Source of the DNA: Rheinheimera sp. UJ63
Lineage (GTDB): Bacteria; Pseudomonadota; Gammaproteobacteria; Enterobacterales; Alteromonadaceae
NCBI RefSeq assembly: GCF_021568285.1
Contig: NZ_JAKGTQ010000002.1
Span: forward strand, 372,001-436,000
Length of the DNA: 64,000 bases
Direction: 5' to 3'
Part shown: piece by piece, positions 1 through 64,000 of the stretch
Position numbering within the stretch: the stretch's first letter is position 1
Layout: every line of letters begins with the position of its first letter
Notes under the pieces: model-generated
The model's database searches: none
Told to the model about the DNA's origin: nothing
Seen by the model: the letters and a program-made list of their open reading frames with translations, nothing else
Translations under genes and position numbers: made by a program

Positions 1-32
1 ATTAATAGCCCAGCATAACGTTAAGCGTTCCA

Positions 33-503
33 ATGACACTGCGTCGTAAATATCATAGCTTTACGCAGATACCGCTAGCTGTGCGCTGGCTAATGCCAAT
101 TACCTGGGTTTTACTAGGCCTTTCCCGTGTTATTGTTCTCTTGTTACCATTTCGCAAGCTTGCCCCTTTATTGGGATGTCGCGCCGATGCGCCAGTATTA
201 CCCTTAGTTGCACCGCAGCATCTTCAGCGGTTGCGTAACCTGAAGCAACTGATTGCTATTACCAGTCATTATTGCCCTTGGAAAGCGAATTGCTTCGCTC
301 AGGCGATTACTGCCAAAGTGTGGTTAAGCTGGTGGGGGTTACCTTACACCCTTTTTTTTGGGGTTGCACGCGATCCTGCTCAGCAGCTTAAAGCGCATGC
401 ATGGTTAATCGCTGGGCCGGTAGTGGTATGTGGAGGCAATAGCTTTGCTCAGTTTACTGTGGTCGCCAGCTATGTCAGCCAGCCGTTCTCCGCTAATAAA
501 TAA
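33..503 (+). CDS. Lasso peptide biosynthesis B2 protein (leader peptidase)
   Basis: This 156-residue protein resembles the stand-alone B2 family (transglutaminase-like fold) that cuts the leader from a lasso precursor. The family signature is visible: Cys87 in NCFAQA followed by a GxxxxLxxGV segment and the AHAW motif with His122, the usual Cys and His of the active site. I do not see a clear acidic third residue. A hydrophobic stretch lies at about residues 15-40. The length fits a B2 that is separate from B1, and a separate B1 gene follows at 2225. It is the first complete gene of the plus-strand lasso operon; the operon may begin left of the window, because only 32 bases precede this ATG. 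Function is inferred from family and context. Confidence 0.82.
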   Translation: MTLRRKYHSFTQIPLAVRWLMPITWVLLGLSRVIVLLLPFRKLAPLLGCRADAPVLPLVAPQHLQRLRNLKQLIAITSHYCPWKANCFAQAITAKVWLSWWGLPYTLFFGVARDPAQQLKAHAWLIAGPVVVCGGNSFAQFTVVASYVSQPFSANK

Positions 504-534
504 GCTGTAGCCAAATCAATAGGAAATAGTCGCT

Positions 535-2235
535 TTGTTTTTTAATCAGTTAAAGCAATATATCCGCTATCTTATCGCCACCTCTGGCCGCCAGCTTGTT
601 GTGGGTTTTTGTTTATTATTAATCGCGGCTATTACCGAAGGGTTAGGCCTGTTTATGTTGCTGCCATTACTGGGGGCACTTACCGGCGATAGTTCGGTCA
701 CGGCGCAACTGCCTGCTGTTTTTCAAACCTTGCCACAATTAGTTGAGCCGGCAATATTATTACTGTTGTTTTTCTTGTTGTTGTGTTTTCGTGCTGGCAT
801 CATTTTTGTGCGTGAAAACTATATGGCTCTGATTCGCCTGCATTCCTCAGATCAGTTACGGGCGACTTTGTTTAACGCCATGCTGCACTCGCGTTGGCAA
901 TACAGTTCGCAGGTGGCGCATGAACAGATTATTGAGCAGTTAACAACTGGTATGCAACGAGTCGGCATGGCGACCTTTTATGTGCTTAAAATTGCTACAT
1001 CAGCCATCTTAATTATCACCTACCTTTTTGTCGCACTTAAGCTTGCCCCCATGGCTGTGCTGCTAGCGTTGCTGCTGGGTGGCGGGACTTTATTTTTTTT
1101 GCGGGGTATTAACCATAATGCTTTGAACTTAGGTGAAAGCCTTACTCAGACGCAGCGGCAGCTGTATAACCGAGTATTATTTTATTTAAATGGCTTAAAA
1201 ACCATAAAAACCTTTCAGCAAGAGTCGGTGCAAGCGAGCACTTTTGCACAGCAACAACTTCTGTTGCGAGATAACCAGCTTAATTATCAGCGAAAGAGTG
1301 GCCGTAATCAGTTTTTGTTTAGCATCATTACTGCGGCTGTGGTGTGCATTATGGCTTATGGCGGGTTATTTTGGCTAACGTTGCCACTAGCGACGTTAAC
1401 GTTATTGGTGGTGATTTTTATCCGCTTAATGCCACTGTTGCTAGACATGCAAAACAGCTTGCAGCGGTTATTGCATACATTGCCGGCATTTACGGATATT
1501 CATCAAAGCCTTATGCTATTCCAACGCCATGCGGAAAGTGGTAACGCAACGGTTAATTTAGCTGCGCCTCAAGTTGAAATTGCGCTGCGAGATGCCTGTT
1601 ACAGGTATCCCTCTGGCCGTGGCGTTAGTCATGTATCACTGTATTTACCTGTAGGTGAAATTACCTTATTACAAGGGCCGTCGGGTAGTGGTAAAACGAC
1701 TATAGCGGACATTCTTAGTGGTTTAGTTAATGTACAACAAGGGCAGCTATGTCTTGATGGTAAGGCGTTAGACGACTTAGCATTGTTGGCGTGGCGGCAG
1801 CAAGTGATCTATATCACGCAAGAGCCTTTTTTATTTGATGCAACCATTAGGGACAACATTGTCTGGGGGTCGGCTTTTGCTGGCCAACACGATACAGACG
1901 AACAGCTAAGAGATATATGCGAGCAAGCGGCGGCCACTTTTATTTTTAGTTTGCCAGAAGGGCTTGATACGACAGTAGGTGAGCGGGGCATTGCGCTATC
2001 AGGCGGGCAGCGACAGCGTGTTATTTTAGCCAGAGCGCTATGCCGCAAACCGTCGCTGTTAATCTTAGATGAAGCCAGCAATGCATTAGATAATCAAACC
2101 GAGCAAATATGGTTGGATAACCTAAAACAGTTAACACCACACATAACGGTGTTGCTAATTAGCCATAAAGAAGATGCTGCACAGTGGGCAGATCACATTG
2201 TTGAAGTAAAGCAGGAAAATATTAATGCAAAATAA
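535..2235 (+). CDS. Lasso peptide ABC exporter (D-type, TMD-NBD fusion)
   Basis: This is a 566-residue half-transporter with an N-terminal membrane domain (about residues 1-310, several hydrophobic helices) fused to an ATPase domain. The ATPase has Walker A GPSGSGKTT (from residue 381), a Q-loop in YITQEPF, signature LSGGQ (from 488), Walker B LLILDEAS (from 508) and a switch His in LLISHKE. In lasso clusters such D proteins export the mature peptide and often give self-immunity. The start is TTG at 535, preceded by AGGAA ten bases upstream; no better start was seen. Its end overlaps the next gene by 11 bases, which suggests translational coupling. The substrate is inferred from the surrounding B2, B1 and C genes. 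Confidence 0.85.
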   Translation: MFFNQLKQYIRYLIATSGRQLVVGFCLLLIAAITEGLGLFMLLPLLGALTGDSSVTAQLPAVFQTLPQLVEPAILLLLFFLLLCFRAGIIFVRENYMALIRLHSSDQLRATLFNAMLHSRWQYSSQVAHEQIIEQLTTGMQRVGMATFYVLKIATSAILIITYLFVALKLAPMAVLLALLLGGGTLFFLRGINHNALNLGESLTQTQRQLYNRVLFYLNGLKTIKTFQQESVQASTFAQQQLLLRDNQLNYQRKSGRNQFLFSIITAAVVCIMAYGGLFWLTLPLATLTLLVVIFIRLMPLLLDMQNSLQRLLHTLPAFTDIHQSLMLFQRHAESGNATVNLAAPQVEIALRDACYRYPSGRGVSHVSLYLPVGEITLLQGPSGSGKTTIADILSGLVNVQQGQLCLDGKALDDLALLAWRQQVIYITQEPFLFDATIRDNIVWGSAFAGQHDTDEQLRDICEQAAATFIFSLPEGLDTTVGERGIALSGGQRQRVILARALCRKPSLLILDEASNALDNQTEQIWLDNLKQLTPHITVLLISHKEDAAQWADHIVEVKQENINAK

Positions 2236-2503
2236 CATAAAACATTATTGCCGCAATCCAGAGGTAGTATTTGCACAAATGGGTGATGAATTGGTGATGC
2301 TGTCAGAAGAGCAAGGCCAGTATCTGGGGTTAAATACGATCGCTGCGGACATATGGAATCTACTTGAAGCTCCGATGGCGTTTGCGCAGCTTTGTTCATC
2401 GTTGCAACAGAAATATCAGGTTACGGCTGAACAGTGCGAAACAGATGTGCAGCTGTTTTTAGGGCAGATGCTGCAGCATAAGCTCATAGTAACCCAGGAG
2501 TAA
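2225..2503 (+). CDS. Lasso peptide B1 protein (PqqD-like RiPP recognition element)
   Basis: This 92-residue protein has the PqqD-like pattern of a stand-alone B1: a two-strand start (GDELVMLSEEQGQYLGLN), then TIAADIWNLLE and two helices. Such RRE proteins bind the leader peptide of the precursor and deliver it to the B2 peptidase. The expected ligand here is the WxxPxL leader encoded at 7550-7687 on the other strand. It overlaps the exporter gene by 11 bases and lies 3 bases before the kinase gene, so it is clearly part of the operon. Cytoplasmic, with no signal peptide. The PqqD-like call is strong; the lasso role comes from context. Confidence 0.85.
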   Translation: MQNNIKHYCRNPEVVFAQMGDELVMLSEEQGQYLGLNTIAADIWNLLEAPMAFAQLCSSLQQKYQVTAEQCETDVQLFLGQMLQHKLIVTQE

Positions 2504-2506
2504 GCT

Positions 2507-3433
2507 ATGTCAGAGCTTGCAGCAGCATCAAGTTATCAGGTTTTTGGTGTAGGTGTGTATAGCCAAATAGCACTGACCTCTAATCAAGTTATGTCTGTTG
2601 ACAGTTCGACTGAATCTGTATTGATTCACCAAGGTAAGATTGAACTGCCAACATCTGATGTTGCGCAGCAAATTGCGGCATGTTGTTTTGCGAGCGCAAG
2701 TGAAATCTGGCTTGATATACCCAACTTAGCCAAGTTTTTTATAACAGAACGTGACATTATTGTAGATGCTGTACTTGGCGCAGATGCAGATTTAATCCAA
2801 GTGTATTTGCAGGGGTACGCCTTAGGTGTGCAGGCAATGCTGGCCGGTAAAATGGTGTTGCATGCTACCACATTGAGCCGAAATGATAAGGCTATTGTAT
2901 TGTGTGGTAGTAGTGGCAGTGGTAAATCAACTATTGCGGCGGCGTTGCTGGCTAAAGGGTTTAAATTAGTCAGTGATGAAATTACTATTATTGACCAAGA
3001 TGGAAAGGTGCTGCCGGGTTTTGATGATATTAAGTTATGGCAAGATGCGGTAGATGTGCTTAAGCTTCCCGCGCAGTGCATTCAGCCCTTGCGCGAGGTG
3101 ATTAACAAAGTCTATTTTCGGCCAGAACAGCAAAAGTCGCAACCTGTTCGCCCTGCCGTGGTGTATGTGTTAGATACTGATAATCGTCAGCCCGCTCAGC
3201 TTACTGAATTAACCGGTTTTGCTAAGTTTGAACCTTTACAATCGCATTATTATCGAGCTTTTTTGGTAAAACCATTAAAACGAGATAAGCTTTATTTAAC
3301 ATTAAGTGGTAAACATTTAGGGGCGTTACCGCTGGTGAGTGTTAGCCGAGAGCTGAATCGCCTTGATGATGCCAGTTTATCAAAGCTTGCCGACGCCATA
3401 AATCATGATGCTATGGCAAGGGGCGTAAAATGA
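2507..3433 (+). CDS. HPr kinase-like protein, candidate lasso precursor kinase
   Basis: This 308-residue protein resembles the HPr kinase/phosphorylase-like proteins found in paeninodin-type lasso clusters, which phosphorylate the C-terminal Ser of the precursor. The P-loop is GSSGSGKST (from residue 134), followed by LVSDEITII and PGFDDIKLW, matching the order of motifs in this family. It lacks the N-terminal domain of true HPr kinases. It sits between B1 and the sulfotransferase and overlaps the latter by the ATGA of start and stop. A second homologue is at 7813-8730. The precursor at 7550-7687 ends in Ser, the residue type such kinases use. Substrate is inference; kinase-like fold is well supported. 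Confidence 0.8.
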   Translation: MSELAAASSYQVFGVGVYSQIALTSNQVMSVDSSTESVLIHQGKIELPTSDVAQQIAACCFASASEIWLDIPNLAKFFITERDIIVDAVLGADADLIQVYLQGYALGVQAMLAGKMVLHATTLSRNDKAIVLCGSSGSGKSTIAAALLAKGFKLVSDEITIIDQDGKVLPGFDDIKLWQDAVDVLKLPAQCIQPLREVINKVYFRPEQQKSQPVRPAVVYVLDTDNRQPAQLTELTGFAKFEPLQSHYYRAFLVKPLKRDKLYLTLSGKHLGALPLVSVSRELNRLDDASLSKLADAINHDAMARGVK

Positions 3434-4266
3434 ATGGCGGTATTTTCTGGTTAGCCTCGTACCCTAAATCAGGCAACACTTGGACGCGTACTTTTCTTAA
3501 TGCATTAATGCGGCCAGAGCAAGGCGTAGATATTAATAAACTTAATACCGGTGGTATCGCAAGCTCACGGTCTTTGATAGAAAATGCACTTGGCCTGTCA
3601 CTGGAAGAAAGTAGTTCTGTTGAAATTGAATTATTAAGGCCCATAGCGTATCGATTTTTGCACCAGCAGGCACAACAACCAGAATACATAAAAATACATG
3701 ATGCCTATGTGTTAAATGTTCAACAGCAGCCGCTGTTCCCGGCTGACGCAGCTAAAGGGGTGTTATATATTGTACGCCATCCTTATGATGTTGCCGTATC
3801 ATTTGCCAATCATAATGGCTCTTCTTTGCAAGAGGCTGTTGATATCATGTGTCGGAGTGACTATCGGATGTCCAAATCCAAAATCAGATTAAACTCGCAA
3901 GTAGAGCAGCGTTTGCTAAGTTGGTCTGAGCATGTGCGATCTTGGTTAGATAGCCCTCATCGGGTGCATCTAATGCGTTATGAAGATATGCAGCATTCAT
4001 CTTTAGCTACTTTTAGTGCGTTGGCGAGCTTTCTGGAAATTGGTGCAGACATTTCACAAATACAAAATGCTATCGATGCTTGCCACTTTAATAAATTAAA
4101 AGAAAAAGAGTTACAGCATGGTTTTCGTGAGAAACCTGTTAAAGCCCCACAGTTTTTTCGAAGTGGTAAAGTAGGTGAGGGGGCTGAAAGGTTAAATAAA
4201 GCTCAAAAACAGCAATTAGTCAGTTGTCATCTTCATATGATGCAACGGCTGGATTATGTACCTTGA
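3430..4266 (+). CDS. PAPS-dependent sulfotransferase, candidate lasso-tailoring enzyme
   Basis: This 278-residue protein is a typical sulfotransferase. The 5'-phosphosulfate loop YPKSGNTW is at residues 11-18, the 3'-phosphate motif follows in YIVRHPYDVAVSF, and a C-terminal FFRSGKVGEG resembles the RxGxxG motif that closes on PAPS. Cytosolic, with no signal peptide. Its ATG overlaps the kinase stop (ATGA), and the cyclase gene starts 34 bases after it, so it is made with the lasso enzymes. The predicted core peptide has no Tyr, so if the peptide is the acceptor, a Ser hydroxyl or an added group would be sulfated. The acceptor is not shown by the sequence. Confidence 0.82.
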   Translation: MNGGIFWLASYPKSGNTWTRTFLNALMRPEQGVDINKLNTGGIASSRSLIENALGLSLEESSSVEIELLRPIAYRFLHQQAQQPEYIKIHDAYVLNVQQQPLFPADAAKGVLYIVRHPYDVAVSFANHNGSSLQEAVDIMCRSDYRMSKSKIRLNSQVEQRLLSWSEHVRSWLDSPHRVHLMRYEDMQHSSLATFSALASFLEIGADISQIQNAIDACHFNKLKEKELQHGFREKPVKAPQFFRSGKVGEGAERLNKAQKQQLVSCHLHMMQRLDYVP

Positions 4267-4300
4267 ATAATAACTATTTCAGACTAAGGCTTAGCGTTTA

Positions 4301-6250
4301 ATGTCTCATATCTATGCAGTAGCGCAGCTTGAAAAAACCTCTGCATTGTGGCCGGAGCTTGCCACTGCACAGGCAGAAAAGATGTGTGCTATCAGCCAGT
4401 ATTGGCAGCCTGAAAAAGTAGATCAGCTGCAGCAAAACACGCCGACACCGCTGCTAATGGGGCAATTACTGCGGTTTAATACGCCATTCTATCGTTTTGA
4501 AAAAGTGCATAGTGTTATCCCCGGCCATTTATATGTAGTGGCAAATGCCAGGCTTGACAACCGAGAGCAAATTTTTCAGCTGCTTGATGCTGCAGTGGAT
4601 GCGGAGATAGCGGATGGCATGTTAATTGGATTACTGTATCAACGATTTAACCTGGAATGCCTTCAACATTTGTTAGGCGATTTTGCCTTTATTATCTGGG
4701 ACGAAGCACAGCGGCAACTGTTTGCCGCCTGTGATCATTTTGGCGTAAAAAATCTGTTTTATGGTTACTGCGACTTAGGCTTAATGGTAAGTAATGAGCA
4801 TAAGGCGTTGTTAATGGCGCCTGGGTTAGATAACCAAATTAACCCCGATTATCTGGTCAAGCAGTGGTTACCCTTACCCGATGTCGGTTATGTTTCACCT
4901 TGTAAAGGTATAAAATCTATCCCGCCGGCGCACTACTTACTGGTAAATCATGATGGTGCTTCTTGTCAGCGTTATTGGCAGTTACAGCAGCGTGATTACC
5001 CCGAGTTTAGTAACAAAGTGCAAAGTATTGCTGGCTTACGACAGCGTTTTGAGTTGGCCGTACAGCGGCGTCTGGTTACTGACTTTACAGTAGGTGCCGA
5101 GTTAAGCGAAGGCCTAGATTCAACATCTATTTGTGGTGTAGCGGCAAAAATACTAGCAACTGAAGAGTTACTTACCTTTTCATATCGCTGCGAGCCGATT
5201 AATGAAAATAATAAAGAGACCTATCGTGATATTCTGGATTTTGTTGAGATGTATGACAATATTCGGCCGCAGTGGCGTGAAGTAGAACCAAAACAAAGCG
5301 AAACCGAGTTAAATCGCGCTATTTTTAATGCTTTTGGTGCGCCAATGCCGCAAACAGGCCAATGGTTAGAGCGATACCCTTTAATAACAGATACCCAGGT
5401 CCGCACTTTACTGAGCGGCTGGGGCGGTGACCATTGTGTCACCGGCTATGCAGATTTCTTTGAAGATGAACTGCTAAAGAGTGCTAAATTATTAACGCTA
5501 TTAAAGCTATTAAAAAGCAAACATCGGCGTGGACGTGGTAGTCAACCAATTAAGGTTTTACTGCGTTTGTTGCTTAAACACCTTTCCACAGCATTTTATC
5601 GACGTTATTTATTATGTAAAGACCCTCTCTTGAAGCAGTATAACCTTATATTGCAAGCCCAACCGCTGAGAAGTCAGTGGATCCACGAAGATAAAATTGA
5701 GCAAAGCAAGCGAATCGTCTTGGGAAGAACCGAATTGCAAAGTGTACAGCAACGGGATTGGCGCGAGTTGTTCGATATTGGTGTGCATTGGCGCCTTTTT
5801 GGTTCTGAGGTTGCAGGTCGTTTTTTTCAATTGGAATATCGCTTTCCAATGCTCGATAAAGAATTGGTTGAGTATGTGTATAGTATGCCTTCGGCCTATA
5901 AGATCTGGAATGGTGTTGAGCGTTCAATGTTTCGTGATGCAATAAGCGGTTTGGTGACTGAGCGGATCCGTACTCGGCTAAAATCTGATGTTATTTTACC
6001 CAAAGGCATGCTGCAGAGTCAGCTTGAACATAAAAAATTACAGCTCGAGCATTTAATTACCGAGTTACAACATCACCCATTGACGCAGTACTTTTTTGAT
6101 GAAGCATCTTTTGCTGCCATACCAACAAACTTTGCCTCTATGCCGATGGTCGTGACAAAGCTTGAAGCACTTAAAGCACTGTGTAAGCTATATGACCAAA
6201 AATTGATATTTCTGCCAGAGTTTGAAGAAAATTTACCGGTATTGGATTAA
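4301..6250 (+). CDS. Lasso cyclase C (asparagine synthetase B-like)
   Basis: This 649-residue protein has the asparagine-synthetase layout: an N-terminal Ntn-type glutaminase-like domain (about 1-230) and a C-terminal ATP-pyrophosphatase domain. The usual nucleophile Cys2 is absent (the protein begins MSHIY), as in lasso cyclases, which do not use glutamine. The pyrophosphate loop reads SEGLDST at residues 269-275 in place of the common SGGxDS; the second Gly and Asp-Ser are kept. In lasso biosynthesis this enzyme adenylates the side chain of the acceptor Asp or Glu and closes the macrolactam with the core N-terminus. The predicted acceptor is Glu8 of the core at 7550-7687. Context with B1, B2 and D supports the call. 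Confidence 0.85.
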   Translation: MSHIYAVAQLEKTSALWPELATAQAEKMCAISQYWQPEKVDQLQQNTPTPLLMGQLLRFNTPFYRFEKVHSVIPGHLYVVANARLDNREQIFQLLDAAVDAEIADGMLIGLLYQRFNLECLQHLLGDFAFIIWDEAQRQLFAACDHFGVKNLFYGYCDLGLMVSNEHKALLMAPGLDNQINPDYLVKQWLPLPDVGYVSPCKGIKSIPPAHYLLVNHDGASCQRYWQLQQRDYPEFSNKVQSIAGLRQRFELAVQRRLVTDFTVGAELSEGLDSTSICGVAAKILATEELLTFSYRCEPINENNKETYRDILDFVEMYDNIRPQWREVEPKQSETELNRAIFNAFGAPMPQTGQWLERYPLITDTQVRTLLSGWGGDHCVTGYADFFEDELLKSAKLLTLLKLLKSKHRRGRGSQPIKVLLRLLLKHLSTAFYRRYLLCKDPLLKQYNLILQAQPLRSQWIHEDKIEQSKRIVLGRTELQSVQQRDWRELFDIGVHWRLFGSEVAGRFFQLEYRFPMLDKELVEYVYSMPSAYKIWNGVERSMFRDAISGLVTERIRTRLKSDVILPKGMLQSQLEHKKLQLEHLITELQHHPLTQYFFDEASFAAIPTNFASMPMVVTKLEALKALCKLYDQKLIFLPEFEENLPVLD

Positions 6251-6258
6251 TTCGCAGT

Positions 6259-7449
6259 ATGCGGCATTTTTTTCAAAAGCTCTGGAAGCATAAGCTGCTG
6301 ATTTGGAAGCGTTATATATGTCGTCGCAGTCCGTATGCTTTATACAGCTGGCGCTATATCTTACCTACAGCGGATAACGCCATACGTTGTCAACGGTCTT
6401 TCTCTTCGCGGGTATTACCTGAGTTGCCGAGATTTTTCGCAATGTTAGTGGTGTTACATCAGCTACTCTGGTGGTATTTATGGCATGGGCCTTGGGCTAT
6501 TTGGCGTAATTGGCGTTCGCAGTCTCAACAAACGCAGCATGCTTATGCTGTCACTTCAATACGGCAGTTACTTCATTTATTACGCCTAGCTTATGGCCGC
6601 ACTGTTCATCCTGCAGCCTATTATCAGTTGGTTTTGCATCGTTATCCTCACTCGCATACTTTCAATTTTATTTATTCTCAACAGTTACCTGATTGGCATA
6701 AGGTATGGCAGCCACATATAACTGAGCCGGTGCAGGCGTTAATTCGAAACAAGCGGCTGTTTGCAGAGCAAATGTCTGCTGCGGGTATGAATACTGTGCC
6801 GACGTTAAGCTATTGGCAGCAAGGGACACGTTTAACTAAACTACCTAGCTTTGAGGATAATACCGTATTCTGTAAACCTGTTGCGGCTTCAAGATCGCAG
6901 GGTTGTTATACCCTTCGTATCACAAAGCAAGAGTGTTGTTTAACTACATATACAGAAACGCTCACTGCACCAGCAGTGGTTTTGCGTTTTATAAATGAAA
7001 ATATGGCCAGCCAAAGTTACCTTGTGCAGCCGTTTTTGCATCATCACTCGGTGTTGGATCAGTTTTTATCAGAAACGGCTTCGGTGCTGGCAACGATAAC
7101 AATCCGCTTGGTCAGTGCTTTTAGTGCAGGAGAAGTGATTTTTATGGCAGCTAATCTAGAAGTTAATGAAGGCCAGCAACGATTTAAATTATTGCCTATT
7201 AATCCCGATAATGGTTTGTTGTATGAGCACAACTGGCAGTTACCGCTTTGGTCACAGTTATTACAGCAGGTGCAACTGGGGCATAACGTGTTATCAAGCG
7301 TAAAAACGTTGGGCTGGGATTTTGTCATTAGTCAAAACCAGGTTTACTGCCTTGAAGTGAACCTTAATTGGGCCGTGCAGCCTATGCAATTACCGGAGCA
7401 GGGAGGATTGCTGGAAAAGTTTTCAAAACTTTACAGCCCAGTATCTTGA
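6259..7449 (+). CDS. ATP-grasp protein of the sugar-transfer-associated type, unknown substrate
   Basis: The C-terminal half of this 396-residue protein looks like an ATP-grasp fold: RNKRLFAEQM near residue 165, a nucleotide-binding FCKPVAASRSQG segment, SYLVQPFL, TIRLVSAFSAGEV, and an ending of GWDFVISQNQVYCLEVNLNW with the acidic and Asn residues that hold Mg-ATP. This order fits the sugar-transfer-associated ATP-grasp family. The N-terminal 160 residues are rich in Trp, Arg and hydrophobic residues and were not recognised. The gene starts 8 bases after the cyclase stop and is the last plus-strand gene of the cluster. ATP-grasp enzymes join a carboxylate to an amine or thiol, so a further amino-acid or acyl addition to the peptide is possible. 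That role is inference. Confidence 0.65.
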   Translation: MRHFFQKLWKHKLLIWKRYICRRSPYALYSWRYILPTADNAIRCQRSFSSRVLPELPRFFAMLVVLHQLLWWYLWHGPWAIWRNWRSQSQQTQHAYAVTSIRQLLHLLRLAYGRTVHPAAYYQLVLHRYPHSHTFNFIYSQQLPDWHKVWQPHITEPVQALIRNKRLFAEQMSAAGMNTVPTLSYWQQGTRLTKLPSFEDNTVFCKPVAASRSQGCYTLRITKQECCLTTYTETLTAPAVVLRFINENMASQSYLVQPFLHHHSVLDQFLSETASVLATITIRLVSAFSAGEVIFMAANLEVNEGQQRFKLLPINPDNGLLYEHNWQLPLWSQLLQQVQLGHNVLSSVKTLGWDFVISQNQVYCLEVNLNWAVQPMQLPEQGGLLEKFSKLYSPVS

Positions 7450-7549
7450 AAAATTTTAACGAATTTTTTAGTTTATTTGTTCAAGAATAAGGAGGTGAAA
7501 ATGAGATTACACCTCTTCATTACGTTTCAAAAGTTTTAGTTATTAACGG

Positions 7550-7687
7550 TTACGATGGGCCGGATCCGAAACTTTCCACGAAGGAAAATGGCTTTCCTTC
7601 GGTGTTTTCTGTTGAAATCAATGTTAAGGATGGTGCAACCCAAGGTTGCTTTTCAGTGTCTATCTGATGTTCAGAAGCGTTTTGCAT
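7550..7687 (-). CDS. Lasso peptide precursor (A), 45 residues
   Basis: This minus-strand gene, missed by ordinary ORF length cut-offs, begins with ATG at 7687 six bases after AAGGA and ends with TAA at 7550. The leader (residues 1-30) is acidic and contains WVAPSL (16-21), matching the WxxPxL-type motif read by B1 proteins, and ends NTE, placing Thr at -2 of the cut site as lasso peptidases require. The core is then GKPFSFVESFGSGPS (31-45). Gly1 and Glu8 of the core can form an eight-residue macrolactam ring, leaving a seven-residue tail. It has no Cys, so it would be a class II lasso peptide. The last residue is Ser, as in paeninodin-type precursors that are phosphorylated there. It converges on the biosynthetic operon, 100 bases past its last gene. 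Ring size and cut site are inference. Confidence 0.85.
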   Translation of the reverse strand: MQNASEHQIDTEKQPWVAPSLTLISTENTEGKPFSFVESFGSGPS

Positions 7688-7693
7688 ATAGGA

Positions 7694-7698
7694 TCCTT
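7694..7698 (-). promoter_or_regulatory. Ribosome binding site of the lasso precursor gene
   Basis: AAGGA on the minus strand lies six bases before the ATG at 7687. It fixes the start of the 45-codon precursor and supports the view that this short frame is translated. Confidence 0.75.
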
Positions 7699-7738
7699 CA
7701 GTGAGCGTGGTGATGAAGACGTAATACAAGCTAATCTT

Positions 7739-7768
7739 ATATTAGATGCTTAACCATCGCGGTGTCAA
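7739..7768 (-). promoter_or_regulatory. Predicted sigma-70 promoter of the lasso precursor gene
   Basis: On the minus strand a perfect -35 box TTGACA (7768-7763) is followed after 18 bases by TAATAT (7744-7739). Transcription would start near 7732, giving a leader of about 45 bases to the ATG at 7687. The promoter lies between the second kinase gene and the precursor, so the precursor can be made in excess of the enzymes. Confidence 0.6.
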
Positions 7769-7812
7769 TAATCCGTAAAATCATTTACTGGATAAACATA
7801 CCATGCTTAGTA

Positions 7813-8730
7813 TTATAATGTGTGTTGTTGTAAAAACTCATTAAGCCAATGCTGGAAGCCAGCTACACTTCCGCAATAATTAAAGCTTGGCAGCCACAGC
7901 TTATATAAAGGTGCTTGCTTAGCCAGTTGTACACTTTGGGAAAAAAGTTGCTGTTGTTTTTTTAACAACTTTATCAGGCCAGGCCGATAGCAATGTTTGC
8001 TCAGTGCATCTATAGCAAAGTGTGGTGCTAGCTGTTGCAGCGCATAATTATGGTTAGCGTTAGGTTGTTGCAGCAAATAAATTGCTTTAATTGGCTCAGG
8101 GTTTTGGCTGATCATTTGTATAGGAATATAACAAGGATGCTTTTCTGTGCCTGGCGCAGTGGTATACCTCGTATCTGGTAAAAGACCTAGTTTTACCGCC
8201 GTGTCGCATTGAGCTTTAAACCTTCTGTGAGACGGATAAACTTTGATTGGGCTTTGACCTTGATTGCCATGAAGTGAAATCACATCATCTGTGAAGACTT
8301 TCCAACCAGCATTCGCAGCAGCAAGCGCTAAGGTGCTTTTTCCTCTGCCACTAGCACCTAGAAAAAGAATTGCGCCTTTACCAGTGCTGACCGATGCTCC
8401 GTGCAAAGGCAAAAACTGGTTTAGGTATAAGCTTCCAGCTAGGCCGCTGCCCAAAGCAAAGGTTAAAAGATGTTCTTTGCATAGATTGGGGTTGGCATAA
8501 ATGGTGATGTTTTCTGGGCTTTTAATCAGTGCCTGTCCTAAATTTGGCAGTGTGCTTAACAATTGATAGCCGTTAGTTTGCCATTGCGCGTTTCTAGCAG
8601 TGACGTCTGATAAAAACAAGGGATGTTCACTTAAACTCAGATCGACGTTTTGAAAAGTATCGCTATTGGCGCTTGGTAGCCAGATCGGACTCGTTATGTT
8701 TAAGCCATAAATTGAATAGTGGTTGCTCAA
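7813..8730 (-). CDS. Second HPr kinase-like protein, candidate lasso precursor kinase
   Basis: This 305-residue homologue of HPr-kinase-like proteins carries P-loop GASGRGKST (125-133) followed by VFTDDVISL, which keeps the DDxV signature of the family, and PSHRRFKAQ. The protein at 2507 has SDEI at that site, so the two copies differ at a likely catalytic position. The start is TTG at 8730; there is no ATG in frame until far into the protein. It is transcribed in the same direction as the precursor gene, which begins 125 bases past its stop, and opposite to the main operon. A promoter is visible just upstream. Two kinases in one lasso cluster could mean repeated phosphorylation or division of labour. 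Function is inferred. Confidence 0.75.
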   Translation of the reverse strand: MSNHYSIYGLNITSPIWLPSANSDTFQNVDLSLSEHPLFLSDVTARNAQWQTNGYQLLSTLPNLGQALIKSPENITIYANPNLCKEHLLTFALGSGLAGSLYLNQFLPLHGASVSTGKGAILFLGASGRGKSTLALAAANAGWKVFTDDVISLHGNQGQSPIKVYPSHRRFKAQCDTAVKLGLLPDTRYTTAPGTEKHPCYIPIQMISQNPEPIKAIYLLQQPNANHNYALQQLAPHFAIDALSKHCYRPGLIKLLKKQQQLFSQSVQLAKQAPLYKLWLPSFNYCGSVAGFQHWLNEFLQQHTL

Positions 8731-8755
8731 AATGTCTCACGTAGTTTTTTTAATT

Positions 8756-8783
8756 TATATAATGCTATCATTGTTTTTAGCAA
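8756..8783 (-). promoter_or_regulatory. Predicted promoter of the second kinase gene
   Basis: On the minus strand TTGCTA (8783-8778) and TATATA (8761-8756) are separated by 16 bases. A start near 8749 would leave a leader of about 18 bases before the TTG start codon at 8730. Confidence 0.4.
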
Positions 8784-8829
8784 TAATTGAAGCATTCTCT
8801 ATAGTCAAGAGGGTTTTAGGCAGCTCAAC

Positions 8830-8985
8830 TTATTAGCTAACGGTTATGCAGGGCCAATTTATTGTTCTTTTACCTCTGCTCATTTGTTGCCTTTAGTATT
8901 AGGAGATGTGCTAAAGGTTGGAGTAACCGTAGATGAAAAACTGCTGGCTTTTAATCGTCGAGCCTTAGCAAGCATTGACTATTAA
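8830..8985 (+). pseudogene. Relic of an MBL-fold/beta-CASP gene (internal fragment)
   Basis: Translation from 8830 gives LLANGYAGPIYCSFTSAHLL and then VGVTVDEKLLAF before a TAA at 8983-8985. This matches residues of the intact gene at 9238-10692 (LLAAGFTGPIYCSIASAHLL, VGVTRDEKLIAGF) with many silent and some coding changes. There is no start, no HxHxDH motif and no C-terminal part. It is a decayed piece of a paralogous or earlier copy, left about 650 bases upstream of the intact homologous segment. Confidence 0.8.
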
Positions 8986-8990
8986 TCTTC

Positions 8991-9218
8991 AATTATTCAA
9001 ATAATGAAGCACAAGCAGGTCAATCTAAAGCCGATTTCATAGCAAAGATGAGTATCGCCAGTAAAGAATCACGTGATATGAAGTATTGGCTAGATTTGCT
9101 ATGTTTATCGGGATATTTAGATAATAAAAAGCCTCACGTTATTAGCATACTAAGCCAAAGTGAAGAATTGATAAAAATGCTCATTAAAAATAGTAAAAAC
9201 ATCACAACTGAACATTAA
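8991..9218 (+). pseudogene. Relic of a four-helix-bundle (23S rRNA intervening-sequence type) gene, C-terminal part
   Basis: An open stretch without a usable start reads SKADFIAKMSIASKESRDMK, then YWLDLL and a Ser-Glu-rich end EELIKMLIKNSKN before TAA at 9216-9218. This matches the C-terminal half of the small four-helix-bundle proteins known from rRNA intervening sequences, which also occur scattered in polysaccharide loci. The N-terminal helices are missing and the sequence before 8991 is the MBL relic, so the join looks like a deletion or recombination scar. Family assignment is from memory of the motif. Confidence 0.65.
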
Positions 9219-9237
9219 AAACTAAAAAGGTTCAAGG

Positions 9238-10692
9238 ATGACCAAATTAGCTTTTCCACCCACGTTTATCCACCACGGCGCCGTTAATGGCGTGACCGGC
9301 TCTTGTCATGAGTATCAACTTGCCGCTGATTATGCGGTGCTTATTGATTGTGGTTTGTTTCAGGGTGATGAGCAGGGCAGCGGCAGTGATAAAGCTAATC
9401 TCGCTATTCAATTTCCCATTTTGCATATACAAGCGTTAATTGTTACGCATGTGCATATTGATCATGTGGGGCGTATTCCTTATTTACTTGCTGCCGGTTT
9501 TACGGGACCAATTTATTGCTCTATCGCTTCTGCCCATTTGCTGCCATTAGTGTTAGAAGATGCGTTAAAAGTGGGCGTAACTCGTGATGAAAAGCTTATT
9601 GCTGGCTTTTTAAGGGCGATTGGTCGGCAATTGGTGCCGTGTGAATATAAGCAGTGGTTGAACTTACCTGATTACCACGGTAAACCGACGGGGCAATTTC
9701 GCTTGCAAAAAGCCGGGCATATTTTAGGCTCGGCCTATGTGGAAATTAAGCATTACCCTGCTGCTAGCCGCACTGTTCAAGCCAATAACCCGGCAAGCCG
9801 TAAACAGCCAAAACCTTTTATTACGGTGTTTTCTGGCGATTTAGGGGCGCCTTACTCGCCCTTGCTGGTGGCGCCCAAGCCACCTTATGCCGCCGATGTG
9901 GTGGTAATAGAAAGTACCTATGGCGATAAGCTGCATGATGATCGGCGTTTACGTGTTAAGCGCTTAGAGCAAGTGTTATTACATTCGCTGCAAGATAATG
10001 GCACGGTGCTGTTTCCTGCCTTTAGCATCGGCCGAACGCAAGAGCTGGTGTACGAGTTAGAATGTATTATCCATCGTTTGCAAGGCCAAAAAATTCATCA
10101 ACAGTTAGCTTGGCAAGACTTAACGGTAATTATTGACTCACCCTTAGCCGCTAAATTTACTACTGCGTTTCAACAACTGCTGCCTTGCTGGAATGCCGAA
10201 GCGCGCAGCAAAGTGCATGCGGGGCGCCACCCTCTTAGTTTTGCCCAACTGCATACTATTGATAGCCATGCAGAACACCTTGCTACGGTTAACTTGCTGG
10301 CGAGTACTCGCAAGCCTGCTATTGTTATTGCCGCCAGCGGTATGTGTGAGGGCGGTAGAGTCGTGAATTATTTAAAGGCGTTATTGCCTGATGCAGCCCA
10401 TCAATTGGTGTTTGTGGGTTATCAAGCACGCGGTACGCTGGGCGCTGCTATTCAGCAATATGGTCCTCGCGGTGGTTATGTTATGATCGCCGGCGAACGA
10501 ATTGACATTCAGGCTGAAGTGCTAACATTAAGCGGCTATTCAGCTCATGCTGATAAAAAGGGGCTGATACAATTTATAAAAGGGATGCGTCACCCTCCGC
10601 AGCAGGTTAGGATAGTGCACGGTGATAATAATGCGAAACTTGCTTTGCAGCAGGCCTTAGAGCTGCAGGGAATTAAAGCGATAATTGCGTAA
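9238..10692 (+). CDS. MBL-fold metallo-hydrolase with beta-CASP/RNA-specificity domains
   Basis: This 484-residue protein belongs to the CPSF73-like group of metallo-beta-lactamase RNA nucleases. The zinc motif HVHIDH is at residues 71-76; SGDLG and ESTYGD follow, then a beta-CASP insertion and the closing GMCEGGRV and SGYSAHAD motifs. Proteins of this group cut or trim RNA in the cytoplasm; the target of this family in Proteobacteria is not established. The ATG at 9238 has AGG seven bases upstream. It leads the exopolysaccharide gene set, 45 bases before ugd, and may be co-transcribed with it. A decayed copy of part of this gene lies just upstream (8830-8985). Confidence 0.85.
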   Translation: MTKLAFPPTFIHHGAVNGVTGSCHEYQLAADYAVLIDCGLFQGDEQGSGSDKANLAIQFPILHIQALIVTHVHIDHVGRIPYLLAAGFTGPIYCSIASAHLLPLVLEDALKVGVTRDEKLIAGFLRAIGRQLVPCEYKQWLNLPDYHGKPTGQFRLQKAGHILGSAYVEIKHYPAASRTVQANNPASRKQPKPFITVFSGDLGAPYSPLLVAPKPPYAADVVVIESTYGDKLHDDRRLRVKRLEQVLLHSLQDNGTVLFPAFSIGRTQELVYELECIIHRLQGQKIHQQLAWQDLTVIIDSPLAAKFTTAFQQLLPCWNAEARSKVHAGRHPLSFAQLHTIDSHAEHLATVNLLASTRKPAIVIAASGMCEGGRVVNYLKALLPDAAHQLVFVGYQARGTLGAAIQQYGPRGGYVMIAGERIDIQAEVLTLSGYSAHADKKGLIQFIKGMRHPPQQVRIVHGDNNAKLALQQALELQGIKAIIA

Positions 10693-10737
10693 TAGCTAGC
10701 ATAGAGCTTTAAGTTAACTTTTAATTATGGAAAAAAC

Positions 10738-12096
10738 ATGAAAGTAACGGTCTTTGGTATTGGTTATGTGGGTTTAGTGCAAGCAGCCGTGTTAGCCGAG
10801 GTTGGCCATCAAGTATTATGTGTTGATGTGAATGCCCAGCGTGTTGAGAATCTGAAACAGGGTATTATTCCTATTTATGAACCTGGCTTAACGCCATTAG
10901 TTGAAAAACATTTTGCCAGTGGTTATTTAAATTTTACGACGGATGCAGCCGCTGGGGTGCAGCACGGTGATGTGCAGTTTATTGCTGTGGGCACGCCACC
11001 CGATGAAGACGGCTCTGCAGATCTACAATATGTGTTGGCCGTTGCTACCACTATTGCTAATCATATGGAAACGGCAAAAGTGATCATCGATAAATCGACT
11101 GTACCTGTTGGCACAGCTGATCGTGTTAAGGCTAAAATTGCCGAAGTATTAAAAGTGCGTAATGTAGAGCTTGAATTTGATGTGGTATCAAACCCTGAAT
11201 TTTTAAAAGAGGGTGCTGCAGTAAGTGATTGTATGCGGCCCGATCGCATTATTGTGGGCACATATGATGAGCGCCCGCAAGACTTAATGCGTGAATTGTA
11301 TGAGCCGTTTAATCGCAACCATGACAAGCTGATTTTTATGGATGTGCGTTCTGCCGAGCTAACAAAATATGCCGCGAACTGCATGTTAGCCACCAAAATT
11401 TCTTTTATGAATGAAATGGCCAATTTAGCAGAAATGCTAGGTGCCGATATTGAAGCTGTGCGTAAGGGTATCGGTTCTGATCCTCGTATTGGTTATCACT
11501 TTATTTACCCTGGCTGTGGTTATGGTGGCTCGTGCTTTCCCAAAGATGTACAAGCGCTTATTCGTTCATCTGAGCAACTGGGTTATACACCAACGATTTT
11601 ACAAGCCGTTGAGGCTGTTAACGATAAGCAGAAATACAAATTACCTTCTTTAGTGCAACAGCATTTTGGTGATGAGCTTGCAGGTAAAACCATTGCGCTG
11701 TGGGGTTTAAGCTTTAAACCTAACACTGATGATATGCGAGAAGCCAGCAGCCGAGTGCTTATGGAAACGCTGTGGCAAGCCGGTGCAAAAGTGCAAGCTT
11801 ATGACCCTGAAGCGATGGAAGAAACACAACGCATTTATGGCGTAAGAGATGACTTAACCTTGGTGGGTACCAAAGAAGCGGCTTTAAAAGGTGCTGCGGC
11901 ACTGGTTATATGTACTGAATGGCAACAATTTAGAGCGCCCGATTTTGACCTAATCAAAGCGCAGTTACAGCACCCCGTGATTTTTGATGGCCGTAACTTA
12001 TTTGAACCGCGCAGATTAGAAGCGCGTGGCTTTACTTATTATGCGATTGGCCGCGGTGAAACTGTCGCAAAAGCGGCTAGTAAGCAGGTTCTATAA
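10738..12096 (+). CDS. ugd: UDP-glucose 6-dehydrogenase
   Basis: This 452-residue enzyme oxidises UDP-glucose to UDP-glucuronate with two NAD+. The N-terminal Rossmann motif GIGYVG is at residues 7-12, the catalytic Cys266 sits in YGGSCFPKD, and the C-terminal UDP-binding domain contains [15 protein letters not shown]. Length and motif order are normal for the family. It feeds the 4-epimerase encoded directly downstream (gap of 4 bases) and takes its substrate from GalU encoded at 13198, so these three genes form a UDP-uronate supply line for surface polysaccharide. Confidence 0.95.
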
Positions 12097-12100
12097 TTTT

Positions 12101-13117
12101 ATGGTGAAACAACACTTTTTGGTTACCGGTGCTGCCGGTTTTATTGGCTTTTATGTTTGCCAGCGTTTGCTGGCCGAAGGCCATAGTGTTGTCGGTTTAG
12201 ATAATCTGAATGATTATTATGAAGTACAACTAAAAAAAGACCGCCTGGCACAGTTAACTGATATAGCGGTATTTCGTTTTGTGGAACTTGATTTAGCCAA
12301 TCGCGAAGGTATCGCCGCGTTATTTGCACAAGAGCGGTTTCAGCGGGTAATCCATTTAGGGGCGCAAGCGGGGGTGCGTTATTCGCTGCACAACCCTTTG
12401 GCATATGCCGATAGTAATGTAATTGGCACCCTCACAATTTTAGAAGGTTGTCGCCACAACAAGGTTGAGCATTTAGTTTATGCCTCATCTAGTTCAGTGT
12501 ATGGCATGAATGCGAAAATGCCGTTTAGTACCACCGATCGGGTAGATCACCCGGTGTCTTTATATGCGGCAACCAAAAAAGCCAATGAGTTAATGGCGCA
12601 TACCTATAGTCATTTGTATGGCATACCCACCACCGGTTTAAGGTTTTTTACAGTATATGGCCCTTGGGGCCGCCCCGATATGGCACCCTTTTTATTTACT
12701 AAAGCCATTTTAGCGGGCGAGCCGATTAAAGTGTTTAATCATGGCCAGATGATGCGTGACTTTACCTATATAGACGACATAGTAGAAGGCATAGTGCGTA
12801 TTCAAGCTAAGCCACCGCTAGCGCAGCCTAGTTGGGATGGCACTAATAGCAGCGAAAGCTTCGCCCCTTACAAGCTGTTTAATATTGGTAATAACCAGCC
12901 GGTGAAACTGATGGCTTTTATTGAAGCCATAGAGCAAGCTGCCGGTAAAACGGCGATAAAAGAATATTACCCAATGCAAGACGGTGATGTACCGGCTACT
13001 TTTGCTGATATTGATGACCTACAAGCCGCGGTCGACTTTAAACCGGCCACGCCAATTGATGTGGGTATGCAGCGTTTTGTTAATTGGTATAAAGGTTATT
13101 ATAATGTTGAGTGTTGA
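12101..13117 (+). CDS. UDP-glucuronate 4-epimerase-like SDR enzyme
   Basis: This 338-residue extended short-chain dehydrogenase has TGAAGFIG near its start and the catalytic YAATK (Tyr155, Lys159). The segments FFTVYGPWGRPDMA and DFTYIDDIVEG are typical of enzymes turning UDP-glucuronate into UDP-galacturonate. The frame is open to 12026 inside ugd, but the ATG at 12101 is preferred because the Rossmann fold begins right after it; no strong ribosome site precedes it, so coupling to ugd translation is likely. The stop codon lies inside a heptanucleotide tandem repeat, so copy-number change would alter the last residues. The exact substrate is inferred from motifs and from the adjacent ugd. Confidence 0.88.
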   Translation: MVKQHFLVTGAAGFIGFYVCQRLLAEGHSVVGLDNLNDYYEVQLKKDRLAQLTDIAVFRFVELDLANREGIAALFAQERFQRVIHLGAQAGVRYSLHNPLAYADSNVIGTLTILEGCRHNKVEHLVYASSSSVYGMNAKMPFSTTDRVDHPVSLYAATKKANELMAHTYSHLYGIPTTGLRFFTVYGPWGRPDMAPFLFTKAILAGEPIKVFNHGQMMRDFTYIDDIVEGIVRIQAKPPLAQPSWDGTNSSESFAPYKLFNIGNNQPVKLMAFIEAIEQAAGKTAIKEYYPMQDGDVPATFADIDDLQAAVDFKPATPIDVGMQRFVNWYKGYYNVEC

Positions 13118-13139
13118 GTGTTGAGTGTTGAGTGTTGAA
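13105..13139 (+). repeat. TGTTGAG heptanucleotide tandem repeat over the epimerase stop codon
   Basis: Four perfect copies of TGTTGAG (13105-13132) are followed by TGTTGAA. The stop TGA at 13115-13117 is inside the array. Seven is not a multiple of three, but every frame of this unit meets TGA within a few codons, so slippage would change only the last residues of the epimerase. Confidence 0.85.
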
Positions 13140-13197
13140 TTTTTAGTTTTATCATCAGCTAAAAGATTAACATTAGCAATTTTAGAATGGAAAAAAT

Positions 13198-14106
13198 ATG
13201 CAAAAAAGTATTGTTCGTAAAGCTGTAATACCTGTTGCCGGCCTTGGTACACGGATGTTGCCTGCAACTAAAGCTATTCCTAAAGAAATGCTACCGGTAG
13301 TGGATAAGCCGCTTATCCAGTATGTGGTGCAAGAGTGTATTGCTGCCGGTATTAAAGAAATTATCTTGGTCACGCATTCCTCGAAAAACAGCATTGAAAA
13401 CCATTTTGATATCAGTTTTGAACTGGAATCAATGTTAGAGAAACGAGTAAAGCGCCAGTTATTAGATGAAGTGCAAAATATTTGTCCGAAAGATGTCACC
13501 ATTATGCATGTTCGCCAAGGCCAAGCGAAAGGGCTAGGCCATGCGGTACTCTGTGCGCGGCCCTTGGTAGGGGATGTTCCTTTTGCGGTAGTATTGCCTG
13601 ATGTATTAATTGATGGCTACGACAGCGATTTAAAACGTGAAAACCTGGCACATATGACAAAGCTGTTTAGCGAAACAGGTGTTAGCCAGGTAATGGTTGA
13701 ACCCGTGCCAATGCAAAACGTCTCTAGTTATGGGGTTGCAGACGTGCAGGGGCATGAATTGTCACCAGGTGAGTCAGCTAATATGACTGCGATTGTTGAA
13801 AAACCCCCTATTGATGAAGCGCCATCTAATTTATCGGTAGTAGGGCGTTATGTGTTCTCTCCTGATATTTGGGAAGCATTAGAATATACGCCGCAAGGTG
13901 CCGGTGATGAAATTCAACTTACAGATGCCATCGCCATTTTAATGAAAGCGCAAGCAGTAAATGCCTATCATATTAAAGGGCGCAGCCACGATTGCGGTAA
14001 TAAACTTGGCTATATGCAGGCTTTTGTAGAATATGGCCTGCGCGATAAATACTTAGGGCCAGATTTTAAACACTGGTTAGATACATTGTTAAAACCGAGT
14101 GCCTAA
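13198..14106 (+). CDS. galU: UTP-glucose-1-phosphate uridylyltransferase
   Basis: This 302-residue nucleotidyltransferase makes UDP-glucose from UTP and glucose-1-phosphate. The N-terminal signature [20 protein letters not shown] and the following [10 protein letters not shown] are diagnostic; the VEKP and [10 protein letters not shown] segments complete the family pattern. Length is normal. It lies 80 bases after the epimerase gene, past the heptamer repeat, with a GGA ribosome site before the ATG. Its product feeds Ugd and other sugar pathways, and it closes the UDP-uronate set. Confidence 0.95.
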
Positions 14107-14132
14107 ACAGCACAACGTTTTGCTGCTATAAT
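14104..14132 (+). promoter_or_regulatory. Predicted promoter with internal dyad, upstream of the WbpM-like gene
   Basis: TAAACA (14104-14109) and TATAAT (14127-14132) are spaced by 17 bases. Between them is an 18-base near-palindrome (14108-14125, arms CAGCA and TGCTG around AACGTT, one mismatched pair), placed where a repressor could block the polymerase. Confidence 0.4.
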
Positions 14133-14189
14133 TTGGTATTGAGTTTGTAAGTGAGTGTCGGTGTTATCTATCGGCACTAGGAGTTCTTC

Positions 14190-16172
14190 ATGTTTACTTG
14201 GTTACTGGCGCTGCCGCGTTCGGTTAAACGTTTAATATCGGTATCGATAGACACGTTATTCTTATTTTTATCTATTATTCTTGCCTTCGTACTTACGCAG
14301 AATGGCGATGTTGCGCAGCTTAAACTCATTATGTTTGCGTTTCTCGTCACGCTGCCTATTACTTTAGTACTATTTACCAAGCTTGGTTTGTATCGTGCAG
14401 TAATTCGTTATGTTGGGCAGCATGCCTTGGGCGCGGTACTGTTTGGTATAGTGGGTAGTGCCATTGTGTTAGCGGGCTTGTTTGCGGTGTTAGGCGTGCA
14501 CGATCGCACTAGCTTGGTTATTGTGTATGCATTGCTTGCTTTAGTTACCTCTGGTGGTATTCGTTTAACCGCAAGAATGGCTTTTTTACCGCAAAATAAC
14601 GGCCATAAAACACGTGTACTCATTTATGGTGCAGGTTCCTCTGGGCGACAGCTTGCGCAAGCCTTATTAAACGGCGATCAGTATCATCCGGTAATGTTTG
14701 TGGATGATGATAACACCTTACAACGCTCAACCATTTTAGGCATTCCGGTAGGTAACCCTGATAGCATTGCCAGTATTATTAAACAAAAAAACATTGGCCG
14801 CGTACTACTAGCGATGCCTTCGGCAAGCCGCTCTCGCCGTCGTGAAGTATTAGATCGCTTAGATCAATTACCTTTACCTGTGTTGTCTATTCCAGGTATG
14901 AGTGATTTAGTCGATGGGTGTATGCGCATTGATGAATTGCAAGATGTGAAAATTGAAGATTTGCTAGGCCGAGATCCGGTTGCACCTAAAACCAAGCTTT
15001 TAAACGCCAATATTAAAGACAAAGTTGTAATGGTGACCGGCGCGGGCGGCTCTATTGGCTCTGAGTTGTGCCGGCAAATTATTCGATGCGAACCTTTAAC
15101 CTTAGTGCTGTTTGAGTTATCTGAATTTTCGCTATACGCCATTGAACAAGAACTGCGTAATCATATTGAAGCCGAAGGCTTAGACATTAAATTGATCCCA
15201 GTAATGGGTACAGTGCAGCGGCAAAGCCGTTTAGAAACAGTAATGCGCACCTTTGAAGTGAACACGGTTTATCATGCCGCAGCTTATAAGCATGTACCGT
15301 TGGTGGAATACAATGTAGTGGAAGGCGTAAGAAATAACGTGTTCGGTACTTGGTATGCAGCCGATGCGGCTATTAAAGCCGGCGTTCAAAATTTTGTATT
15401 AATATCGACCGACAAAGCGGTGCGCCCAACCAATGTGATGGGGGCGTCTAAGCGCTTGGCTGAATTAGTGTTACAGGCTTTAGCGCAGTATCAAAATAAA
15501 ACCCGCTTTTGTATGGTGCGCTTTGGTAATGTGTTGGGCTCTTCTGGCTCAGTGGTACCTTTATTTCGTGAGCAAATTCGCAAAGGTGGCCCCGTTACGG
15601 TAACGCACAAAGATATTATTCGTTACTTTATGACCATTCCTGAAGCAGCACAGTTAGTGATACAAGCGGGTGCGATGGGCAAAGGCGGTGATGTATTTGT
15701 ACTGGATATGGGCGAGCCCGTAAAAATTGCAGATTTAGCCCGCCGTATGATCCATTTAATGGGCCTTGAAGTGAAAGATGCTGCTCATCCAGAGGGCGAT
15801 ATCGAAATTCACTATTCGGGTTTGCGGCCCGGCGAAAAATTGTATGAAGAATTACTGGTAGGCAGTAACGTTCGCAAAACTGAGCATAGCCGTATTATGG
15901 CTGCCGATGAAGCCTGTTTAAACTGGGAGCAGATGCAGCATCTTTTAGCTCGTTTAGACGTAGCCTGTGATCGTTTTGCGGTAGAAGAAATTATTGAGCT
16001 GATCCGCTCTGCGCCAACCGAGTTTAATTACAGTAATGCCACAAGTGATTTGGTGACCAATGCGACTTGTGCGGTTATTACGGGTGCCCAAATTGCCAAT
16101 ATTTCTGATTCAAAAGCCGCGATCTCGATAGAATCGCACATAGTTGAAAACTCATCACAACAAATCGCTTGA
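14190..16172 (+). CDS. Membrane-bound nucleotide-sugar 4,6-dehydratase (WbpM/CapD type)
   Basis: This 660-residue protein is of the long type, with four N-terminal membrane helices (about residues 10-125), a linker Rossmann domain (YGAGSSGRQLA) and a C-terminal SDR domain starting at TGAGGSIG (283-290). The catalytic Tyr of the SDR triad is replaced by Met in NVMGASKR, as in WbpM-like UDP-GlcNAc 4,6-dehydratases. The product would be a UDP-6-deoxy-4-keto sugar for polysaccharide or O-antigen at the inner membrane. The ATG follows GGAG by eight bases. A separate promoter is visible upstream. Such genes often mark the end of O-antigen and capsule loci, which fits its place before the yjb-like export genes. 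Confidence 0.9.
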   Translation: MFTWLLALPRSVKRLISVSIDTLFLFLSIILAFVLTQNGDVAQLKLIMFAFLVTLPITLVLFTKLGLYRAVIRYVGQHALGAVLFGIVGSAIVLAGLFAVLGVHDRTSLVIVYALLALVTSGGIRLTARMAFLPQNNGHKTRVLIYGAGSSGRQLAQALLNGDQYHPVMFVDDDNTLQRSTILGIPVGNPDSIASIIKQKNIGRVLLAMPSASRSRRREVLDRLDQLPLPVLSIPGMSDLVDGCMRIDELQDVKIEDLLGRDPVAPKTKLLNANIKDKVVMVTGAGGSIGSELCRQIIRCEPLTLVLFELSEFSLYAIEQELRNHIEAEGLDIKLIPVMGTVQRQSRLETVMRTFEVNTVYHAAAYKHVPLVEYNVVEGVRNNVFGTWYAADAAIKAGVQNFVLISTDKAVRPTNVMGASKRLAELVLQALAQYQNKTRFCMVRFGNVLGSSGSVVPLFREQIRKGGPVTVTHKDIIRYFMTIPEAAQLVIQAGAMGKGGDVFVLDMGEPVKIADLARRMIHLMGLEVKDAAHPEGDIEIHYSGLRPGEKLYEELLVGSNVRKTEHSRIMAADEACLNWEQMQHLLARLDVACDRFAVEEIIELIRSAPTEFNYSNATSDLVTNATCAVITGAQIANISDSKAAISIESHIVENSSQQIA

Positions 16173-16230
16173 ATTTGTATAACGTAATCATCTATTGTTT
16201 ATAGAAATACTAATTCCAGCAAATACCACG

Positions 16231-16259
16231 TTGTCAAAAGCTATCGCGTAGGTTAGACT
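16231..16259 (+). promoter_or_regulatory. Predicted promoter of the yjbEFGH-like operon
   Basis: TTGTCA (16231-16236) and TAGACT (16254-16259) are spaced by 17 bases, about 30 bases before the ATG at 16295, which has AGAGGG as ribosome site. Confidence 0.45.
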
Positions 16260-16294
16260 TTACAACATTAAAATTCAATTTAGAGGGATATAAA

Positions 16295-16663
16295 ATGCAA
16301 AAATTAACACTGGCTGCAGTTGCCTTGTTAGCTACTTTTAGTGGTAAAGCTTTAGCACAAGAAGAAAAGGTAGTTAGTTTTGGTGGTGTTGGCGTAACTA
16401 CTTTAGTTGCTGGCTCTATAGCAGCTTCTGTAATTGCAACAATTGTTTCTAACGCTCGACAATCAGGTGCATTGCCCGGCAATGAAACCGGCCCACTACC
16501 TCCAGAACTAGTACTAGTTTGTAAAACTGGTGATGCTGCGCCTGTTAATGGTATTTGTACTACTAATAGCACTACGGTAACGGTAACAGGTACGGGTACA
16601 AACACTACTACCATTACAGTTCCTGTAACTTCTACATATTTAGCAATTCTTACTAACCCTTAA
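16295..16663 (+). CDS. Small secreted Thr-rich protein, YjbE/GfcA-like by position
   Basis: This 122-residue protein has a clear signal peptide (cleavage likely after ALA at residue 21), a Gly/Ala/Val-rich stretch that could enter a membrane (about 30-55), a Cys pair, and a tail made largely of Thr, Val and Asn. Sequence alone does not name it. In Escherichia coli the yjbEFGH and gfcABCD operons begin with a small Thr-rich exported protein of unknown role, and the next three genes here are their partners, so this is the likely equivalent. A strong terminator directly follows, so this gene may be expressed at higher level than the rest of the operon. Confidence 0.6.
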   Translation: MQKLTLAAVALLATFSGKALAQEEKVVSFGGVGVTTLVAGSIAASVIATIVSNARQSGALPGNETGPLPPELVLVCKTGDAAPVNGICTTNSTTVTVTGTGTNTTTITVPVTSTYLAILTNP

Positions 16664-16668
16664 GTAAA

Positions 16669-16692
16669 AAAAGCCGCCTGATGGCGGCTTTT
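16669..16692 (+). terminator. Rho-independent terminator or attenuator after the YjbE-like gene
   Basis: A perfect ten-base stem (arms AAAAGCCGCC and GGCGGCTTTT) around a TGAT loop ends in a T run. It lies six bases past the small gene and 20 bases before the yjbF-like gene, so it can set the ratio between the first and later genes. Confidence 0.85.
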
Positions 16693-16712
16693 CCTATCTG
16701 AGCCTATTCATC

Positions 16713-17417
16713 ATGCCTATCGCTAAACTTGTATTCAGCTTTTGCTGTTTTTTGCTGATTGCGGGTTGTTCTAATACTTATCGCAATTACCTTGATTTAA
16801 TCCAATTAGCGTTGAAACCTGGTGAAGATGTTGCGCTAACTTATTCTTATTTAACTGATGCCCCAAATGACTTTTTATACGTTCGTAATGGCAATCGCCC
16901 ACGTGCAGCTATGGGGTTAATGTCTGGAACCACTAACCAGCAAAAATGGTTATCTGCTGACCAAGCTGTACTAATTACTGAGCAAGGTAGAATTGTAAAA
17001 ACTCAAGGTTTAAGTAATGATTTATTGCATGTCACTAACCTTGCTTCTGATCCTCTTAAAAGAGTAAATGTAGATAAGGCGAGTTGGATCCGCGGTGTTG
17101 ATTGGCAAGTAGGAACTTACGGTAATGAAGTTCGATCTACTTTTATTGTTGGCTCAGATCAAACTTTAGAGTTTTTTGCACAACCAATAAATGTGATCAA
17201 AATAACCGAGAAACTAAACTATATCTCGGATGGTCATTATTGGCGTTTTGATACTGCATGGCAGAATACGTTTTGGCTAGATGCTGAAACCGGTAAGGTA
17301 CTAAAAAGCCAACAACAGCTGCTACCAGGTGGCGAAGTTTTCGAGCTGGTGTTTATCAGCGACATTGTCCGTATCTTCCAGCAGCGTGGTGTTATAGTAA
17401 CGGGAGATGCCGTGTGA
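16713..17417 (+). CDS. YjbF/GfcB-like lipoprotein of polysaccharide export
   Basis: This 234-residue protein has a lipoprotein signal with lipobox LIAGC (Cys19) and then the YjbF/GfcB pattern, including a Tyr-rich YRNYLDLI start and a beta-rich body (WLSADQAVLITEQGRIVKT). GfcB-family lipoproteins belong to group 4 capsule and exopolysaccharide secretion loci; the molecular task is not well defined. It overlaps the next gene by GTGA, which indicates coupled translation. Location is probably the outer membrane, inner face. Confidence 0.8.
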   Translation: MPIAKLVFSFCCFLLIAGCSNTYRNYLDLIQLALKPGEDVALTYSYLTDAPNDFLYVRNGNRPRAAMGLMSGTTNQQKWLSADQAVLITEQGRIVKTQGLSNDLLHVTNLASDPLKRVNVDKASWIRGVDWQVGTYGNEVRSTFIVGSDQTLEFFAQPINVIKITEKLNYISDGHYWRFDTAWQNTFWLDAETGKVLKSQQQLLPGGEVFELVFISDIVRIFQQRGVIVTGDAV

Positions 17418-18163
17418 AACGCCTCATTACCAAGATTATACTTTACGTACTCGCCCTAACCGTTTTTACATCAACTAACCTTTTCAGCGCTGAGCCAGTT
17501 GTAACTGTGCAATTAGAGCATCAAATACATGAGTTCAGTGAACGGCCTCGCTTATCTGAAGTTTTAGCTCATTTACCTGCTGAAACTGCACGCTATTGGC
17601 CATCTAGTAAATTGTTTTTGCTGGATACTGCCGACGTTTCAGAGCAGTTAGCTTTATTTTCTTCCATGTCGACTAGTTTATTGCGTTCTGAAAAGGAAAA
17701 TATGCAAGTTGTAATAGCGCAGTTAGTGAATGCTATTTCTGCTTGGCAGTTTGCAAAACGTATACCTATTACCATTGATCAAGATTTAGTAAGGGTTCAG
17801 CGACGTTTTAATCCACGGTTTGACTCAGGTAACTATAAATTAGTGGTATCGTCCCGTCCTACTGAAATTCAATTTTGGGGAGCGATTGGCCAAGCAAAAA
17901 CAATTTCACATCAAGGTAGCAAATCGGTTAGCTTTTACCACAAACAGCTTAGTTTGAGCTCAGTAGCAGATAGTAGCTATGTCATTGTGGTTCAGCCTAA
18001 TGGCGAAGTATTAAAGGTTGGAGTACAGCTTTGGAATCATACTCATTATGAGCTGATGCCGGGTGCGCAAGTTATTATACCTTTTAAAACGGGTTTATTT
18101 GCAAAAAGCCTTGCCGAATTTAATCAATTGCTTGTCTCTTTGGCTGTAAATAGAGTGTATTAA
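17414..18163 (+). CDS. YjbG/GfcC-like periplasmic capsule protein
   Basis: This 249-residue protein has an N-terminal signal segment (about residues 8-25) and the GfcC layout: two soluble-ligand-binding-like beta domains, with RPTEIQFWGAIGQAK and PGAQVIIPFKTG near the end. GfcC proteins are periplasmic and act with GfcB and GfcD in polysaccharide export. The start is GTG, overlapping the stop of the preceding gene (GTGA), and its own stop overlaps the ATG of the next gene (TAATG). These joins show one translational unit. Confidence 0.8.
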   Translation: MKRLITKIILYVLALTVFTSTNLFSAEPVVTVQLEHQIHEFSERPRLSEVLAHLPAETARYWPSSKLFLLDTADVSEQLALFSSMSTSLLRSEKENMQVVIAQLVNAISAWQFAKRIPITIDQDLVRVQRRFNPRFDSGNYKLVVSSRPTEIQFWGAIGQAKTISHQGSKSVSFYHKQLSLSSVADSSYVIVVQPNGEVLKVGVQLWNHTHYELMPGAQVIIPFKTGLFAKSLAEFNQLLVSLAVNRVY

Positions 18164-20262
18164 TGCGAAACAATTTTTTATCTTTCAATTGCGCTTGGCT
18201 GATGCTGTTGGTTTCCGGTATTGTTCAGGCAAATGACTCTTGGCCTACTTTATCAAATGGCCCATCTCAGGCGGTGCATGGTGGCGTGGGTTTAATTCAA
18301 ACGCCAACAGCACGCATGGCGGAAGAAGGCAATTTTTCCTTTAACTACACAGACAATCAACAATATCGTTTTTGGTCTGTGAGTATTCAATTGTATCCAT
18401 GGCTTGAAACCACAGCGCGCTATACTGATGTTAGAACTCGACTATACAGCAGTTCGGAAGCTTTTAGCGGCGACCAAACCTATAAAGATAAAGGTTTGGA
18501 TGTAAAGTTACGCTTATGGCAAGAAAGTCAGTTTTTGCCAGAAGTCGCTTTGGGTTTTAAAGATTTTGGTGGTACAGGCTTATTTGAAAGTGAGTTTGTC
18601 AGTTTAAGTAAACGCTTAGGTAATTTTGATTTTCATCTCGGACTGGGTTGGGGTTACTTGGGGGCGGCAGGCAATGTTACTAATCCATTTTGTGAAGTAC
18701 GTGATAGTTTTTGTACAAGGCCAGGTGGCTTTAGTGGGCAAGGTGGTAAGATTGATTATCAACGTTTTTTTAAAGGCCCTGCCTCAGTTTTTGGTGGGAT
18801 CAGCTATCAAACGGCCTGGCAACCATTACTTTTCAAATTAGAGTACGAAGGTAATAACTACATTGATGATTTTGCTGGAGAACTTCCGCAGGATAGTCGC
18901 TGGAATATTGGTGCGACTTACCAATATCAGGATTTTACTTTTGATTTGAATTACCAACGTGGTAACACTTTAGGTTTTGGCGTGCATTACGCTTTTAATC
19001 TGCATCAAGCAGAACAATATAAAATTAAACCGCCTATGATCCCGGTTAGCACGGAGCGCAGTGATATACCTGCTAGCATTAATTTCAACACACTTATTAG
19101 TAATTTGTACTACAACGCTGGCTTTGTGCCACGAGGTGTTCATGTCGAAGGTGATGAATTAATTATTCATGGTCATTCCATCGCTTTTCGTGATGATGAA
19201 GAACTTACCGAGCGGGTTGGGCGTGCTATTGCAGCACAACTTCCGGCTGGGCTTAAAACAATTAGGGTATTAGAGTACAGCGGCACTTTGCCGCTTGTTG
19301 AAAAGGTTATTGATGCTGATAGTTTTATTGCTGCAGTGTCTTACGATGTATTACAACCCGACCTTCGTTCAACATATATAAGACAAGAACCCTCTTTAAA
19401 AGCAGTAGAGGGCGTAAGAACAGCGGATGTATCTGGTTTTTACACTAATTCGGAATTTTTTTGGGTACAGTCGTTTGGCAACCCTGAACAGTTTTATATG
19501 TACCAAGGAGGCTTGCTTTTAGCGGGTGGTTATCATTTTAATGATAAATTTAGGCTGAATGGTACTGCTAAGCTAACAATGTTGGATAACTTTGATCAAT
19601 TTAACTTTAAAGTTGATCCTTTAGATACGGCATTGCCACGCGTTCGTACCTTTGTACGTGAATATGTTACGCGCAGCAGGCTTAGTGTTGAAAACGTTTA
19701 TGGTCATTGGCAAAATCAAATTGCCCCTTCGTTATTTGCACAAGCTTATGTTGGCTATCTTGAAACAATGTTTGGTGGCGCCGGTTTAGAGCTGTTATAT
19801 CGTCCTGTTGACAGTAATTTTTCTGTTGGTTTTGATTTAAACTATGTCAAGCAACGCTCTTTTGAAAAGGAGTTTGCCTTTTTTGATTACAGTGTGTTAA
19901 CCGGCCACATTAATGTGTATTGGCAACCGGAATTCCTACCTGATACCCGTCTGACCTTTAATATAGGACAGTTCCTAGCCAAGGATAAAGGGGTCAATGT
20001 CGATTTTGCTAAGCGTTTTGATAGCGGCATGATAATTGGTGCTTATGCTGCGATAACGGATGCCTCTGCAGCTGATTATGGTGAAGGAAGTTTTACTAAA
20101 GGCTTTTATCTATCGATACCCTTTGACTTATTTTCGGTTAGACCTTCGAAGGGGCGAGGCAATGTGCCTTGGGTGCCAATTAGTCGTGATGGTGGCCAAC
20201 CGCTGAATCGTCCTGTAAAATTAATAGATGTTACAGAGATCCGTTCTCCATTTAATGATTAA
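18163..20262 (+). CDS. YjbH/GfcD-like outer-membrane beta-barrel protein
   Basis: This 699-residue protein has a signal peptide (cleavage after VQA, about residue 23) and then GGVGLIQTPTARMAEEG, the opening typical of YjbH/GfcD. Alternating aromatic beta-strand segments continue to the end, as in an outer-membrane barrel predicted to pass polysaccharide. Length matches the family. It is the last gene of the yjb-like operon; a hairpin follows 7 bases after the stop. Confidence 0.85.
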   Translation: MRNNFLSFNCAWLMLLVSGIVQANDSWPTLSNGPSQAVHGGVGLIQTPTARMAEEGNFSFNYTDNQQYRFWSVSIQLYPWLETTARYTDVRTRLYSSSEAFSGDQTYKDKGLDVKLRLWQESQFLPEVALGFKDFGGTGLFESEFVSLSKRLGNFDFHLGLGWGYLGAAGNVTNPFCEVRDSFCTRPGGFSGQGGKIDYQRFFKGPASVFGGISYQTAWQPLLFKLEYEGNNYIDDFAGELPQDSRWNIGATYQYQDFTFDLNYQRGNTLGFGVHYAFNLHQAEQYKIKPPMIPVSTERSDIPASINFNTLISNLYYNAGFVPRGVHVEGDELIIHGHSIAFRDDEELTERVGRAIAAQLPAGLKTIRVLEYSGTLPLVEKVIDADSFIAAVSYDVLQPDLRSTYIRQEPSLKAVEGVRTADVSGFYTNSEFFWVQSFGNPEQFYMYQGGLLLAGGYHFNDKFRLNGTAKLTMLDNFDQFNFKVDPLDTALPRVRTFVREYVTRSRLSVENVYGHWQNQIAPSLFAQAYVGYLETMFGGAGLELLYRPVDSNFSVGFDLNYVKQRSFEKEFAFFDYSVLTGHINVYWQPEFLPDTRLTFNIGQFLAKDKGVNVDFAKRFDSGMIIGAYAAITDASAADYGEGSFTKGFYLSIPFDLFSVRPSKGRGNVPWVPISRDGGQPLNRPVKLIDVTEIRSPFND

Positions 20263-20269
20263 GTTTATG

Positions 20270-20304
20270 TTGGTCATTCCGGACTAAAGTGTCGGTTTGA
20301 CCAA
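20270..20304 (+). repeat. Imperfect hairpin after yjbH, degenerate member of the 22-bp repeat family
   Basis: Arms TTGGTCA and TGACCAA enclose CCGGAC and GTGTCGG segments. The right half (AGTGTCGGTTTGACCA) resembles one monomer of the array at 20704-20879. There is no T run, so it is a weak terminator at best. It may be the seed or remnant of a repeat array. Confidence 0.5.
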
Positions 20305-20373
20305 TCGCAATTGCCTGTTTAGCCGTAGTGTTATCTTGAAGAACTTAGTTGGTTTTAGTAAAGGCGAAGATAA

Positions 20374-20682
20374 ATGATTTATTTCAACAGTCAGAGTATC
20401 CCCGAGCTTGCTGGCTTGAATTTTTCACAGCGCATGGAAGTGATTCGTACTGCGGCTGATAGGCTAGCCGCACCCACCAAGATAACGTTGAATATTATTA
20501 AGTTAATTATTCTTTCTACGTTATTTATTTTAATTGCTCGCGCTGAAGGTTTAGCCATCCCTGGTTACATTCTGTTATTGGTGGTGGTTTATCCGTTGAT
20601 CACACGGCCTATCACTTTTTATTTATGCCGCTCACAGTTTGCCACAATTCGCCGGCAGCAGTTTCCAGAACAACAAGCTTAG
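20374..20682 (+). CDS. Small membrane protein, DUF6170-like
   Basis: This 102-residue protein has a soluble start (NSQSIPELAGLNFSQRMEVIR), two closely spaced hydrophobic segments at about residues 42-58 and 63-80 around a short turn, and a basic tail. I recall similar proteins listed as DUF6170 in Alteromonadales; no function is known to me. The frame uses codons like its neighbours. It stands alone between the yjb-like operon and the minus-strand prpE, with a repeat array after it. Confidence 0.6.
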   Translation: MIYFNSQSIPELAGLNFSQRMEVIRTAADRLAAPTKITLNIIKLIILSTLFILIARAEGLAIPGYILLLVVVYPLITRPITFYLCRSQFATIRRQQFPEQQA

Positions 20683-20703
20683 TCGCCATTAAGCCTAACC
20701 GAC

Positions 20704-20879
20704 TCTGAGTATGGTCAAACCAGTACCGGAGTGCGGTCTGGCCAGTGTCTGAGTATGGCCAGACCAGTACCGGAGTGCGGTCTGACCAGTGTCTGAGTGT
20801 GGCCAAACCAGTACCGGAGTGCGGTCTGACCAGTGTCTGAGTGTGGTCAAACCAGTACCGGAGTGTGGTTTGACCAGTG
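20704..20879. repeat. Array R1 of the 22-bp intergenic repeat: eight monomers as four 44-bp dimers
   Basis: Eight 22-base monomers lie in tandem without spacers, starting at 20704, 20726, 20748 and so on. Each contains GAGTR-YGG-YYNGACCAGT. They alternate between a type starting TCTGAG and a type starting CCGGAG, so the true period is 44 bases. A partial ninth copy starts at 20880. The array fills the gap between two convergent genes. Neighbouring dimers differ by only a few bases. Confidence 0.9.
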
Positions 20880-20895
20880 TCGGGGTGGGGTGGTG

Positions 20896-22782
20896 TTAGG
20901 TGATGCCGCGTTGTTTCATGATGTTGGCGATCTCCGGTAAGCTGGCAGGATCGTCGATAGTAGATGGGACTTGGTAGCTTTGCCCTTCACCGATTTGCCG
21001 TAACAGTTTACGTAAAATTTTACCCGAACGTGTTTTGGGTAGCCGTGGCACGATTAATGCTTTTTTAAAGCTGGCAACGGCACCGATTTCTTGTCTTACT
21101 AACGCGACTAACTCTGCTTGTAGGGTCGTTTCATCAACGGTGATGCCGTTTTTCAGTAGCACGAAACCCACAGGCTGCTGACCTTTTAATTCATCAGGTA
21201 AACCGATAACACAGCATTCTGCCACGGCAGGGTGCGAGGCTAAAATCTCTTCCATTTCGCCTGTTGATAAACGATGCCCAGCAACGTTGATGACGTCATC
21301 CGTACGGCCCATCACAAACAGATAGCCGTCTTCATCCAGATAGCCACCATCGCCGCTGCTGTAATAGCCTGGGAAGTGACTTAAGTAACCGGCTTTAAAA
21401 CGCTCTGGATTGCCCCAGATGGTGGTTAAACAGCCGGGGGGTAGTGGCAGCTTAATCGCAATATTGCCTTGCGTGTTGGCGGGTACAGCTTGTCCTGTGT
21501 CATCTAATATTTGCACATGGTAGCCAGGTACAGGTTTGGTTGACGAGCCTGGCTTGGCCGGTAGTAACTCCACACCGGCTAAATTGGCGCAAATGGCCCA
21601 GCCTGTTTCAGTTTGCCACCAGTGATCAATCACGGGTTTGCCTAATACTTCGCAAGCCCATTGATAGGTGGGGGGATCAAGCCGCTCACCGGCCATAAAA
21701 ACATGTTTTAACTGGCTTAAGTTATGCGGTTTTAACAGTTCAGCATGTGGATCTTCTTTTCGAATCGCACGAAAGGCGGTAGGCGCAGCAAAAATGGCTT
21801 TTACGTTATATTCCGCACATACTCGCCAGAATGCACCTGCATCGGGTGTAAATACTGGTTTACCTTCATACAAAATAGTGGTGGCGCCTGCGAGCAAGGG
21901 GCCATACACAATGTATGAGTGTCCTACCACCCAGCCCACATCTGAGGCAGCCCAAAACACATCGCCGGCTTGAATATCGTAAATGGCTTGCATGCTGTAT
22001 TTTAAGGCAACCGCATGCCCGCCGTTATCGCGCACTACACCTTTAGGTTTGCCGGTGGTGCCAGAAGTATAAAGGATGTAAAGCGGATCAGTACTTTTCA
22101 CCGGCACCGCGTCTACGGCTGTGGCATTAAGCATGGCTTGTTGCCAATCCACATCACGCCCTGCAACCAGGGTTGCAGGATCTTGCGGGCGCTGAAAAAT
22201 GATACAGTGTTCGGGTTTAAATTCTGCTTTTTCAATCGCGCTGTCGAGTAACGGTTTGTAGCTGATAACACGATTAATCTCGATGCCACATGAGGCACTG
22301 ATCACCACTTTGGGTTTAGCATCATCGATTCGGATCGCTAACTCATGCGGTGCAAAACCACCAAATACCACTGAGTGAATGGCACCTAACCGCGCCGATG
22401 CCAACATGGCGATCACCGCTTGCGGGATCATCGGCATATAGATAACCACACGATCACCTTTGGTTACGCCATTTGCTTGTAATACTCCGGCGAATTTTGC
22501 TACTTGATCGAGGAGTTGCTTATAAGTGTATTGTTGTTTGGTTTGAGTCACCGGAGAGTCATAAATAAGGGCTACTTGCTCGCCACGCCCTTCAATAACT
22601 TGCTGATCCAGTGCTAAATAACAGGTGTTAAGCTCACCATCTGCAAACCATTGATACTGCTGCTCAGCCTGCTGACTGAGGATTTTGCTTGGCGGCTTGT
22701 GCCATGCCAAGGCGTTAGCCTGCTTTTGCCAAAATGCGGTCGGATTCGTTAATGCTGCTTGGTACTGTTGTTGGTAAGACAT
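20896..22782 (-). CDS. prpE: Propionate-CoA ligase (PrpE-type acyl-CoA synthetase)
   Basis: This 628-residue enzyme of the acetyl-CoA synthetase family activates propionate (and probably acetate) with ATP to the acyl-CoA. Visible motifs are YTSGTTGKPKG (AMP-binding), ASCGIEINRVISYKPLLD (typical of PrpE rather than Acs), YYSSGDGGYLDEDGY and the C-terminal TRSGKILRKLLRQ with the Lys that is commonly acetylated. Length fits PrpE. The ATG at 22782 has AAGGA upstream. No prp (methylcitrate) genes are next to it in this window, so it may act as a stand-alone scavenger of short-chain acids. Confidence 0.88.
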   Translation of the reverse strand: MSYQQQYQAALTNPTAFWQKQANALAWHKPPSKILSQQAEQQYQWFADGELNTCYLALDQQVIEGRGEQVALIYDSPVTQTKQQYTYKQLLDQVAKFAGVLQANGVTKGDRVVIYMPMIPQAVIAMLASARLGAIHSVVFGGFAPHELAIRIDDAKPKVVISASCGIEINRVISYKPLLDSAIEKAEFKPEHCIIFQRPQDPATLVAGRDVDWQQAMLNATAVDAVPVKSTDPLYILYTSGTTGKPKGVVRDNGGHAVALKYSMQAIYDIQAGDVFWAASDVGWVVGHSYIVYGPLLAGATTILYEGKPVFTPDAGAFWRVCAEYNVKAIFAAPTAFRAIRKEDPHAELLKPHNLSQLKHVFMAGERLDPPTYQWACEVLGKPVIDHWWQTETGWAICANLAGVELLPAKPGSSTKPVPGYHVQILDDTGQAVPANTQGNIAIKLPLPPGCLTTIWGNPERFKAGYLSHFPGYYSSGDGGYLDEDGYLFVMGRTDDVINVAGHRLSTGEMEEILASHPAVAECCVIGLPDELKGQQPVGFVLLKNGITVDETTLQAELVALVRQEIGAVASFKKALIVPRLPKTRSGKILRKLLRQIGEGQSYQVPSTIDDPASLPEIANIMKQRGIT

Positions 22783-22918
22783 TGCGTGGTCCTTTACTTT
22801 TTATTTATGAACTTACTGTACATAAATCAGGCGTAAATAGAACTTAGACTTATAGCTAATGCAGCAAGATGTCGTTAGAGGGCCGTGCCATTATATTTTT
22901 GCTGTGGAGTGTTTAAGG

Positions 22919-22950
22919 TAAAGAAAAGCGCACATGGGAAAACTGTGCGC
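22919..22950 (-). terminator. Rho-independent terminator of the TPR-GGDEF gene
   Basis: On the minus strand a stem of GCGCACA and TGTGCGC with a nine-base loop is followed by TTTTCTTT. It lies 55 bases past the stop codon at 23005 and separates that gene from prpE. Confidence 0.75.
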
Positions 22951-23004
22951 ACTGTCTCAACTGATATGGCAGAGTGTAATCAAACACTAGAGATAAGCTA
23001 AAAT

Positions 23005-25071
23005 TTACCCTTTGATGACATGGTAATTAAGCATGTTCTCGCGGATCGCCCCATTAAGATCTGATTGTAAATGCGGCTCTGCATCGGCAAACGGCACTCG
23101 CAATTCGTCAATCAGGTTGATTTGGTTACGGCCATTCAACTTACTTAAGTAAAGGGCCATATCGGCAACCTGTAATACTTTTTCCCAATTAAATTGATGC
23201 TCAGGAACTTGCGAAAACGGCAAGCGAATAAAGCCACCGCTAATCGTCACGGGGATCTCATTGCCTTCGTATACCACGGGTAGGGCACTGACCACTTGCA
23301 GTACTTGTTGGCAGAGTTGATCAATATCTTCTTGCTCTAAACGCTGAATAACAATTAAAAACTCTTCACCACCCCAGCGGATCAACAGCTCGTTCTCATC
23401 GGTTAAGGCCAATAAGCGTCGACTTAAATCAATCAGCACGGCATCACCTGCCGCATGGCCATAGTTATCGTTAATTTGTTTGAAAAAGTCGATATCTAAC
23501 AATAAGAGCGCGCAAGCATCCGGCTGGCTGCTTTTATGCCGTTTCGCCATTTTATCTTGCATAGCACGACGATTAAATAAGCCGGTTAAAGGGTCGCGTA
23601 AAGACTGATATTCCAGTTGTTTATTGACTTCTTTTAAGCGTAGATTGGAGCGTTGTACTTTGCGGTATAAATTAACCAATAACAACGCCGCTAAACCCAT
23701 AATAAAAATAAACAAAAGGGTAATGGTTTGCTGTAATTGCTTGTTAGTTAATAACTCCTCTTGCAAGGCATTTTGCTGCTGCAAAATAGTGATGCGTTGG
23801 TTTTGGGTTTTTAAATCATAGCGATCTTGCAAGTTACGAATATTTTGCTCGCGCTCCGCGATCATAATCTCGCTGCGAATTTGCATTAACTGCTCAAGCA
23901 TGATGGCCAAATTTTTATAATCATTGACGGCTTTATATGCTTTGGTAAAAGACAGTGTATATTCTTCGAGGATCGCTTTGTTGTTGCGCTTTTTTGCGTA
24001 GTCAAAAATTTCTTGCATTTTGGCAAAGCCCTGCTGGCTATTACCGGCAAGTACTTGTAAATAAGCTAAATTGAATTCGATAAAATTAGTGGTGTTTATC
24101 TCGTTGGTTAGTTGAGCTTCTGCTAAGGCCTGCTCTAGAATGGTTTTTGCAGCATCCAATTTATTTTGGTCAATGTAGTCAGAGCCCAGGTTATTCATAA
24201 ACTTTAATAGTAAAGCATGTTTGTTAAACTGACGAGCCCCGGCTAAACCGGCCAAGTTAACTTGCTCGGCTGCCGCAAAATCTTTTAAAGAGGAATAAAC
24301 AAAACCAAGAGTTAGATAAACATCGGGCAATAATGCATCTTGTTGATGATGTTTCAGCTCGGTGATCAATTCTTCTAGTAAGGCTTTTGCACGTTCCCAG
24401 TTTTTTAAATCAATATGAACATAAGCTGTTTGTCTTGTCAGAAATACTCGTCTAATCAACACACGATTATCATTACTGCCATCTAAGGTGTCTAACGCTG
24501 CATTGTAATGAAATAATGCCTTATCAAACTCTTGGGTATCTCGGAATAAACGACCTAATATCGCGTTTACCCAATAAATTATTCGAGTATCACTCAGCTC
24601 AGGAAGCATTTCAATTAAGCTGTCGGCATGAATATAAGCTTGATTGAGTTCATTTCGAAAGGTAAGCACATCAATGCGGGTGCTGAAAATTTCTGCTCGT
24701 GCATTTGGCGTTAGCGGCTGTGTGGTTAATTGTTCTAGGGTGTCTAAAGCGCTATCGGTATGCGCGATCTCGCCTTTGTGCATATAATATGCAACGTAAT
24801 AAGACAAGGTTCGTACTTTAGACTCTATTGGCGTGTTTTCATCTAATGACTTTACTAATTGTTCTAACAACACTTTGGCAGCGGCTGCATCGCTGACTTG
24901 AAGCGTTAAATAGTGGTCTAGTTGTTTTTCTAGCGCAATATCTTGATATTTATGGGGTTTCTCAGATGCTTCAACTGCTTCAGCCGGAGCGTTGGCATAG
25001 GCATGCGGAATAGTAAGACATAACCAACCAGTGATTAACAAGGTAATCCAAACAACTACTTGGCTTTGCAT
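23005..25071 (-). CDS. Membrane diguanylate cyclase with periplasmic TPR domain
   Basis: This 688-residue protein has a signal peptide (cleaved near residue 26), a long helical region of TPR-like repeats (about 40-400), a coiled coil, one membrane segment (FIFIMGLAALLLVNLY, about 460) and a C-terminal GGDEF domain. The active-site loop reads GGEEF at about residues 567-571 with DPLTGLFNRRA and DIDFFKQINDNYGH upstream, so cyclic-di-GMP synthesis is likely. I do not see an RxxD inhibitory site directly before it. The TPR part should sit in the periplasm and sense a protein or peptide signal. No linked operon partner is evident. Confidence 0.88.
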   Translation of the reverse strand: MQSQVVVWITLLITGWLCLTIPHAYANAPAEAVEASEKPHKYQDIALEKQLDHYLTLQVSDAAAAKVLLEQLVKSLDENTPIESKVRTLSYYVAYYMHKGEIAHTDSALDTLEQLTTQPLTPNARAEIFSTRIDVLTFRNELNQAYIHADSLIEMLPELSDTRIIYWVNAILGRLFRDTQEFDKALFHYNAALDTLDGSNDNRVLIRRVFLTRQTAYVHIDLKNWERAKALLEELITELKHHQQDALLPDVYLTLGFVYSSLKDFAAAEQVNLAGLAGARQFNKHALLLKFMNNLGSDYIDQNKLDAAKTILEQALAEAQLTNEINTTNFIEFNLAYLQVLAGNSQQGFAKMQEIFDYAKKRNNKAILEEYTLSFTKAYKAVNDYKNLAIMLEQLMQIRSEIMIAEREQNIRNLQDRYDLKTQNQRITILQQQNALQEELLTNKQLQQTITLLFIFIMGLAALLLVNLYRKVQRSNLRLKEVNKQLEYQSLRDPLTGLFNRRAMQDKMAKRHKSSQPDACALLLLDIDFFKQINDNYGHAAGDAVLIDLSRRLLALTDENELLIRWGGEEFLIVIQRLEQEDIDQLCQQVLQVVSALPVVYEGNEIPVTISGGFIRLPFSQVPEHQFNWEKVLQVADMALYLSKLNGRNQINLIDELRVPFADAEPHLQSDLNGAIRENMLNYHVIKG

Positions 25072-25141
25072 GTCATTGAGTCGTAATAAAGTGAATTCAT
25101 AGTATTAGTTTTAACCAAGTTTGTGTCAGAAGTCTACTTTA

Positions 25142-25172
25142 TTGAAAAAATTACTTAATGATCAGTTATAAT
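25142..25172 (+). promoter_or_regulatory. Predicted promoter of the paeA-like gene
   Basis: TTGAAA (25142-25147) and a consensus TATAAT (25167-25172) are spaced 19 bases apart. The leader contains a small hairpin GCCTA-ATT-TAGGC (25196-25208) followed by TTTTGTT, which could act as a weak attenuator. Confidence 0.4.
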
Positions 25173-25227
25173 AGCGCTATCGGAACCTTGCCGATGCCTA
25201 ATTTAGGCTTTTGTTAACGGATACATT

Positions 25228-26523
25228 ATGACCACCTTTGAATACCTGCTGATGATGTTTTTTTTAGTTGCCACCAGCGCCTTTTTTTCTGTTTCGGAAA
25301 TTTCTTTAGCGGCGTCACGCAAAATGCGGTTACGTTTATTGGCCACCGAGGGCGATGTTCGCGCTGAGAAAATTTTAGCGCTGCAAGAACACCCAGGTAA
25401 CTTTTTTACGGTGGTGCAAATTGGTCTTAATGCCGTGGCGATACTCGGCGGTATTTTAGGTGAGTCGGCTTTTACACCTTATTTTGCCAATATGCTCGGT
25501 TTGTTCAGCAACGAAACTTGGGTACAGCCTGCGGCTTTTGCTTTGTCTGTGTTCTTTGTCACGTCATTATTTATTTTGTTTGCCGATTTAATGCCTAAAC
25601 GCTTAGCCATGATTGCCCCCGAGCAAATTGCGCTGCGCATTGTCGCCCCCATGCTCTTACTCATTATGCTGCTTAAACCCTTGGTGTGGTTATTTAACGG
25701 TTTAGCTAATTGGTGTTTTAGTATGCTTAAAATACCAACACTGCGCAAAGATGATATTACGCCTGATGACATTATGGCCATGATGGATGCCGGCGCGCAG
25801 GCCGGCGTGTTGCAAGAGCATGAGCATCAGTTATTAGAAAATGTGTTTGATATGGAATCGCGCACCGTAACCTCGGCGATGACCGCGCGCGAAAGCTTAA
25901 TCTTTTTCACCAAAGACGAGGCGCAAGAGAGTATTAAAGCCAAAATTGCTGAGCATCCACATGCTAAGTTCTTGGTGTGCGCGGGTGTGTTAGATCAAGT
26001 GATTGGCTATGTGGATACCCGAGATATCTTAATGCAGGTATTACACGATCAGCCTATTTCTTTGCAAAAAGACGGCATTGTGCGCACGCCATTAATTATC
26101 CCGGATACCTTGTCTTTGTATGAGGTGTTAGAGCACTTTAAATCGGCGGGTATCGACTTTGCCATTATCTTAAACGAGTACGCGATGGTGGTGGGCATTA
26201 TCACCTTAAAAGACGTGATGAGTATTGTGATGGGCGAGTTGGTTAATTCAGAAGAAGAGCAGATTGTCGCGCGTGACAGTAATTCATGGTTAGTTGAAGG
26301 CTTAACGCCACTAGCTGATGTGATGCGGGTACTGGATATACCGCGTTTTCCGAATGCCGAAAACTACGAAACCATAGCGGGTTTTATGATGTATACCCTG
26401 AAGAAAATTCCGAAACGCACCGATTTTGTGCTGCATGCCGGCTATAAATTTGAAGTGGTTGATATCGATAGCTACAAAATTGACCAATTATTGGTCACTC
26501 GTATCGAGCCTATTGCGGAGTAA
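25228..26523 (+). CDS. paeA: CNNM/CorC-family membrane protein, PaeA (YtfL)-like
   Basis: This 431-residue protein has an N-terminal DUF21 membrane domain (about 1-190) with SVSEISLAASRK and FFTVVQIGLNAVAILGGI, two CBS domains in the middle, and a C-terminal CorC/HlyC transporter-associated domain ending VVDIDSYKIDQLLVTRI. This is very close to what I recall of E. coli YtfL, named PaeA for its role in putrescine and cadaverine export. Inner membrane. The start ATG follows the promoter and a short hairpin. The stop is 14 bases from the convergent DUF5610 gene. Confidence 0.85.
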   Translation: MTTFEYLLMMFFLVATSAFFSVSEISLAASRKMRLRLLATEGDVRAEKILALQEHPGNFFTVVQIGLNAVAILGGILGESAFTPYFANMLGLFSNETWVQPAAFALSVFFVTSLFILFADLMPKRLAMIAPEQIALRIVAPMLLLIMLLKPLVWLFNGLANWCFSMLKIPTLRKDDITPDDIMAMMDAGAQAGVLQEHEHQLLENVFDMESRTVTSAMTARESLIFFTKDEAQESIKAKIAEHPHAKFLVCAGVLDQVIGYVDTRDILMQVLHDQPISLQKDGIVRTPLIIPDTLSLYEVLEHFKSAGIDFAIILNEYAMVVGIITLKDVMSIVMGELVNSEEEQIVARDSNSWLVEGLTPLADVMRVLDIPRFPNAENYETIAGFMMYTLKKIPKRTDFVLHAGYKFEVVDIDSYKIDQLLVTRIEPIAE

Positions 26524-26537
26524 GCACTTCATGCTGA

Positions 26538-27119
26538 TTATGGGCTTTTTGTCGCCGGCTCACTTTTAGCCGTTTCGGCTTGTTGCTCATAGCTTGCCAT
26601 CAGTTTTTCACGAAAGTTTTGTAAGCCTTTCAGCACCATATCGTAGGTGCTAGCGACACCTTTTTCGACATCACCTTCAAACACTTTTAAACCGGTTAAG
26701 ATAGCTTTTGCATCGCTAAAACCTTGCTCAATGCCTTTGCCGATGGTTCCCATAAAATCATCTAATTGCTTTAAGCTGTCTTCAGACGGTTTTTGTTGTT
26801 TGTAAATGTTAAACAAACTGGTGGCAAAGCTGACAATGCGCTCGGCGGTGGCCTCGGGCGAGGTATCAATGCCAGACTCATAGATTTTTTTGCTAGCGTT
26901 TTTACCTAAGGTTGGCTCTAAGGCGTCGTTAATGCCTTCCAGCGCAGTTTTATAAAGCAGGCTGAGGATGTTGTTGTTACTTTGCAACGCCACTTTTTCA
27001 CTGGCCGCTAAAATAGCGGCATTTTGTTGTTGTTTGCTTTGCTTCTCTGGTATCACTGCAGCGTTATTAGCATTGCTACGTAGCGGACTTACCATGCTGT
27101 CGGTTTTAATGCTGCTCAT
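26538..27119 (-). CDS. DUF5610-like protein of unknown function
   Basis: This 193-residue protein has no signal peptide. It has a flexible polar start, then a helical body with ILSLLYKTALEGINDALEPTLG and SPEATAERIVSFATSLF, and a Lys/Glu-rich tail. I recall this as a DUF5610 domain known from Alteromonadales; it has no assigned function. GGGATC precedes the ATG by four bases. A perfect 20-base palindrome lies 30 bases upstream of the start and could regulate it. It converges with paeA, 14 bases apart. Confidence 0.65.
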   Translation of the reverse strand: MSSIKTDSMVSPLRSNANNAAVIPEKQSKQQQNAAILAASEKVALQSNNNILSLLYKTALEGINDALEPTLGKNASKKIYESGIDTSPEATAERIVSFATSLFNIYKQQKPSEDSLKQLDDFMGTIGKGIEQGFSDAKAILTGLKVFEGDVEKGVASTYDMVLKGLQNFREKLMASYEQQAETAKSEPATKSP

Positions 27120-27149
27120 AAGTGATCCCTAGATCCATTTTCAATTAAC

Positions 27150-27169
27150 GTTGTAGCGGCCGCTACAAC
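27150..27169. promoter_or_regulatory. Perfect 20-base palindrome upstream of the DUF5610-like gene
   Basis: The sequence GTTGTAGCGG and its exact reverse complement abut with no gap. It lies 30 bases before the minus-strand start at 27119 and just past the terminator of the peptide transporter. It could be an operator for a dimeric regulator, or a hairpin in the leader RNA. Confidence 0.5.
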
Positions 27170-27190
27170 AATAACTTTAGCCGTAAAACC

Positions 27191-27226
27191 ATAAAAAAAC
27201 ACCCCGGCCAGCAGACCGAGGTGTTT
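27191..27226 (-). terminator. Rho-independent terminator of the POT transporter gene
   Basis: On the minus strand an 11-base stem (AAACACCTCGG with CCGGGGTGTTT, one G-T pair) with an eight-base loop is followed by a run of T. It begins about 20 bases past the transporter stop at 27249. Confidence 0.85.
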
Positions 27227-27248
27227 GAGGGTAACAAGGTGTTAAAGA

Positions 27249-28805
27249 TTATTGGATGCCGTGCATACGTTTTTTCAGTAGCGGGCTGATAACCAACATA
27301 AAAATACCTGCAGCGATACCAAAGTAACATAAGAAGGTAAATAGCTCAGTGTAGGCTGCTAAGGCAGCGCCAACATCGGCGACTTCACCACTGGGTGTTT
27401 CAATGGCGGCCAGTTTAGCTAATTGCGTTGCCAGTAATTCTGAGTATGCGGTGGCCAAGAACCACGCGCCCATCATCACACCTACCACTTTGTGTACAGC
27501 TAATTTGGTAACCGCTGATAAGCCCACTGGGGATAAACACAATTCGCCCATGGTATGCAGCATATACGCTAGCACCATCCAACCGGCGCTGACTAAGCCC
27601 GCTTCATTCGGAAATTGTGCACCAATCACTAAGGCACCAAAACCTAAACCGGCTTGCATAATACCCAGTGCAAATTTAACTGGCGTACTTGGTTCAAGCT
27701 TACGTTTGCTAAGTGCTACCCACAGCCAGGCAAAAATAGGCGCTAGGGTAATAATAAATAATGGATTTAACGCACCGTATTGACCTGCCGTGGTTTCAAA
27801 ACCGAACACTGTGCGATCCATCACTCGATCGGCAAACAAGGTCATGGATGAAGCCGATTGTTCAAACAAGGCCCAAAACACCACCGTAGAGAAGGTTAAG
27901 ATGATCAGCACCAACATGCGATCACGTTCTTCTTTATTGCATTGCGTTACCATAAACCAGATCACGCCGGCTAACACGATGAACGACAAACCTAATAACG
28001 CAGAGTGAACGATAGGGTTGTATTGTACCAATTGCCATACAACAAACAGGGCAGGGATGGTTGCTAGGTAAATCAGCCATTCACGATCGACAAAAGCAAA
28101 GACCTTTTGTTTTAAGCGCACGGGATCATTGGGCTCGGCATAACCATACAGGTATTTTTGGCCGGCCAAGAACACAATTAAGCCCAGTACCATACCGATG
28201 CCGGCTAAACCAAAACCCCAGCCCCAACCGAATTTTTCACCGATATAGGTAACCAATAAGGTGGCAATAAATGAGCCGGTATTAATACCCATGTAAAAGA
28301 TGGTGAACCCAGAATCACGGCGGGCATCATCTTTACCGTACAATTGGCCGACGATAGTGGAAATGTTTGGCTTTAAAAACCCCACACCCATAATGATTAA
28401 GGCTAACGAAAAGTAGAACACTTGAATCGCGCCGGTATCTTGTACCACCACACCGTTTTCGACATAGGCTTGAAAGCCTTCGTAGGCAAGACCTAAGTGG
28501 CCTAAACACAACAAAATGGCACCGAAGGTAACGGCTTTGCGCATCCCTAAATAGCGGTCGGCAAGCATGCCGCCGATCACAGGCATGGCATACACTAAAC
28601 CCGCATAGCTACCTAATACATCCAAGCCGCCGGCGTCACTGAACAAGTGATACTTTGTTAAATATAACAACAGCAAATATTTCATGCCGTAAAACGAAAA
28701 GCGTTCCCACATTTCAGTTAAAAAGCATACGTAAAGCCCGACCGGATGGCCGAAAAATTGTGGCTGAGTGTGGTGGTTGCCCAGCGCAGTGGAGTGAGAA
28801 TTCAT
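27249..28805 (-). CDS. POT-family proton-dependent di/tripeptide transporter
   Basis: This 518-residue inner-membrane protein of the PTR2/POT family has about 14 hydrophobic helices. The family ExxER-type signature is visible in LTEMWERFSFYGMKYLL near the start, followed by GGMLADRYLG and, in the middle, FYMGINTGSFIA. It imports di- and tripeptides with protons. It resembles DtpA/B-type transporters. A terminator follows. The long space upstream (28806-29175) contains its promoter region and repeat array R2, shared with the divergent MFS gene. Confidence 0.9.
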   Translation of the reverse strand: MNSHSTALGNHHTQPQFFGHPVGLYVCFLTEMWERFSFYGMKYLLLLYLTKYHLFSDAGGLDVLGSYAGLVYAMPVIGGMLADRYLGMRKAVTFGAILLCLGHLGLAYEGFQAYVENGVVVQDTGAIQVFYFSLALIIMGVGFLKPNISTIVGQLYGKDDARRDSGFTIFYMGINTGSFIATLLVTYIGEKFGWGWGFGLAGIGMVLGLIVFLAGQKYLYGYAEPNDPVRLKQKVFAFVDREWLIYLATIPALFVVWQLVQYNPIVHSALLGLSFIVLAGVIWFMVTQCNKEERDRMLVLIILTFSTVVFWALFEQSASSMTLFADRVMDRTVFGFETTAGQYGALNPLFIITLAPIFAWLWVALSKRKLEPSTPVKFALGIMQAGLGFGALVIGAQFPNEAGLVSAGWMVLAYMLHTMGELCLSPVGLSAVTKLAVHKVVGVMMGAWFLATAYSELLATQLAKLAAIETPSGEVADVGAALAAYTELFTFLCYFGIAAGIFMLVISPLLKKRMHGIQ

Positions 28806-28938
28806 GGAGTCCCCGGGTAATGAATTATTATTATTGTCTGCTTTTATGCAGTTCGCACTCGATTATGCCGCTATCACAACGTTTTGTCATCCTCGGTACA
28901 AGCATTTACTTCATCGCACCTTAGATCACCGCCGCAAG

Positions 28939-29070
28939 CTGGTACAACCACACTCCGGTACAGGTCGGGCCTCACTCAGAGACAGGTCATACCACACTCC
29001 GGTACAGGTCGGGCCTCACTCAGAGACAGGTCATACCACACTCCGGTAATGGTCGGGCCTTACTCAGAGA
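28939..29070. repeat. Array R2 of the 22-bp intergenic repeat: six monomers
   Basis: Six 22-base monomers start at 28939, 28961, 28983, 29005, 29027 and 29049. They alternate between units with GGTCGGGCC and TCACTCAGA and units with GGTCATACC and ACACTCCGG, so the period is again 44 bases. The orientation is opposite to R1. The array sits in the 370-base gap between two divergent transporter genes; the rest of that gap shows no gene I can support. Confidence 0.9.
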
Positions 29071-29175
29071 CGTTTTGTTGGGGGAGGGCGTTTTCTTGTG
29101 ATTATTTAGCGAGTTGGTTTGTTCGCGGTTGGCGATCCGTTACAATAACCGCATGTAGTTAACTGAGCATGGTCA

Positions 29176-30363
29176 GTGATCGAATATAAATCTGCCGCCT
29201 ATTACCGCAGTGTTGCAGCACTTTGTTTAGCCGCCGTGGCGGTATTCGCTAATTTGCATTTAATGCAGCCGCTGTTGCCGGAAATTAGCCGTCAATTTGC
29301 GTTAACCCCGCTGCAGGCCAGTATTAGTTATACCGTGGCGACGCTGTGTTTGGGCCTGTCGCTGCTAGTGTATGCTGCTTTGTCGGATGCATGGGGGCGC
29401 AAAACGCTGCTGTTAGCCACCTTAATTGGCATGAGCGTAAGTACCTTGTTACTCACGCAGGTGCAAAGTTTCAGTAGCTTGGTGTTACTTCGGGCCATAC
29501 AAGGCTGTTGTTTGGGGGGCTTGCCGGCGATTGCGATTGCCTGGATGGGCGAAGAATACAGTAAGCCGGCGTTAGTCAGCGCGGTGGGCTATTACATCAG
29601 TGCCAATTCGTTAGGCGGGATCTCAGGGCGCTTGCTCGCCGGTGGGTTAGCGGATTTGGGGCACTGGCAATGGGTGTTTTGGCCAATGACGCTGTTAGGG
29701 GCGCTCAGTTGTTATGCGGTTTGGCGCTATTTACCGGCCGCTCAGTATTTTTTGCGTCAACCGTTTCGTTTAAAACAGGCTTTACAAGATAATCTTTATC
29801 ACTTAAGCCAGCCATTATTATTATTAACCTACCTGATTGGCGGCTTAAATTTTTTAATCTTTTTAAACCAATATACCTACGCCAGCTTTGTGCTGGCGAC
29901 CACGCCGTTTAATTTAAGTAGCGGCCTTATCGGGCTGTTATTTATAACTTATTTAACCGGCACTTTAGGCTCGGCTTATTCCGCTAAAATTGCCCAGAGG
30001 CTTAATTTGCCAGGCGCGATGGCGCTGGGGGTGTTGATTATGATGTTAGGCTCAATCATGACCCTCTTTGCAGGGCTGTTGGGGATGGTCGCGGGTTTTT
30101 TTATCAGCGCCTTTGGTTTCTTTTTGTGCCATTCACTCGCCAGCAGTTTTGTCAATCAACAGGCTACCCGCGCTAAAGCCAGTGCCAGTGCGTTATATCT
30201 GGTGTTTTACTATATCGGCGCCAGTAGCGGTGGCGTTTACCTGCAACCATTTTGGCAGTGGGCGGCTTGGCCTGGGGTGATTATGGGCTCTTTGCTGATG
30301 TATTGCTTAACCTTAGCGCTAAGTTGTTGGCTCTGGCGTTTGCAACGCGCGAAGTTGTGCTAA
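29176..30363 (+). CDS. MFS transporter, YnfM-like drug/solute exporter family
   Basis: This 395-residue protein has twelve hydrophobic helices and the MFS loop 2-3 motif in LVYAALSDAWGRKTLL. The opening FANLHLMQPLLPEISRQF and the GISGRLLAGGLADLG segment match the YnfM/CynX-like group of 12-helix transporters. The substrate is unknown. The start is GTG at 29176 with no strong ribosome site, so the exact start is uncertain. The last 45 bases overlap the end of the convergent rluF-like gene. Confidence 0.8.
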   Translation: MIEYKSAAYYRSVAALCLAAVAVFANLHLMQPLLPEISRQFALTPLQASISYTVATLCLGLSLLVYAALSDAWGRKTLLLATLIGMSVSTLLLTQVQSFSSLVLLRAIQGCCLGGLPAIAIAWMGEEYSKPALVSAVGYYISANSLGGISGRLLAGGLADLGHWQWVFWPMTLLGALSCYAVWRYLPAAQYFLRQPFRLKQALQDNLYHLSQPLLLLTYLIGGLNFLIFLNQYTYASFVLATTPFNLSSGLIGLLFITYLTGTLGSAYSAKIAQRLNLPGAMALGVLIMMLGSIMTLFAGLLGMVAGFFISAFGFFLCHSLASSFVNQQATRAKASASALYLVFYYIGASSGGVYLQPFWQWAAWPGVIMGSLLMYCLTLALSCWLWRLQRAKLC

Positions 30364-31056
30364 TTCGGGTGCTGTTAAAGGCCGATAGCTGCCCTCGGCG
30401 AGATCACCTAGTGGTAAATCGCCAATAGCGATCCGACACAAATCAACCACTTTAAAGCCAAGCGCTCGGCACATATAACGAATTTGCCGATGCTGTCCTT
30501 CACTGAGGCAAATTTCTAAGCTGTGTGCAGTTAATACCTTAACCAAACAGGGCTTTGCTTGATATTGATGCGGCCCCACTTGCCATGTTATGCCAGCAGC
30601 AAAGGCTTTGCTCATTGCGTCTGCATCGGTAATCGCTTGCTGCACGCGCACCAGATAGCGCTTATGGTGCTGATAACGTGGATGCAGTAAGCGCTGGGCA
30701 AGTTCGCCATCATTGGTCAGCAGTAATAAACCGCGCGAGTCTTTATCTAGCCTGCCCACGGCGAACGCTCGAACCGGTAATTGTGACAGCACCTGCGCGA
30801 TACTGGCGGGATCAGCAGCTCGATTATTACAATCGATACCGACCGGCTTGTGATAAAGCCAATATTGCCATGCTGGGGCAGCTGCTAAGCTTTCACCGTT
30901 AATCTGGATCTCATCATCAACAGCAACTCGTTGTTGCAATCGAGCCGGCTCACCGTTAACCAACACTTGGCCTGCACTGATCAAACGGTTCGCCGCTTGG
31001 CGTGAGCAAAAACCGCGCGAAGCAATCGCTTTAGTGAGAGGAATTCGAGGGTTCAT
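30319..31056 (-). CDS. 23S rRNA pseudouridine synthase, RluF-like (RsuA family)
   Basis: This 245-residue protein has an N-terminal S4 RNA-binding domain (LTKAIASRGFCSRQAANRLI, VLVNG) and the RsuA-family catalytic motif GRLDKDSRGLLLLTNDG with its conserved Asp. YHKPVGIDC and ICLSEGQHRQIRYMCRALG complete the pattern. The order is closest to RluF, which modifies U2604 of 23S rRNA in E. coli; RluB/RluE-type specificity cannot be excluded. It overlaps the end of the convergent MFS gene by 45 bases. Confidence 0.85.
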   Translation of the reverse strand: MNPRIPLTKAIASRGFCSRQAANRLISAGQVLVNGEPARLQQRVAVDDEIQINGESLAAAPAWQYWLYHKPVGIDCNNRAADPASIAQVLSQLPVRAFAVGRLDKDSRGLLLLTNDGELAQRLLHPRYQHHKRYLVRVQQAITDADAMSKAFAAGITWQVGPHQYQAKPCLVKVLTAHSLEICLSEGQHRQIRYMCRALGFKVVDLCRIAIGDLPLGDLAEGSYRPLTAPELAQLRALQTPEPTT

Positions 31057-31193
31057 GGGCGAAGGGCAAAGCGCTTGGCTAAGCAGTTAACTAAGGACAT
31101 CAGCGGGCTTGAGCATCTTGGTTATTAATGATGGGTATAATAACCCACTGTAATACGTTGTTGGCAGCACTTGATTAAATCTTCGGGCATTAA

Positions 31194-31216
31194 GCCAGTG
31201 CTGTTGAGGCACTGGC
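31194..31216 (-). terminator. Hairpin past the DUF4136 lipoprotein gene, weak terminator
   Basis: A perfect eight-base stem (GCCAGTGC and GCACTGGC) with a seven-base loop lies 9 bases past the minus-strand stop at 31225. There is no strong T run after it, so it may only protect the RNA end. Confidence 0.5.
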
Positions 31217-31224
31217 CAAAGCAT

Positions 31225-31866
31225 TTATTTGTTATCGGCACTTAACCGTGTAGGGTAACGCTGATAAATCAGCGCCACTGCTGCGCTAATGCTATCTTGC
31301 GAATGCACCTTCGAGTCTGCGGCTAATTTACCTTCGGTCATACCTTGCCAAATTAAGCGATTCTCGCTGGCATCAATCACATCAATTAGAATCGATCCCA
31401 CTTTGTAACGATGTGTTTCAACACCGCCAAAAATAGGAAAGCCAAAACTCAAAGCGCTATTGCGACCGAAAAAGCCATAACCGGCGTTAATGCTAAAAGG
31501 CGAACTGCGAACATCTTCCCGATTCTCTGTACTGATCTGGTAATTCACTAACAATTGCGGGCTTTGCTCATTGTAGCGATAGCCTAAATCAGTCATTTCA
31601 CGAATGATGGCGGCTTTAAAATGTTGCGCTTGTAACGGATCGTAGCTAGGGGCTGTCGCAGCAGTTTCTGCCGTGTCAGCTGTTTTGGTTTCGGCTGTTG
31701 CCTCAGCCGTTTCGGTGGGCTTAAAAAAAGCAAAGGTTTGATATTGTTGAAAATTAACCGTACGGTCATAGTCAATATTAGCTTGTTTCGGGCTGGCGCA
31801 ACCGGCTAATACAAGCGTGGTGGTTAGCAGCAATAAGCTGGTTTTTAGCACGTTAACAACAGACAT
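31225..31866 (-). CDS. DUF4136-type lipoprotein
   Basis: This protein of 213 residues starts at the ATG at 31866; the frame opens four codons earlier, but AGGTG lies just before this ATG. It has a lipoprotein signal with LVLAGC and then the DUF4136 pattern: DYDRTVNFQQYQTFAFF, a low-complexity Glu/Thr/Ala stretch, LGYRYNEQSPQLLVNYQ, YKVGSILIDVIDASENRLIWQG and a closing ALIYQRYP. Members are envelope lipoproteins with no firm function. Monocistronic and divergent from the RND operon. Confidence 0.8.
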   Translation of the reverse strand: MSVVNVLKTSLLLLTTTLVLAGCASPKQANIDYDRTVNFQQYQTFAFFKPTETAEATAETKTADTAETAATAPSYDPLQAQHFKAAIIREMTDLGYRYNEQSPQLLVNYQISTENREDVRSSPFSINAGYGFFGRNSALSFGFPIFGGVETHRYKVGSILIDVIDASENRLIWQGMTEGKLAADSKVHSQDSISAAVALIYQRYPTRLSADNK

Positions 31867-32122
31867 CAGACACCTCATCCGGAAACAAACAGTTTATTGC
31901 AGCGAGTTTAGCGCAGTTTATGCACGCCTCACAGTGTAATAATTTAGCAAGCCAAGCTGAACGCAGCCTGTACTTCGTTTTACGCTGCTATCAGGCTGAA
32001 GGTTTAGCAAGGCTAGTTAAATTGACTAATTAATCGTTATTTCCGCCATTTAATTAGGATGTTAAAAAACATGAATTGTAACAATTATCTGCTAACTTAC
32101 TGATTATATTTTTATTTTAGTT

Positions 32123-32154
32123 TTGGCATAGTGGCTGCAATCAATATCTATAAT
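32123..32154 (+). promoter_or_regulatory. Predicted promoter of the RND efflux operon
   Basis: TTGGCA (32123-32128) and consensus TATAAT (32149-32154) are 20 bases apart, longer than ideal. A 13-base palindrome AATTGT-A-ACAATT at 32074-32086 lies upstream and could be an operator. The 314-base gap between the divergent genes (31867-32180) shows nothing else I can support. Confidence 0.35.
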
Positions 32155-32180
32155 ACGTTTATAGTGCAAGGAATGGAAAA

Positions 32181-33239
32181 ATGCAGGCGAAATTAGCGTT
32201 AGTGGCGGTGGTGTTACTCGGTAGCGTAGTTTTAACAGGATGCAATAAGGCGCAAAGTAGCCCCAACAGCACCGCCGCCGCAGAGGTGGCGATCCCAGTA
32301 GAAACGTCACGTTCGCGTTTAGGGGCCATCAGTAGCAGTTATCGTACAACCACTACCTTAACCGCGCGGGCTGAAGCCGACATGATGGCGAAAAGCACCG
32401 GTATCGTGCAGCAAGTGCTCGTGGAAGAAGGCGATCAAGTTAAAGCGGGGCAATTGTTAGCGGTTTTAGAAAACGAGCGGCAACAACACTTGTTAGCTAA
32501 AGAGCGGGCCGAGTTAGGCCGCTTAGAATCTGAGCTGAGCCGAATGCATGAAATGCATCAACGCAAATTAGTCAGCACCGAGGTGTATGAAAAACTAAAA
32601 TGGCAAGTCTCGGCCATGCAAGCCGGCGTTGCACTGGCTGAACTCAATTTACGAGAAACCGAAATTCGCGCGCCATTTAATGCGGTGGTGGCGCGGCGTT
32701 TTGTTAAAACCGGCCAATTGATTAACCAATTGGCACCAAATTCACTGTTTTATTTGGTCAGTGAAAACGAATTAGAAGCTGTGGTGCATTTACCTGAGCA
32801 ACAAATGCTGCAAGCAAAAAGTGGCCAAGCCGCCATATTAAGCTTTGCTGGTGTGCCCAGTGTTACCGCCAGTATCAGTCGCGTAGCGCCAGTGGTCGAT
32901 GCTAGCTCAGGTACGGTGCGCACCACGTTGATTATTAATAACCAAGCACGGCAGTTAAAAGCCGGTATGTTTAGTCAGGTTGAAATCCAATTTGATACCC
33001 GTGAGCAAGCACTGTTAATCCCTAAGCGCGCGCTTATTACCTTAGATAATTTAGCCGGTGTGATGGTGTTAGATGCCGATAATAGAGTGCAACGTCGCCA
33101 AGTGTCTTTGGGCTATACCGCAGATCATATGGTCGAAGTGCTAGACGGTTTAAACGTAGGCGATCAAGTGGTGGTAGCGGGGCATGCTGCACTTAAAGAG
33201 CAAAGCTTGGTTAAAGTGGTTTCTGAGCGCGAATTCTAA
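32181..33239 (+). CDS. RND efflux periplasmic adaptor lipoprotein
   Basis: This 352-residue membrane fusion protein has a lipobox VLTGC (Cys21), a lipoyl-like half motif (GIVQQVLVEEGDQVKAGQLLAVLE), a short helical hairpin, the second lipoyl half (LNLRETEIRAPFNAVVARR) and beta-barrel and membrane-proximal domains ending in LIPKRALI and VVVAGHAALK. It links an inner-membrane RND pump to an outer-membrane channel. AAGGA lies before the ATG. Two pump genes follow directly, so one adaptor may serve both. Confidence 0.9.
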   Translation: MQAKLALVAVVLLGSVVLTGCNKAQSSPNSTAAAEVAIPVETSRSRLGAISSSYRTTTTLTARAEADMMAKSTGIVQQVLVEEGDQVKAGQLLAVLENERQQHLLAKERAELGRLESELSRMHEMHQRKLVSTEVYEKLKWQVSAMQAGVALAELNLRETEIRAPFNAVVARRFVKTGQLINQLAPNSLFYLVSENELEAVVHLPEQQMLQAKSGQAAILSFAGVPSVTASISRVAPVVDASSGTVRTTLIINNQARQLKAGMFSQVEIQFDTREQALLIPKRALITLDNLAGVMVLDADNRVQRRQVSLGYTADHMVEVLDGLNVGDQVVVAGHAALKEQSLVKVVSEREF

Positions 33240-33253
33240 CAAGGACGTTTATC

Positions 33254-36200
33254 ATGAGTTTGGTCAATACTGCTGTCAACCGGCCGGTTACCGTCTGGAT
33301 GTTTACCCTCGCAATTGTATTATTTGGTTTAGTGTCGGTCGGCCGCTTAGCGGTTAATTTACTACCTGATCTGTCCTATCCTAGCTTGACGGTGCGTACT
33401 ACCTATATTGGCGCGGCCCCGGCTGAAGTAGAGCAACTGGTCAGCAAGCCGGTCGAAGAAGCGCTAGGCATTGTTAAAGGGGCCCGTAAAGTCACGTCGG
33501 TGTCACGAGCCGGACGCTCTGATGTGGTGCTGGAGTTTGATTGGGGCACCGACATGGATCTGGCGCTGTTAGAAGTGCGAGAGAAACTGGATGTACTTTT
33601 CTTACCCTTAGATGTCGATAAGCCGTTATTGCTACGTTTTAACCCTAACCTGGATCCGGTGGTGCGGCTGTCGTTGTCTAAAGCCAACATGACCGCAGCA
33701 GAGTTGGTCAGTATCCGTACCTTTGCTGAAGAAGACTTGCGCCGAAAACTGGAGTCGTTTAGCGGTATCGCTGCGGTGCGCCCTGACGGGGGATTAACCC
33801 AAGAAATTCAGATTTTGGTGGATCCACAAAAGTTAAGTCAGCTGCAACTTGATATCAGTGTGATCACCCAGCGTTTAAAAGCCGAGAATATCAATTTAGC
33901 GGGCGGACGGTTAGAAACCGCCTCTTATGATTATCTGGTCAGAACCATCAATCAATTCGCCGAGCTGCAAGAAATTGAAAACCTGTATTTAACTACGGTT
34001 GGTAACAGTCAGGTGCGCTTAAAAGATGTAGCACAGGTGCGCGATGCTTTTGCTGATCGGCAAAGTATCAGTTACATCAATGGCAGTCAGGCCATTGAAC
34101 TGGCCATTTATAAAGAGGGCGATGCCAACACGGTGCGCGTGGCTGAAGGGTTATTAGCGCGTTTGCCTGAGCTACGTAAAATGCTGCCGCCAGGCTATCA
34201 GCTGGAGGTGCTATCTGATCAATCTCAATTTATTAAACAAGCCATCTCCGATGTGAAATCTGCAGGCGTTATCGGCGGCTTACTGGCGATGTTAGTGCTG
34301 TATTTGTTTTTACGAAATGCCTGGGCCACCTTGATTATTTCTGTCTCCATTCCGGTTTCGGTCATTGCGACCTTTAATTTGATGTACGGTCAGGGTATTA
34401 CGTTGAATATGATGAGCCTAGGCGGTATTGCCTTGGCGGTTGGTTTGCTGGTCGATAATGCCATTGTGGTGTTAGAAAATATTGCCCGGCACAAAGAGCT
34501 GGGGTTATCGGGGAAAGCCGCTGCGCAAAAAGGCGCCGGTGAAGTGGCGATGGCGATTACTGCCTCTACTTTAACTACAGTTGCCGTGTTTTTTCCCTTG
34601 GTTTTTGTTGAAGGTATCGCCGGGCAACTGTTTCGTGATCAAGCCTTAACCGTGACCTTTGCTTTGTTAGTGTCACTGGTGGTGGCTTTAACGTTAATTC
34701 CGACCATGGCAGCGCGCAGTCGTAAACAGGTCACTACCGAGGATGACCAAGCCCCCGCGGCTTTGCCGTCATTAAAACCCACGCGTTGGTATCACTGGCC
34801 ATTATTGCCGCTGCGCTTAATCGGTCGTGGCTTATACCTTGTACTATTATCACTGGTTAGCGTGCTGAGCCTGTTGTTTAATCTTATTGCAAAAGGCTTG
34901 TATTGGGTGTGTCGCCCGGCTGTGCTTTTGGTGCAATGGTTATTAAGCGTGTTAGAGCAAAGTTATCTAAAAGTACTTCGCAAAGCGCTTCAAGCGAAAA
35001 CGCTGACCTTACTCGTTACCTTTATCGCTGCAGGAGCGTGCTTTAGCTTATTACCACGCTTAGGCGCGGATGTACTACCACAACTTAGCCAAGGTGAATT
35101 TTATGTTGATGTGCAATTACCGGTGGGCTCGGCAATTGAGCAAACGGATGCACTGTTAAAGCAGCTAGCTAAGCAATTAGAACAATATCCGGTGGTGGCG
35201 CGCAGCTATGGTTTAGCCGGTACTGGCGCGCAAATGACGGTTGATCCCGCCATTGGTGGCAGCCATTGGGGCCGTTTTCATGTGGTGTTAACCGACGAGA
35301 GTAGTGCTGCGGATGAGCAGTTATTGCAAGAAGAGCTGCGCCGCAGTTTAGCGTTACAGCCAGGGGTAAACGCGCACTTTGACCGGCCGCAGTTGTTTAG
35401 TTTTAGTACGCCGTTAGAAATTGAAATTAGTGGTTATGATTTATCCCAGCTAGCCGAATCGGCAGAGCGCTTGCAGGGCTTATTAAGTGCCGATCAGCGT
35501 TTTACGGATGTTAAATCGAGTTTACGACCAGGCCAGCCAGAAATTACGCTGTACTTTGATCATGCCCGTTTAGCACAATTAGGCATGACAGCACAGCAGG
35601 TGGCCAAGCGTGTCGCAACCTATATCGGCGGTGAAGTGGCGGGGCAGTTTTCGGTAAACGATCGGAAAATTGATATTCGCGTGCGCTTAGCCGAGCAATA
35701 TCGGCAATATGAATTACAACTGGCGCAACTGATCATCAACCCTGGTGCAGCCGAGCCTTTGCCGTTAAGTGCCGTTGCGCAAGTGCGCCGTGAAGTAGGC
35801 CCAAGCGAAATTACCCGAGTAGGCCAGCAGCGAGTTGCCATTGTCACGGCCAATTTAGCCTATGGTGATTTAGAGCAAGCCACCGATCGTGCCAATACCC
35901 TGTTACAGCAACTGGTGTTACCGCCAGGCCAAGTGGTGCAGGTGATGGGGCAAAGCGAAGAAATGGCTCGGGCCTATAGTTCTTTAATGTTTGCTTTGTT
36001 ACTCGCTGTGTTTTTAGTGTACTTAGTGATGGCCTCGCAGTTTGAGAATTTACTGCAACCCTTACTCATTTTATTTACGGTGCCGCTAGCAGGAGCAGGG
36101 GCGGTGTTAGGTTTGTGGCTCACGGATACGCGGTTATCGGTGATCGTGTTTATTGGTTTAATTATGTTGGCAGGTATCGTAGTGAATAACGCCATCGTGC

Positions 36201-36493
36201 TGATTGACCGCATTAATCAATTGCGGGCGGAAGGCCAAGCGATGACCGAGGCCATTATATTGGCTGGGCAAAGTCGTTTACGCCCCGTGTTAATGACCAC
36301 CTTAACCACGGTGCTCGGTTTATTACCACTGGCGCTTGGCACTGGCGAAGGCAGTGAAATTCGTGCGCCGATGGCGATCACGGTAATTTTTGGGTTAAGT
36401 TTAGCCACCTTATTAACCTTGGTGTTTATACCGGTGCTGTATAGCTTTCAGCAAAACCGCCAAAGTGCTGTTGTTACGGAGGCGCAAGTATGA
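33254..36493 (+). CDS. RND efflux permease (HAE1-like), first of a tandem pair
   Basis: This 1079-residue inner-membrane pump has the RND layout: TM1, a large periplasmic porter domain, TM2-7 with GGIALAVGLLVDNAIVVLENI in TM4, a second periplasmic domain and TM8-12 with GIVVNNAIVLIDRIN. An extra hydrophobic insertion at about residues 505-570 (LLPLRLIGRGLYLVLL and following) is longer than usual for the family. The gene starts 14 bases after the adaptor and overlaps the second permease gene by ATGA. The substrate is unknown. No outer-membrane channel gene is linked. Confidence 0.9.
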   Translation: MSLVNTAVNRPVTVWMFTLAIVLFGLVSVGRLAVNLLPDLSYPSLTVRTTYIGAAPAEVEQLVSKPVEEALGIVKGARKVTSVSRAGRSDVVLEFDWGTDMDLALLEVREKLDVLFLPLDVDKPLLLRFNPNLDPVVRLSLSKANMTAAELVSIRTFAEEDLRRKLESFSGIAAVRPDGGLTQEIQILVDPQKLSQLQLDISVITQRLKAENINLAGGRLETASYDYLVRTINQFAELQEIENLYLTTVGNSQVRLKDVAQVRDAFADRQSISYINGSQAIELAIYKEGDANTVRVAEGLLARLPELRKMLPPGYQLEVLSDQSQFIKQAISDVKSAGVIGGLLAMLVLYLFLRNAWATLIISVSIPVSVIATFNLMYGQGITLNMMSLGGIALAVGLLVDNAIVVLENIARHKELGLSGKAAAQKGAGEVAMAITASTLTTVAVFFPLVFVEGIAGQLFRDQALTVTFALLVSLVVALTLIPTMAARSRKQVTTEDDQAPAALPSLKPTRWYHWPLLPLRLIGRGLYLVLLSLVSVLSLLFNLIAKGLYWVCRPAVLLVQWLLSVLEQSYLKVLRKALQAKTLTLLVTFIAAGACFSLLPRLGADVLPQLSQGEFYVDVQLPVGSAIEQTDALLKQLAKQLEQYPVVARSYGLAGTGAQMTVDPAIGGSHWGRFHVVLTDESSAADEQLLQEELRRSLALQPGVNAHFDRPQLFSFSTPLEIEISGYDLSQLAESAERLQGLLSADQRFTDVKSSLRPGQPEITLYFDHARLAQLGMTAQQVAKRVATYIGGEVAGQFSVNDRKIDIRVRLAEQYRQYELQLAQLIINPGAAEPLPLSAVAQVRREVGPSEITRVGQQRVAIVTANLAYGDLEQATDRANTLLQQLVLPPGQVVQVMGQSEEMARAYSSLMFALLLAVFLVYLVMASQFENLLQPLLILFTVPLAGAGAVLGLWLTDTRLSVIVFIGLIMLAGIVVNNAIVLIDRINQLRAEGQAMTEAIILAGQSRLRPVLMTTLTTVLGLLPLALGTGEGSEIRAPMAITVIFGLSLATLLTLVFIPVLYSFQQNRQSAVVTEAQV

Positions 36494-39400
36494 ACACTGA
36501 ACAACCTGCCACAGAAAAACCTGCAACAGAAAAACCCTTGGGGTTAACCCGGTTAGCTCTGCGTCGGCCGGTGACCATTTGCATGTTTTTTATTTCGCTT
36601 CTGTTACTCGGTGGTTTAGCCAGCAGGTTATTGCCGCTAGAGATGCTACCGGGCATTGATGTGCCGCAATTATATGTCACCGTACCTTATCCTAATGCTA
36701 GCCCTGCTGAAGTAGAGCGTTTAATTACCCGGCCTTTAGAAGAAGCGTTAGCGACGGTCAGTGGTATTAAGCGTTTGCGCAGTTTTGCCAATGAAAACAG
36801 CGGTGATGTATCGCTTGAGTTTCGTTGGAGCGAAAACATCAGTAGCAAGGGCTTAGAGGTACGCGAACGCCTTGATAGTATTCGGCATTTGCTGCCAAGC
36901 GATGTCGAGCGCGTGTTGCTGTTTCAATTTAACACCAGCGATATGCCGATTTTTCAATTACGTATCTCTTCTGAGCGTGATTTGGCGATGGCTTATGATT
37001 TGCTGGAGCAGCAAATTAAGCGGCCGTTAGAGCGCGTGCCGGGGGTATCGAAAGTAGAATTATACGGTGTGGAAAAACGCCAAGTCATTATTCGCCTTGA
37101 TCCCGACAAATTGCGTGCTTTGAATGTCGATGCCAGTAGTTTACTGGCGCAATTGCGTGGCAGTAACTTTTCGTTAAGTGCCGGCGAGTTGCGTAATCCA
37201 GAGCAAAGTGTCTTAGTGAAACCGCTGGGTGAGTATCAAGATCTGAGTGAGATCGCTGCTTTGCCGGTACGGCCTGGTTTGCAACTGCGCGATCTGGCCA
37301 GCGTTGAGCTTGAGTTACCTAAACGCCAAGAAGGGCGCCATTTAAATCAAACCTACGCGGTTGGCATGAACGTGTACAAAGAATCGGGTGCTAACCTGGT
37401 GGAAGTGGCCGCTGCCGCCATGCAAGTGGTGGCCAAGGCTGAAGCGAACCCGGCATTTAATGGCATCAATTTATTTGTGATGGATGATTTGGCCGACAGC
37501 GTGACAACGTCGCTGCGCGATTTATTAATGGCCGGTGCCATCGGCGCTTTGCTGTCGTTTATTGTGTTGTTTTTATTTTTACGGCATTTAACCACCACCT
37601 TAATTGTGGTGTTATCCGTGCCTGCGGCTATCGTGATTGCGCTGGGCGCCATGTATTTTATGGGCTATAGCTTAAATATTCTTAGCATGATGGGCTTAAT
37701 GTTAGCCATAGGTATGCTGGTTGATAATGCGGTGGTGGTTACCGAAAGCATCTTTCGGGAACGTGCAGCAGGCGGCGATATCCGCGCGGCGACCGAGCGG
37801 GGGGTAAAGCGCGTTGGCTTGGCGGTATTAGCCGGTACCGCCACCACGGCGATAGTGTTTTTACCGAATATTATCGGTGAAAAGATGCAGCTGACCATCT
37901 TTTTAGAGCATGTCGCCATTGCCATCTGTTTATGTTTGGGCATTTCTTTGTTGTTAGCTTTAACCTTGATCCCGCTATTAACCACCAAATTAAAGGTGCA
38001 AGCACAACCACAGCAAACGGCTTCAGCGCTAGAGCAGTATTATCATCGCGTGCTGACGCTGGTGATGAATTGGCCGAAAACCGCCAGTGTTGCCGCGTTG
38101 TTGGTGCTGGCCAGTGCCGGCTTACCCTTTTCGCAAATGGGCAGCAGCAATGATGAAGATCAGGATAACAGCCGCTTGTACCTGAATTATAATGTGCAAG
38201 GTAATTACAGCTTAGAAGAAGTGCGGGCAGAAGTGTCGACGATGGAAGCGTTTTTATATAGCCGTCAGGCAGAGTTTGGGATTGCTTCGGTTTATAGTTA
38301 TTATCGTGCTGGGCATGCCATGTCGATTATTCTGCTGAAACCTGAGCTTGAAGTACCCTTAGCGCAACTAAAAGAGCAAATTCGTACCGACTGGCCAGCG
38401 CTGGTACGCTCGCAACCTTCATTTAGTTTCAGTAATAATAACAATGCGTTGCAGCTGCACTTATTAGGCAGTTCGACCGAGCGTTTATTAAGCTTAGCCG
38501 CCGAGATCCAACCGCTGTTACAAAGCTTACCGAGCCTAGCCGAAGTCAGTTCTGACTTGGCAAAAGGGCAACAAGAAATTCAAATTATCTTAAAACGTAC
38601 TGAGCTGGATCGCCTAAAATTGGCGGCCGATCAGGTGGCGAATGCCGTTGCCTTGGCGCTACGTGGGGTCAATTTACGCACGTTTCGTAGCAGTGAGCAG
38701 GGTGAGCTGTTGATCCGTTTGATTTACGATGAACGCATCAGCCAATCACCGGCCGAGCTTGCCGCCTTGCCCGTGGCGGTGGTTAACGGTGTCAGCATTT
38801 CATTGTCGCAGGTGGCGGAATTAAAGGTGATGCCACGATTACAGTCGATCCGCCGTTTTGAACGGCAAACCGGTATTGCATTGCAATTAGCATTACAACC
38901 CGATGTTAAAAACGAACAAGCACGGGCAGACATTGATCAGTTAATGCAGCAAGTGCAGCTGCCTGACGGTTATCGATGGTCTTATCAAGGCGGCTTTGTG
39001 CAGCAAAACGAAGAGCAGCAAGTGATGATGGTGAATATGTTGCTGGCGCTGGCGATGATTTACATTGTGATGGCGGCGTTATTTGAATCGTTATTACTGC
39101 CCAATGCGGTGATCAGCAGCCTATTGTTTTCTTTTGTTGGGGTGTTTTGGACATTCTGGCTCACCGGCACCAGCATGGGAGTGATGGGGATGATTGGCAT
39201 GCTGGTATTAATGGGCATTGTGGTGAATAACGGCATTGTATTGGTTGATCGTATTAATCAAGATCGGCAATTACAGCCTGATCTGCCGCTAAAAACCTTG
39301 ATTGTAGAAGCCTGTACTTTACGGCTACGGCCGATTTTAATGACGGTATCCACTACGGTGTTAGGTTTAATCCCGTTGGCGTTAGGCGGCACTTCGATTG

Positions 39401-39585
39401 GCGGTGACGGCCCCAGCTATGCACCGATGGCCTTAGCGATCATCGGTGGCTTGTTATTCTCTACGTTAACCAGTTTGCTGCTGGTACCGTTAAATTATTA
39501 TGGCTTGATAAAGTTACGCGCCGCTTGTGCGCAGTTGTTACTGCGCAGTCAGCGTTGGCAACATCGCTTATTAAAACGAGCCTAA
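36490..39585 (+). CDS. RND efflux permease (HAE1-like), second of a tandem pair
   Basis: This 1031-residue pump has the same fold as the preceding gene but is clearly diverged. The N-terminus has a short repeat (ATEKPATEKP) before TM1. TM4 reads GLMLAIGMLVDNAVVVTESIF with the paired acidic residue of proton relay, and TM10 has GIVVNNGIVLVDRIN. Tandem RND permeases with one adaptor can form mixed trimers, as in MdtBC; a similar arrangement is inferred. Start ATG overlaps the previous stop. It converges with the next gene at 10 bases. Confidence 0.9.
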   Translation: MNTEQPATEKPATEKPLGLTRLALRRPVTICMFFISLLLLGGLASRLLPLEMLPGIDVPQLYVTVPYPNASPAEVERLITRPLEEALATVSGIKRLRSFANENSGDVSLEFRWSENISSKGLEVRERLDSIRHLLPSDVERVLLFQFNTSDMPIFQLRISSERDLAMAYDLLEQQIKRPLERVPGVSKVELYGVEKRQVIIRLDPDKLRALNVDASSLLAQLRGSNFSLSAGELRNPEQSVLVKPLGEYQDLSEIAALPVRPGLQLRDLASVELELPKRQEGRHLNQTYAVGMNVYKESGANLVEVAAAAMQVVAKAEANPAFNGINLFVMDDLADSVTTSLRDLLMAGAIGALLSFIVLFLFLRHLTTTLIVVLSVPAAIVIALGAMYFMGYSLNILSMMGLMLAIGMLVDNAVVVTESIFRERAAGGDIRAATERGVKRVGLAVLAGTATTAIVFLPNIIGEKMQLTIFLEHVAIAICLCLGISLLLALTLIPLLTTKLKVQAQPQQTASALEQYYHRVLTLVMNWPKTASVAALLVLASAGLPFSQMGSSNDEDQDNSRLYLNYNVQGNYSLEEVRAEVSTMEAFLYSRQAEFGIASVYSYYRAGHAMSIILLKPELEVPLAQLKEQIRTDWPALVRSQPSFSFSNNNNALQLHLLGSSTERLLSLAAEIQPLLQSLPSLAEVSSDLAKGQQEIQIILKRTELDRLKLAADQVANAVALALRGVNLRTFRSSEQGELLIRLIYDERISQSPAELAALPVAVVNGVSISLSQVAELKVMPRLQSIRRFERQTGIALQLALQPDVKNEQARADIDQLMQQVQLPDGYRWSYQGGFVQQNEEQQVMMVNMLLALAMIYIVMAALFESLLLPNAVISSLLFSFVGVFWTFWLTGTSMGVMGMIGMLVLMGIVVNNGIVLVDRINQDRQLQPDLPLKTLIVEACTLRLRPILMTVSTTVLGLIPLALGGTSIGGDGPSYAPMALAIIGGLLFSTLTSLLLVPLNYYGLIKLRAACAQLLLRSQRWQHRLLKRA

Positions 39586-39595
39586 CCTTTAAGCT

Positions 39596-40471
39596 TTAAC
39601 TTTGGCTGAGTGGCTGGCGAGCACGTTGCCGACTCAGCCACAGGCCAAATATGATTATTAAAAAGCTTGAACCGAAGCTACCGCCACCACGATAATTGCT
39701 ACTTTTGACAATTTGGATATCCTCTGGCCGCGCTTTTAAACGCTCGGTAAAACGCTGTAATTCTGTTTCTAAATTGCTGATCATATCTTCACTGGCTGCA
39801 GCAAAGCCCGCGCTACTATCAAGCCGTAGTTCTTCACTTAGGTTAATGGGCGTGGAGCGCCCTTGTATTTGGCTGACGCCTGGCGCCCGGAATAACAACT
39901 TGCGACTGTCGATGGCATAAACCGCGGTATCCATCAAAGTGCTGGTATCGTTTTTCTGCCCCGACACTAAGTAGGCACCGACCAAGGTCCAATAACTCAG
40001 CGCGGCTTTAGAGTCGTCACTAAACTGCGCTTGATCAAACGACACTAAGGCGATGACATCGACACCGAACATGGTTTTTAGCTGATCAAGATTGGTAAAA
40101 CTGCCTTGCGGTCGCAAATAGGCGCTTGGGATCACTTGAATATCACCAATAAACTCACGTTCTCTAAATTGTGCGGCAATGTTATCCAGAATTTGCATCT
40201 TAGCCGGTTCAGTCAGCAGGTTAGCGCCGGTGTTTTGCCAAGCCCAAGGGTTGTCACCACGCTGATGGCTGCGATCAGCCGGTACAAAGGCTATGCCTAA
40301 GCGAATGGGTAATTGTAAAACCGGTGTCGCTGGGCTAATCATCACTTCACTTTCCGTAGGGTATAGGTAATCGACCACGCTACTGCGGCTGCCCATTTGC
40401 TGGCTGGCGCAACCGGTTAAACTGCAAAGTAGGGCAAGACTAATGCTGATTTGACGAATTGACAGAGCCAT
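39596..40471 (-). CDS. Rhombotarget-type lipoprotein with GlyGly-CTERM tail
   Basis: This 291-residue protein has a lipobox CSLTGC (Cys21) and ends in a GlyGly-CTERM-type sorting signal: GGGSFGSSF (about 262-270), a hydrophobic helix LIIIFGLWL, and basic SRQRAR. Such tails are recognised and cut by rhombosortase, a rhomboid-family protease. The body (LPIRLGIAFVPADRSHQRG, FGVDVIALVSFDQAQF, YAIDSRKLLFRAPG) matches what I recall of the rhombotarget lipoprotein family. AAGGA precedes the ATG. No rhombosortase gene is in this window. The combination of an N-terminal lipid anchor and a C-terminal sorting tail is itself notable. Confidence 0.75.
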   Translation of the reverse strand: MALSIRQISISLALLCSLTGCASQQMGSRSSVVDYLYPTESEVMISPATPVLQLPIRLGIAFVPADRSHQRGDNPWAWQNTGANLLTEPAKMQILDNIAAQFREREFIGDIQVIPSAYLRPQGSFTNLDQLKTMFGVDVIALVSFDQAQFSDDSKAALSYWTLVGAYLVSGQKNDTSTLMDTAVYAIDSRKLLFRAPGVSQIQGRSTPINLSEELRLDSSAGFAAASEDMISNLETELQRFTERLKARPEDIQIVKSSNYRGGGSFGSSFLIIIFGLWLSRQRARQPLSQS

Positions 40472-40606
40472 AATAGCGTCCTTTTGGTTGAGCAGATGTG
40501 CTTAGTCATTAAGCTAGCAGGCATGTAAACAATGCGCTACCTAAAAAATAAAAGCAGCAATATTTATCGCCTTTGGTAGCATAATACGCTACTTTTAAGG
40601 CTGGGT

Positions 40607-41374
40607 ATGACAATAGCTGAACATCCGATGCAACAAAGTAACGCATTAATTAAAGTGATAAAGCAGGCCTTAAAACAGCATGGCTTAACGTACCAACAGG
40701 TCGCAGCCCATCTTGGGCTAACTGAAGCCAGTGTGAAACGGATGTTTTCTCAACAGCAGTTTACGCTGGCGCGCATTGAAAGCATTTGTCAGTTGATGGC
40801 CTTAGACTTTACTGATCTGCTGCGTTTATTAGAGCAAGCTCAGTGGCAGGTAACGCAACTGACCGAACAGCAAGAGCAGCAGTTAACTGAAGATCTGACC
40901 TTGTTAGTGGTGGCCGTATCGGCGTTAAATCATTGGACGATGCAAGACATGCTGCAGTGGTATCAACTGACGCCGAGTGAATGTTTGCAAAAGTTGATTA
41001 AATTAGACCGTTTAAAGTTGATTGAACTGCTACCGCAAAACCGCATTAAATTAAAAGTGGCCCCGAATTTTAGTTGGCGTAGCGATGGCCCCATTCAACG
41101 CTTCTTTCAACAGCAACTGGCAACCGACTTTATTCATCATCGTTTTAACGGCGAGCAAGAATGCTTACTGGTGTTAAATGGCATGTTGTCGGTATCGAAT
41201 AATGTGGTGTTTCAACGCAAGCTAAAACGCCTCGCCCATGAATTTAACGAATTAGTTCAACAAGACAGTCAGTTACCGCTTAGTCAGCGCCATGGCAGTA
41301 GCGTGGTGCTGGCGCTACGCGATTGGCGTTTTGGTGCTTTGCAGCGGTTATTACGCCAAGATAATCTAAGCTAA
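40607..41374 (+). CDS. XRE-type helix-turn-helix transcriptional regulator
   Basis: This 255-residue protein has an N-terminal Cro/CI-type HTH (LTYQQVAAHLGLTEASVKRMFS, residues about 27-50) and a C-terminal all-helical domain of about 180 residues that I do not recognise, with MQDMLQWYQLTPSECLQKLIKL resembling a second winged-helix-like unit. AAGG lies before the ATG. It is divergent from the rhombotarget lipoprotein gene, 135 bases away, and may regulate it, but no operator was identified. Confidence 0.75.
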   Translation: MTIAEHPMQQSNALIKVIKQALKQHGLTYQQVAAHLGLTEASVKRMFSQQQFTLARIESICQLMALDFTDLLRLLEQAQWQVTQLTEQQEQQLTEDLTLLVVAVSALNHWTMQDMLQWYQLTPSECLQKLIKLDRLKLIELLPQNRIKLKVAPNFSWRSDGPIQRFFQQQLATDFIHHRFNGEQECLLVLNGMLSVSNNVVFQRKLKRLAHEFNELVQQDSQLPLSQRHGSSVVLALRDWRFGALQRLLRQDNLS

Positions 41375-41415
41375 ACACGCTTTCAGCCAGCGTTCAGCCT
41401 TAAGCGCGTAAAACA

Positions 41416-41542
41416 CAGATCAGACCACACTCAGAGACAACTCCGACCACACTCAGACACCGGTACGAGCTCTGAGCTCTGACCGCACTCTGAGACAGGT
41501 TGGACCGCACAGGTTAGACCACACTCAGAGACAGGTCGGTGG
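41416..41542. repeat. Array R3 of the 22-bp intergenic repeat, rearranged
   Basis: Monomers start at 41416, 41438 and 41510, each containing GACC-ACACTCAGA. Between them lies a disturbed stretch with CCGGTACGAGCTC and TGACCGCACTCTGA. The segment 41441-41505 is about nine-tenths identical to the reverse complement of 46284-46349 in array R4. The array lies between a regulator gene and a secreted-protein gene on the same strand. Confidence 0.85.
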
Positions 41543-41581
41543 TGTTGTGGAGCAATTTACTTAAATAGTGAAGAGGTTTTT

Positions 41582-42118
41582 ATGCGAATGAAAGTATTAG
41601 CGCTGATGTTGCCGTTGTTTGGCTTTAGTAGTGTGTTGTCGGCCGCTACCGTGATTACTGAGCAAAATATCAGTCGCTTAGAGGCGGCTTTACCGCAATT
41701 GGCGAAAATTGAGCAAGACAGCCCCGCGGAGTTAAAGCGTTTAAGATTACAGCCACATTGCAACTGGCCACAGCATGTCAGTGAGTTACAAGCGAAGGAA
41801 AGCGGTAAAGAGTATGTGGCGCAGATGCAACAAATTTTGGCCGCGCACCAGCTAACTCCGGCAGTCTTTTTAGAGTTAACCGCGAAAGGGGCTTGGCCAG
41901 TTCTGCAATCGATGCAGCCGATGTTGAATCTGTCACAGCAGTCGTTGCCGTTTTTACCGCAAGCGCAGCGCGATCAAGTTGAAAAAACCTTGGCGCAAAC
42001 CAGTCATATGCAAAAAGTGATTCAGCCGTGTTTAACCAGTGAAGACTTGGCGGCCTTGCAGCAACACCAGCAGCGCTTCATTAATTTAGCGGTCAGTATG
42101 CCAGGCTTGGCGATATAG
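41582..42118 (+). CDS. Secreted helical protein of unknown function
   Basis: This 178-residue protein has a signal peptide (cleavage near LSAA, residue 21). The mature part is helical and Gln/Leu-rich with two Cys (about residues 60 and 151) that could form a disulfide. AGAGG precedes the ATG at 41582. I do not recognise the family. It stands alone after repeat array R3 and before the convergent cation transporter. Confidence 0.65.
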   Translation: MRMKVLALMLPLFGFSSVLSAATVITEQNISRLEAALPQLAKIEQDSPAELKRLRLQPHCNWPQHVSELQAKESGKEYVAQMQQILAAHQLTPAVFLELTAKGAWPVLQSMQPMLNLSQQSLPFLPQAQRDQVEKTLAQTSHMQKVIQPCLTSEDLAALQQHQQRFINLAVSMPGLAI

Positions 42119-42234
42119 TTTTTACTGTCTCTCGGCATTTAGCACCGCCTAGCGATGTTGTTCGCTGCTGAAGAGTGGCTTGCCAAGGTCGCGAGGTAAT
42201 GCAGCATCTCGCCAATATGACTGGCTAAAGTGAG

Positions 42235-43134
42235 TTAATGAACGGTTGGATTGAGTAGCCTGTTATCCGAGCTGTTATAGTCCAACGGTTCAATATGTAC
42301 TGTTAATTGCACACCTAAGCTGAGTAATTGCTGCTCGGCAGCATCAGCTAATTGATGCGCACGCTCGACACTCCAGTCACCGGGTACCAGTAAATCCGCT
42401 TGCGCAAACGCTTGGGTGGCGGCAGCGCGGGTGCGTAAATGAGTAAACTGCGCCTGGCGATTACCCAGCTCGACAAAAATCTGTTCAATCGTGGCAATTT
42501 GCTCTGCAGGCAAGGCTCTGTCCATTAAGCCATTTATCGCCTTGAATAAAATACTGCCGCCTTCACGCAGGATATGCAAGGCCACCAAAATAGCCACCAA
42601 GGCATCCAACCAAATAAACCCCGTTAATGCCGCTAACACGACCCCGATAACCACGCCAGCGGTGGTCCAAACATCGGTTAATAAATGTTTGCCATCACCC
42701 TCTAAGGCCGGCGATTGATGTTGCTGCCCACCTTTAACCAGTAGCAAGCCCACGGCTAAGTTAAGCAGGCTGGCCAGCACAGTTAGCGCGATGCCGATAT
42801 TTAAAGCCAGTAAAGGTTGAGGATTGAGCAAACGCTCAACGGCGGTAAACATAATCGCCAGTGCCGCCAGAAAAATCATGCCGCCTTCAAAAGCGGCTGA
42901 GAAGTATTCTGCTTTGCCGTGGCCAAAAGGATGTTGTTCATCAGCGGGGCGTTTGGCCAGTGTTACCATCATTAGCGCAAAACTCGCGCCCGCGACATTC
43001 ACCAGCGACTCGATAGCGTCAGATAAAAAACCCACCGAATCGGTTAAATACCAAGCCAAGGTTTTTAACGCCATGGTTAAAAAACCGGCAAGTAGCGACA
43101 GTAACAGCAATTGACGTGGGCGTAGGCTAGACAT
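42235..43134 (-). CDS. Cation diffusion facilitator (FieF-like) transporter
   Basis: This 299-residue CDF protein has six predicted membrane helices. The metal-site motif SDAIESLVNV lies in TM2, HPFGHGKAEYFSA follows, and a second site is in LLTDVWTTAGVVIG of TM5; the C-terminal cytoplasmic domain begins after ILREGG. It exports Zn2+, Fe2+ or similar ions with proton exchange. The frame extends to a TTG at 43155, but the ATG at 43134 gives the usual N-terminus, so I chose that. The gene is divergent from ygiQ. Confidence 0.85.
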   Translation of the reverse strand: MSSLRPRQLLLLSLLAGFLTMALKTLAWYLTDSVGFLSDAIESLVNVAGASFALMMVTLAKRPADEQHPFGHGKAEYFSAAFEGGMIFLAALAIMFTAVERLLNPQPLLALNIGIALTVLASLLNLAVGLLLVKGGQQHQSPALEGDGKHLLTDVWTTAGVVIGVVLAALTGFIWLDALVAILVALHILREGGSILFKAINGLMDRALPAEQIATIEQIFVELGNRQAQFTHLRTRAAATQAFAQADLLVPGDWSVERAHQLADAAEQQLLSLGVQLTVHIEPLDYNSSDNRLLNPTVH

Positions 43135-43260
43135 CGGCGCAAATCTTCGAGACAAAAAGTCAGTGTAGCCCTGCGAGGCAGTAAAGTCATGCGGCTTATT
43201 CGCCTTTCAATCGCACACCCTGTATAATATGCGGCCTTGTAACACTCAGGTGCTGTAATT

Positions 43261-45582
43261 ATGTCCGCGACTACTGTAAATCTTCGTAAATCTGCTCCGG
43301 TAGCCCGGATGGCGCCTGAACGCGATCTGTTTTCTTACCCAAAATACTGGGCCGAATGTTACGGCACCGCGCCTTTTTTACCGATGTCTCGCGCCGAAAT
43401 GGACAAGTTAGGTTGGGATAGCTGCGACATTATCTTAGTGGTTGGCGATGCTTATGTTGATCATCCCAGCTTTGGGATGGCAGTGGTTGGGCGTATGTTG
43501 GAAGCGCAGGGTTATCGCGTGGGCATTATTGCCCAGCCCGATTGGCACAGCAAAGCCGACTTTATGCGCTTAGGCAAACCTAATCTGTTTTACGGTGTGT
43601 CTGCCGGTAATATGGACTCGATGATCAACCGTTATACCGCCGATAAAAAGTTGCGGCATGACGATGCTTATACCGCTGGCGATATTGGGGGTAAAAGACC
43701 GGATCGCGCGGTGATTGTGTATACTCAGCGCTGTAAAGAAGCGTACAGTGATGTGCCGGTTATTATCGGCGGTATTGAAGCCAGTTTACGCCGTATTGCG
43801 CATTATGATTACTGGTCTGAAAAAGTGCGCCGTTCAGTTATTTTTGATGCCAAAGCTGACATCTTAATTTATGGCAATGCCGAGCGGCCGTTAATTGAAG
43901 TGGCCTATCGCCTTGCCAGTGGTATTCCTGTGGCCGATATACAGGATGTACGTGGCACTGCGGTGATCCGCAAAGAGCCTCTGCCGGGCTGGCGCGGCGT
44001 AGATTCCACCGCCATCGATAAAATTGGTAAAATCGACCCTATCCCTAATCCTTATGGTGCCGATGATGTCGGTTGTAGCAGCTATTCTGAATTTGCTAAG
44101 GCCGGTATTGATCTGAGTAAACCGGTTGAAGAAGAAGCTAAGCCGATCATGGTGCAGGCACCACGGCAAAAACCGTGGGAGCTGACTTACGTTAAGCTAC
44201 CAGCGTTTGAGCAGGTGAGTGTGAATAAGCCGTTGTATGCCCATGCCTCACGTATTTTGCACCAAGAAACCAATCCGGGCTGTGCGCGCGCCATTATGCA
44301 GCGTCATGGTGATCGGCATATTTGGGTTAATCCTGCGGCTTTTCCGCTGAGTACCGAAGAGATGGATCTGGTGTTTGGTTTGCCCTATCAGCGTATTCCG
44401 CATCCGGTGTATGGCAAAGCCAAGATCCCTGCCTATGAAATGATTAAAACCTCAGTGAATATCATGCGAGGCTGTTTTGGTGGCTGCTCGTTTTGCTCTA
44501 TCACTGAGCACGAAGGCCGGATTATTCAAAGTCGCTCGAAAGAGTCGATTATGCAAGAGATCAAAGACATTCGCGACAAAGTGCCAGGTTTTACCGGCGT
44601 GATCTCCGATTTAGGTGGGCCCACGGCCAATATGTATCGCTTAAATTGTAAAAACCCGAAAGCAGAGCAAACTTGTCGTCGACCTTCTTGTGTCTATCCG
44701 ACCATTTGTGAGCACATGGATACCGATCAAAGCCCGACGGTAGAGTTGTACCGTGAAGCGCGTAATATCGAAGGCATCAAAAAGGTGCTGATTGCCTCGG
44801 GTGTGCGTTACGACTTGGCGGTAGAAGATCCGAACTATGTTAAAGAGTTAGTGCAGCATCATGTCGGCGGTTATTTAAAAATTGCCCCTGAGCATACCGA
44901 AGAGGGCCCATTAAGTAAGATGATGAAGCCGGGTATGGGCGCATACGATAAATTTAAAGAAATGTTTGATCGCTTTAGTAAAGAAGCGGGCAAAGAGCAA
45001 TATCTGATCCCATATTTTATCGCCTCACATCCTGGCACCACCGATATGGATATGGTGAATTTAGCCTTATGGTTAAAAGAGCGTGATTTCAGATTAGATC
45101 AGGTACAAAACTTTTATCCAAGCCCGATGGCCAATGCCACCACGATTTATCACACCGAGATGAATTCGCTGAAAAACATTAATAAAGCGAATAAAGAAGC
45201 GGTGCCGGTACCCAAAGGTGAACGACAGCGCCGTTTACATAAAGCCATTTTGCGTTATCACGATCCAAAAGGCTGGCCAAGTATTCGCGAAGCGCTGACG
45301 AAGATGGGTTTACAGCATTTAATCGGCCGGGGCAAAGACTGTTTAGTGCCACCGGAAGGCAAAGACGAGCTACAGCGCAAACCTCTACGGGGGGGTAAGC
45401 CAGCGTTAACGCGGCACACGGGGTTAAACCCGGCGGCAAAAGTCACGCGCGCCGATAATACGAGCAAGCCTAAAGCCAAACACAACGGCCAAAAGCCTGC
45501 TACGCCAGCTAGCACTCATGGCCCGACAGCGGTAAAACCAAAAGCAAAGCGCCCACATAACGGCAAAGCGCAACGCGGTTAG
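43261..45582 (+). CDS. ygiQ: YgiQ-family radical SAM protein
   Basis: This 773-residue protein has an N-terminal YgiQ domain ([31 protein letters not shown]), a radical SAM core with the cluster motif CFGGCSFC, and a C-terminal domain ending in a Lys/Pro/Ala-rich low-complexity tail of about 60 residues. A second Cys-rich segment ([21 protein letters not shown]) is typical of the family. The reaction is not established. Monocistronic; a hairpin follows. Confidence 0.9.
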
Positions 45583-45590
45583 TCTTGAAC

Positions 45591-45624
45591 AACCAAGCGT
45601 CTGGCACACACTAGGCGCTTGGTT
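45591..45624 (+). terminator. Hairpin past ygiQ, possible terminator
   Basis: A 12-base stem with one G-T pair (arms AACCAAGCGTCT and AGGCGCTTGGTT) and a ten-base loop lies 8 bases after the stop. There is no T run, so termination is uncertain. Confidence 0.5.
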
Positions 45625-45698
45625 ATGATAAGAAAACCGCAGCAGGGCTCGCTGACAAAAACCGCGGCTTTAGCTTCATTAACTTAGCGCATGAGCAT

Positions 45699-46205
45699 AT
45701 GAAAAGACTGTTCTTTGCACTGCAATTTTCCCCAGCGCAGCAACAAGCTATCCTAACGTATCAGCAGCAGCTGATAGCGCAGTATCCTGATGCGCGAATT
45801 GTGACTGCGGATAACTTTCATTTAACGCTGTTTTTTCTTGGTCAAGTAGACGGTGAGCAAGAGCCGTTTTTACTGTCTGCGGCGAAGACGATTGCGCCAA
45901 TTGATATAACGCTCACTTTCGATAAATTGGGCTATTTCGCCAAACCTAAAATTGCTTACTTAGCGCCCAGTGTTATTCCTGAACCTTTATTGCAGTTACA
46001 ACAGCAGATCACGCAGTTGTGTCAACAACAAGGCTTTGAGGTACAGCACCCCGAATTTAAGCCGCATATCACCTTACTTCGAAAAGTGGATCACGAGGGG
46101 CTCTTGCCGGCTTGTTTGCCGTTAGAGCTTAAGATAGACCGATTTGCCTTGTTTCATTCAACGCAAATTGCCGGACAACTGCGTTATGTGCCACTGAATG
46201 AATAG
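45699..46205 (+). CDS. thpR: 2'-5' RNA ligase-type phosphoesterase (ThpR)
   Basis: This 168-residue protein of the 2H phosphoesterase family carries the two H-x-T-x motifs HLTL (about residue 42) and HITL (about 128), the catalytic pair of RNA 2',3'-cyclic phosphodiesterases. The opening RLFFALQFSP is typical of ThpR/LigT. The enzyme acts on RNA 2'-5' links or cyclic phosphates; the cellular role is not defined. It converges with the haemoglobin operon across repeat array R4. Confidence 0.88.
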   Translation: MKRLFFALQFSPAQQQAILTYQQQLIAQYPDARIVTADNFHLTLFFLGQVDGEQEPFLLSAAKTIAPIDITLTFDKLGYFAKPKIAYLAPSVIPEPLLQLQQQITQLCQQQGFEVQHPEFKPHITLLRKVDHEGLLPACLPLELKIDRFALFHSTQIAGQLRYVPLNE

Positions 46206-46235
46206 CGTGATGTCAGATTAAAGCTTATTCAGTTT

Positions 46236-46350
46236 CAGTTGTCCGACCACACTCAGACACCGGTCATACCAGTCTCAGAGTGTGGTCCAACCTGTCTCTG
46301 AGTGCGGTCAGAGGTCTGAGCTCTTACCGGTTTCTGAGTGTGGTCGGAGG
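46236..46350. repeat. Array R4 of the 22-bp intergenic repeat, monomers in both orientations
   Basis: The left part has CCGACCACACTCAGA and GGTCATACC in one orientation; from about 46273 the monomers run the other way (CAGAGTGTGGTCC, CTGAGTGCGGTCAG, CTGAGTGTGGTCGG). The switch creates a hairpin between 46245 and 46288, with arms GACCACACTC and GAGTGTGGTC. It fills the gap between two convergent genes and may end transcription from both sides. It shares a 65-base inverted core with R3. Confidence 0.85.
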
Positions 46351-46382
46351 AGATAGCTCAGCGCATTCGGGTGCTTAGGTGA

Positions 46383-46799
46383 TTAGCGATAAGTGATGTC
46401 TTTGTACATGGGCGCAAGTAGGGCTAATAACTGATTTTGCGCACTGATGCTAATCTGTTGTTGTTGCATCACGTCAATTAAGTTTTCGACTAACGCATCG
46501 TAATGCGCCAAGGTAATGTTAAAGCCGGTATGGCTTTCTTGCATGGTGCCACCAGTATATTCACAAGGGCCGCCGCTGATATTACACAGCTGCTCGGCTA
46601 ATAATCGGCGAAAACGTGCAATATCGGTATCGGCAAAGTGATGCACGATGCGTTGATCTTGTTCAATTTTTTGCAATAAACCATCGGTAATGGCGGCAAT
46701 ACCCGGCTCACCACCGAGTTGTTGATACAAGCTAGGTTGGGGGTGTTGGCTACAAGCCGTCAACAGTAACGCGAAAACTAAGGGGGTGATGGTGCGCAT
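46383..46799 (-). CDS. Group 1 truncated haemoglobin with lipoprotein signal
   Basis: This 138-residue protein has a lipobox LLLTAC (Cys16) and then a truncated-haemoglobin fold of about 120 residues: YQQLGGEPGIAAITDGLL, LLAEQLCNISGGPCEYTGGTM and SHTGFNITLAHYDALVENL, where the His of ESHTGF is the likely proximal haem ligand. It would bind O2, NO or a related ligand at the envelope instead of the usual cytosol. Its ATG overlaps the stop of the DUF3034 gene (TAATG), so it is translated with it. It is last in a three-gene minus-strand operon. Confidence 0.85.
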   Translation of the reverse strand: MRTITPLVFALLLTACSQHPQPSLYQQLGGEPGIAAITDGLLQKIEQDQRIVHHFADTDIARFRRLLAEQLCNISGGPCEYTGGTMQESHTGFNITLAHYDALVENLIDVMQQQQISISAQNQLLALLAPMYKDITYR

Positions 46800-47632
46800 T
46801 ACCAGGCTCCTTCTACTGAAATATAATAACCTTGTTGCTGATCAAAACCGGCAATACTGCCAAGGTCGACATAGCCACCGACCACCGACACATGCTTATT
46901 GATAAACCACGCGACAAACAGATCGCGCCAATGTTGCTCGGTAGCAAAGTTTAATTGATCAGGCTTTTGTTTAAATTCAATGCCCAGTGCCACGTTATAA
47001 TTCAGCAAAACTGCCGCTGAACCTTCAAAGACAAACTGGTAATTGTTATCGCTAGCACTGCCAAAGCCGAGTAAACCGGTTTGGTTAGCTTTAGTGGCAC
47101 GCACTGTGCCGTTTAGCAACAAATTGCGCCCGGCAACTTGGTCAAACAACACTTTACTGGCAGAAAAATAAACATCGACACCACTATCATCACGAGCGCC
47201 AACCGCTTGCGGTAAGCCAAAATCACGGTGTTTTTTATACTGTAAGCCAACGCTGATTTGCGGCCAAGCCGTATACAGCAGTTCTCCGGCGATATGGTAT
47301 TTAACACCAAAGACATCTTGGCGTAATTCACCGCCAATGCTATCTAGTTTGAAGGTTTGCCGGGCAACCGACCATTCCCATTTATTGTCATAACTGACGC
47401 TGGCACCAAACACATTTAGCGTGAAATCATCAACACCGACGCGGCTCGTAAAAGCGGTGGCGCTCCACTCATCACTGCTGCCATAACCGTTAATCACTGC
47501 CCACGGCACAATACCGCCGCCAGCACTGCCTTCAATGCTACTTGCACCGCCTGTCGCCACGATTTTGCTGCCGGCAACACTGCTCGCGCTGGCAAGTAGG
47601 CAACAAAGGGCTAATGTAAAACGCGTGATCAT
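46799..47632 (-). CDS. DUF3034-like outer-membrane beta protein
   Basis: Using the ATG at 47632 (GGAG upstream), this 277-residue protein has a signal peptide (cleavage near SVAGS) and the DUF3034 pattern IVATGGASSIEGSAGGGIVP, then WAVINGYG and alternating beta strands with a closing aromatic residue, as in small outer-membrane barrels. Function is unknown. The frame opens eight codons earlier at 47656. It is coupled to the haemoglobin gene downstream and lies 76 bases after the cupredoxin-like gene. Confidence 0.78.
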   Translation of the reverse strand: MITRFTLALCCLLASASSVAGSKIVATGGASSIEGSAGGGIVPWAVINGYGSSDEWSATAFTSRVGVDDFTLNVFGASVSYDNKWEWSVARQTFKLDSIGGELRQDVFGVKYHIAGELLYTAWPQISVGLQYKKHRDFGLPQAVGARDDSGVDVYFSASKVLFDQVAGRNLLLNGTVRATKANQTGLLGFGSASDNNYQFVFEGSAAVLLNYNVALGIEFKQKPDQLNFATEQHWRDLFVAWFINKHVSVVGGYVDLGSIAGFDQQQGYYISVEGAW

Positions 47633-47708
47633 AGTGTATCTCCAGACTACACCCAAAGTGGCAGCTGCTTAGGCTGTTCCCCCAGGCGTTTTTTTAGCAT
47701 AAATAAAC

Positions 47709-48341
47709 TTAACTACCAAAGCCGCGCTTAGGTGCACTGGGCTTTTCATTGTCTTCGATGGCTAAGGAAAAGGTGAGATGGCCCGTTTCATCTGGCGTAA
47801 CCACTTGCTCAGCTAAAGCCTCAACTTGCCATGGATGCCAGATTTTGAAGCGAAGTTCACCCGCAGGTACCTCAGGGAACTGTGCTTTACCTTCCTTATC
47901 GGTGACGAGTAACAGCGGGCTTTCACCTATATAGATATAAGCCAGCATATAATCATGAATATTGCAGCCAAGAACCACGATCCCGGGCTCGTCAAATTGA
48001 ACGGGCGCTTCAGGCTTACCGGAATACAGCTGGATCTCAAAGGTTTTAGCACTAGAAAAAGAGTAAACGTGATGTCGGGTTTTGTCGCGATTGGGAAAGT
48101 CGATCAGATTACCTTGTTGAATCGCGGTAACAAAGGGCACAAATACAAGATCTTCTTGTGCGACATGCGCTATCTTCGCTGCGGTGGTCGTTTTAAAATC
48201 AGGGCTGATAATTTCAATCACCGCATCGGCCAGCGGTTGGTTAGTCTGATCTAACACGGTAATGCTGACACCTTGGCTTTGAGAAGCAAAGCTAGCAAAA
48301 ACAAGCGTCAGTATGCCTAGTAGTGAGGAATGAAATTTCAT
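47709..48341 (-). CDS. Exported cupredoxin-like protein (methylamine-utilisation-type annotation)
   Basis: This protein of 210 residues has a signal peptide (cleavage after SQSQG region, about residue 24) and the Ig/cupredoxin pattern: PLADAVIEI, FVPFVTAIQQGNLIDFPNRD, TRHHVYSFS and IVVLGCNIHDYMLAYI. His in the HHVYSF segment, Cys and His in CNIHDYM form a plausible type-1 copper site. A carboxypeptidase-regulatory-like domain follows. Such proteins are often labelled methylamine utilisation protein, but no mau genes are here. The start ATG at 48341 is preferred to GTG at 48350. First gene of the operon with DUF3034 and haemoglobin. Confidence 0.78.
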   Translation of the reverse strand: MKFHSSLLGILTLVFASFASQSQGVSITVLDQTNQPLADAVIEIISPDFKTTTAAKIAHVAQEDLVFVPFVTAIQQGNLIDFPNRDKTRHHVYSFSSAKTFEIQLYSGKPEAPVQFDEPGIVVLGCNIHDYMLAYIYIGESPLLLVTDKEGKAQFPEVPAGELRFKIWHPWQVEALAEQVVTPDETGHLTFSLAIEDNEKPSAPKRGFGS

Positions 48342-48528
48342 GTTGGACACTTTTTTAGTGGGATCTGGTTTTTACTTTAAACTACGGCTGGCTTAAATTC
48401 AATTTTCTCCCTAAATCATTAGGTTATCACCGCCTTTTTTAAAAGAGTTCATCGGTTATTAATATAACAGGGCTATACTTTAACAATATTGAGGAATTTT
48501 CCGCGGTTGACGCGAGCAAGGAAGGGGT

Positions 48529-51500
48529 ATGTCTAGGGCTTCGTCTTTATTTACTCGGCTGTTTGGGCAGCTCAGCTGGGCTGCACCGGCTTGGTTAGCC
48601 AAGCTACAACAACAAGCGAAAGCGAAGCCGAAGCGTTTTGGTGCGGCTTTGCTTATTGTGTTGTTGGCGTTAATGAGCCTAGCGTTATTGACTCGCTATT
48701 ATTGGCAACTGCCCAAAGCACCGCAGGTGTTAGCGCAAGTGATCGCGCCAAGCCAAGGTGAGATAGTACAACAGGTAGAACAACCCACGCCGTTATTATT
48801 GCGCTTTTACCAAGAAGACCCCGCCAGCGATAACGCGCAACTTGCCGATGTTAACCCCGCCCGGATCAGTTTACCGATAGCTACTGCAAACTTAAGCGCA
48901 GCAAAGCTGACTTTAATAGGTGAAAGCCTGGCGGTAGGGGATACGCTCACACCCGCCATTCAGGGCCAGTGGCAATGGCTGGATGATAACCAATTACAGT
49001 TTTTACCCGAGCAAGCTTGGCCAGCGGGTCAGCGTTATCAGATCACACTGCCTAAAACCTGGTTTGCCGACAAGATAGCTCTCGCTACCCGCAAATGGTC
49101 ATTCGACAGTCCGGCCCTTAATGTTGCCATAGAACAACTGCAGTTTTATCAAGATCCCGAGCAGGTTTCGGTGCGACGCATTTTAGCCACGCTGGCTTTT
49201 ACTCATGCGGTTGAGCAACAAAGCTTGCAAAAAGCGTTGAGTTTAAACTTGCCGCAAAGCGGAGAAAAAGTGGGCAGTAAAGCGCAGTCTGTTGCTTATA
49301 CCCTGCAAAGTGCTGAGCAAGGACGGGTTTGGTATCTGCAAAGCGAACCGATTAGTTTGCCTAAGCAAGCACAATTTTTAACTTTCGAGCTCGCCGCTGG
49401 CGTTAAAGCGCAGCATGGTCAAGGCCGCACGCAAGAGGCGCAACAGCAGCAAGTGTTGATCCCCGATCAAGCTACGGTGTTGCAGATCAGTGATGCGCAA
49501 TTGCAATTAGTGCGTAACGCCCAAGCGGAGCCTGAGCAAGTATTGCAATTGAGCCTGACTGATCGGGTGCGTTTTACTGATCTGACGGCACATTTACAGT
49601 TATATCTATTACCGATACATCCGGCGAAACGCACTTGGACGGCCGCAGAGTTAACGCCGGCCACCTTAGCGCAAGCCCGGTTATTGCATTACCAGCTAGA
49701 GCCGGGGGCTTTTGCCCATCAACAAGATTTTGCCATTAAATTGGATTTACCGGCGAAGCGGCAATTGGCGGTGATGATTAAGGCGGGTTTACCCGGTTTA
49801 GATAATTATCAACTAAGCCATACCTATCAACGCGTACTGACGCTACCGGATTATCCAAAAGAAGCGCAGATCAGTGGTGAGGGTGCGGTATTAATGTTAT
49901 CCGGTGAGCAAAAGCTGCAACTGGTCAGCCGCGGCTTACCACAGTTAAAAGTGCGATTGGCTAAGGTGTTACCGCAACATCTTAATCATCTTATTAGTCA
50001 AAGTGGCGGTGATATCAGCAACCCCTTTTTTTACAATCGCAGTTTCGGTGCGGAAAACCTTGCGGCGATCACCGAGCAGATCTTTGAAATCAATAATCAG
50101 ACACCCCAAAAAAATCAGTTTTTAAGTTTAGATTTAAAACCTCATCTGCAGCGTGAAGGCATGGGCGTGTATTTTGTAGAGCTATATCAACACGATCCGA
50201 AGTATCCGGATTGGTTAGGCGAAGCATTAGATAAGCGGCTGGTGTTGGTCACCGATTTAGGCTTGATGGTGAAACACCAACAAGACAGTAGCCAAAAAAT
50301 CTTTGTGATGTCTTTAGCCAGCGGCAAGCCGGTGAGTGGTGCCAAGGTGCAATTGCTTGGGCGTAATGGCTTGGCGGTATACAGCGGCATCACCGATAAG
50401 CAAGGCCATGTGGAGCTGGGTGTGACTAATGGCTTAAAAGAGGCGGAGCAGGCCACCGTGTATTTGGTCCAGCACACTGAGAACGGTCGCACCGACAGTA
50501 CGTTTATTCCGTTTAATCGTTACAGTCGACAACTCGATTATTCGCGCTTTGCGATTGATGGCGAGTATCAGTCGGGTAATGCGGCTCAGCTTAAAGCCTT
50601 TATGTTCAGCGATCGTGGCATTTACCGGCCGGGTGAAACGGTGCAATTAGCCAGTATTATTCGCCGCAGTGATTTAGCACCGGTAACAGCCAAAAACCTC
50701 AGCTTACAATTGCAAGTTAACGGGCCACGAGGCAATGCGCTGCATCAGCAAAAATTCACTTTATCAGCGCGTGGTTTACAAAGCTTTCAGTTAGACACCG
50801 CTAAGTTTAGCGATACCGGTGAATATGATGCCCTCATTATGTTAGTGGATGCGCAAGGCCGGCATCAACAAACACTTGGTGATGTCAGTTTTCAACTAGA
50901 AGAGTTTTTACCCGACACCCTAAAAATAAGTAGTCAGTTTAATCAACAGGCAAAAGGTTGGTTATTGCCTGAGCAATTAAGTTTAGCATTGCAACTCGAT
51001 AACTTGTTTGGCAGTGCCGCGCAGCAGCGGCGTGTGGCTGCTCGTTATGTCTTGATGCCCAGCGCATTTCAATTTGATGCTTATCCAGATTATCAGTTTG
51101 GGATCCCAAATGAGCAGAGCTTAGTTGCGCAGCGCGAGAATTTAACCGAGCAACAAACCGATAGCGCTGGTCAGGTGACCTTTAGCTTACCGCTGCAGCG
51201 TTTTCAACAGGGCCATTGGCAATTGCAAGTGTACGTTGAAGGGTTTGACAGCGCCGGTGGGCGGGCAGTGCAGCACAGTAATGGCGCGCTTATCGCGACT
51301 AGCCCAGTATTAATTGGCATGAAAGCCGATGGAGCGCTGAATTTTTTAAAGCAACAGCAAGCTCGGCAATTACATTTTTTAGCCATTAATCAACAGTTAA
51401 CTTCGTTAGCACAAGACAACTTAACGCTAAAGTTAGTGCAAAAAACACCGTTATCCAGTTTGGTGAAACAACCCGATGGTACCTTGCAATATCAAACGGT

Positions 51501-54360
51501 GTTGCAGCAAAAGGTCATAGCAGAGCAAGACTTCAGTATTGCCGAGCAAGGGCAAACTTATCAGTTGAATACCGAGCAACCTGGCGATTATCAGCTGCAG
51601 CTGTTTAATACGGCAGGTGAGCTGGTCAGTCAAACCGATTACACTGTGGTCGGTAATGCTAATTTGACCGCGCAACTCGAGCAAAATGCCGAGTTACAAC
51701 TGAAACTCAGCAAAAGCGATTATCAGCCGGGCGAGTGGTTAGAGTTTAGTGTAACGGCACCTTATACCGGTAGTGGTTTAATCACCATTGAAACAAACAA
51801 GGTCGTCGCCTTTCGCTGGTTTCAAGCAGACAGCAGCCACAGCATGCAGCGCATTCAAATACCGGCAGACTTGCAAGGTAATGCTTATTTAAATGTCAGT
51901 TTTGTGCGCGCAGCCGGTGCGCCTGAGTTGCTGTTAAGCCCGCTTAGTTATGCGGTGCAACCCTTTAATATTGCTCGTGCTGCCAGAACCTTGCAGCTTA
52001 ACTTAACGGCACCGGCGTTGATCCAGCCCGGGCGAGAATTTAGCTTTAGCTTAAGCAGCGATCAGCCCGCCGATGTGCTGCTGTACGGTGTCGATGCCGG
52101 TATCTTGCAGGTAGCCGCTTACGACTTACCCGATCCACTGGCGTTTTTCTTACAAAAACGTGCCTTACAAGTGCGCAGTATGCAGATGCTTGATCTTATT
52201 TTACCGGAATTTAGCGCCTTACAACGTTTAACGGCAGGCCCTGGTGGTGATACTGAAAGGATAATGCTTTCGGCGGCTCGATTGAAAAGTGACACCAATC
52301 CGTTCGCCCGTCGGGTGGAACAACCTGGCGTCTTTTGGTTAGGTGTGGTGAAAACCGATGCTAATGGCAGTGTGCATCAGGCGCGATTACCCGATACCTT
52401 TAATGGCACGGTGCAATTAATGGCCGTGGGGGTCTCTGAGCAGGCGTTAGGAGCGACTCGCCAAGACGTGTTGGTTCGTGGGCCCTTTGTTCTGCAGCCC
52501 GATGTATTAACGGCTGTGGCACCGGCAGATGAATTTGAGATCAGTTTGTCGATCAGTAATATGCTCGATGGCTCAGGTAAGGCGTTACCGTTAGAGGTTA
52601 AGACAACGGTGAGTCAAGGCTTAACCTTGCTCAGTGAGCCAACGCAAAGTATTACTGTGGAAGAAGGCGCTGCACAGGTTCTGCGGCTGAAATTAAAGGC
52701 AAACGAGCAACCTGGCGAAGCCTCAATTCGGTTTAGTGTGGCCACGGTTGACGGTCAGCAGAGCAGTCAACGAGAGTTGAGTTTAAGTATTCGCCCGGCA
52801 CAGCCTTATTTGCGGCAATTGCAGTTTGGTTACAGCAAAAGTGGGCAGCAACAACTGAATGCTACGGCCTTGTTGCCGGTATTGGCTGAGCGGCAGCTTA
52901 CGGCGGGTAGCAGCCCGTTACTATTGGTCGACCGTTTAAGTCATTACTTGGATACTTATCCGCATGGTTGTACCGAGCAGATGGTTAGCCAAGTTTTTCC
53001 TTGGATCCCTTTGGTTAAACAAGCGCATTTCCAAGCGCAGTGGCCACAATTAAATGAAAAGTTTGCTAAGCTGCTGCAAGCCTTAGCCGAACGGCAACAA
53101 GCCGATGGTGGCTTTGCTTTTTGGCCAGGTCATACCCAAAGCGCAGATTTCCCCTCGTTGTATGTGATCCAGTTTTTACTGGAAGCGGAGCAGCAAGGTT
53201 TTGCCGTGCCACATTATATGCTGGAGCGGGCGCTGCATTATTTACGGACCTTAAGCCAAGGCGCTGGTGCTAATCTTTATCAAGCGAGATTACGCGCGCA
53301 GGCGATTTACTTGTTAAGCGTAAAAGGCGAGCAAGTCAGTAATGCCTTAACACACCTGCATGAACGCTTAACACGGCAGCATGAACAGCGTTGGCAATCA
53401 GATATTTTGGCGGTGTACATGGCGGCCAGTTATCAAATTTTACAGCAACCTAGCTTAGCGCAAAGTTTGTTGAAGCCTTATCAAGCGGGCAAAACCTCGT
53501 TACTTGAGCGCGACTACAAGCCGGTTAATCACTTGCCACAGCCTTTTGCTAACCCTGAGTTTCAATCGCAGTTTAACTTAGATAGCCAGTATCTGTTGTT
53601 ATTAGCGCGGCATTTCCCAGAGCAGGCTGCACAGCTTAGTAGCGAGCAACTGTTAACACAGCTCGAGCCATTATTTGCGGGCGATTATCATACGCAAGCG
53701 GCGGCTTACAGCATTTTGGCGTTAGCGGCTTATGCTGATATCAAGCCAAATACCGTATCGGTATTACCGACGTTATTAGCCGACGGCGAAAAGTTAGCGC
53801 TGTTAGATAACTGGCCTTATGCGCGTGCCACCACGGATAAAGCCTTACAGCAATTTAGCTTAAATGCAGCTTACCCATTGTTTTATGCCTTATCAGAGCA
53901 AGGCTATGCGGCGCAATTACCGAGCAAAGCCCGTGCAGACGGTGTTGAGCTGGTGCGTGATTACCTGAACAGTGAGGGCGAGAAAATCACCCGTGCGCGC
54001 CAAGGGCAGCTGTTAACCGTGCGTTTGCGGCTGCGTAGCTTAACGGGTGCTACCATCAGTAATATGGTGATTACCGATTTATTACCGGCCGGCTTTGAGG
54101 TGGTGCGCAGCTCAGTGCCACGGCAAAGTGGCCTATGGCAGGCCGATTATATGGACATTCGTGAAGATCGCGTGCTGTGGTACGGCGCTATTGCAACGCA
54201 AATGACCGAGCTGACTTATCAGGTGCGTGTTAGCACCGCCGGTCGTTTTACGGTGCCGGTGGCCTCGGCTGAAGCCATGTACGACAATCGTGTGCGCGCT
54301 TACACGCCAGCCGGTCAGCTTGAGGTGAGTGCCTATCAAGCTGATCCAACTCAACCTTAG
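48529..54360 (+). CDS. Bacterial alpha-2-macroglobulin (YfhM-like), membrane anchored
   Basis: This 1943-residue protein contains the MG domains, a bait-like region and the thioester motif CTEQ (residues 1481-1484, in YPHGCTEQM) that traps attacking proteases. The complement-like helical domain follows with DGGFAFWPG. The N-terminus has a basic segment and one membrane helix (about 37-58) but no lipobox, unlike the lipoprotein YfhM of E. coli. It is also longer than that protein (about 1650). It should face the periplasm. GGAAGGGG precedes the ATG. The pbpC gene follows after 42 bases, the usual pair for repairing and guarding a breached wall. Confidence 0.9.
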   Translation: MSRASSLFTRLFGQLSWAAPAWLAKLQQQAKAKPKRFGAALLIVLLALMSLALLTRYYWQLPKAPQVLAQVIAPSQGEIVQQVEQPTPLLLRFYQEDPASDNAQLADVNPARISLPIATANLSAAKLTLIGESLAVGDTLTPAIQGQWQWLDDNQLQFLPEQAWPAGQRYQITLPKTWFADKIALATRKWSFDSPALNVAIEQLQFYQDPEQVSVRRILATLAFTHAVEQQSLQKALSLNLPQSGEKVGSKAQSVAYTLQSAEQGRVWYLQSEPISLPKQAQFLTFELAAGVKAQHGQGRTQEAQQQQVLIPDQATVLQISDAQLQLVRNAQAEPEQVLQLSLTDRVRFTDLTAHLQLYLLPIHPAKRTWTAAELTPATLAQARLLHYQLEPGAFAHQQDFAIKLDLPAKRQLAVMIKAGLPGLDNYQLSHTYQRVLTLPDYPKEAQISGEGAVLMLSGEQKLQLVSRGLPQLKVRLAKVLPQHLNHLISQSGGDISNPFFYNRSFGAENLAAITEQIFEINNQTPQKNQFLSLDLKPHLQREGMGVYFVELYQHDPKYPDWLGEALDKRLVLVTDLGLMVKHQQDSSQKIFVMSLASGKPVSGAKVQLLGRNGLAVYSGITDKQGHVELGVTNGLKEAEQATVYLVQHTENGRTDSTFIPFNRYSRQLDYSRFAIDGEYQSGNAAQLKAFMFSDRGIYRPGETVQLASIIRRSDLAPVTAKNLSLQLQVNGPRGNALHQQKFTLSARGLQSFQLDTAKFSDTGEYDALIMLVDAQGRHQQTLGDVSFQLEEFLPDTLKISSQFNQQAKGWLLPEQLSLALQLDNLFGSAAQQRRVAARYVLMPSAFQFDAYPDYQFGIPNEQSLVAQRENLTEQQTDSAGQVTFSLPLQRFQQGHWQLQVYVEGFDSAGGRAVQHSNGALIATSPVLIGMKADGALNFLKQQQARQLHFLAINQQLTSLAQDNLTLKLVQKTPLSSLVKQPDGTLQYQTVLQQKVIAEQDFSIAEQGQTYQLNTEQPGDYQLQLFNTAGELVSQTDYTVVGNANLTAQLEQNAELQLKLSKSDYQPGEWLEFSVTAPYTGSGLITIETNKVVAFRWFQADSSHSMQRIQIPADLQGNAYLNVSFVRAAGAPELLLSPLSYAVQPFNIARAARTLQLNLTAPALIQPGREFSFSLSSDQPADVLLYGVDAGILQVAAYDLPDPLAFFLQKRALQVRSMQMLDLILPEFSALQRLTAGPGGDTERIMLSAARLKSDTNPFARRVEQPGVFWLGVVKTDANGSVHQARLPDTFNGTVQLMAVGVSEQALGATRQDVLVRGPFVLQPDVLTAVAPADEFEISLSISNMLDGSGKALPLEVKTTVSQGLTLLSEPTQSITVEEGAAQVLRLKLKANEQPGEASIRFSVATVDGQQSSQRELSLSIRPAQPYLRQLQFGYSKSGQQQLNATALLPVLAERQLTAGSSPLLLVDRLSHYLDTYPHGCTEQMVSQVFPWIPLVKQAHFQAQWPQLNEKFAKLLQALAERQQADGGFAFWPGHTQSADFPSLYVIQFLLEAEQQGFAVPHYMLERALHYLRTLSQGAGANLYQARLRAQAIYLLSVKGEQVSNALTHLHERLTRQHEQRWQSDILAVYMAASYQILQQPSLAQSLLKPYQAGKTSLLERDYKPVNHLPQPFANPEFQSQFNLDSQYLLLLARHFPEQAAQLSSEQLLTQLEPLFAGDYHTQAAAYSILALAAYADIKPNTVSVLPTLLADGEKLALLDNWPYARATTDKALQQFSLNAAYPLFYALSEQGYAAQLPSKARADGVELVRDYLNSEGEKITRARQGQLLTVRLRLRSLTGATISNMVITDLLPAGFEVVRSSVPRQSGLWQADYMDIREDRVLWYGAIATQMTELTYQVRVSTAGRFTVPVASAEAMYDNRVRAYTPAGQLEVSAYQADPTQP

Positions 54361-54402
54361 TTGTACGCAACGGATGACCGCTAATACGCTGGGGCACTGT
54401 CA

Positions 54403-56850
54403 GTGATGAGGCTTAGGTTAAAACAGCTGTGGCGTCAGAAAATAGCGCGCGGGTTGGTCTTACTCGCGTTATTGGCGTTGTTTTGGTATGGCTTACCCTT
54501 GTTTACGGCCAAACCGCAGCTGTATGCCCAGTATGCACAAAGCCAAGCGGTTTTTGCCGCAGGCGGCCAATTGTTAGCACTGCGTCCGGCAACGGATGAA
54601 CGTTATCGGTTACGGCTGGCGCTAACCGATATGGCCCCAGCGTTACAGCAAGCCACCTTGTTGTATGAAGACCGACGCTTTTACCAGCATTTTGGCGTGG
54701 ATCTGCTAGCGTTAGCACGAGCGTTTTCGCAAGGGGTACTGAAGGGGGGGCGGCGGCAGGGCGCTTCCACCATCACTATGCAATTAGCTCGTTTGCATTA
54801 CGGAATTGACAGTCAAACTGTGCTGGGCAAATTACAGCAAATTGGCTTGGCCTTGTATTTAGAGCGGCATTTCAGCAAAGATGCCATTTTAGAAGCCTAT
54901 TTAAATTACGCCCCTTACGGCGGCAACATCGAAAGCGTTGCTGCCGCTAGCCTAATTTACTTTGGCAAGACTGCCGCTGAACTCAGCACGGCTGAAGCCT
55001 TAGCGCTGGCGGTGATCCCACAAAACCCGCTACAACGTAACCCTGAGCGGCAAAACGGCGCGGCACAACTTGAAGCAGCGCGAGCCCGGTTACTGCAAAT
55101 ATGGCAACAGTATTATCCGTTAACAGCAAGTGAGCAGCAGTTATTGCAGATCCCACTTCGTTTTAAACGCCGCTCCGACTTGCCTTTCACCGCCCCCCAT
55201 TTTGTGCAAGCACTGGCTGTGCAACAACCCAGTGGCCAGTTACACAGTAGTTTAGATTGGCATTTACAGCAGCAAGTGCAGCAACGGGTCGACAGCTATT
55301 TGCGCCAGCAACAGCGTTTAGGGCTGCGTAATGCCAGCGTACTCGTGGTGCACCGCCCAACCATGCAGATCAAAGCCTATATCGGCTCTGCCGATTTTTA
55401 TAACCGCGAGATAGCGGGGCAAGTCGATGGTACCGCGGCACTGCGTTCACCAGGCTCAGCCTTAAAACCTTTTATTTATGCCTTAGCGTTACAGCAAGGG
55501 CATATTCACCCGAAAAGCCTATTAAAAGATCTACCGCAGCGTTTTGGCCTGTTCAGCCCAGAGAATTTCGATCGCCGTTTTCAAGGCCCGTTAACCGCCA
55601 CGGCAGCCTTGGTGCAAAGTCGAAATGTGCCGGCGGTCACGTTACAAGCAAAGTTAGCACAACCTGATTTTTACCAATGGCTCGGGGCTAACGGGGTTCG
55701 CTTACCGCAAGACGCCAACTATTATGGTTTAGCCTTAGCTCTGGGCGGAATGGAGTTGTCGATGCAGCAAATGGTGCGTTTATATGCCATGCTCGGCAAT
55801 CAAGGGCAGTATCGTGATTTGCAGTGGCTTGCCAGCGATGCGACTACCAAGGTTGAAGTGACACAACACGCGAGCATAGAGGCTAAGCCGTGGGGGGGAA
55901 CAGCCAATCACCCCCAAGATGTTGTTGAGATAACCGCCCATGAACTAAAGAGGGTAGCAGCAACGGAGAATAACGCCGGCTTATTGCCCGAGGCGGCGTT
56001 TTTAACCTTACAGATGCTCAGTAGTCAGCCCGCCTTACAAAATGCGCGTTTAGCTGCGCTGACCGATAGCCCGCCAATCGCTTGGAAAACCGGCACCTCT
56101 TATGCGTATCGCGATGCTTGGACTCTGGGGCTCTATGGTGATTACGTGGTGGCCGTTTGGCTTGGCAACTTTGATGGCAGTAGCAACCCGAATTTAGTGG
56201 GGCGCACGGTAGCGGCACCCTTGTTTTTTTCGTTATTACCGCTGCTCGGTGAGCAACAACACGCGAATCAGCAGCTGTTTGCGGTGTCGGAAAAGCTTAA
56301 CTTACGCCAAGTTGCGCTGTGTCGGCAAAGTTTTCAATTACCCAATCGCTTTTGCCCTGCCACTGAGCTGGGTTGGGTGATCCCTGGCGTATCACCGGTT
56401 GCTTTGTCAGAGTTACATCGGCCAGTACCGATTTTTCGCGCTTCAGGCTTGCGTGCTTGTTACCATCAACCGCCTTTGACCGAGTTACAGGTATTTGAGT
56501 TTTGGCCCTCTGATATTGCGGCCTTGTATCAGCAAGCAGGTGTGCGTTTACAGCAACCGCCCGCTTACGCCAGCCCATGTTCACAGTTAACCCAAAGCCA
56601 AGCACAACCGCCGCAGATTGTGTCGCCCCAAGCGGGTTTAACCTATTTTGCCCAAGCCGGCCGGCCATTAGCCTTACAGGTGCGCTTAGATGGCGCCGCC
56701 ACACAGAGTTATTGGTTTGCCGGTAAGCGTTTTTTAGGGGCGGTTGGCGCGAATGAAACCTTATTTTGGTCAGCCAGTGCCGGAGAATATCAGTTACGGG
56801 TACAGGATGATTTAGGCGGCAGCAGTGAAATTACGTTGAACGTGCAATAA
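54403..56850 (+). CDS. pbpC: Penicillin-binding protein 1C
   Basis: This 815-residue bifunctional protein has an N-terminal membrane helix (about 15-35), a glycosyltransferase 51 domain with YEDRRFYQHFGVD and GASTITMQLARL, a transpeptidase domain with SPGSALKPFIY (Ser-x-x-Lys), SRN and KTGTSYAYRDAW, and a C-terminal BiPBP_C domain. It polymerises peptidoglycan in the periplasm. Pairing with alpha-2-macroglobulin is conserved in many Gram-negative bacteria. The length matches the family. Confidence 0.92.
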   Translation: MMRLRLKQLWRQKIARGLVLLALLALFWYGLPLFTAKPQLYAQYAQSQAVFAAGGQLLALRPATDERYRLRLALTDMAPALQQATLLYEDRRFYQHFGVDLLALARAFSQGVLKGGRRQGASTITMQLARLHYGIDSQTVLGKLQQIGLALYLERHFSKDAILEAYLNYAPYGGNIESVAAASLIYFGKTAAELSTAEALALAVIPQNPLQRNPERQNGAAQLEAARARLLQIWQQYYPLTASEQQLLQIPLRFKRRSDLPFTAPHFVQALAVQQPSGQLHSSLDWHLQQQVQQRVDSYLRQQQRLGLRNASVLVVHRPTMQIKAYIGSADFYNREIAGQVDGTAALRSPGSALKPFIYALALQQGHIHPKSLLKDLPQRFGLFSPENFDRRFQGPLTATAALVQSRNVPAVTLQAKLAQPDFYQWLGANGVRLPQDANYYGLALALGGMELSMQQMVRLYAMLGNQGQYRDLQWLASDATTKVEVTQHASIEAKPWGGTANHPQDVVEITAHELKRVAATENNAGLLPEAAFLTLQMLSSQPALQNARLAALTDSPPIAWKTGTSYAYRDAWTLGLYGDYVVAVWLGNFDGSSNPNLVGRTVAAPLFFSLLPLLGEQQHANQQLFAVSEKLNLRQVALCRQSFQLPNRFCPATELGWVIPGVSPVALSELHRPVPIFRASGLRACYHQPPLTELQVFEFWPSDIAALYQQAGVRLQQPPAYASPCSQLTQSQAQPPQIVSPQAGLTYFAQAGRPLALQVRLDGAATQSYWFAGKRFLGAVGANETLFWSASAGEYQLRVQDDLGGSSEITLNVQ

Positions 56851-57033
56851 TTATGGGCAAAATGGCATGAAGCGCCTTTGAAAAAGCAGTAAACTAATCG
56901 CCTTTACCAAATTGCATGCTGCGTTAGCAGCAATGTGTACTTTCGCCAAGGGGTTACCGCAGCACTGGGCAGGTTAATGCTTTGGTTTTGTGGGTTTTCC
57001 GCTGCTGGTTTCTGCTAATAAAAGGTTAGTTTC

Positions 57034-58293
57034 ATGCGATTTTTAACTGTTGTTATGCTGCTGTTGTTAGTGTCTTGCGCTAAACCCGAACAAACCGAGT
57101 CGACGGCAAAAGACGCCGCACAGACCAGCTTGTTAATTATTTCAATTGATGGTTTGCGTCACGATTATTTGCAACTGCATCAAGCACCGACTCTCTCTAA
57201 GCTAGCCGCAGCGGGCGTGCAGGTGAAACAGTTACAACCGGTCTTTCCAAGCAAAACCTTTCCTAATCATTATTCTTTGGTAACTGGTTTACACCCAGAA
57301 AAGCACGGTATTGTTGATAACTCTATCTATGATCCGGCAACGGGCCGTATGTTTGCCTTAAGTAAGTCCGAGGAAGTCGGGGATGGTTTCTGGTGGCAGG
57401 GTGAGCCTATTTGGATCACGGCTGAGCGCCAAGGTAAGATGGCGGCCACTTATTTTTATCCAGGTACCGAAGCGGAAATCAATGGCCTGCGCCCAAGCTA
57501 TTGGTTTCCCTATGTGCATAATACGCCAAATCGTCAGCGTACCCAGCAAGTGCTTGATTGGTTAGCGTTACCTTATGCTGAGCGCCCTAAGGTGATTACG
57601 TTATATTTCAGCGATGTGGATTCAGCCGGGCATGATTTTGGCCCCTTATCCGCACAAACGGCACAAGCCTTAGCCGATGTGGATGCTGAGATCGCCTATT
57701 TGATGCAAACCTTAACCGCTCGCGGTCAAGCTGATGAGTTGAATCTGATTATCAGCTCAGATCATGGCATGGCCGAAGTGGATCAGCGCAAGCATATTGT
57801 GGCGGATCAGTTATTCTCAGCCGATTTAGCGTTAAATGTGCGGCTTTCACGTGAGTTGATCAGTATTTTCCCGAAAGAGGGCGCAGAAGATACGTTGTAT
57901 CAGCAAATTGCTGAGCGTTATAACCCAGAGCAGATGCGCTTATATCGTAAAGCTGATTTCCCAGCGCGTTTTCATTACCAGCAGCATAGCCGTATCGCAC
58001 CGATTTTTTTACTGGCTGAACAGCCGTGGATTTTCGTGCGGCAAAGTGCTTTAGCCCGCTTGGAAGCCGATCCCACTTATTTAGATCCGCGTGGTAGCCA
58101 TGGTTATGATAATAGCGAGGCGGATATGCAAACGACCTTGATTGCTGTGGGCCCGGCCTTTAAAAAAGCCACCGCCGTCGAGAAGCTTAGTATGGTTGAT
58201 ATCTATAATGTGATGGCTGCGGTATTGCAAATTGCACCGGCCCCGAATGATGGTGATCCTGCAGCCGTAGCTTTGATGCTGGCTGAGGAATAA
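57034..58293 (+). CDS. Nucleotide pyrophosphatase/phosphodiesterase (alkaline phosphatase superfamily), lipoprotein
   Basis: This 419-residue protein has a lipobox LLVSC (Cys15) and the NPP layout: metal motif SIDGLRHDYL, nucleophile Thr in FPSKTFPNHYSLVTGL, SDVDSAGHDFGP, SSDHGM and the closing RGSHGYDN that binds the second zinc. It would hydrolyse nucleotide pyrophosphate or phosphodiester bonds at the envelope. The ATG is preceded by AAAGG. Monocistronic or weakly linked to rlmC 4 bases downstream. Confidence 0.88.
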   Translation: MRFLTVVMLLLLVSCAKPEQTESTAKDAAQTSLLIISIDGLRHDYLQLHQAPTLSKLAAAGVQVKQLQPVFPSKTFPNHYSLVTGLHPEKHGIVDNSIYDPATGRMFALSKSEEVGDGFWWQGEPIWITAERQGKMAATYFYPGTEAEINGLRPSYWFPYVHNTPNRQRTQQVLDWLALPYAERPKVITLYFSDVDSAGHDFGPLSAQTAQALADVDAEIAYLMQTLTARGQADELNLIISSDHGMAEVDQRKHIVADQLFSADLALNVRLSRELISIFPKEGAEDTLYQQIAERYNPEQMRLYRKADFPARFHYQQHSRIAPIFLLAEQPWIFVRQSALARLEADPTYLDPRGSHGYDNSEADMQTTLIAVGPAFKKATAVEKLSMVDIYNVMAAVLQIAPAPNDGDPAAVALMLAEE

Positions 58294-58297
58294 TATT

Positions 58298-59461
58298 GTG
58301 CAGTGTGCCCATTTTATAGCAGGTCGTTGTCAGTCCTGCCAATGGTTAGCTCAGCCCTATGCCACACAACTGGCCAACAAACAGCAGCAGTTAGTAGATG
58401 TATTGGCTGCTTTTACGCCGTTTCAGTTATTAGCGCCCATCGCCAGTAGCGAACAGGGGTTTCGTTATAAAGCCAAAATGGTGGTGCTTGGCACGGCAGC
58501 AGCCCCATTGCTGGGGATTGTTAATCAGCAAAACGAAGCGGTCGATTTGGCCGATTGCCCGTTGTATCCAGAGCGCTTTGCTGATGTATTTGCCGCCATT
58601 AAAGATTTTATCGTTTTAGCTAAACTGCAGCCTTACCAGGTGCAGCAGCGCCGTGGTGAGCTGAAATTTATTTTACTCAGTCAAAGCCAGCATAGCGGCC
58701 GTTTTATGCTGCGTTTTGTGCTGCGTTCAAAAAATCATTTAGCGGTCATTCAAAAGTATCTACCGCGCTTGTTAGCGCAAGTACCCGCTCTAGCTGTGGT
58801 CAGTATTAATTTGCAGCCACAACCTGCCGCGCTGTTAGAAGGGGCACAAGAGATTGTGCTTACGGCAGAGCGCTTGCTGCGCGAGCAATTAAACCAGGTG
58901 CCGTTGTATTTATCACCCCAAAGCTTTTTTCAAACCAACCCCAGCTTAGCGGCGGCGCTATATGCTACCGCCGCAACTTGGGCGGTTGAGTTACAGCAAC
59001 AAGGTGAGCCACTTGAACAGATCTGGGATTTGTTTTGTGGTGTCGGTGGCTTTGGGCTGCACTTAGCAAGTCAATTAACGGCAGTAACAGGGCAACAACC
59101 CAGGTTAACCGGCATTGAAATTGCCGCCGCTGCGATAGCCAGTGCCGAGCAAGCGGCCAGCGAGTTGGGGCTCACTCAGGTGGGTTTTCAAGCGTTAGAC
59201 TCTGCGGCCTTTGCCCATGCCGCCGCACAGGCGCCTGATTTATTGGTGGTTAACCCACCTAGGCGCGGGTTAGGTGACGCTTTATGTGCCGATATCACAC
59301 GGTTACAACCGCGTTTTATGCTGTATTCCAGTTGCAACGTACACAGTTTAGCGGCTGATATAGCGCGGCTAAAAGACTACCGCTTAGTCAAAGCTCAGTT
59401 GTTCGATCTGTTTGCTCATAGCAGCCATGCCGAGGTGCTGACCTTATTAATTCGGCGCTAA
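58298..59461 (+). CDS. rlmC: 23S rRNA (uracil-747-C5)-methyltransferase
   Basis: This 387-residue protein begins MQCAHFIAGRCQSCQWL; the Cys residues at 3, 11 and 14 and a fourth in DLADCPLY hold the 4Fe-4S cluster of RlmC. The SAM-binding FCGVGGFGLHLA and the catalytic LYSSCNVHSLAADI complete the RNA m5U methyltransferase pattern. The start is GTG at 58298, preceded by GAGGA, and lies 4 bases after the previous gene. RlmC modifies U747 of 23S rRNA. Confidence 0.92.
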   Translation: MQCAHFIAGRCQSCQWLAQPYATQLANKQQQLVDVLAAFTPFQLLAPIASSEQGFRYKAKMVVLGTAAAPLLGIVNQQNEAVDLADCPLYPERFADVFAAIKDFIVLAKLQPYQVQQRRGELKFILLSQSQHSGRFMLRFVLRSKNHLAVIQKYLPRLLAQVPALAVVSINLQPQPAALLEGAQEIVLTAERLLREQLNQVPLYLSPQSFFQTNPSLAAALYATAATWAVELQQQGEPLEQIWDLFCGVGGFGLHLASQLTAVTGQQPRLTGIEIAAAAIASAEQAASELGLTQVGFQALDSAAFAHAAAQAPDLLVVNPPRRGLGDALCADITRLQPRFMLYSSCNVHSLAADIARLKDYRLVKAQLFDLFAHSSHAEVLTLLIRR

Positions 59462-59477
59462 TGCTTGCCTTAGTGGC

Positions 59478-61019
59478 TTAGCGAGTAAAGCCAATGCGAA
59501 AACCACCCCAGTGTTTACCGGCCACATAGATTGGAACCGAGAGATCGTGCATGATCTCTCCGGTATCACGCTTGTACGTTTGTAACAACATCGCTTCGGT
59601 ATTACTGCCACAGCGGCTGCCCGTACGATCATTAAAAATGCGTTTGGTACGATTTTGCAGTAAGTCTTTTTGATAATTACCGGTTAATGCTTGGCTAAAT
59701 TTACGATTATGCGTAGGGAAATAACCTTTACGGTCGACCGCCCCTGCATAGGTTACGTTGGCATGCCGAGCCAAAATGGCTTCTTGAATGGCCGGGAAGG
59801 CGTGATCGGTAAATTTATCATAGTCGGTATGGTATTTTTGCGGGTTGGTATTCGCAATAGGCTGATATTGCTCGGCAAACAATTGTTGCTGGCTAAATTT
59901 ACCCTGACTGATCGCTTGTTGCAGTAACTCGCCAATGGCGCTTGCCGCTTGTTGTGCTTCTTGTAAGATCGGTTGATAAAAAGCATCGTGTTGTTGCTGG
60001 CTGAGGGCACGATAAATGGTTTCGGTTTCTACCGAGACATCAATAGCTTGACTGGCAATACTGCCGCCTTTTTGCTCGATAGCCTGCAGTGCTTGGCTGA
60101 TATTACTGATAGCGCTACTGATCTGCACACTGTTTTGTTCAAGATCGGCACTGAGGTGTTCAATTTGGTTTAAAGTGGTAGAGGATTGACTGACTTCCTG
60201 ACTGATATGCTGCACGCCGCTGGCGACATCTTGTAACTCTAACTGCACCTGATGGCTGGCTTCTTCTAATTGGGTCATCAAATTTGCCGTATGCGCGCTT
60301 TGTGAGCGAATATCGGCCAGCATACTGCCAATATCTTTGGTGGCATTCGCCGTTTTGCCAGCTAAAGCTCTCACTTCATCGGCGACCACGGCAAAACCGC
60401 GTCCTTGTTCACCTGCTCTTGCCGCTTCAATGGCCGCATTCAGTGCCAGTAAATTGGTTTGCGCTGCGACATTATCAATAACTTGAGTAATGTGCTGAAT
60501 TTTATCCGCATTGCCGCGCAGGGCAGACAACTCGTGCGCCGCATGGCTAACGGCTTGGGCAAGCTGTTGAATTTTATCCACACCGGATTGTAATTTCTGA
60601 TCCGCTTGTAAACTGGCACTGGCGGTTTGCGTCAGCGCAAGGTTGATGGTTTGCAAATTATGATTCAGTTTACTGCTGGTGTCGGCCACTGCGCTGGTCG
60701 CGTTGGCAATTTGCTGGCTATCTTGACCACTTTGTTGGATATCTTTAATTAAGCCATCAATATAAAATGACACTTCAGCGGCACCAATGGCCATTTTTGA
60801 GGTGGCAGTTGAAATGTCATTTAATACCGGCTGATGCGTTGTCTTTGTTTCAAGCGGCGAGTCGGGTGGCACTGATTTCGAGACGGCATATAAATAGAAA
60901 GCGGTAAGTAAAAAAGACAGGCCGACCGCTACCTTGGCATAGTCTAGCCAGAGTAACAGCAGTTGACTGAGTGCTAACAGCACTAAAAACAGCAGGTGAT
61001 GTGTCAACTTTAGCGGCAT
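59478..61019 (-). CDS. Methyl-accepting chemotaxis protein with C-terminal sensor domain
   Basis: This 513-residue protein has two close N-terminal membrane helices (about residues 6-45) with almost no periplasmic part, then the signalling domain with the hairpin-tip [23 protein letters not shown]. The last 150 residues ([63 protein letters not shown]) form a C-terminal PAS/Cache-like sensor. Sensing is therefore likely cytosolic. It stands alone on the minus strand and has no linked che genes. Confidence 0.85.
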
Positions 61020-61233
61020 GATGACTCCCAGTTATTTTTGATATGATTAAGCAGATTCGGTAAAAGCGTTAGCAAAGTCAATGCGTGCCCAGTGCGCTGC
61101 GACTAAAGTATAGCCAAGCGGTTGTTTTATACTAATAATGACGCCCAATGATGAGCCGTTTTTTTTTGTCGCCATCAACAACGGCACGATTAAGGCGTTG
61201 GGTCGCATCCCCATTGAGTAAAAGGTAGACGTT

Positions 61234-61656
61234 TTGGTTTATTTCTCATTATTTTTAACTGGCTTTATCGCGGCTACGCTATTTCCGGCCTCTTCAGAGT
61301 TGCTGCTGCTGGCTTTACTGCAACAGGGGCATGTCGCCTTGTTGTTGTGGCTTAGCGCCACCTTAGGCAACACTTTAGGCTCTTGCGTGAATTGGTGGCT
61401 TGGCCAAAAACTACGTTTATACCAACATAAACGCTGGTTTCCAGTATCGACAAGCCAATTAGCGCGTGCCGAGCGACTGTTTTTGCGTTATGGCCGCTGG
61501 AGTTTGTTGTTATCTTGGCTGCCGGTAGTAGGCGATCCCCTAACGATGATCGCCGGCGTGTTAAAGATGCCTTTTTCGATATTTTTGCTGTTAGTGACCA
61601 TGGGTAAGGCTTTGCGTTATGCGGTGTTGATCCTGCTAGCACTGTCCTTTTTTTAA
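61234..61656 (+). CDS. YqaA-type small DedA-family membrane protein
   Basis: This 140-residue inner-membrane protein shows ATLFPASSELLLLALL, GNTLGSCVNWWLG and LLLSWLPVVGDPLTMIAGVLK, the pattern of YqaA/DedA-like proteins. The role is probably in lipid or osmotic balance, not established. The start is TTG at 61234 with AAAGG upstream; no ATG fits the first helix better. A second small gene follows on the same strand. Confidence 0.8.
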   Translation: MVYFSLFLTGFIAATLFPASSELLLLALLQQGHVALLLWLSATLGNTLGSCVNWWLGQKLRLYQHKRWFPVSTSQLARAERLFLRYGRWSLLLSWLPVVGDPLTMIAGVLKMPFSIFLLLVTMGKALRYAVLILLALSFF

Positions 61657-61746
61657 GCTAAGCGCTGCGCTAACGCTTTTTCTGATGGCATTATGCCGGC
61701 AGATCCGTCATCATTAACCTTATTATTGACAGTATGGGATAGACAC

Positions 61747-62139
61747 ATGGAATACCAATTATCGGCAGAAGAGTTAGCACGCATTACGGCGCTTGATGCA
61801 GAGCAGCGTTACGACTACTTTATTCAAGCCGTTGCAGATTTACAGCAGATCTGGATCCTAACAGATGATGAAGGTTTTGTTTTAGTCAGTGCCGAAGATG
61901 AACGTTGTATCCCAGTATGGCCTCACCTTGAGTTAGCTGAGCAGTGGATTGAAGGCGAATGGTCAAACTGCCAAGCGCAAGCCGTTGATTTAGAAACCTG
62001 GTTAAACAAGTGGACTGAAGGCTTAAATGGCGATGAGTTAAGTATTGCCGTATTGCCAGACGCGGATGGTCCAGGTGTGGTAGTTTCGCCAGATGAAATG
62101 GCTGAAACGCTGGTTGATGAAACAAGCGACGACGCGTAA
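61747..62139 (+). CDS. DUF2750-like acidic protein
   Basis: Taking the ATG at 61747 (GGGA upstream), this 130-residue protein is strongly acidic, with RYDYFIQAVADLQQIWILTDDEGFVL and IPVWPHLELAEQWIEGEWSN, typical of the DUF2750 family. Function is unknown. An in-frame ATG at 61693 would add 18 residues but fits the family less well. A bidirectional hairpin follows. Confidence 0.75.
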   Translation: MEYQLSAEELARITALDAEQRYDYFIQAVADLQQIWILTDDEGFVLVSAEDERCIPVWPHLELAEQWIEGEWSNCQAQAVDLETWLNKWTEGLNGDELSIAVLPDADGPGVVVSPDEMAETLVDETSDDA

Positions 62140-62182
62140 AACTGTTTTTCATTAGGCCTTGTTTTGCTTAACGATGATAATT

Positions 62183-62218
62183 AAGCCGCAATAGGTAGAC
62201 ACTTTACTACTGCGGCTT
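62183..62218. terminator. Hairpin between convergent genes, possible bidirectional terminator
   Basis: Arms AAGCCGCA and TGCGGCTT enclose a loop that contains a further short stem. It lies between the DUF2750 gene and the minus-strand ldhA, with AT-rich flanks on both sides. Confidence 0.55.
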
Positions 62219-62224
62219 TAACAC

Positions 62225-63205
62225 TTAGTTGGCTAATTCATTACCGTTAAAACTGCCGCTGGCATAAGCTAACAAGTTTTCACTGGTAATATGGCTAATT
62301 TGCTGTAACGCTTCTTTGGTAAAAAACGCCTGATGCCCAGTAATTAATACATTGGAAAAGGTTAATAAGCGCTTAAACACTTCGTCATCAATCATCTGCT
62401 CTGATAAGTTCTCAAAGAAAATATCCGCTTCTTGCTCGTACACATCTAAGCCTAAATAACCAATTTTACGATTTTTCAAACCATCGATAACGGCTTTAGT
62501 GTCAATTAATGCACCGCGGCTGGTATTAATCAGCATCACGCCTTCTTTCATTAAATTAAGGCTGTCGGCATTAATGATATATTTGGTTTGTGGTGACAGC
62601 GGGCAGTGCAAACTAATAATGTCACTTTGCTGATAAAGCGCGGTTAAGCTGGTGTAATGCTCGGCAAATTCCGGATCAGGTTTAATATCATAGCAAAGCA
62701 GTTTGCAACCAAACCCTTTTAAGATCCGAGCGGTTGCCAGCCCGATGCGGCCAGTACCAATGATGCCCACCGTTTTACCGTGCATATTAAAACCTAATAA
62801 ACCGTCTAAGGCGAAATTGTCATCGCGCACGCGGTTGTAAGCTTTGTGTAATTTGCGATTAAGCGTCAGCATCATAGCGACGGTATGTTCTGCAACTGCC
62901 TCAGGCGAGTAGGCGGGGACCCGTGCGATGCGAATGCCTAAGGCTTTGGCGGTGTCTAAATCGACGTTGTTAAAGCCGGCGCAGCGCAGTGCAACCATTT
63001 CGATGCCCATCACTGACATCTGCTCTAACACTGGCGCAGATAAATCATCATTAACAAAGGCACAGATAGCATGGCAGCCCTGCGCCAGTTTAAGGTGTTC
63101 TAGGTTAAGTCGGCTTTCAATATAGTGAAATTGAAGACTGGGATCGGCCCATTGGCTGAACCCTTCTTTATCGTATTTTTTGGCACTGAATACAGCGACT
63201 TTCAT
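62225..63205 (-). CDS. ldhA: D-lactate dehydrogenase (fermentative)
   Basis: This 326-residue D-2-hydroxyacid dehydrogenase starts MKVAVFSAKKYDKEGF, as E. coli LdhA does, and has GTGRIGLATARILKGFG (NAD binding), NTSRGALIDTKAVI, LDVYEQEAD and a catalytic His in ITGHQAFFT. It reduces pyruvate to D-lactate with NADH. The frame opens at 63256, but GGGAG eight bases before the ATG at 63205 decides that start. Confidence 0.9.
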   Translation of the reverse strand: MKVAVFSAKKYDKEGFSQWADPSLQFHYIESRLNLEHLKLAQGCHAICAFVNDDLSAPVLEQMSVMGIEMVALRCAGFNNVDLDTAKALGIRIARVPAYSPEAVAEHTVAMMLTLNRKLHKAYNRVRDDNFALDGLLGFNMHGKTVGIIGTGRIGLATARILKGFGCKLLCYDIKPDPEFAEHYTSLTALYQQSDIISLHCPLSPQTKYIINADSLNLMKEGVMLINTSRGALIDTKAVIDGLKNRKIGYLGLDVYEQEADIFFENLSEQMIDDEVFKRLLTFSNVLITGHQAFFTKEALQQISHITSENLLAYASGSFNGNELAN

Positions 63206-63275
63206 CGGCAATCTCCCATCAGATTGCGGATAGTGTAGGGTATCTTGTTCGGTCATAATTAGCGCCAGATCAAAT

Positions 63276-63755
63276 TTACAGTAATTCTTCGATGGCAGGC
63301 GCTATGCTGGCGGGTTTAGTGCGCGGTGCATAGCGTTTTACTACCATCCCCTCTTTATTCACCAAAAACTTGGTGAAGTTCCATTTTATCGCTCGGCTTT
63401 TCAGTAAACCGCGGGCATGCTCTTTGAGATAATCAAACAGGGGCGCGGTATCAGGCCCATTAACATTCAGTTTAGCCATTAATGGGAAACTTAGCCCGAA
63501 ATTGATTTCACAAAACTGTTGGATCTCAGAATTGCCTGCGGGTTCTTGCCCACCAAACTGATTACAGGGGAAGGCTAAAATCACCAAACCTTGCGTGTGA
63601 TACTGCTGATAGAGCGCTTCTAGCTCTTTATATTGCGGCGTAAAGCCGCATTTGCTGGCGGTATTGACGATTAACAGCACCTTATCGCGATATTGACTGA
63701 GTTCGATGGGCTGTCCTTGGTTATCTTGCACAGTAAAATCGTAGATAGAGGGCAT
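63276..63755 (-). CDS. Glutathione peroxidase (Cys type)
   Basis: This protein of 159 residues starts at the ATG at 63755, which has AAAGGA upstream; the open frame runs 22 codons further but without a ribosome site. Thioredoxin-fold motifs are NTASKCGFTPQYKELEAL with the peroxidatic Cys, ILAFPCNQFGGQEP and the Trp/Asn in IKWNFTKFLV. It reduces peroxides in the cytosol with glutathione or thioredoxin. It lies just upstream of ldhA on the same strand. Confidence 0.9.
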   Translation of the reverse strand: MPSIYDFTVQDNQGQPIELSQYRDKVLLIVNTASKCGFTPQYKELEALYQQYHTQGLVILAFPCNQFGGQEPAGNSEIQQFCEINFGLSFPLMAKLNVNGPDTAPLFDYLKEHARGLLKSRAIKWNFTKFLVNKEGMVVKRYAPRTKPASIAPAIEELL

Positions 63756-63838
63756 TGCAGATCCTTTTATTTGCTGTTCATCGGTGAGAGAACTTAGTAA
63801 GCTATGACCACAGTATGTCATATTTTTGAGTCAGTTAT

Positions 63839-64000
63839 ATGTCAAATCAAGCAGTGAAAGTGGCCTTTATCGGCTTAGGTGTAATGGGTTTCCCAATGGC
63901 GGGTTATTTGCAGCAAAAAGGCTATGCAGTCAGCGTATATAACCGCACCGCAAGCAAGGCGGCAAAGTGGGTTGAACACTACCAAGGTGAGGCTGCTGCA
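63839..64000 (+). CDS. Beta-hydroxyacid dehydrogenase family protein, N-terminal part (runs off the window)
   Basis: Fifty-four codons from ATG at 63839 encode VAFIGLGVMGFPMAGYL and VYNRTASKA, the Rossmann motif of 3-hydroxyisobutyrate and 2-hydroxy-3-oxopropionate dehydrogenases. The rest lies outside the window, so the exact substrate cannot be given. It is divergent from the gpx gene, with 83 bases between their starts. Confidence 0.85.
   Translation, partial: MSNQAVKVAFIGLGVMGFPMAGYLQQKGYAVSVYNRTASKAAKWVEHYQGEAAA

Follow-up and report, generated by a model that had tools for sequence, protein, structure and literature searches.

Lasso peptide clusters that carry a kinase gene beside the maturation genes have been described from several bacterial groups. 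Paeninodin-type clusters comprise the B1, B2, C and D genes together with an HPr-like kinase and often a nucleotidyltransferase (N), encode a precursor with a WxxP leader and a C-terminal serine, and are often found in capsule loci (PMC13381572, PMC9266682); paeninodins are described there as restricted to Bacillota (PMC13381572). A proteobacterial lasso cluster with a kinase acting on the C-terminal Ser is represented by SyanA/SyanK from Sphingobium yanoikuyae (PMC8498205, PMC9266682), and for pseudomycoidin a kinase (PsmK) and a nucleotidyltransferase (PsmN) are described, the C-terminal Ser receiving a phosphate and then a hexose (PMC9266682). Lasso kinases of this kind are described as modifying the linear precursor, at its C-terminal Ser (PMC9266682, PMC8498205). 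The bsf cluster of Bradymonas sediminis contains A, B1, B2, C, D, K and N and a conserved kinase motif, of which the His, Lys, Ser, Asp and Asp residues were shown to matter, but BsfK is described as phosphorylating Ser3 instead of the C-terminal Ser (PMC10368454). A source from 2014 noted that some Gram-positive anaerobes have lasso clusters with an HPr kinase and a sulfotransferase, the role of which it left unclear, so that the presence of both genes in lasso clusters has been in print since then (PMC4289311). A sulfotransferase gene is also mentioned for Firmicutes lasso clusters in a later source (PMC8498205).

Here, we analysed a cluster from Rheinheimera sp. UJ63 within a stretch of 64,000 nucleotides, which we call the window (Table 1). 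The plus-strand genes follow one another in the order N, B2, D, B1, K1, S, C and G as far as position 7449, and the precursor gene A lies on the minus strand, tail to tail with G. The second kinase gene, K2, is our addition to the first-pass annotation and is the next minus-strand gene beyond A. Our best reading is that the cluster, set within a polysaccharide locus, would yield a lasso peptide that is phosphorylated and probably also sulfated. We estimate the probability at roughly 0.83 that the A precursor is cut after residue 30 to yield a 15-residue lasso with a Gly1-Glu8 ring, likely phosphorylated at Ser15 and probably sulfated by S. On either side, the cluster is bordered by polysaccharide genes, which encode a wecB-type epimerase, a sugar transferase, a UDP-glucose dehydrogenase, an epimerase, GalU and Polysacc_synt_2. 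To the right of the cluster, at window 9238-10692, we also observed a beta-CASP metallo-hydrolase gene (PF10996, PF07521), which among the NCBIfam models scores best against that of type VII CRISPR Cas14, with 286 bits, far under the cut-off of 800.

Table 1. Features of the cluster; coordinates refer to the window unless another locus is given.
Feature	Assignment	Coordinates	Strand	Basis
N	end of PF14907 nucleotidyltransferase	1..49, mostly to the left (L002 8850-10049)	+	126.6 bits, cut-off 31.2
B2	transglutaminase-like leader peptidase	33..503	+	NF033537 lasso_biosyn_B2 79.7 bits, cut-off 33
D	ABC exporter	535..2235	+	PF00005 104.4 bits, cut-off 25
B1	PqqD-like leader-recognition protein (RRE)	2225..2503	+	PF05402 65.8 bits, cut-off 23.4
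K1	HPr-kinase-like	2507..3433	+	HprK_rel_A 64.2 bits, below cut-off 200; kinase alignment
S	PAPS-type sulfotransferase	3430..4266	+	PF00685 75.4 bits, cut-off 22; overlaps K1 end by 4 bases
C	asparagine-synthase-like macrolactam cyclase	4301..6250	+	PF00733 over cut-off
G	ATP-grasp PF14397	6259..7449	+	50.5 bits, cut-off 31.4; convergent with A
A	putative lasso precursor	7550..7687, stop included	-	translation, variant P0002, homologues, shuffle test
AAGGA	ribosome-site-like stretch	7694..7698	-	read in sequence, 6 bases before the ATG of A
TTGACA-18-TAATAT	promoter-like site upstream of A	7739..7768	-	10/12 consensus bases, weak
K2	second HPr-kinase-like	7813..8730	-	HprK_rel_A 31.4 bits, below cut-off 200; upstream of A
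PF07484 collar genes	phage-tail-collar-domain genes in other genomes	L050 9938-11628, L048 489-2076, L051 6161-7745, L049 4547-6140		

Compared with the paeninodin-type clusters, this cluster is gammaproteobacterial, its host belonging to the same family as an Idiomarina metagenome-assembled genome (MAG) considered below and not to Bacillota, and it contains an extra second kinase, a sulfotransferase and an ATP-grasp gene. Its core is short (15 residues), Pro-poor and starts with Gly, and the precursor gene is convergent with the enzyme genes. The accessible text on SyanA/SyanK mentions no sulfotransferase, second kinase or ATP-grasp, a distinction drawn by description and not by sequence (PMC8498205, PMC9266682), and that on pseudomycoidin mentions no sulfotransferase or ATP-grasp (PMC9266682). 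The bsf leader has Ile at position -2 and BsfK uses Ser3 (PMC10368454), whereas the window precursor has Thr at -2 and Pro as residue 3. The Gram-positive clusters with a sulfotransferase, compared by description, come from different phyla, and the accessible accounts tie no precursor or product to the sulfotransferase there (PMC4289311, PMC8498205). A is the likely substrate of a tailoring set of two kinases, a nucleotidyltransferase, a sulfotransferase and an ATP-grasp enzyme. Naming it makes genes that have been unexplained in lasso clusters since 2014 testable on a defined 15-residue peptide.

The B1, B2, C and D genes that the first-pass annotation had listed are all present within about 7 kb. 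B2 exceeds the cut-off of its lasso-specific model, and its Cys and His are kept in all eight aligned B2 proteins; a search of solved structures with B2 gave no match. B1 scored 71.8 bits against the lasso-specific NF033536, just under the cut-off of 80, and its best solved matches are lasso RREs, namely 9x90, entitled 'lasso peptide biosynthesis PqqD family chaperone', and TbiB1. The best NCBIfam match of C is the lasso cyclase model NF033535 with 227 bits (cut-off 525); C also reached 108.7 bits against the XrtA/PEP-CTERM amidotransferase model, and its six solved-structure matches contained no lasso cyclase. The ATP-grasp alignment retained conserved Lys, Asp, Glu and Asn residues in G, and a solved-structure search with the ATP-grasp profile found no match. 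K1 and K2 are below the Pfam cut-off as well. That C, B1, K1 and K2 all stay below their lasso- or kinase-specific NCBIfam cut-offs speaks against our main reading.

By the standards of sequence analysis, the assignment of A as the lasso precursor is close to certain. Translation of the minus-strand frame yields 45 residues and a stop, exactly as the first-pass annotation described it: a 30-residue leader, MQNASEHQIDTEKQPWVAPSLTLISTENTE, with a WVAP motif and Thr(-2), followed by the 15-residue core, GKPFSFVESFGSGPS. The pattern of lasso precursors (Y/WxxP, Thr(-2), a small residue 1 and Asp/Glu at 7-9) appears as W16-P19, Thr29, Gly1 and Glu8; the core ends with Ser15 and contains no Tyr. The AAGGA ribosome site could be seen as claimed. 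The TTGACA promoter-like site is there too, but it is weak evidence for A, because a scan around the gene found two promoter-like sites where shuffled sequences gave a mean of 1.6 per region by chance. Pfam and NCBIfam runs on the A precursor returned no family.

We scanned 19 kb, from 10 kb left of the window up to window position 9000, and observed a single precursor-like frame. Of 600 dinucleotide shuffles, 45 contained at least one frame with the motif (leader motif, Thr(-2), small first core residue, acidic residue at 7-9), a number that fell to 4 when a C-terminal Ser was also required; the motif was drawn up after the frame was known, so these counts serve as a guide and give no clean probability. 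The strict motif was found in the A frame only. The first-pass annotation had considered another precursor just left of the window, and the 10 kb in that direction held none with the strict motif. The first scan additionally matched a frame inside the sulfotransferase gene (window 3770-3892; L002 13770-13892), the core of which would be 8 residues long, and a looser scan of the 19 kb also gave one frame opposite the ATP-grasp gene at window 6668-6829. Past the stop of A, a hairpin is no better than chance, with 21 of 200 shuffles folding as well. Inside A, at the leader-core junction (window 7579-7601), the plus strand holds a hairpin of 9 pairs that has a T-rich tail. It resembles a terminator of the plus-strand operon and may stop the enzyme transcript within the antisense of A; two such terminator-like hairpins were found in the region against 0.4 expected.

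The protein search with A returned P0002 as its sole relative, a metagenomic protein of 45 residues encoded on two contigs, neither longer than 4890 bases, with 91% identity to A (E 3.6e-18). The leaders are identical (30/30), and the four changes are all in the core, GKPFSPSESLGFGPS, in which Gly1, Glu8 and the closing GPS are unchanged. When 395 genomes of the family were searched in six frames, a single further genome gave a match (G697, 47%, E 2.8e-6); its precursor (L050 9723-9881) adjoins homologues of C, B1, K1, S, K2, D, B2, G and N. Reading of related cyclase loci added precursors in L048, L049 and L051 and two in L005. The profile of an alignment of eight precursors (A1) matched database proteins P0123-P0131, with P0129-P0131 adding three more precursors. 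Clusters of this kind with a precursor homologue are present in Idiomarina, Kangiellaceae, Aliikangiella and Pleionea, and in a Bacteroidales MAG. The view that such a gene is easily missed holds insofar as the homologues are only called 'hypothetical proteins'; they are still annotated in four named genomes (a Kangiellaceae MAG, an Idiomarina MAG, Aliikangiella coralliicola and Pleionea sp. CnH1-48). Among 365 genomes of the order, the A1 profile matched six, namely the window's own genome, G370, G334, G305, G143 and G116. Four of the six, including the own genome, have S-type clusters; G143 has a kinase-containing lasso cluster without S (L080), and G116 gave a weak match with an internal stop. 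The same search in the wider class found the precursor in the own genome only (1/369).

All 12 distinct precursors end with Ser; Thr(-2) is also present in 12/12, a count to be read with the pattern scans in mind, which required Thr and did not require Ser. The first-pass annotation had pointed to the conservation of the leader and of Gly1/Glu8 in related clusters as informative, and conserved precursors were indeed found there. The ring residues are kept as a class and not as letters: the first core residue is Gly in ten, Ala in one (L051) and Ser in one (L048), and the ring Glu is at position 8 in 8/12 and at position 9 in 4/12. In distant Bacillota loci, the candidate precursor frames are mostly paeninodin-like and do not all end in Ser, the one in L007 ending in Cys. 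The precursor gene stands tail to tail with the enzyme genes in four of the seven precursor-bearing loci (the window, L048, L049 and L051; not L005, L050 and L080), a placement common in this group that matters for genome mining. We also observed that P0126, P0129, P0130 and P0131 have different leaders and an identical core, GGGFGGNETTTTKPGS, the reverse of the pair of A and P0002, which share their leader but not their core.

The alignment of 12 kinases (A2) revealed His, Lys, Ser and the first Asp common to all and the second Asp in 11, the exception being K1 of the window, in which Glu replaces the motif's final Asp. K2, upstream of A on the same strand, keeps the whole lasso-kinase motif (His, Lys, Ser, Asp, Asp). 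On this basis, Ser15 may be phosphorylated mainly by K2, with K1 perhaps working together with S. A phosphate on the C-terminal Ser of the product is likely.

Sulfation of the peptide by S is probable. In the alignment of the sulfotransferases (A3; identities 34-46%), SYPKSGNTW, His90, R116-S124 and FFR.G..G are kept, leaving the PAPS-site motifs intact. The best solved matches of S were Teg14 and TEG12, followed in the single-sequence search by StaL; these are sulfotransferases that act on glycopeptide antibiotics. Sulfation of a Tyr was ruled out, since the window core has none, which excludes a phenol acceptor for S here. Because Tyr is absent from the window core and from five of the eight A1 precursors, the acceptor would be either a Ser or something attached to the C-terminal Ser, the only hydroxyl residue at the same place in all eight. 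In a more speculative reading, phosphate and sulfate might for this reason converge on the tail, at the Ser or at its phosphate-linked sugar. The literature that we searched for lasso peptides with sulfotransferase or sulfation contained, in its accessible parts, no sulfated lasso peptide; if true, sulfation would join the known lasso modifications.

Could S and the ATP-grasp enzyme act on something else? The lasso machinery could be real while both enzymes serve the surrounding polysaccharide, leaving an ordinary phosphorylated lasso peptide as the product. We consider this unlikely, albeit deserving serious weight. It fits the polysaccharide genes on both flanks, the name 'sugar-transfer associated' of the ATP-grasp family and the existence of stand-alone S relatives: of 394 genomes of the order, 13 contain S-like genes (E <=1e-15), at 15 places altogether, four in lasso clusters and 11 outside, so the S family is not confined to lasso loci and S as a lasso-only enzyme is ruled out. 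However, S from lasso-type loci forms its own lineage, as one branch with support of 100/100 separates seven of these, the window S among them, from 11 stand-alone sequences (n=18; midpoint root for drawing only, and the lasso side includes L003, with no B1, B2, D or precursor in 14.5 kb). Furthermore, the kinase gene lies directly 5' of S in the window, L003, L005, L047, L048, L049 and L050, and the two genes overlap or abut in all seven, overlapping in six (by 4 bases in five) and standing 5 bases apart in L047. The glycopeptide sulfotransferases among the solved matches and the co-occurrence of the ATP-grasp gene and S with A in L048, L049 and L050 also argue for a peptide substrate.

The ATP-grasp gene adjoins the precursor gene in the window, L048 and L051, and C falls below the lasso cyclase cut-off; both would suit an unthreaded, branched-cyclic or graspetide-like product with its key bond made by the ATP-grasp enzyme. 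We regard such a product as improbable, because B2 scores above its lasso cut-off, the precursor is laid out like that of a lasso peptide (Thr(-2), Gly1, Glu8), and this ATP-grasp finds no match in L005 and L080, although both have precursors. Still less probable is a polysaccharide or exosortase-type locus that contains PqqD, HprK-like and asparagine-synthase-like genes and in which the 45-codon frame is open by chance. The polysaccharide surroundings, the score of C against the amidotransferase model and the bare-motif frames of the shuffles lean that way, but conservation opposes a chance frame, given the identical leader and changed core of P0002 and the related frames that adjoin related enzyme genes in other genera, and B2 is lasso-specific. 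We thus retain the phosphorylated and probably sulfated lasso peptide as the preferred reading.

For this peptide, we propose a pathway modelled largely on the described systems. A, tail to tail with the enzyme operon, has a promoter-like site of its own. B1 would bind the WxxP leader, and K2, K1 or both would phosphorylate Ser15 on the linear precursor. By analogy with the proposal for pseudomycoidin, N might attach a sugar to this phosphate. B2 would cut off the leader, C would close the ring and D would export the peptide. Going beyond any characterised relative, we infer that S would sulfate the peptide or its C-terminal decoration and that G would form an additional amide-type bond; a cell-surface role is likewise conceived without direct precedent. 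As a tentative extension, which we judge less likely than not, a dedicated S lineage coupled to HPr kinase genes in Gammaproteobacteria, Zetaproteobacteria and Bacteroidota might make phospho-sulfo lasso peptides that bear their marks at the tail end and reside in or on the surface polysaccharide.

The cyclase search of 60 relatives found the cyclase in the own genome only, with 30 species of the same genus among those lacking it, and the order-wide search found it in 4 of 394 genomes, scoring the three best candidates per genome, such that weaker cyclases like that of L080 were missed. The nearest matches of the cyclase protein search, P0004-P0007 among 7998 candidates scored, are metagenomic with 60-67% identity. 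The search of 311 plasmid records gave distant asparagine synthases only, none with at least 60% identity. In the tblastn comparison of 44 loci (39 from the cyclase scan and five from genomes), S matched in seven, of which L003 and L004 are near-copies, and the ATP-grasp G matched in three; PF14397 is also present in L049.

Several observations from these loci concern neighbouring genes. In four other gammaproteobacterial genomes, three tandem genes with phage-tail-collar domains (PF07484; Table 1) adjoin the S-type lasso clusters, and the cluster in the window has none. They are the genome's only ones in three of the four and 3/4 in the fourth; we found no paper combining 'tail collar' and 'lasso peptide' in the literature searched. 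L003, from a Zetaproteobacteria MAG, has N, K, S and C, with B1, B2, D and a clear precursor not found within 14.5 kb; a minus-strand frame with WATP near the expected place lacks Thr(-2), and we do not claim it as a precursor. A reverse transcriptase gene (PF00078, L003 11847-12728) follows the cyclase gene there, and the bases downstream of it resemble a group II intron end. In L048 of Aliikangiella, genes for a 2OG-Fe(II) oxygenase and a second sulfotransferase-like protein (6639-7712, 7561-8622) lie between the precursor and the cyclase genes; the Kangiellaceae genome likewise has second sulfotransferase-like and 2OG-oxygenase genes, the family scan having been run on L048 only. In the Bacteroidales locus L005, with two precursors and two cyclase matches, C is followed by a YcaO gene, and B2 has an APS kinase gene (PF01583, 220 bits) beside it (11902-13263, 15280-15885). 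As APS kinase is a maker of the sulfate donor, these two genes suggest a supply of sulfate donor and possibly a backbone modification.
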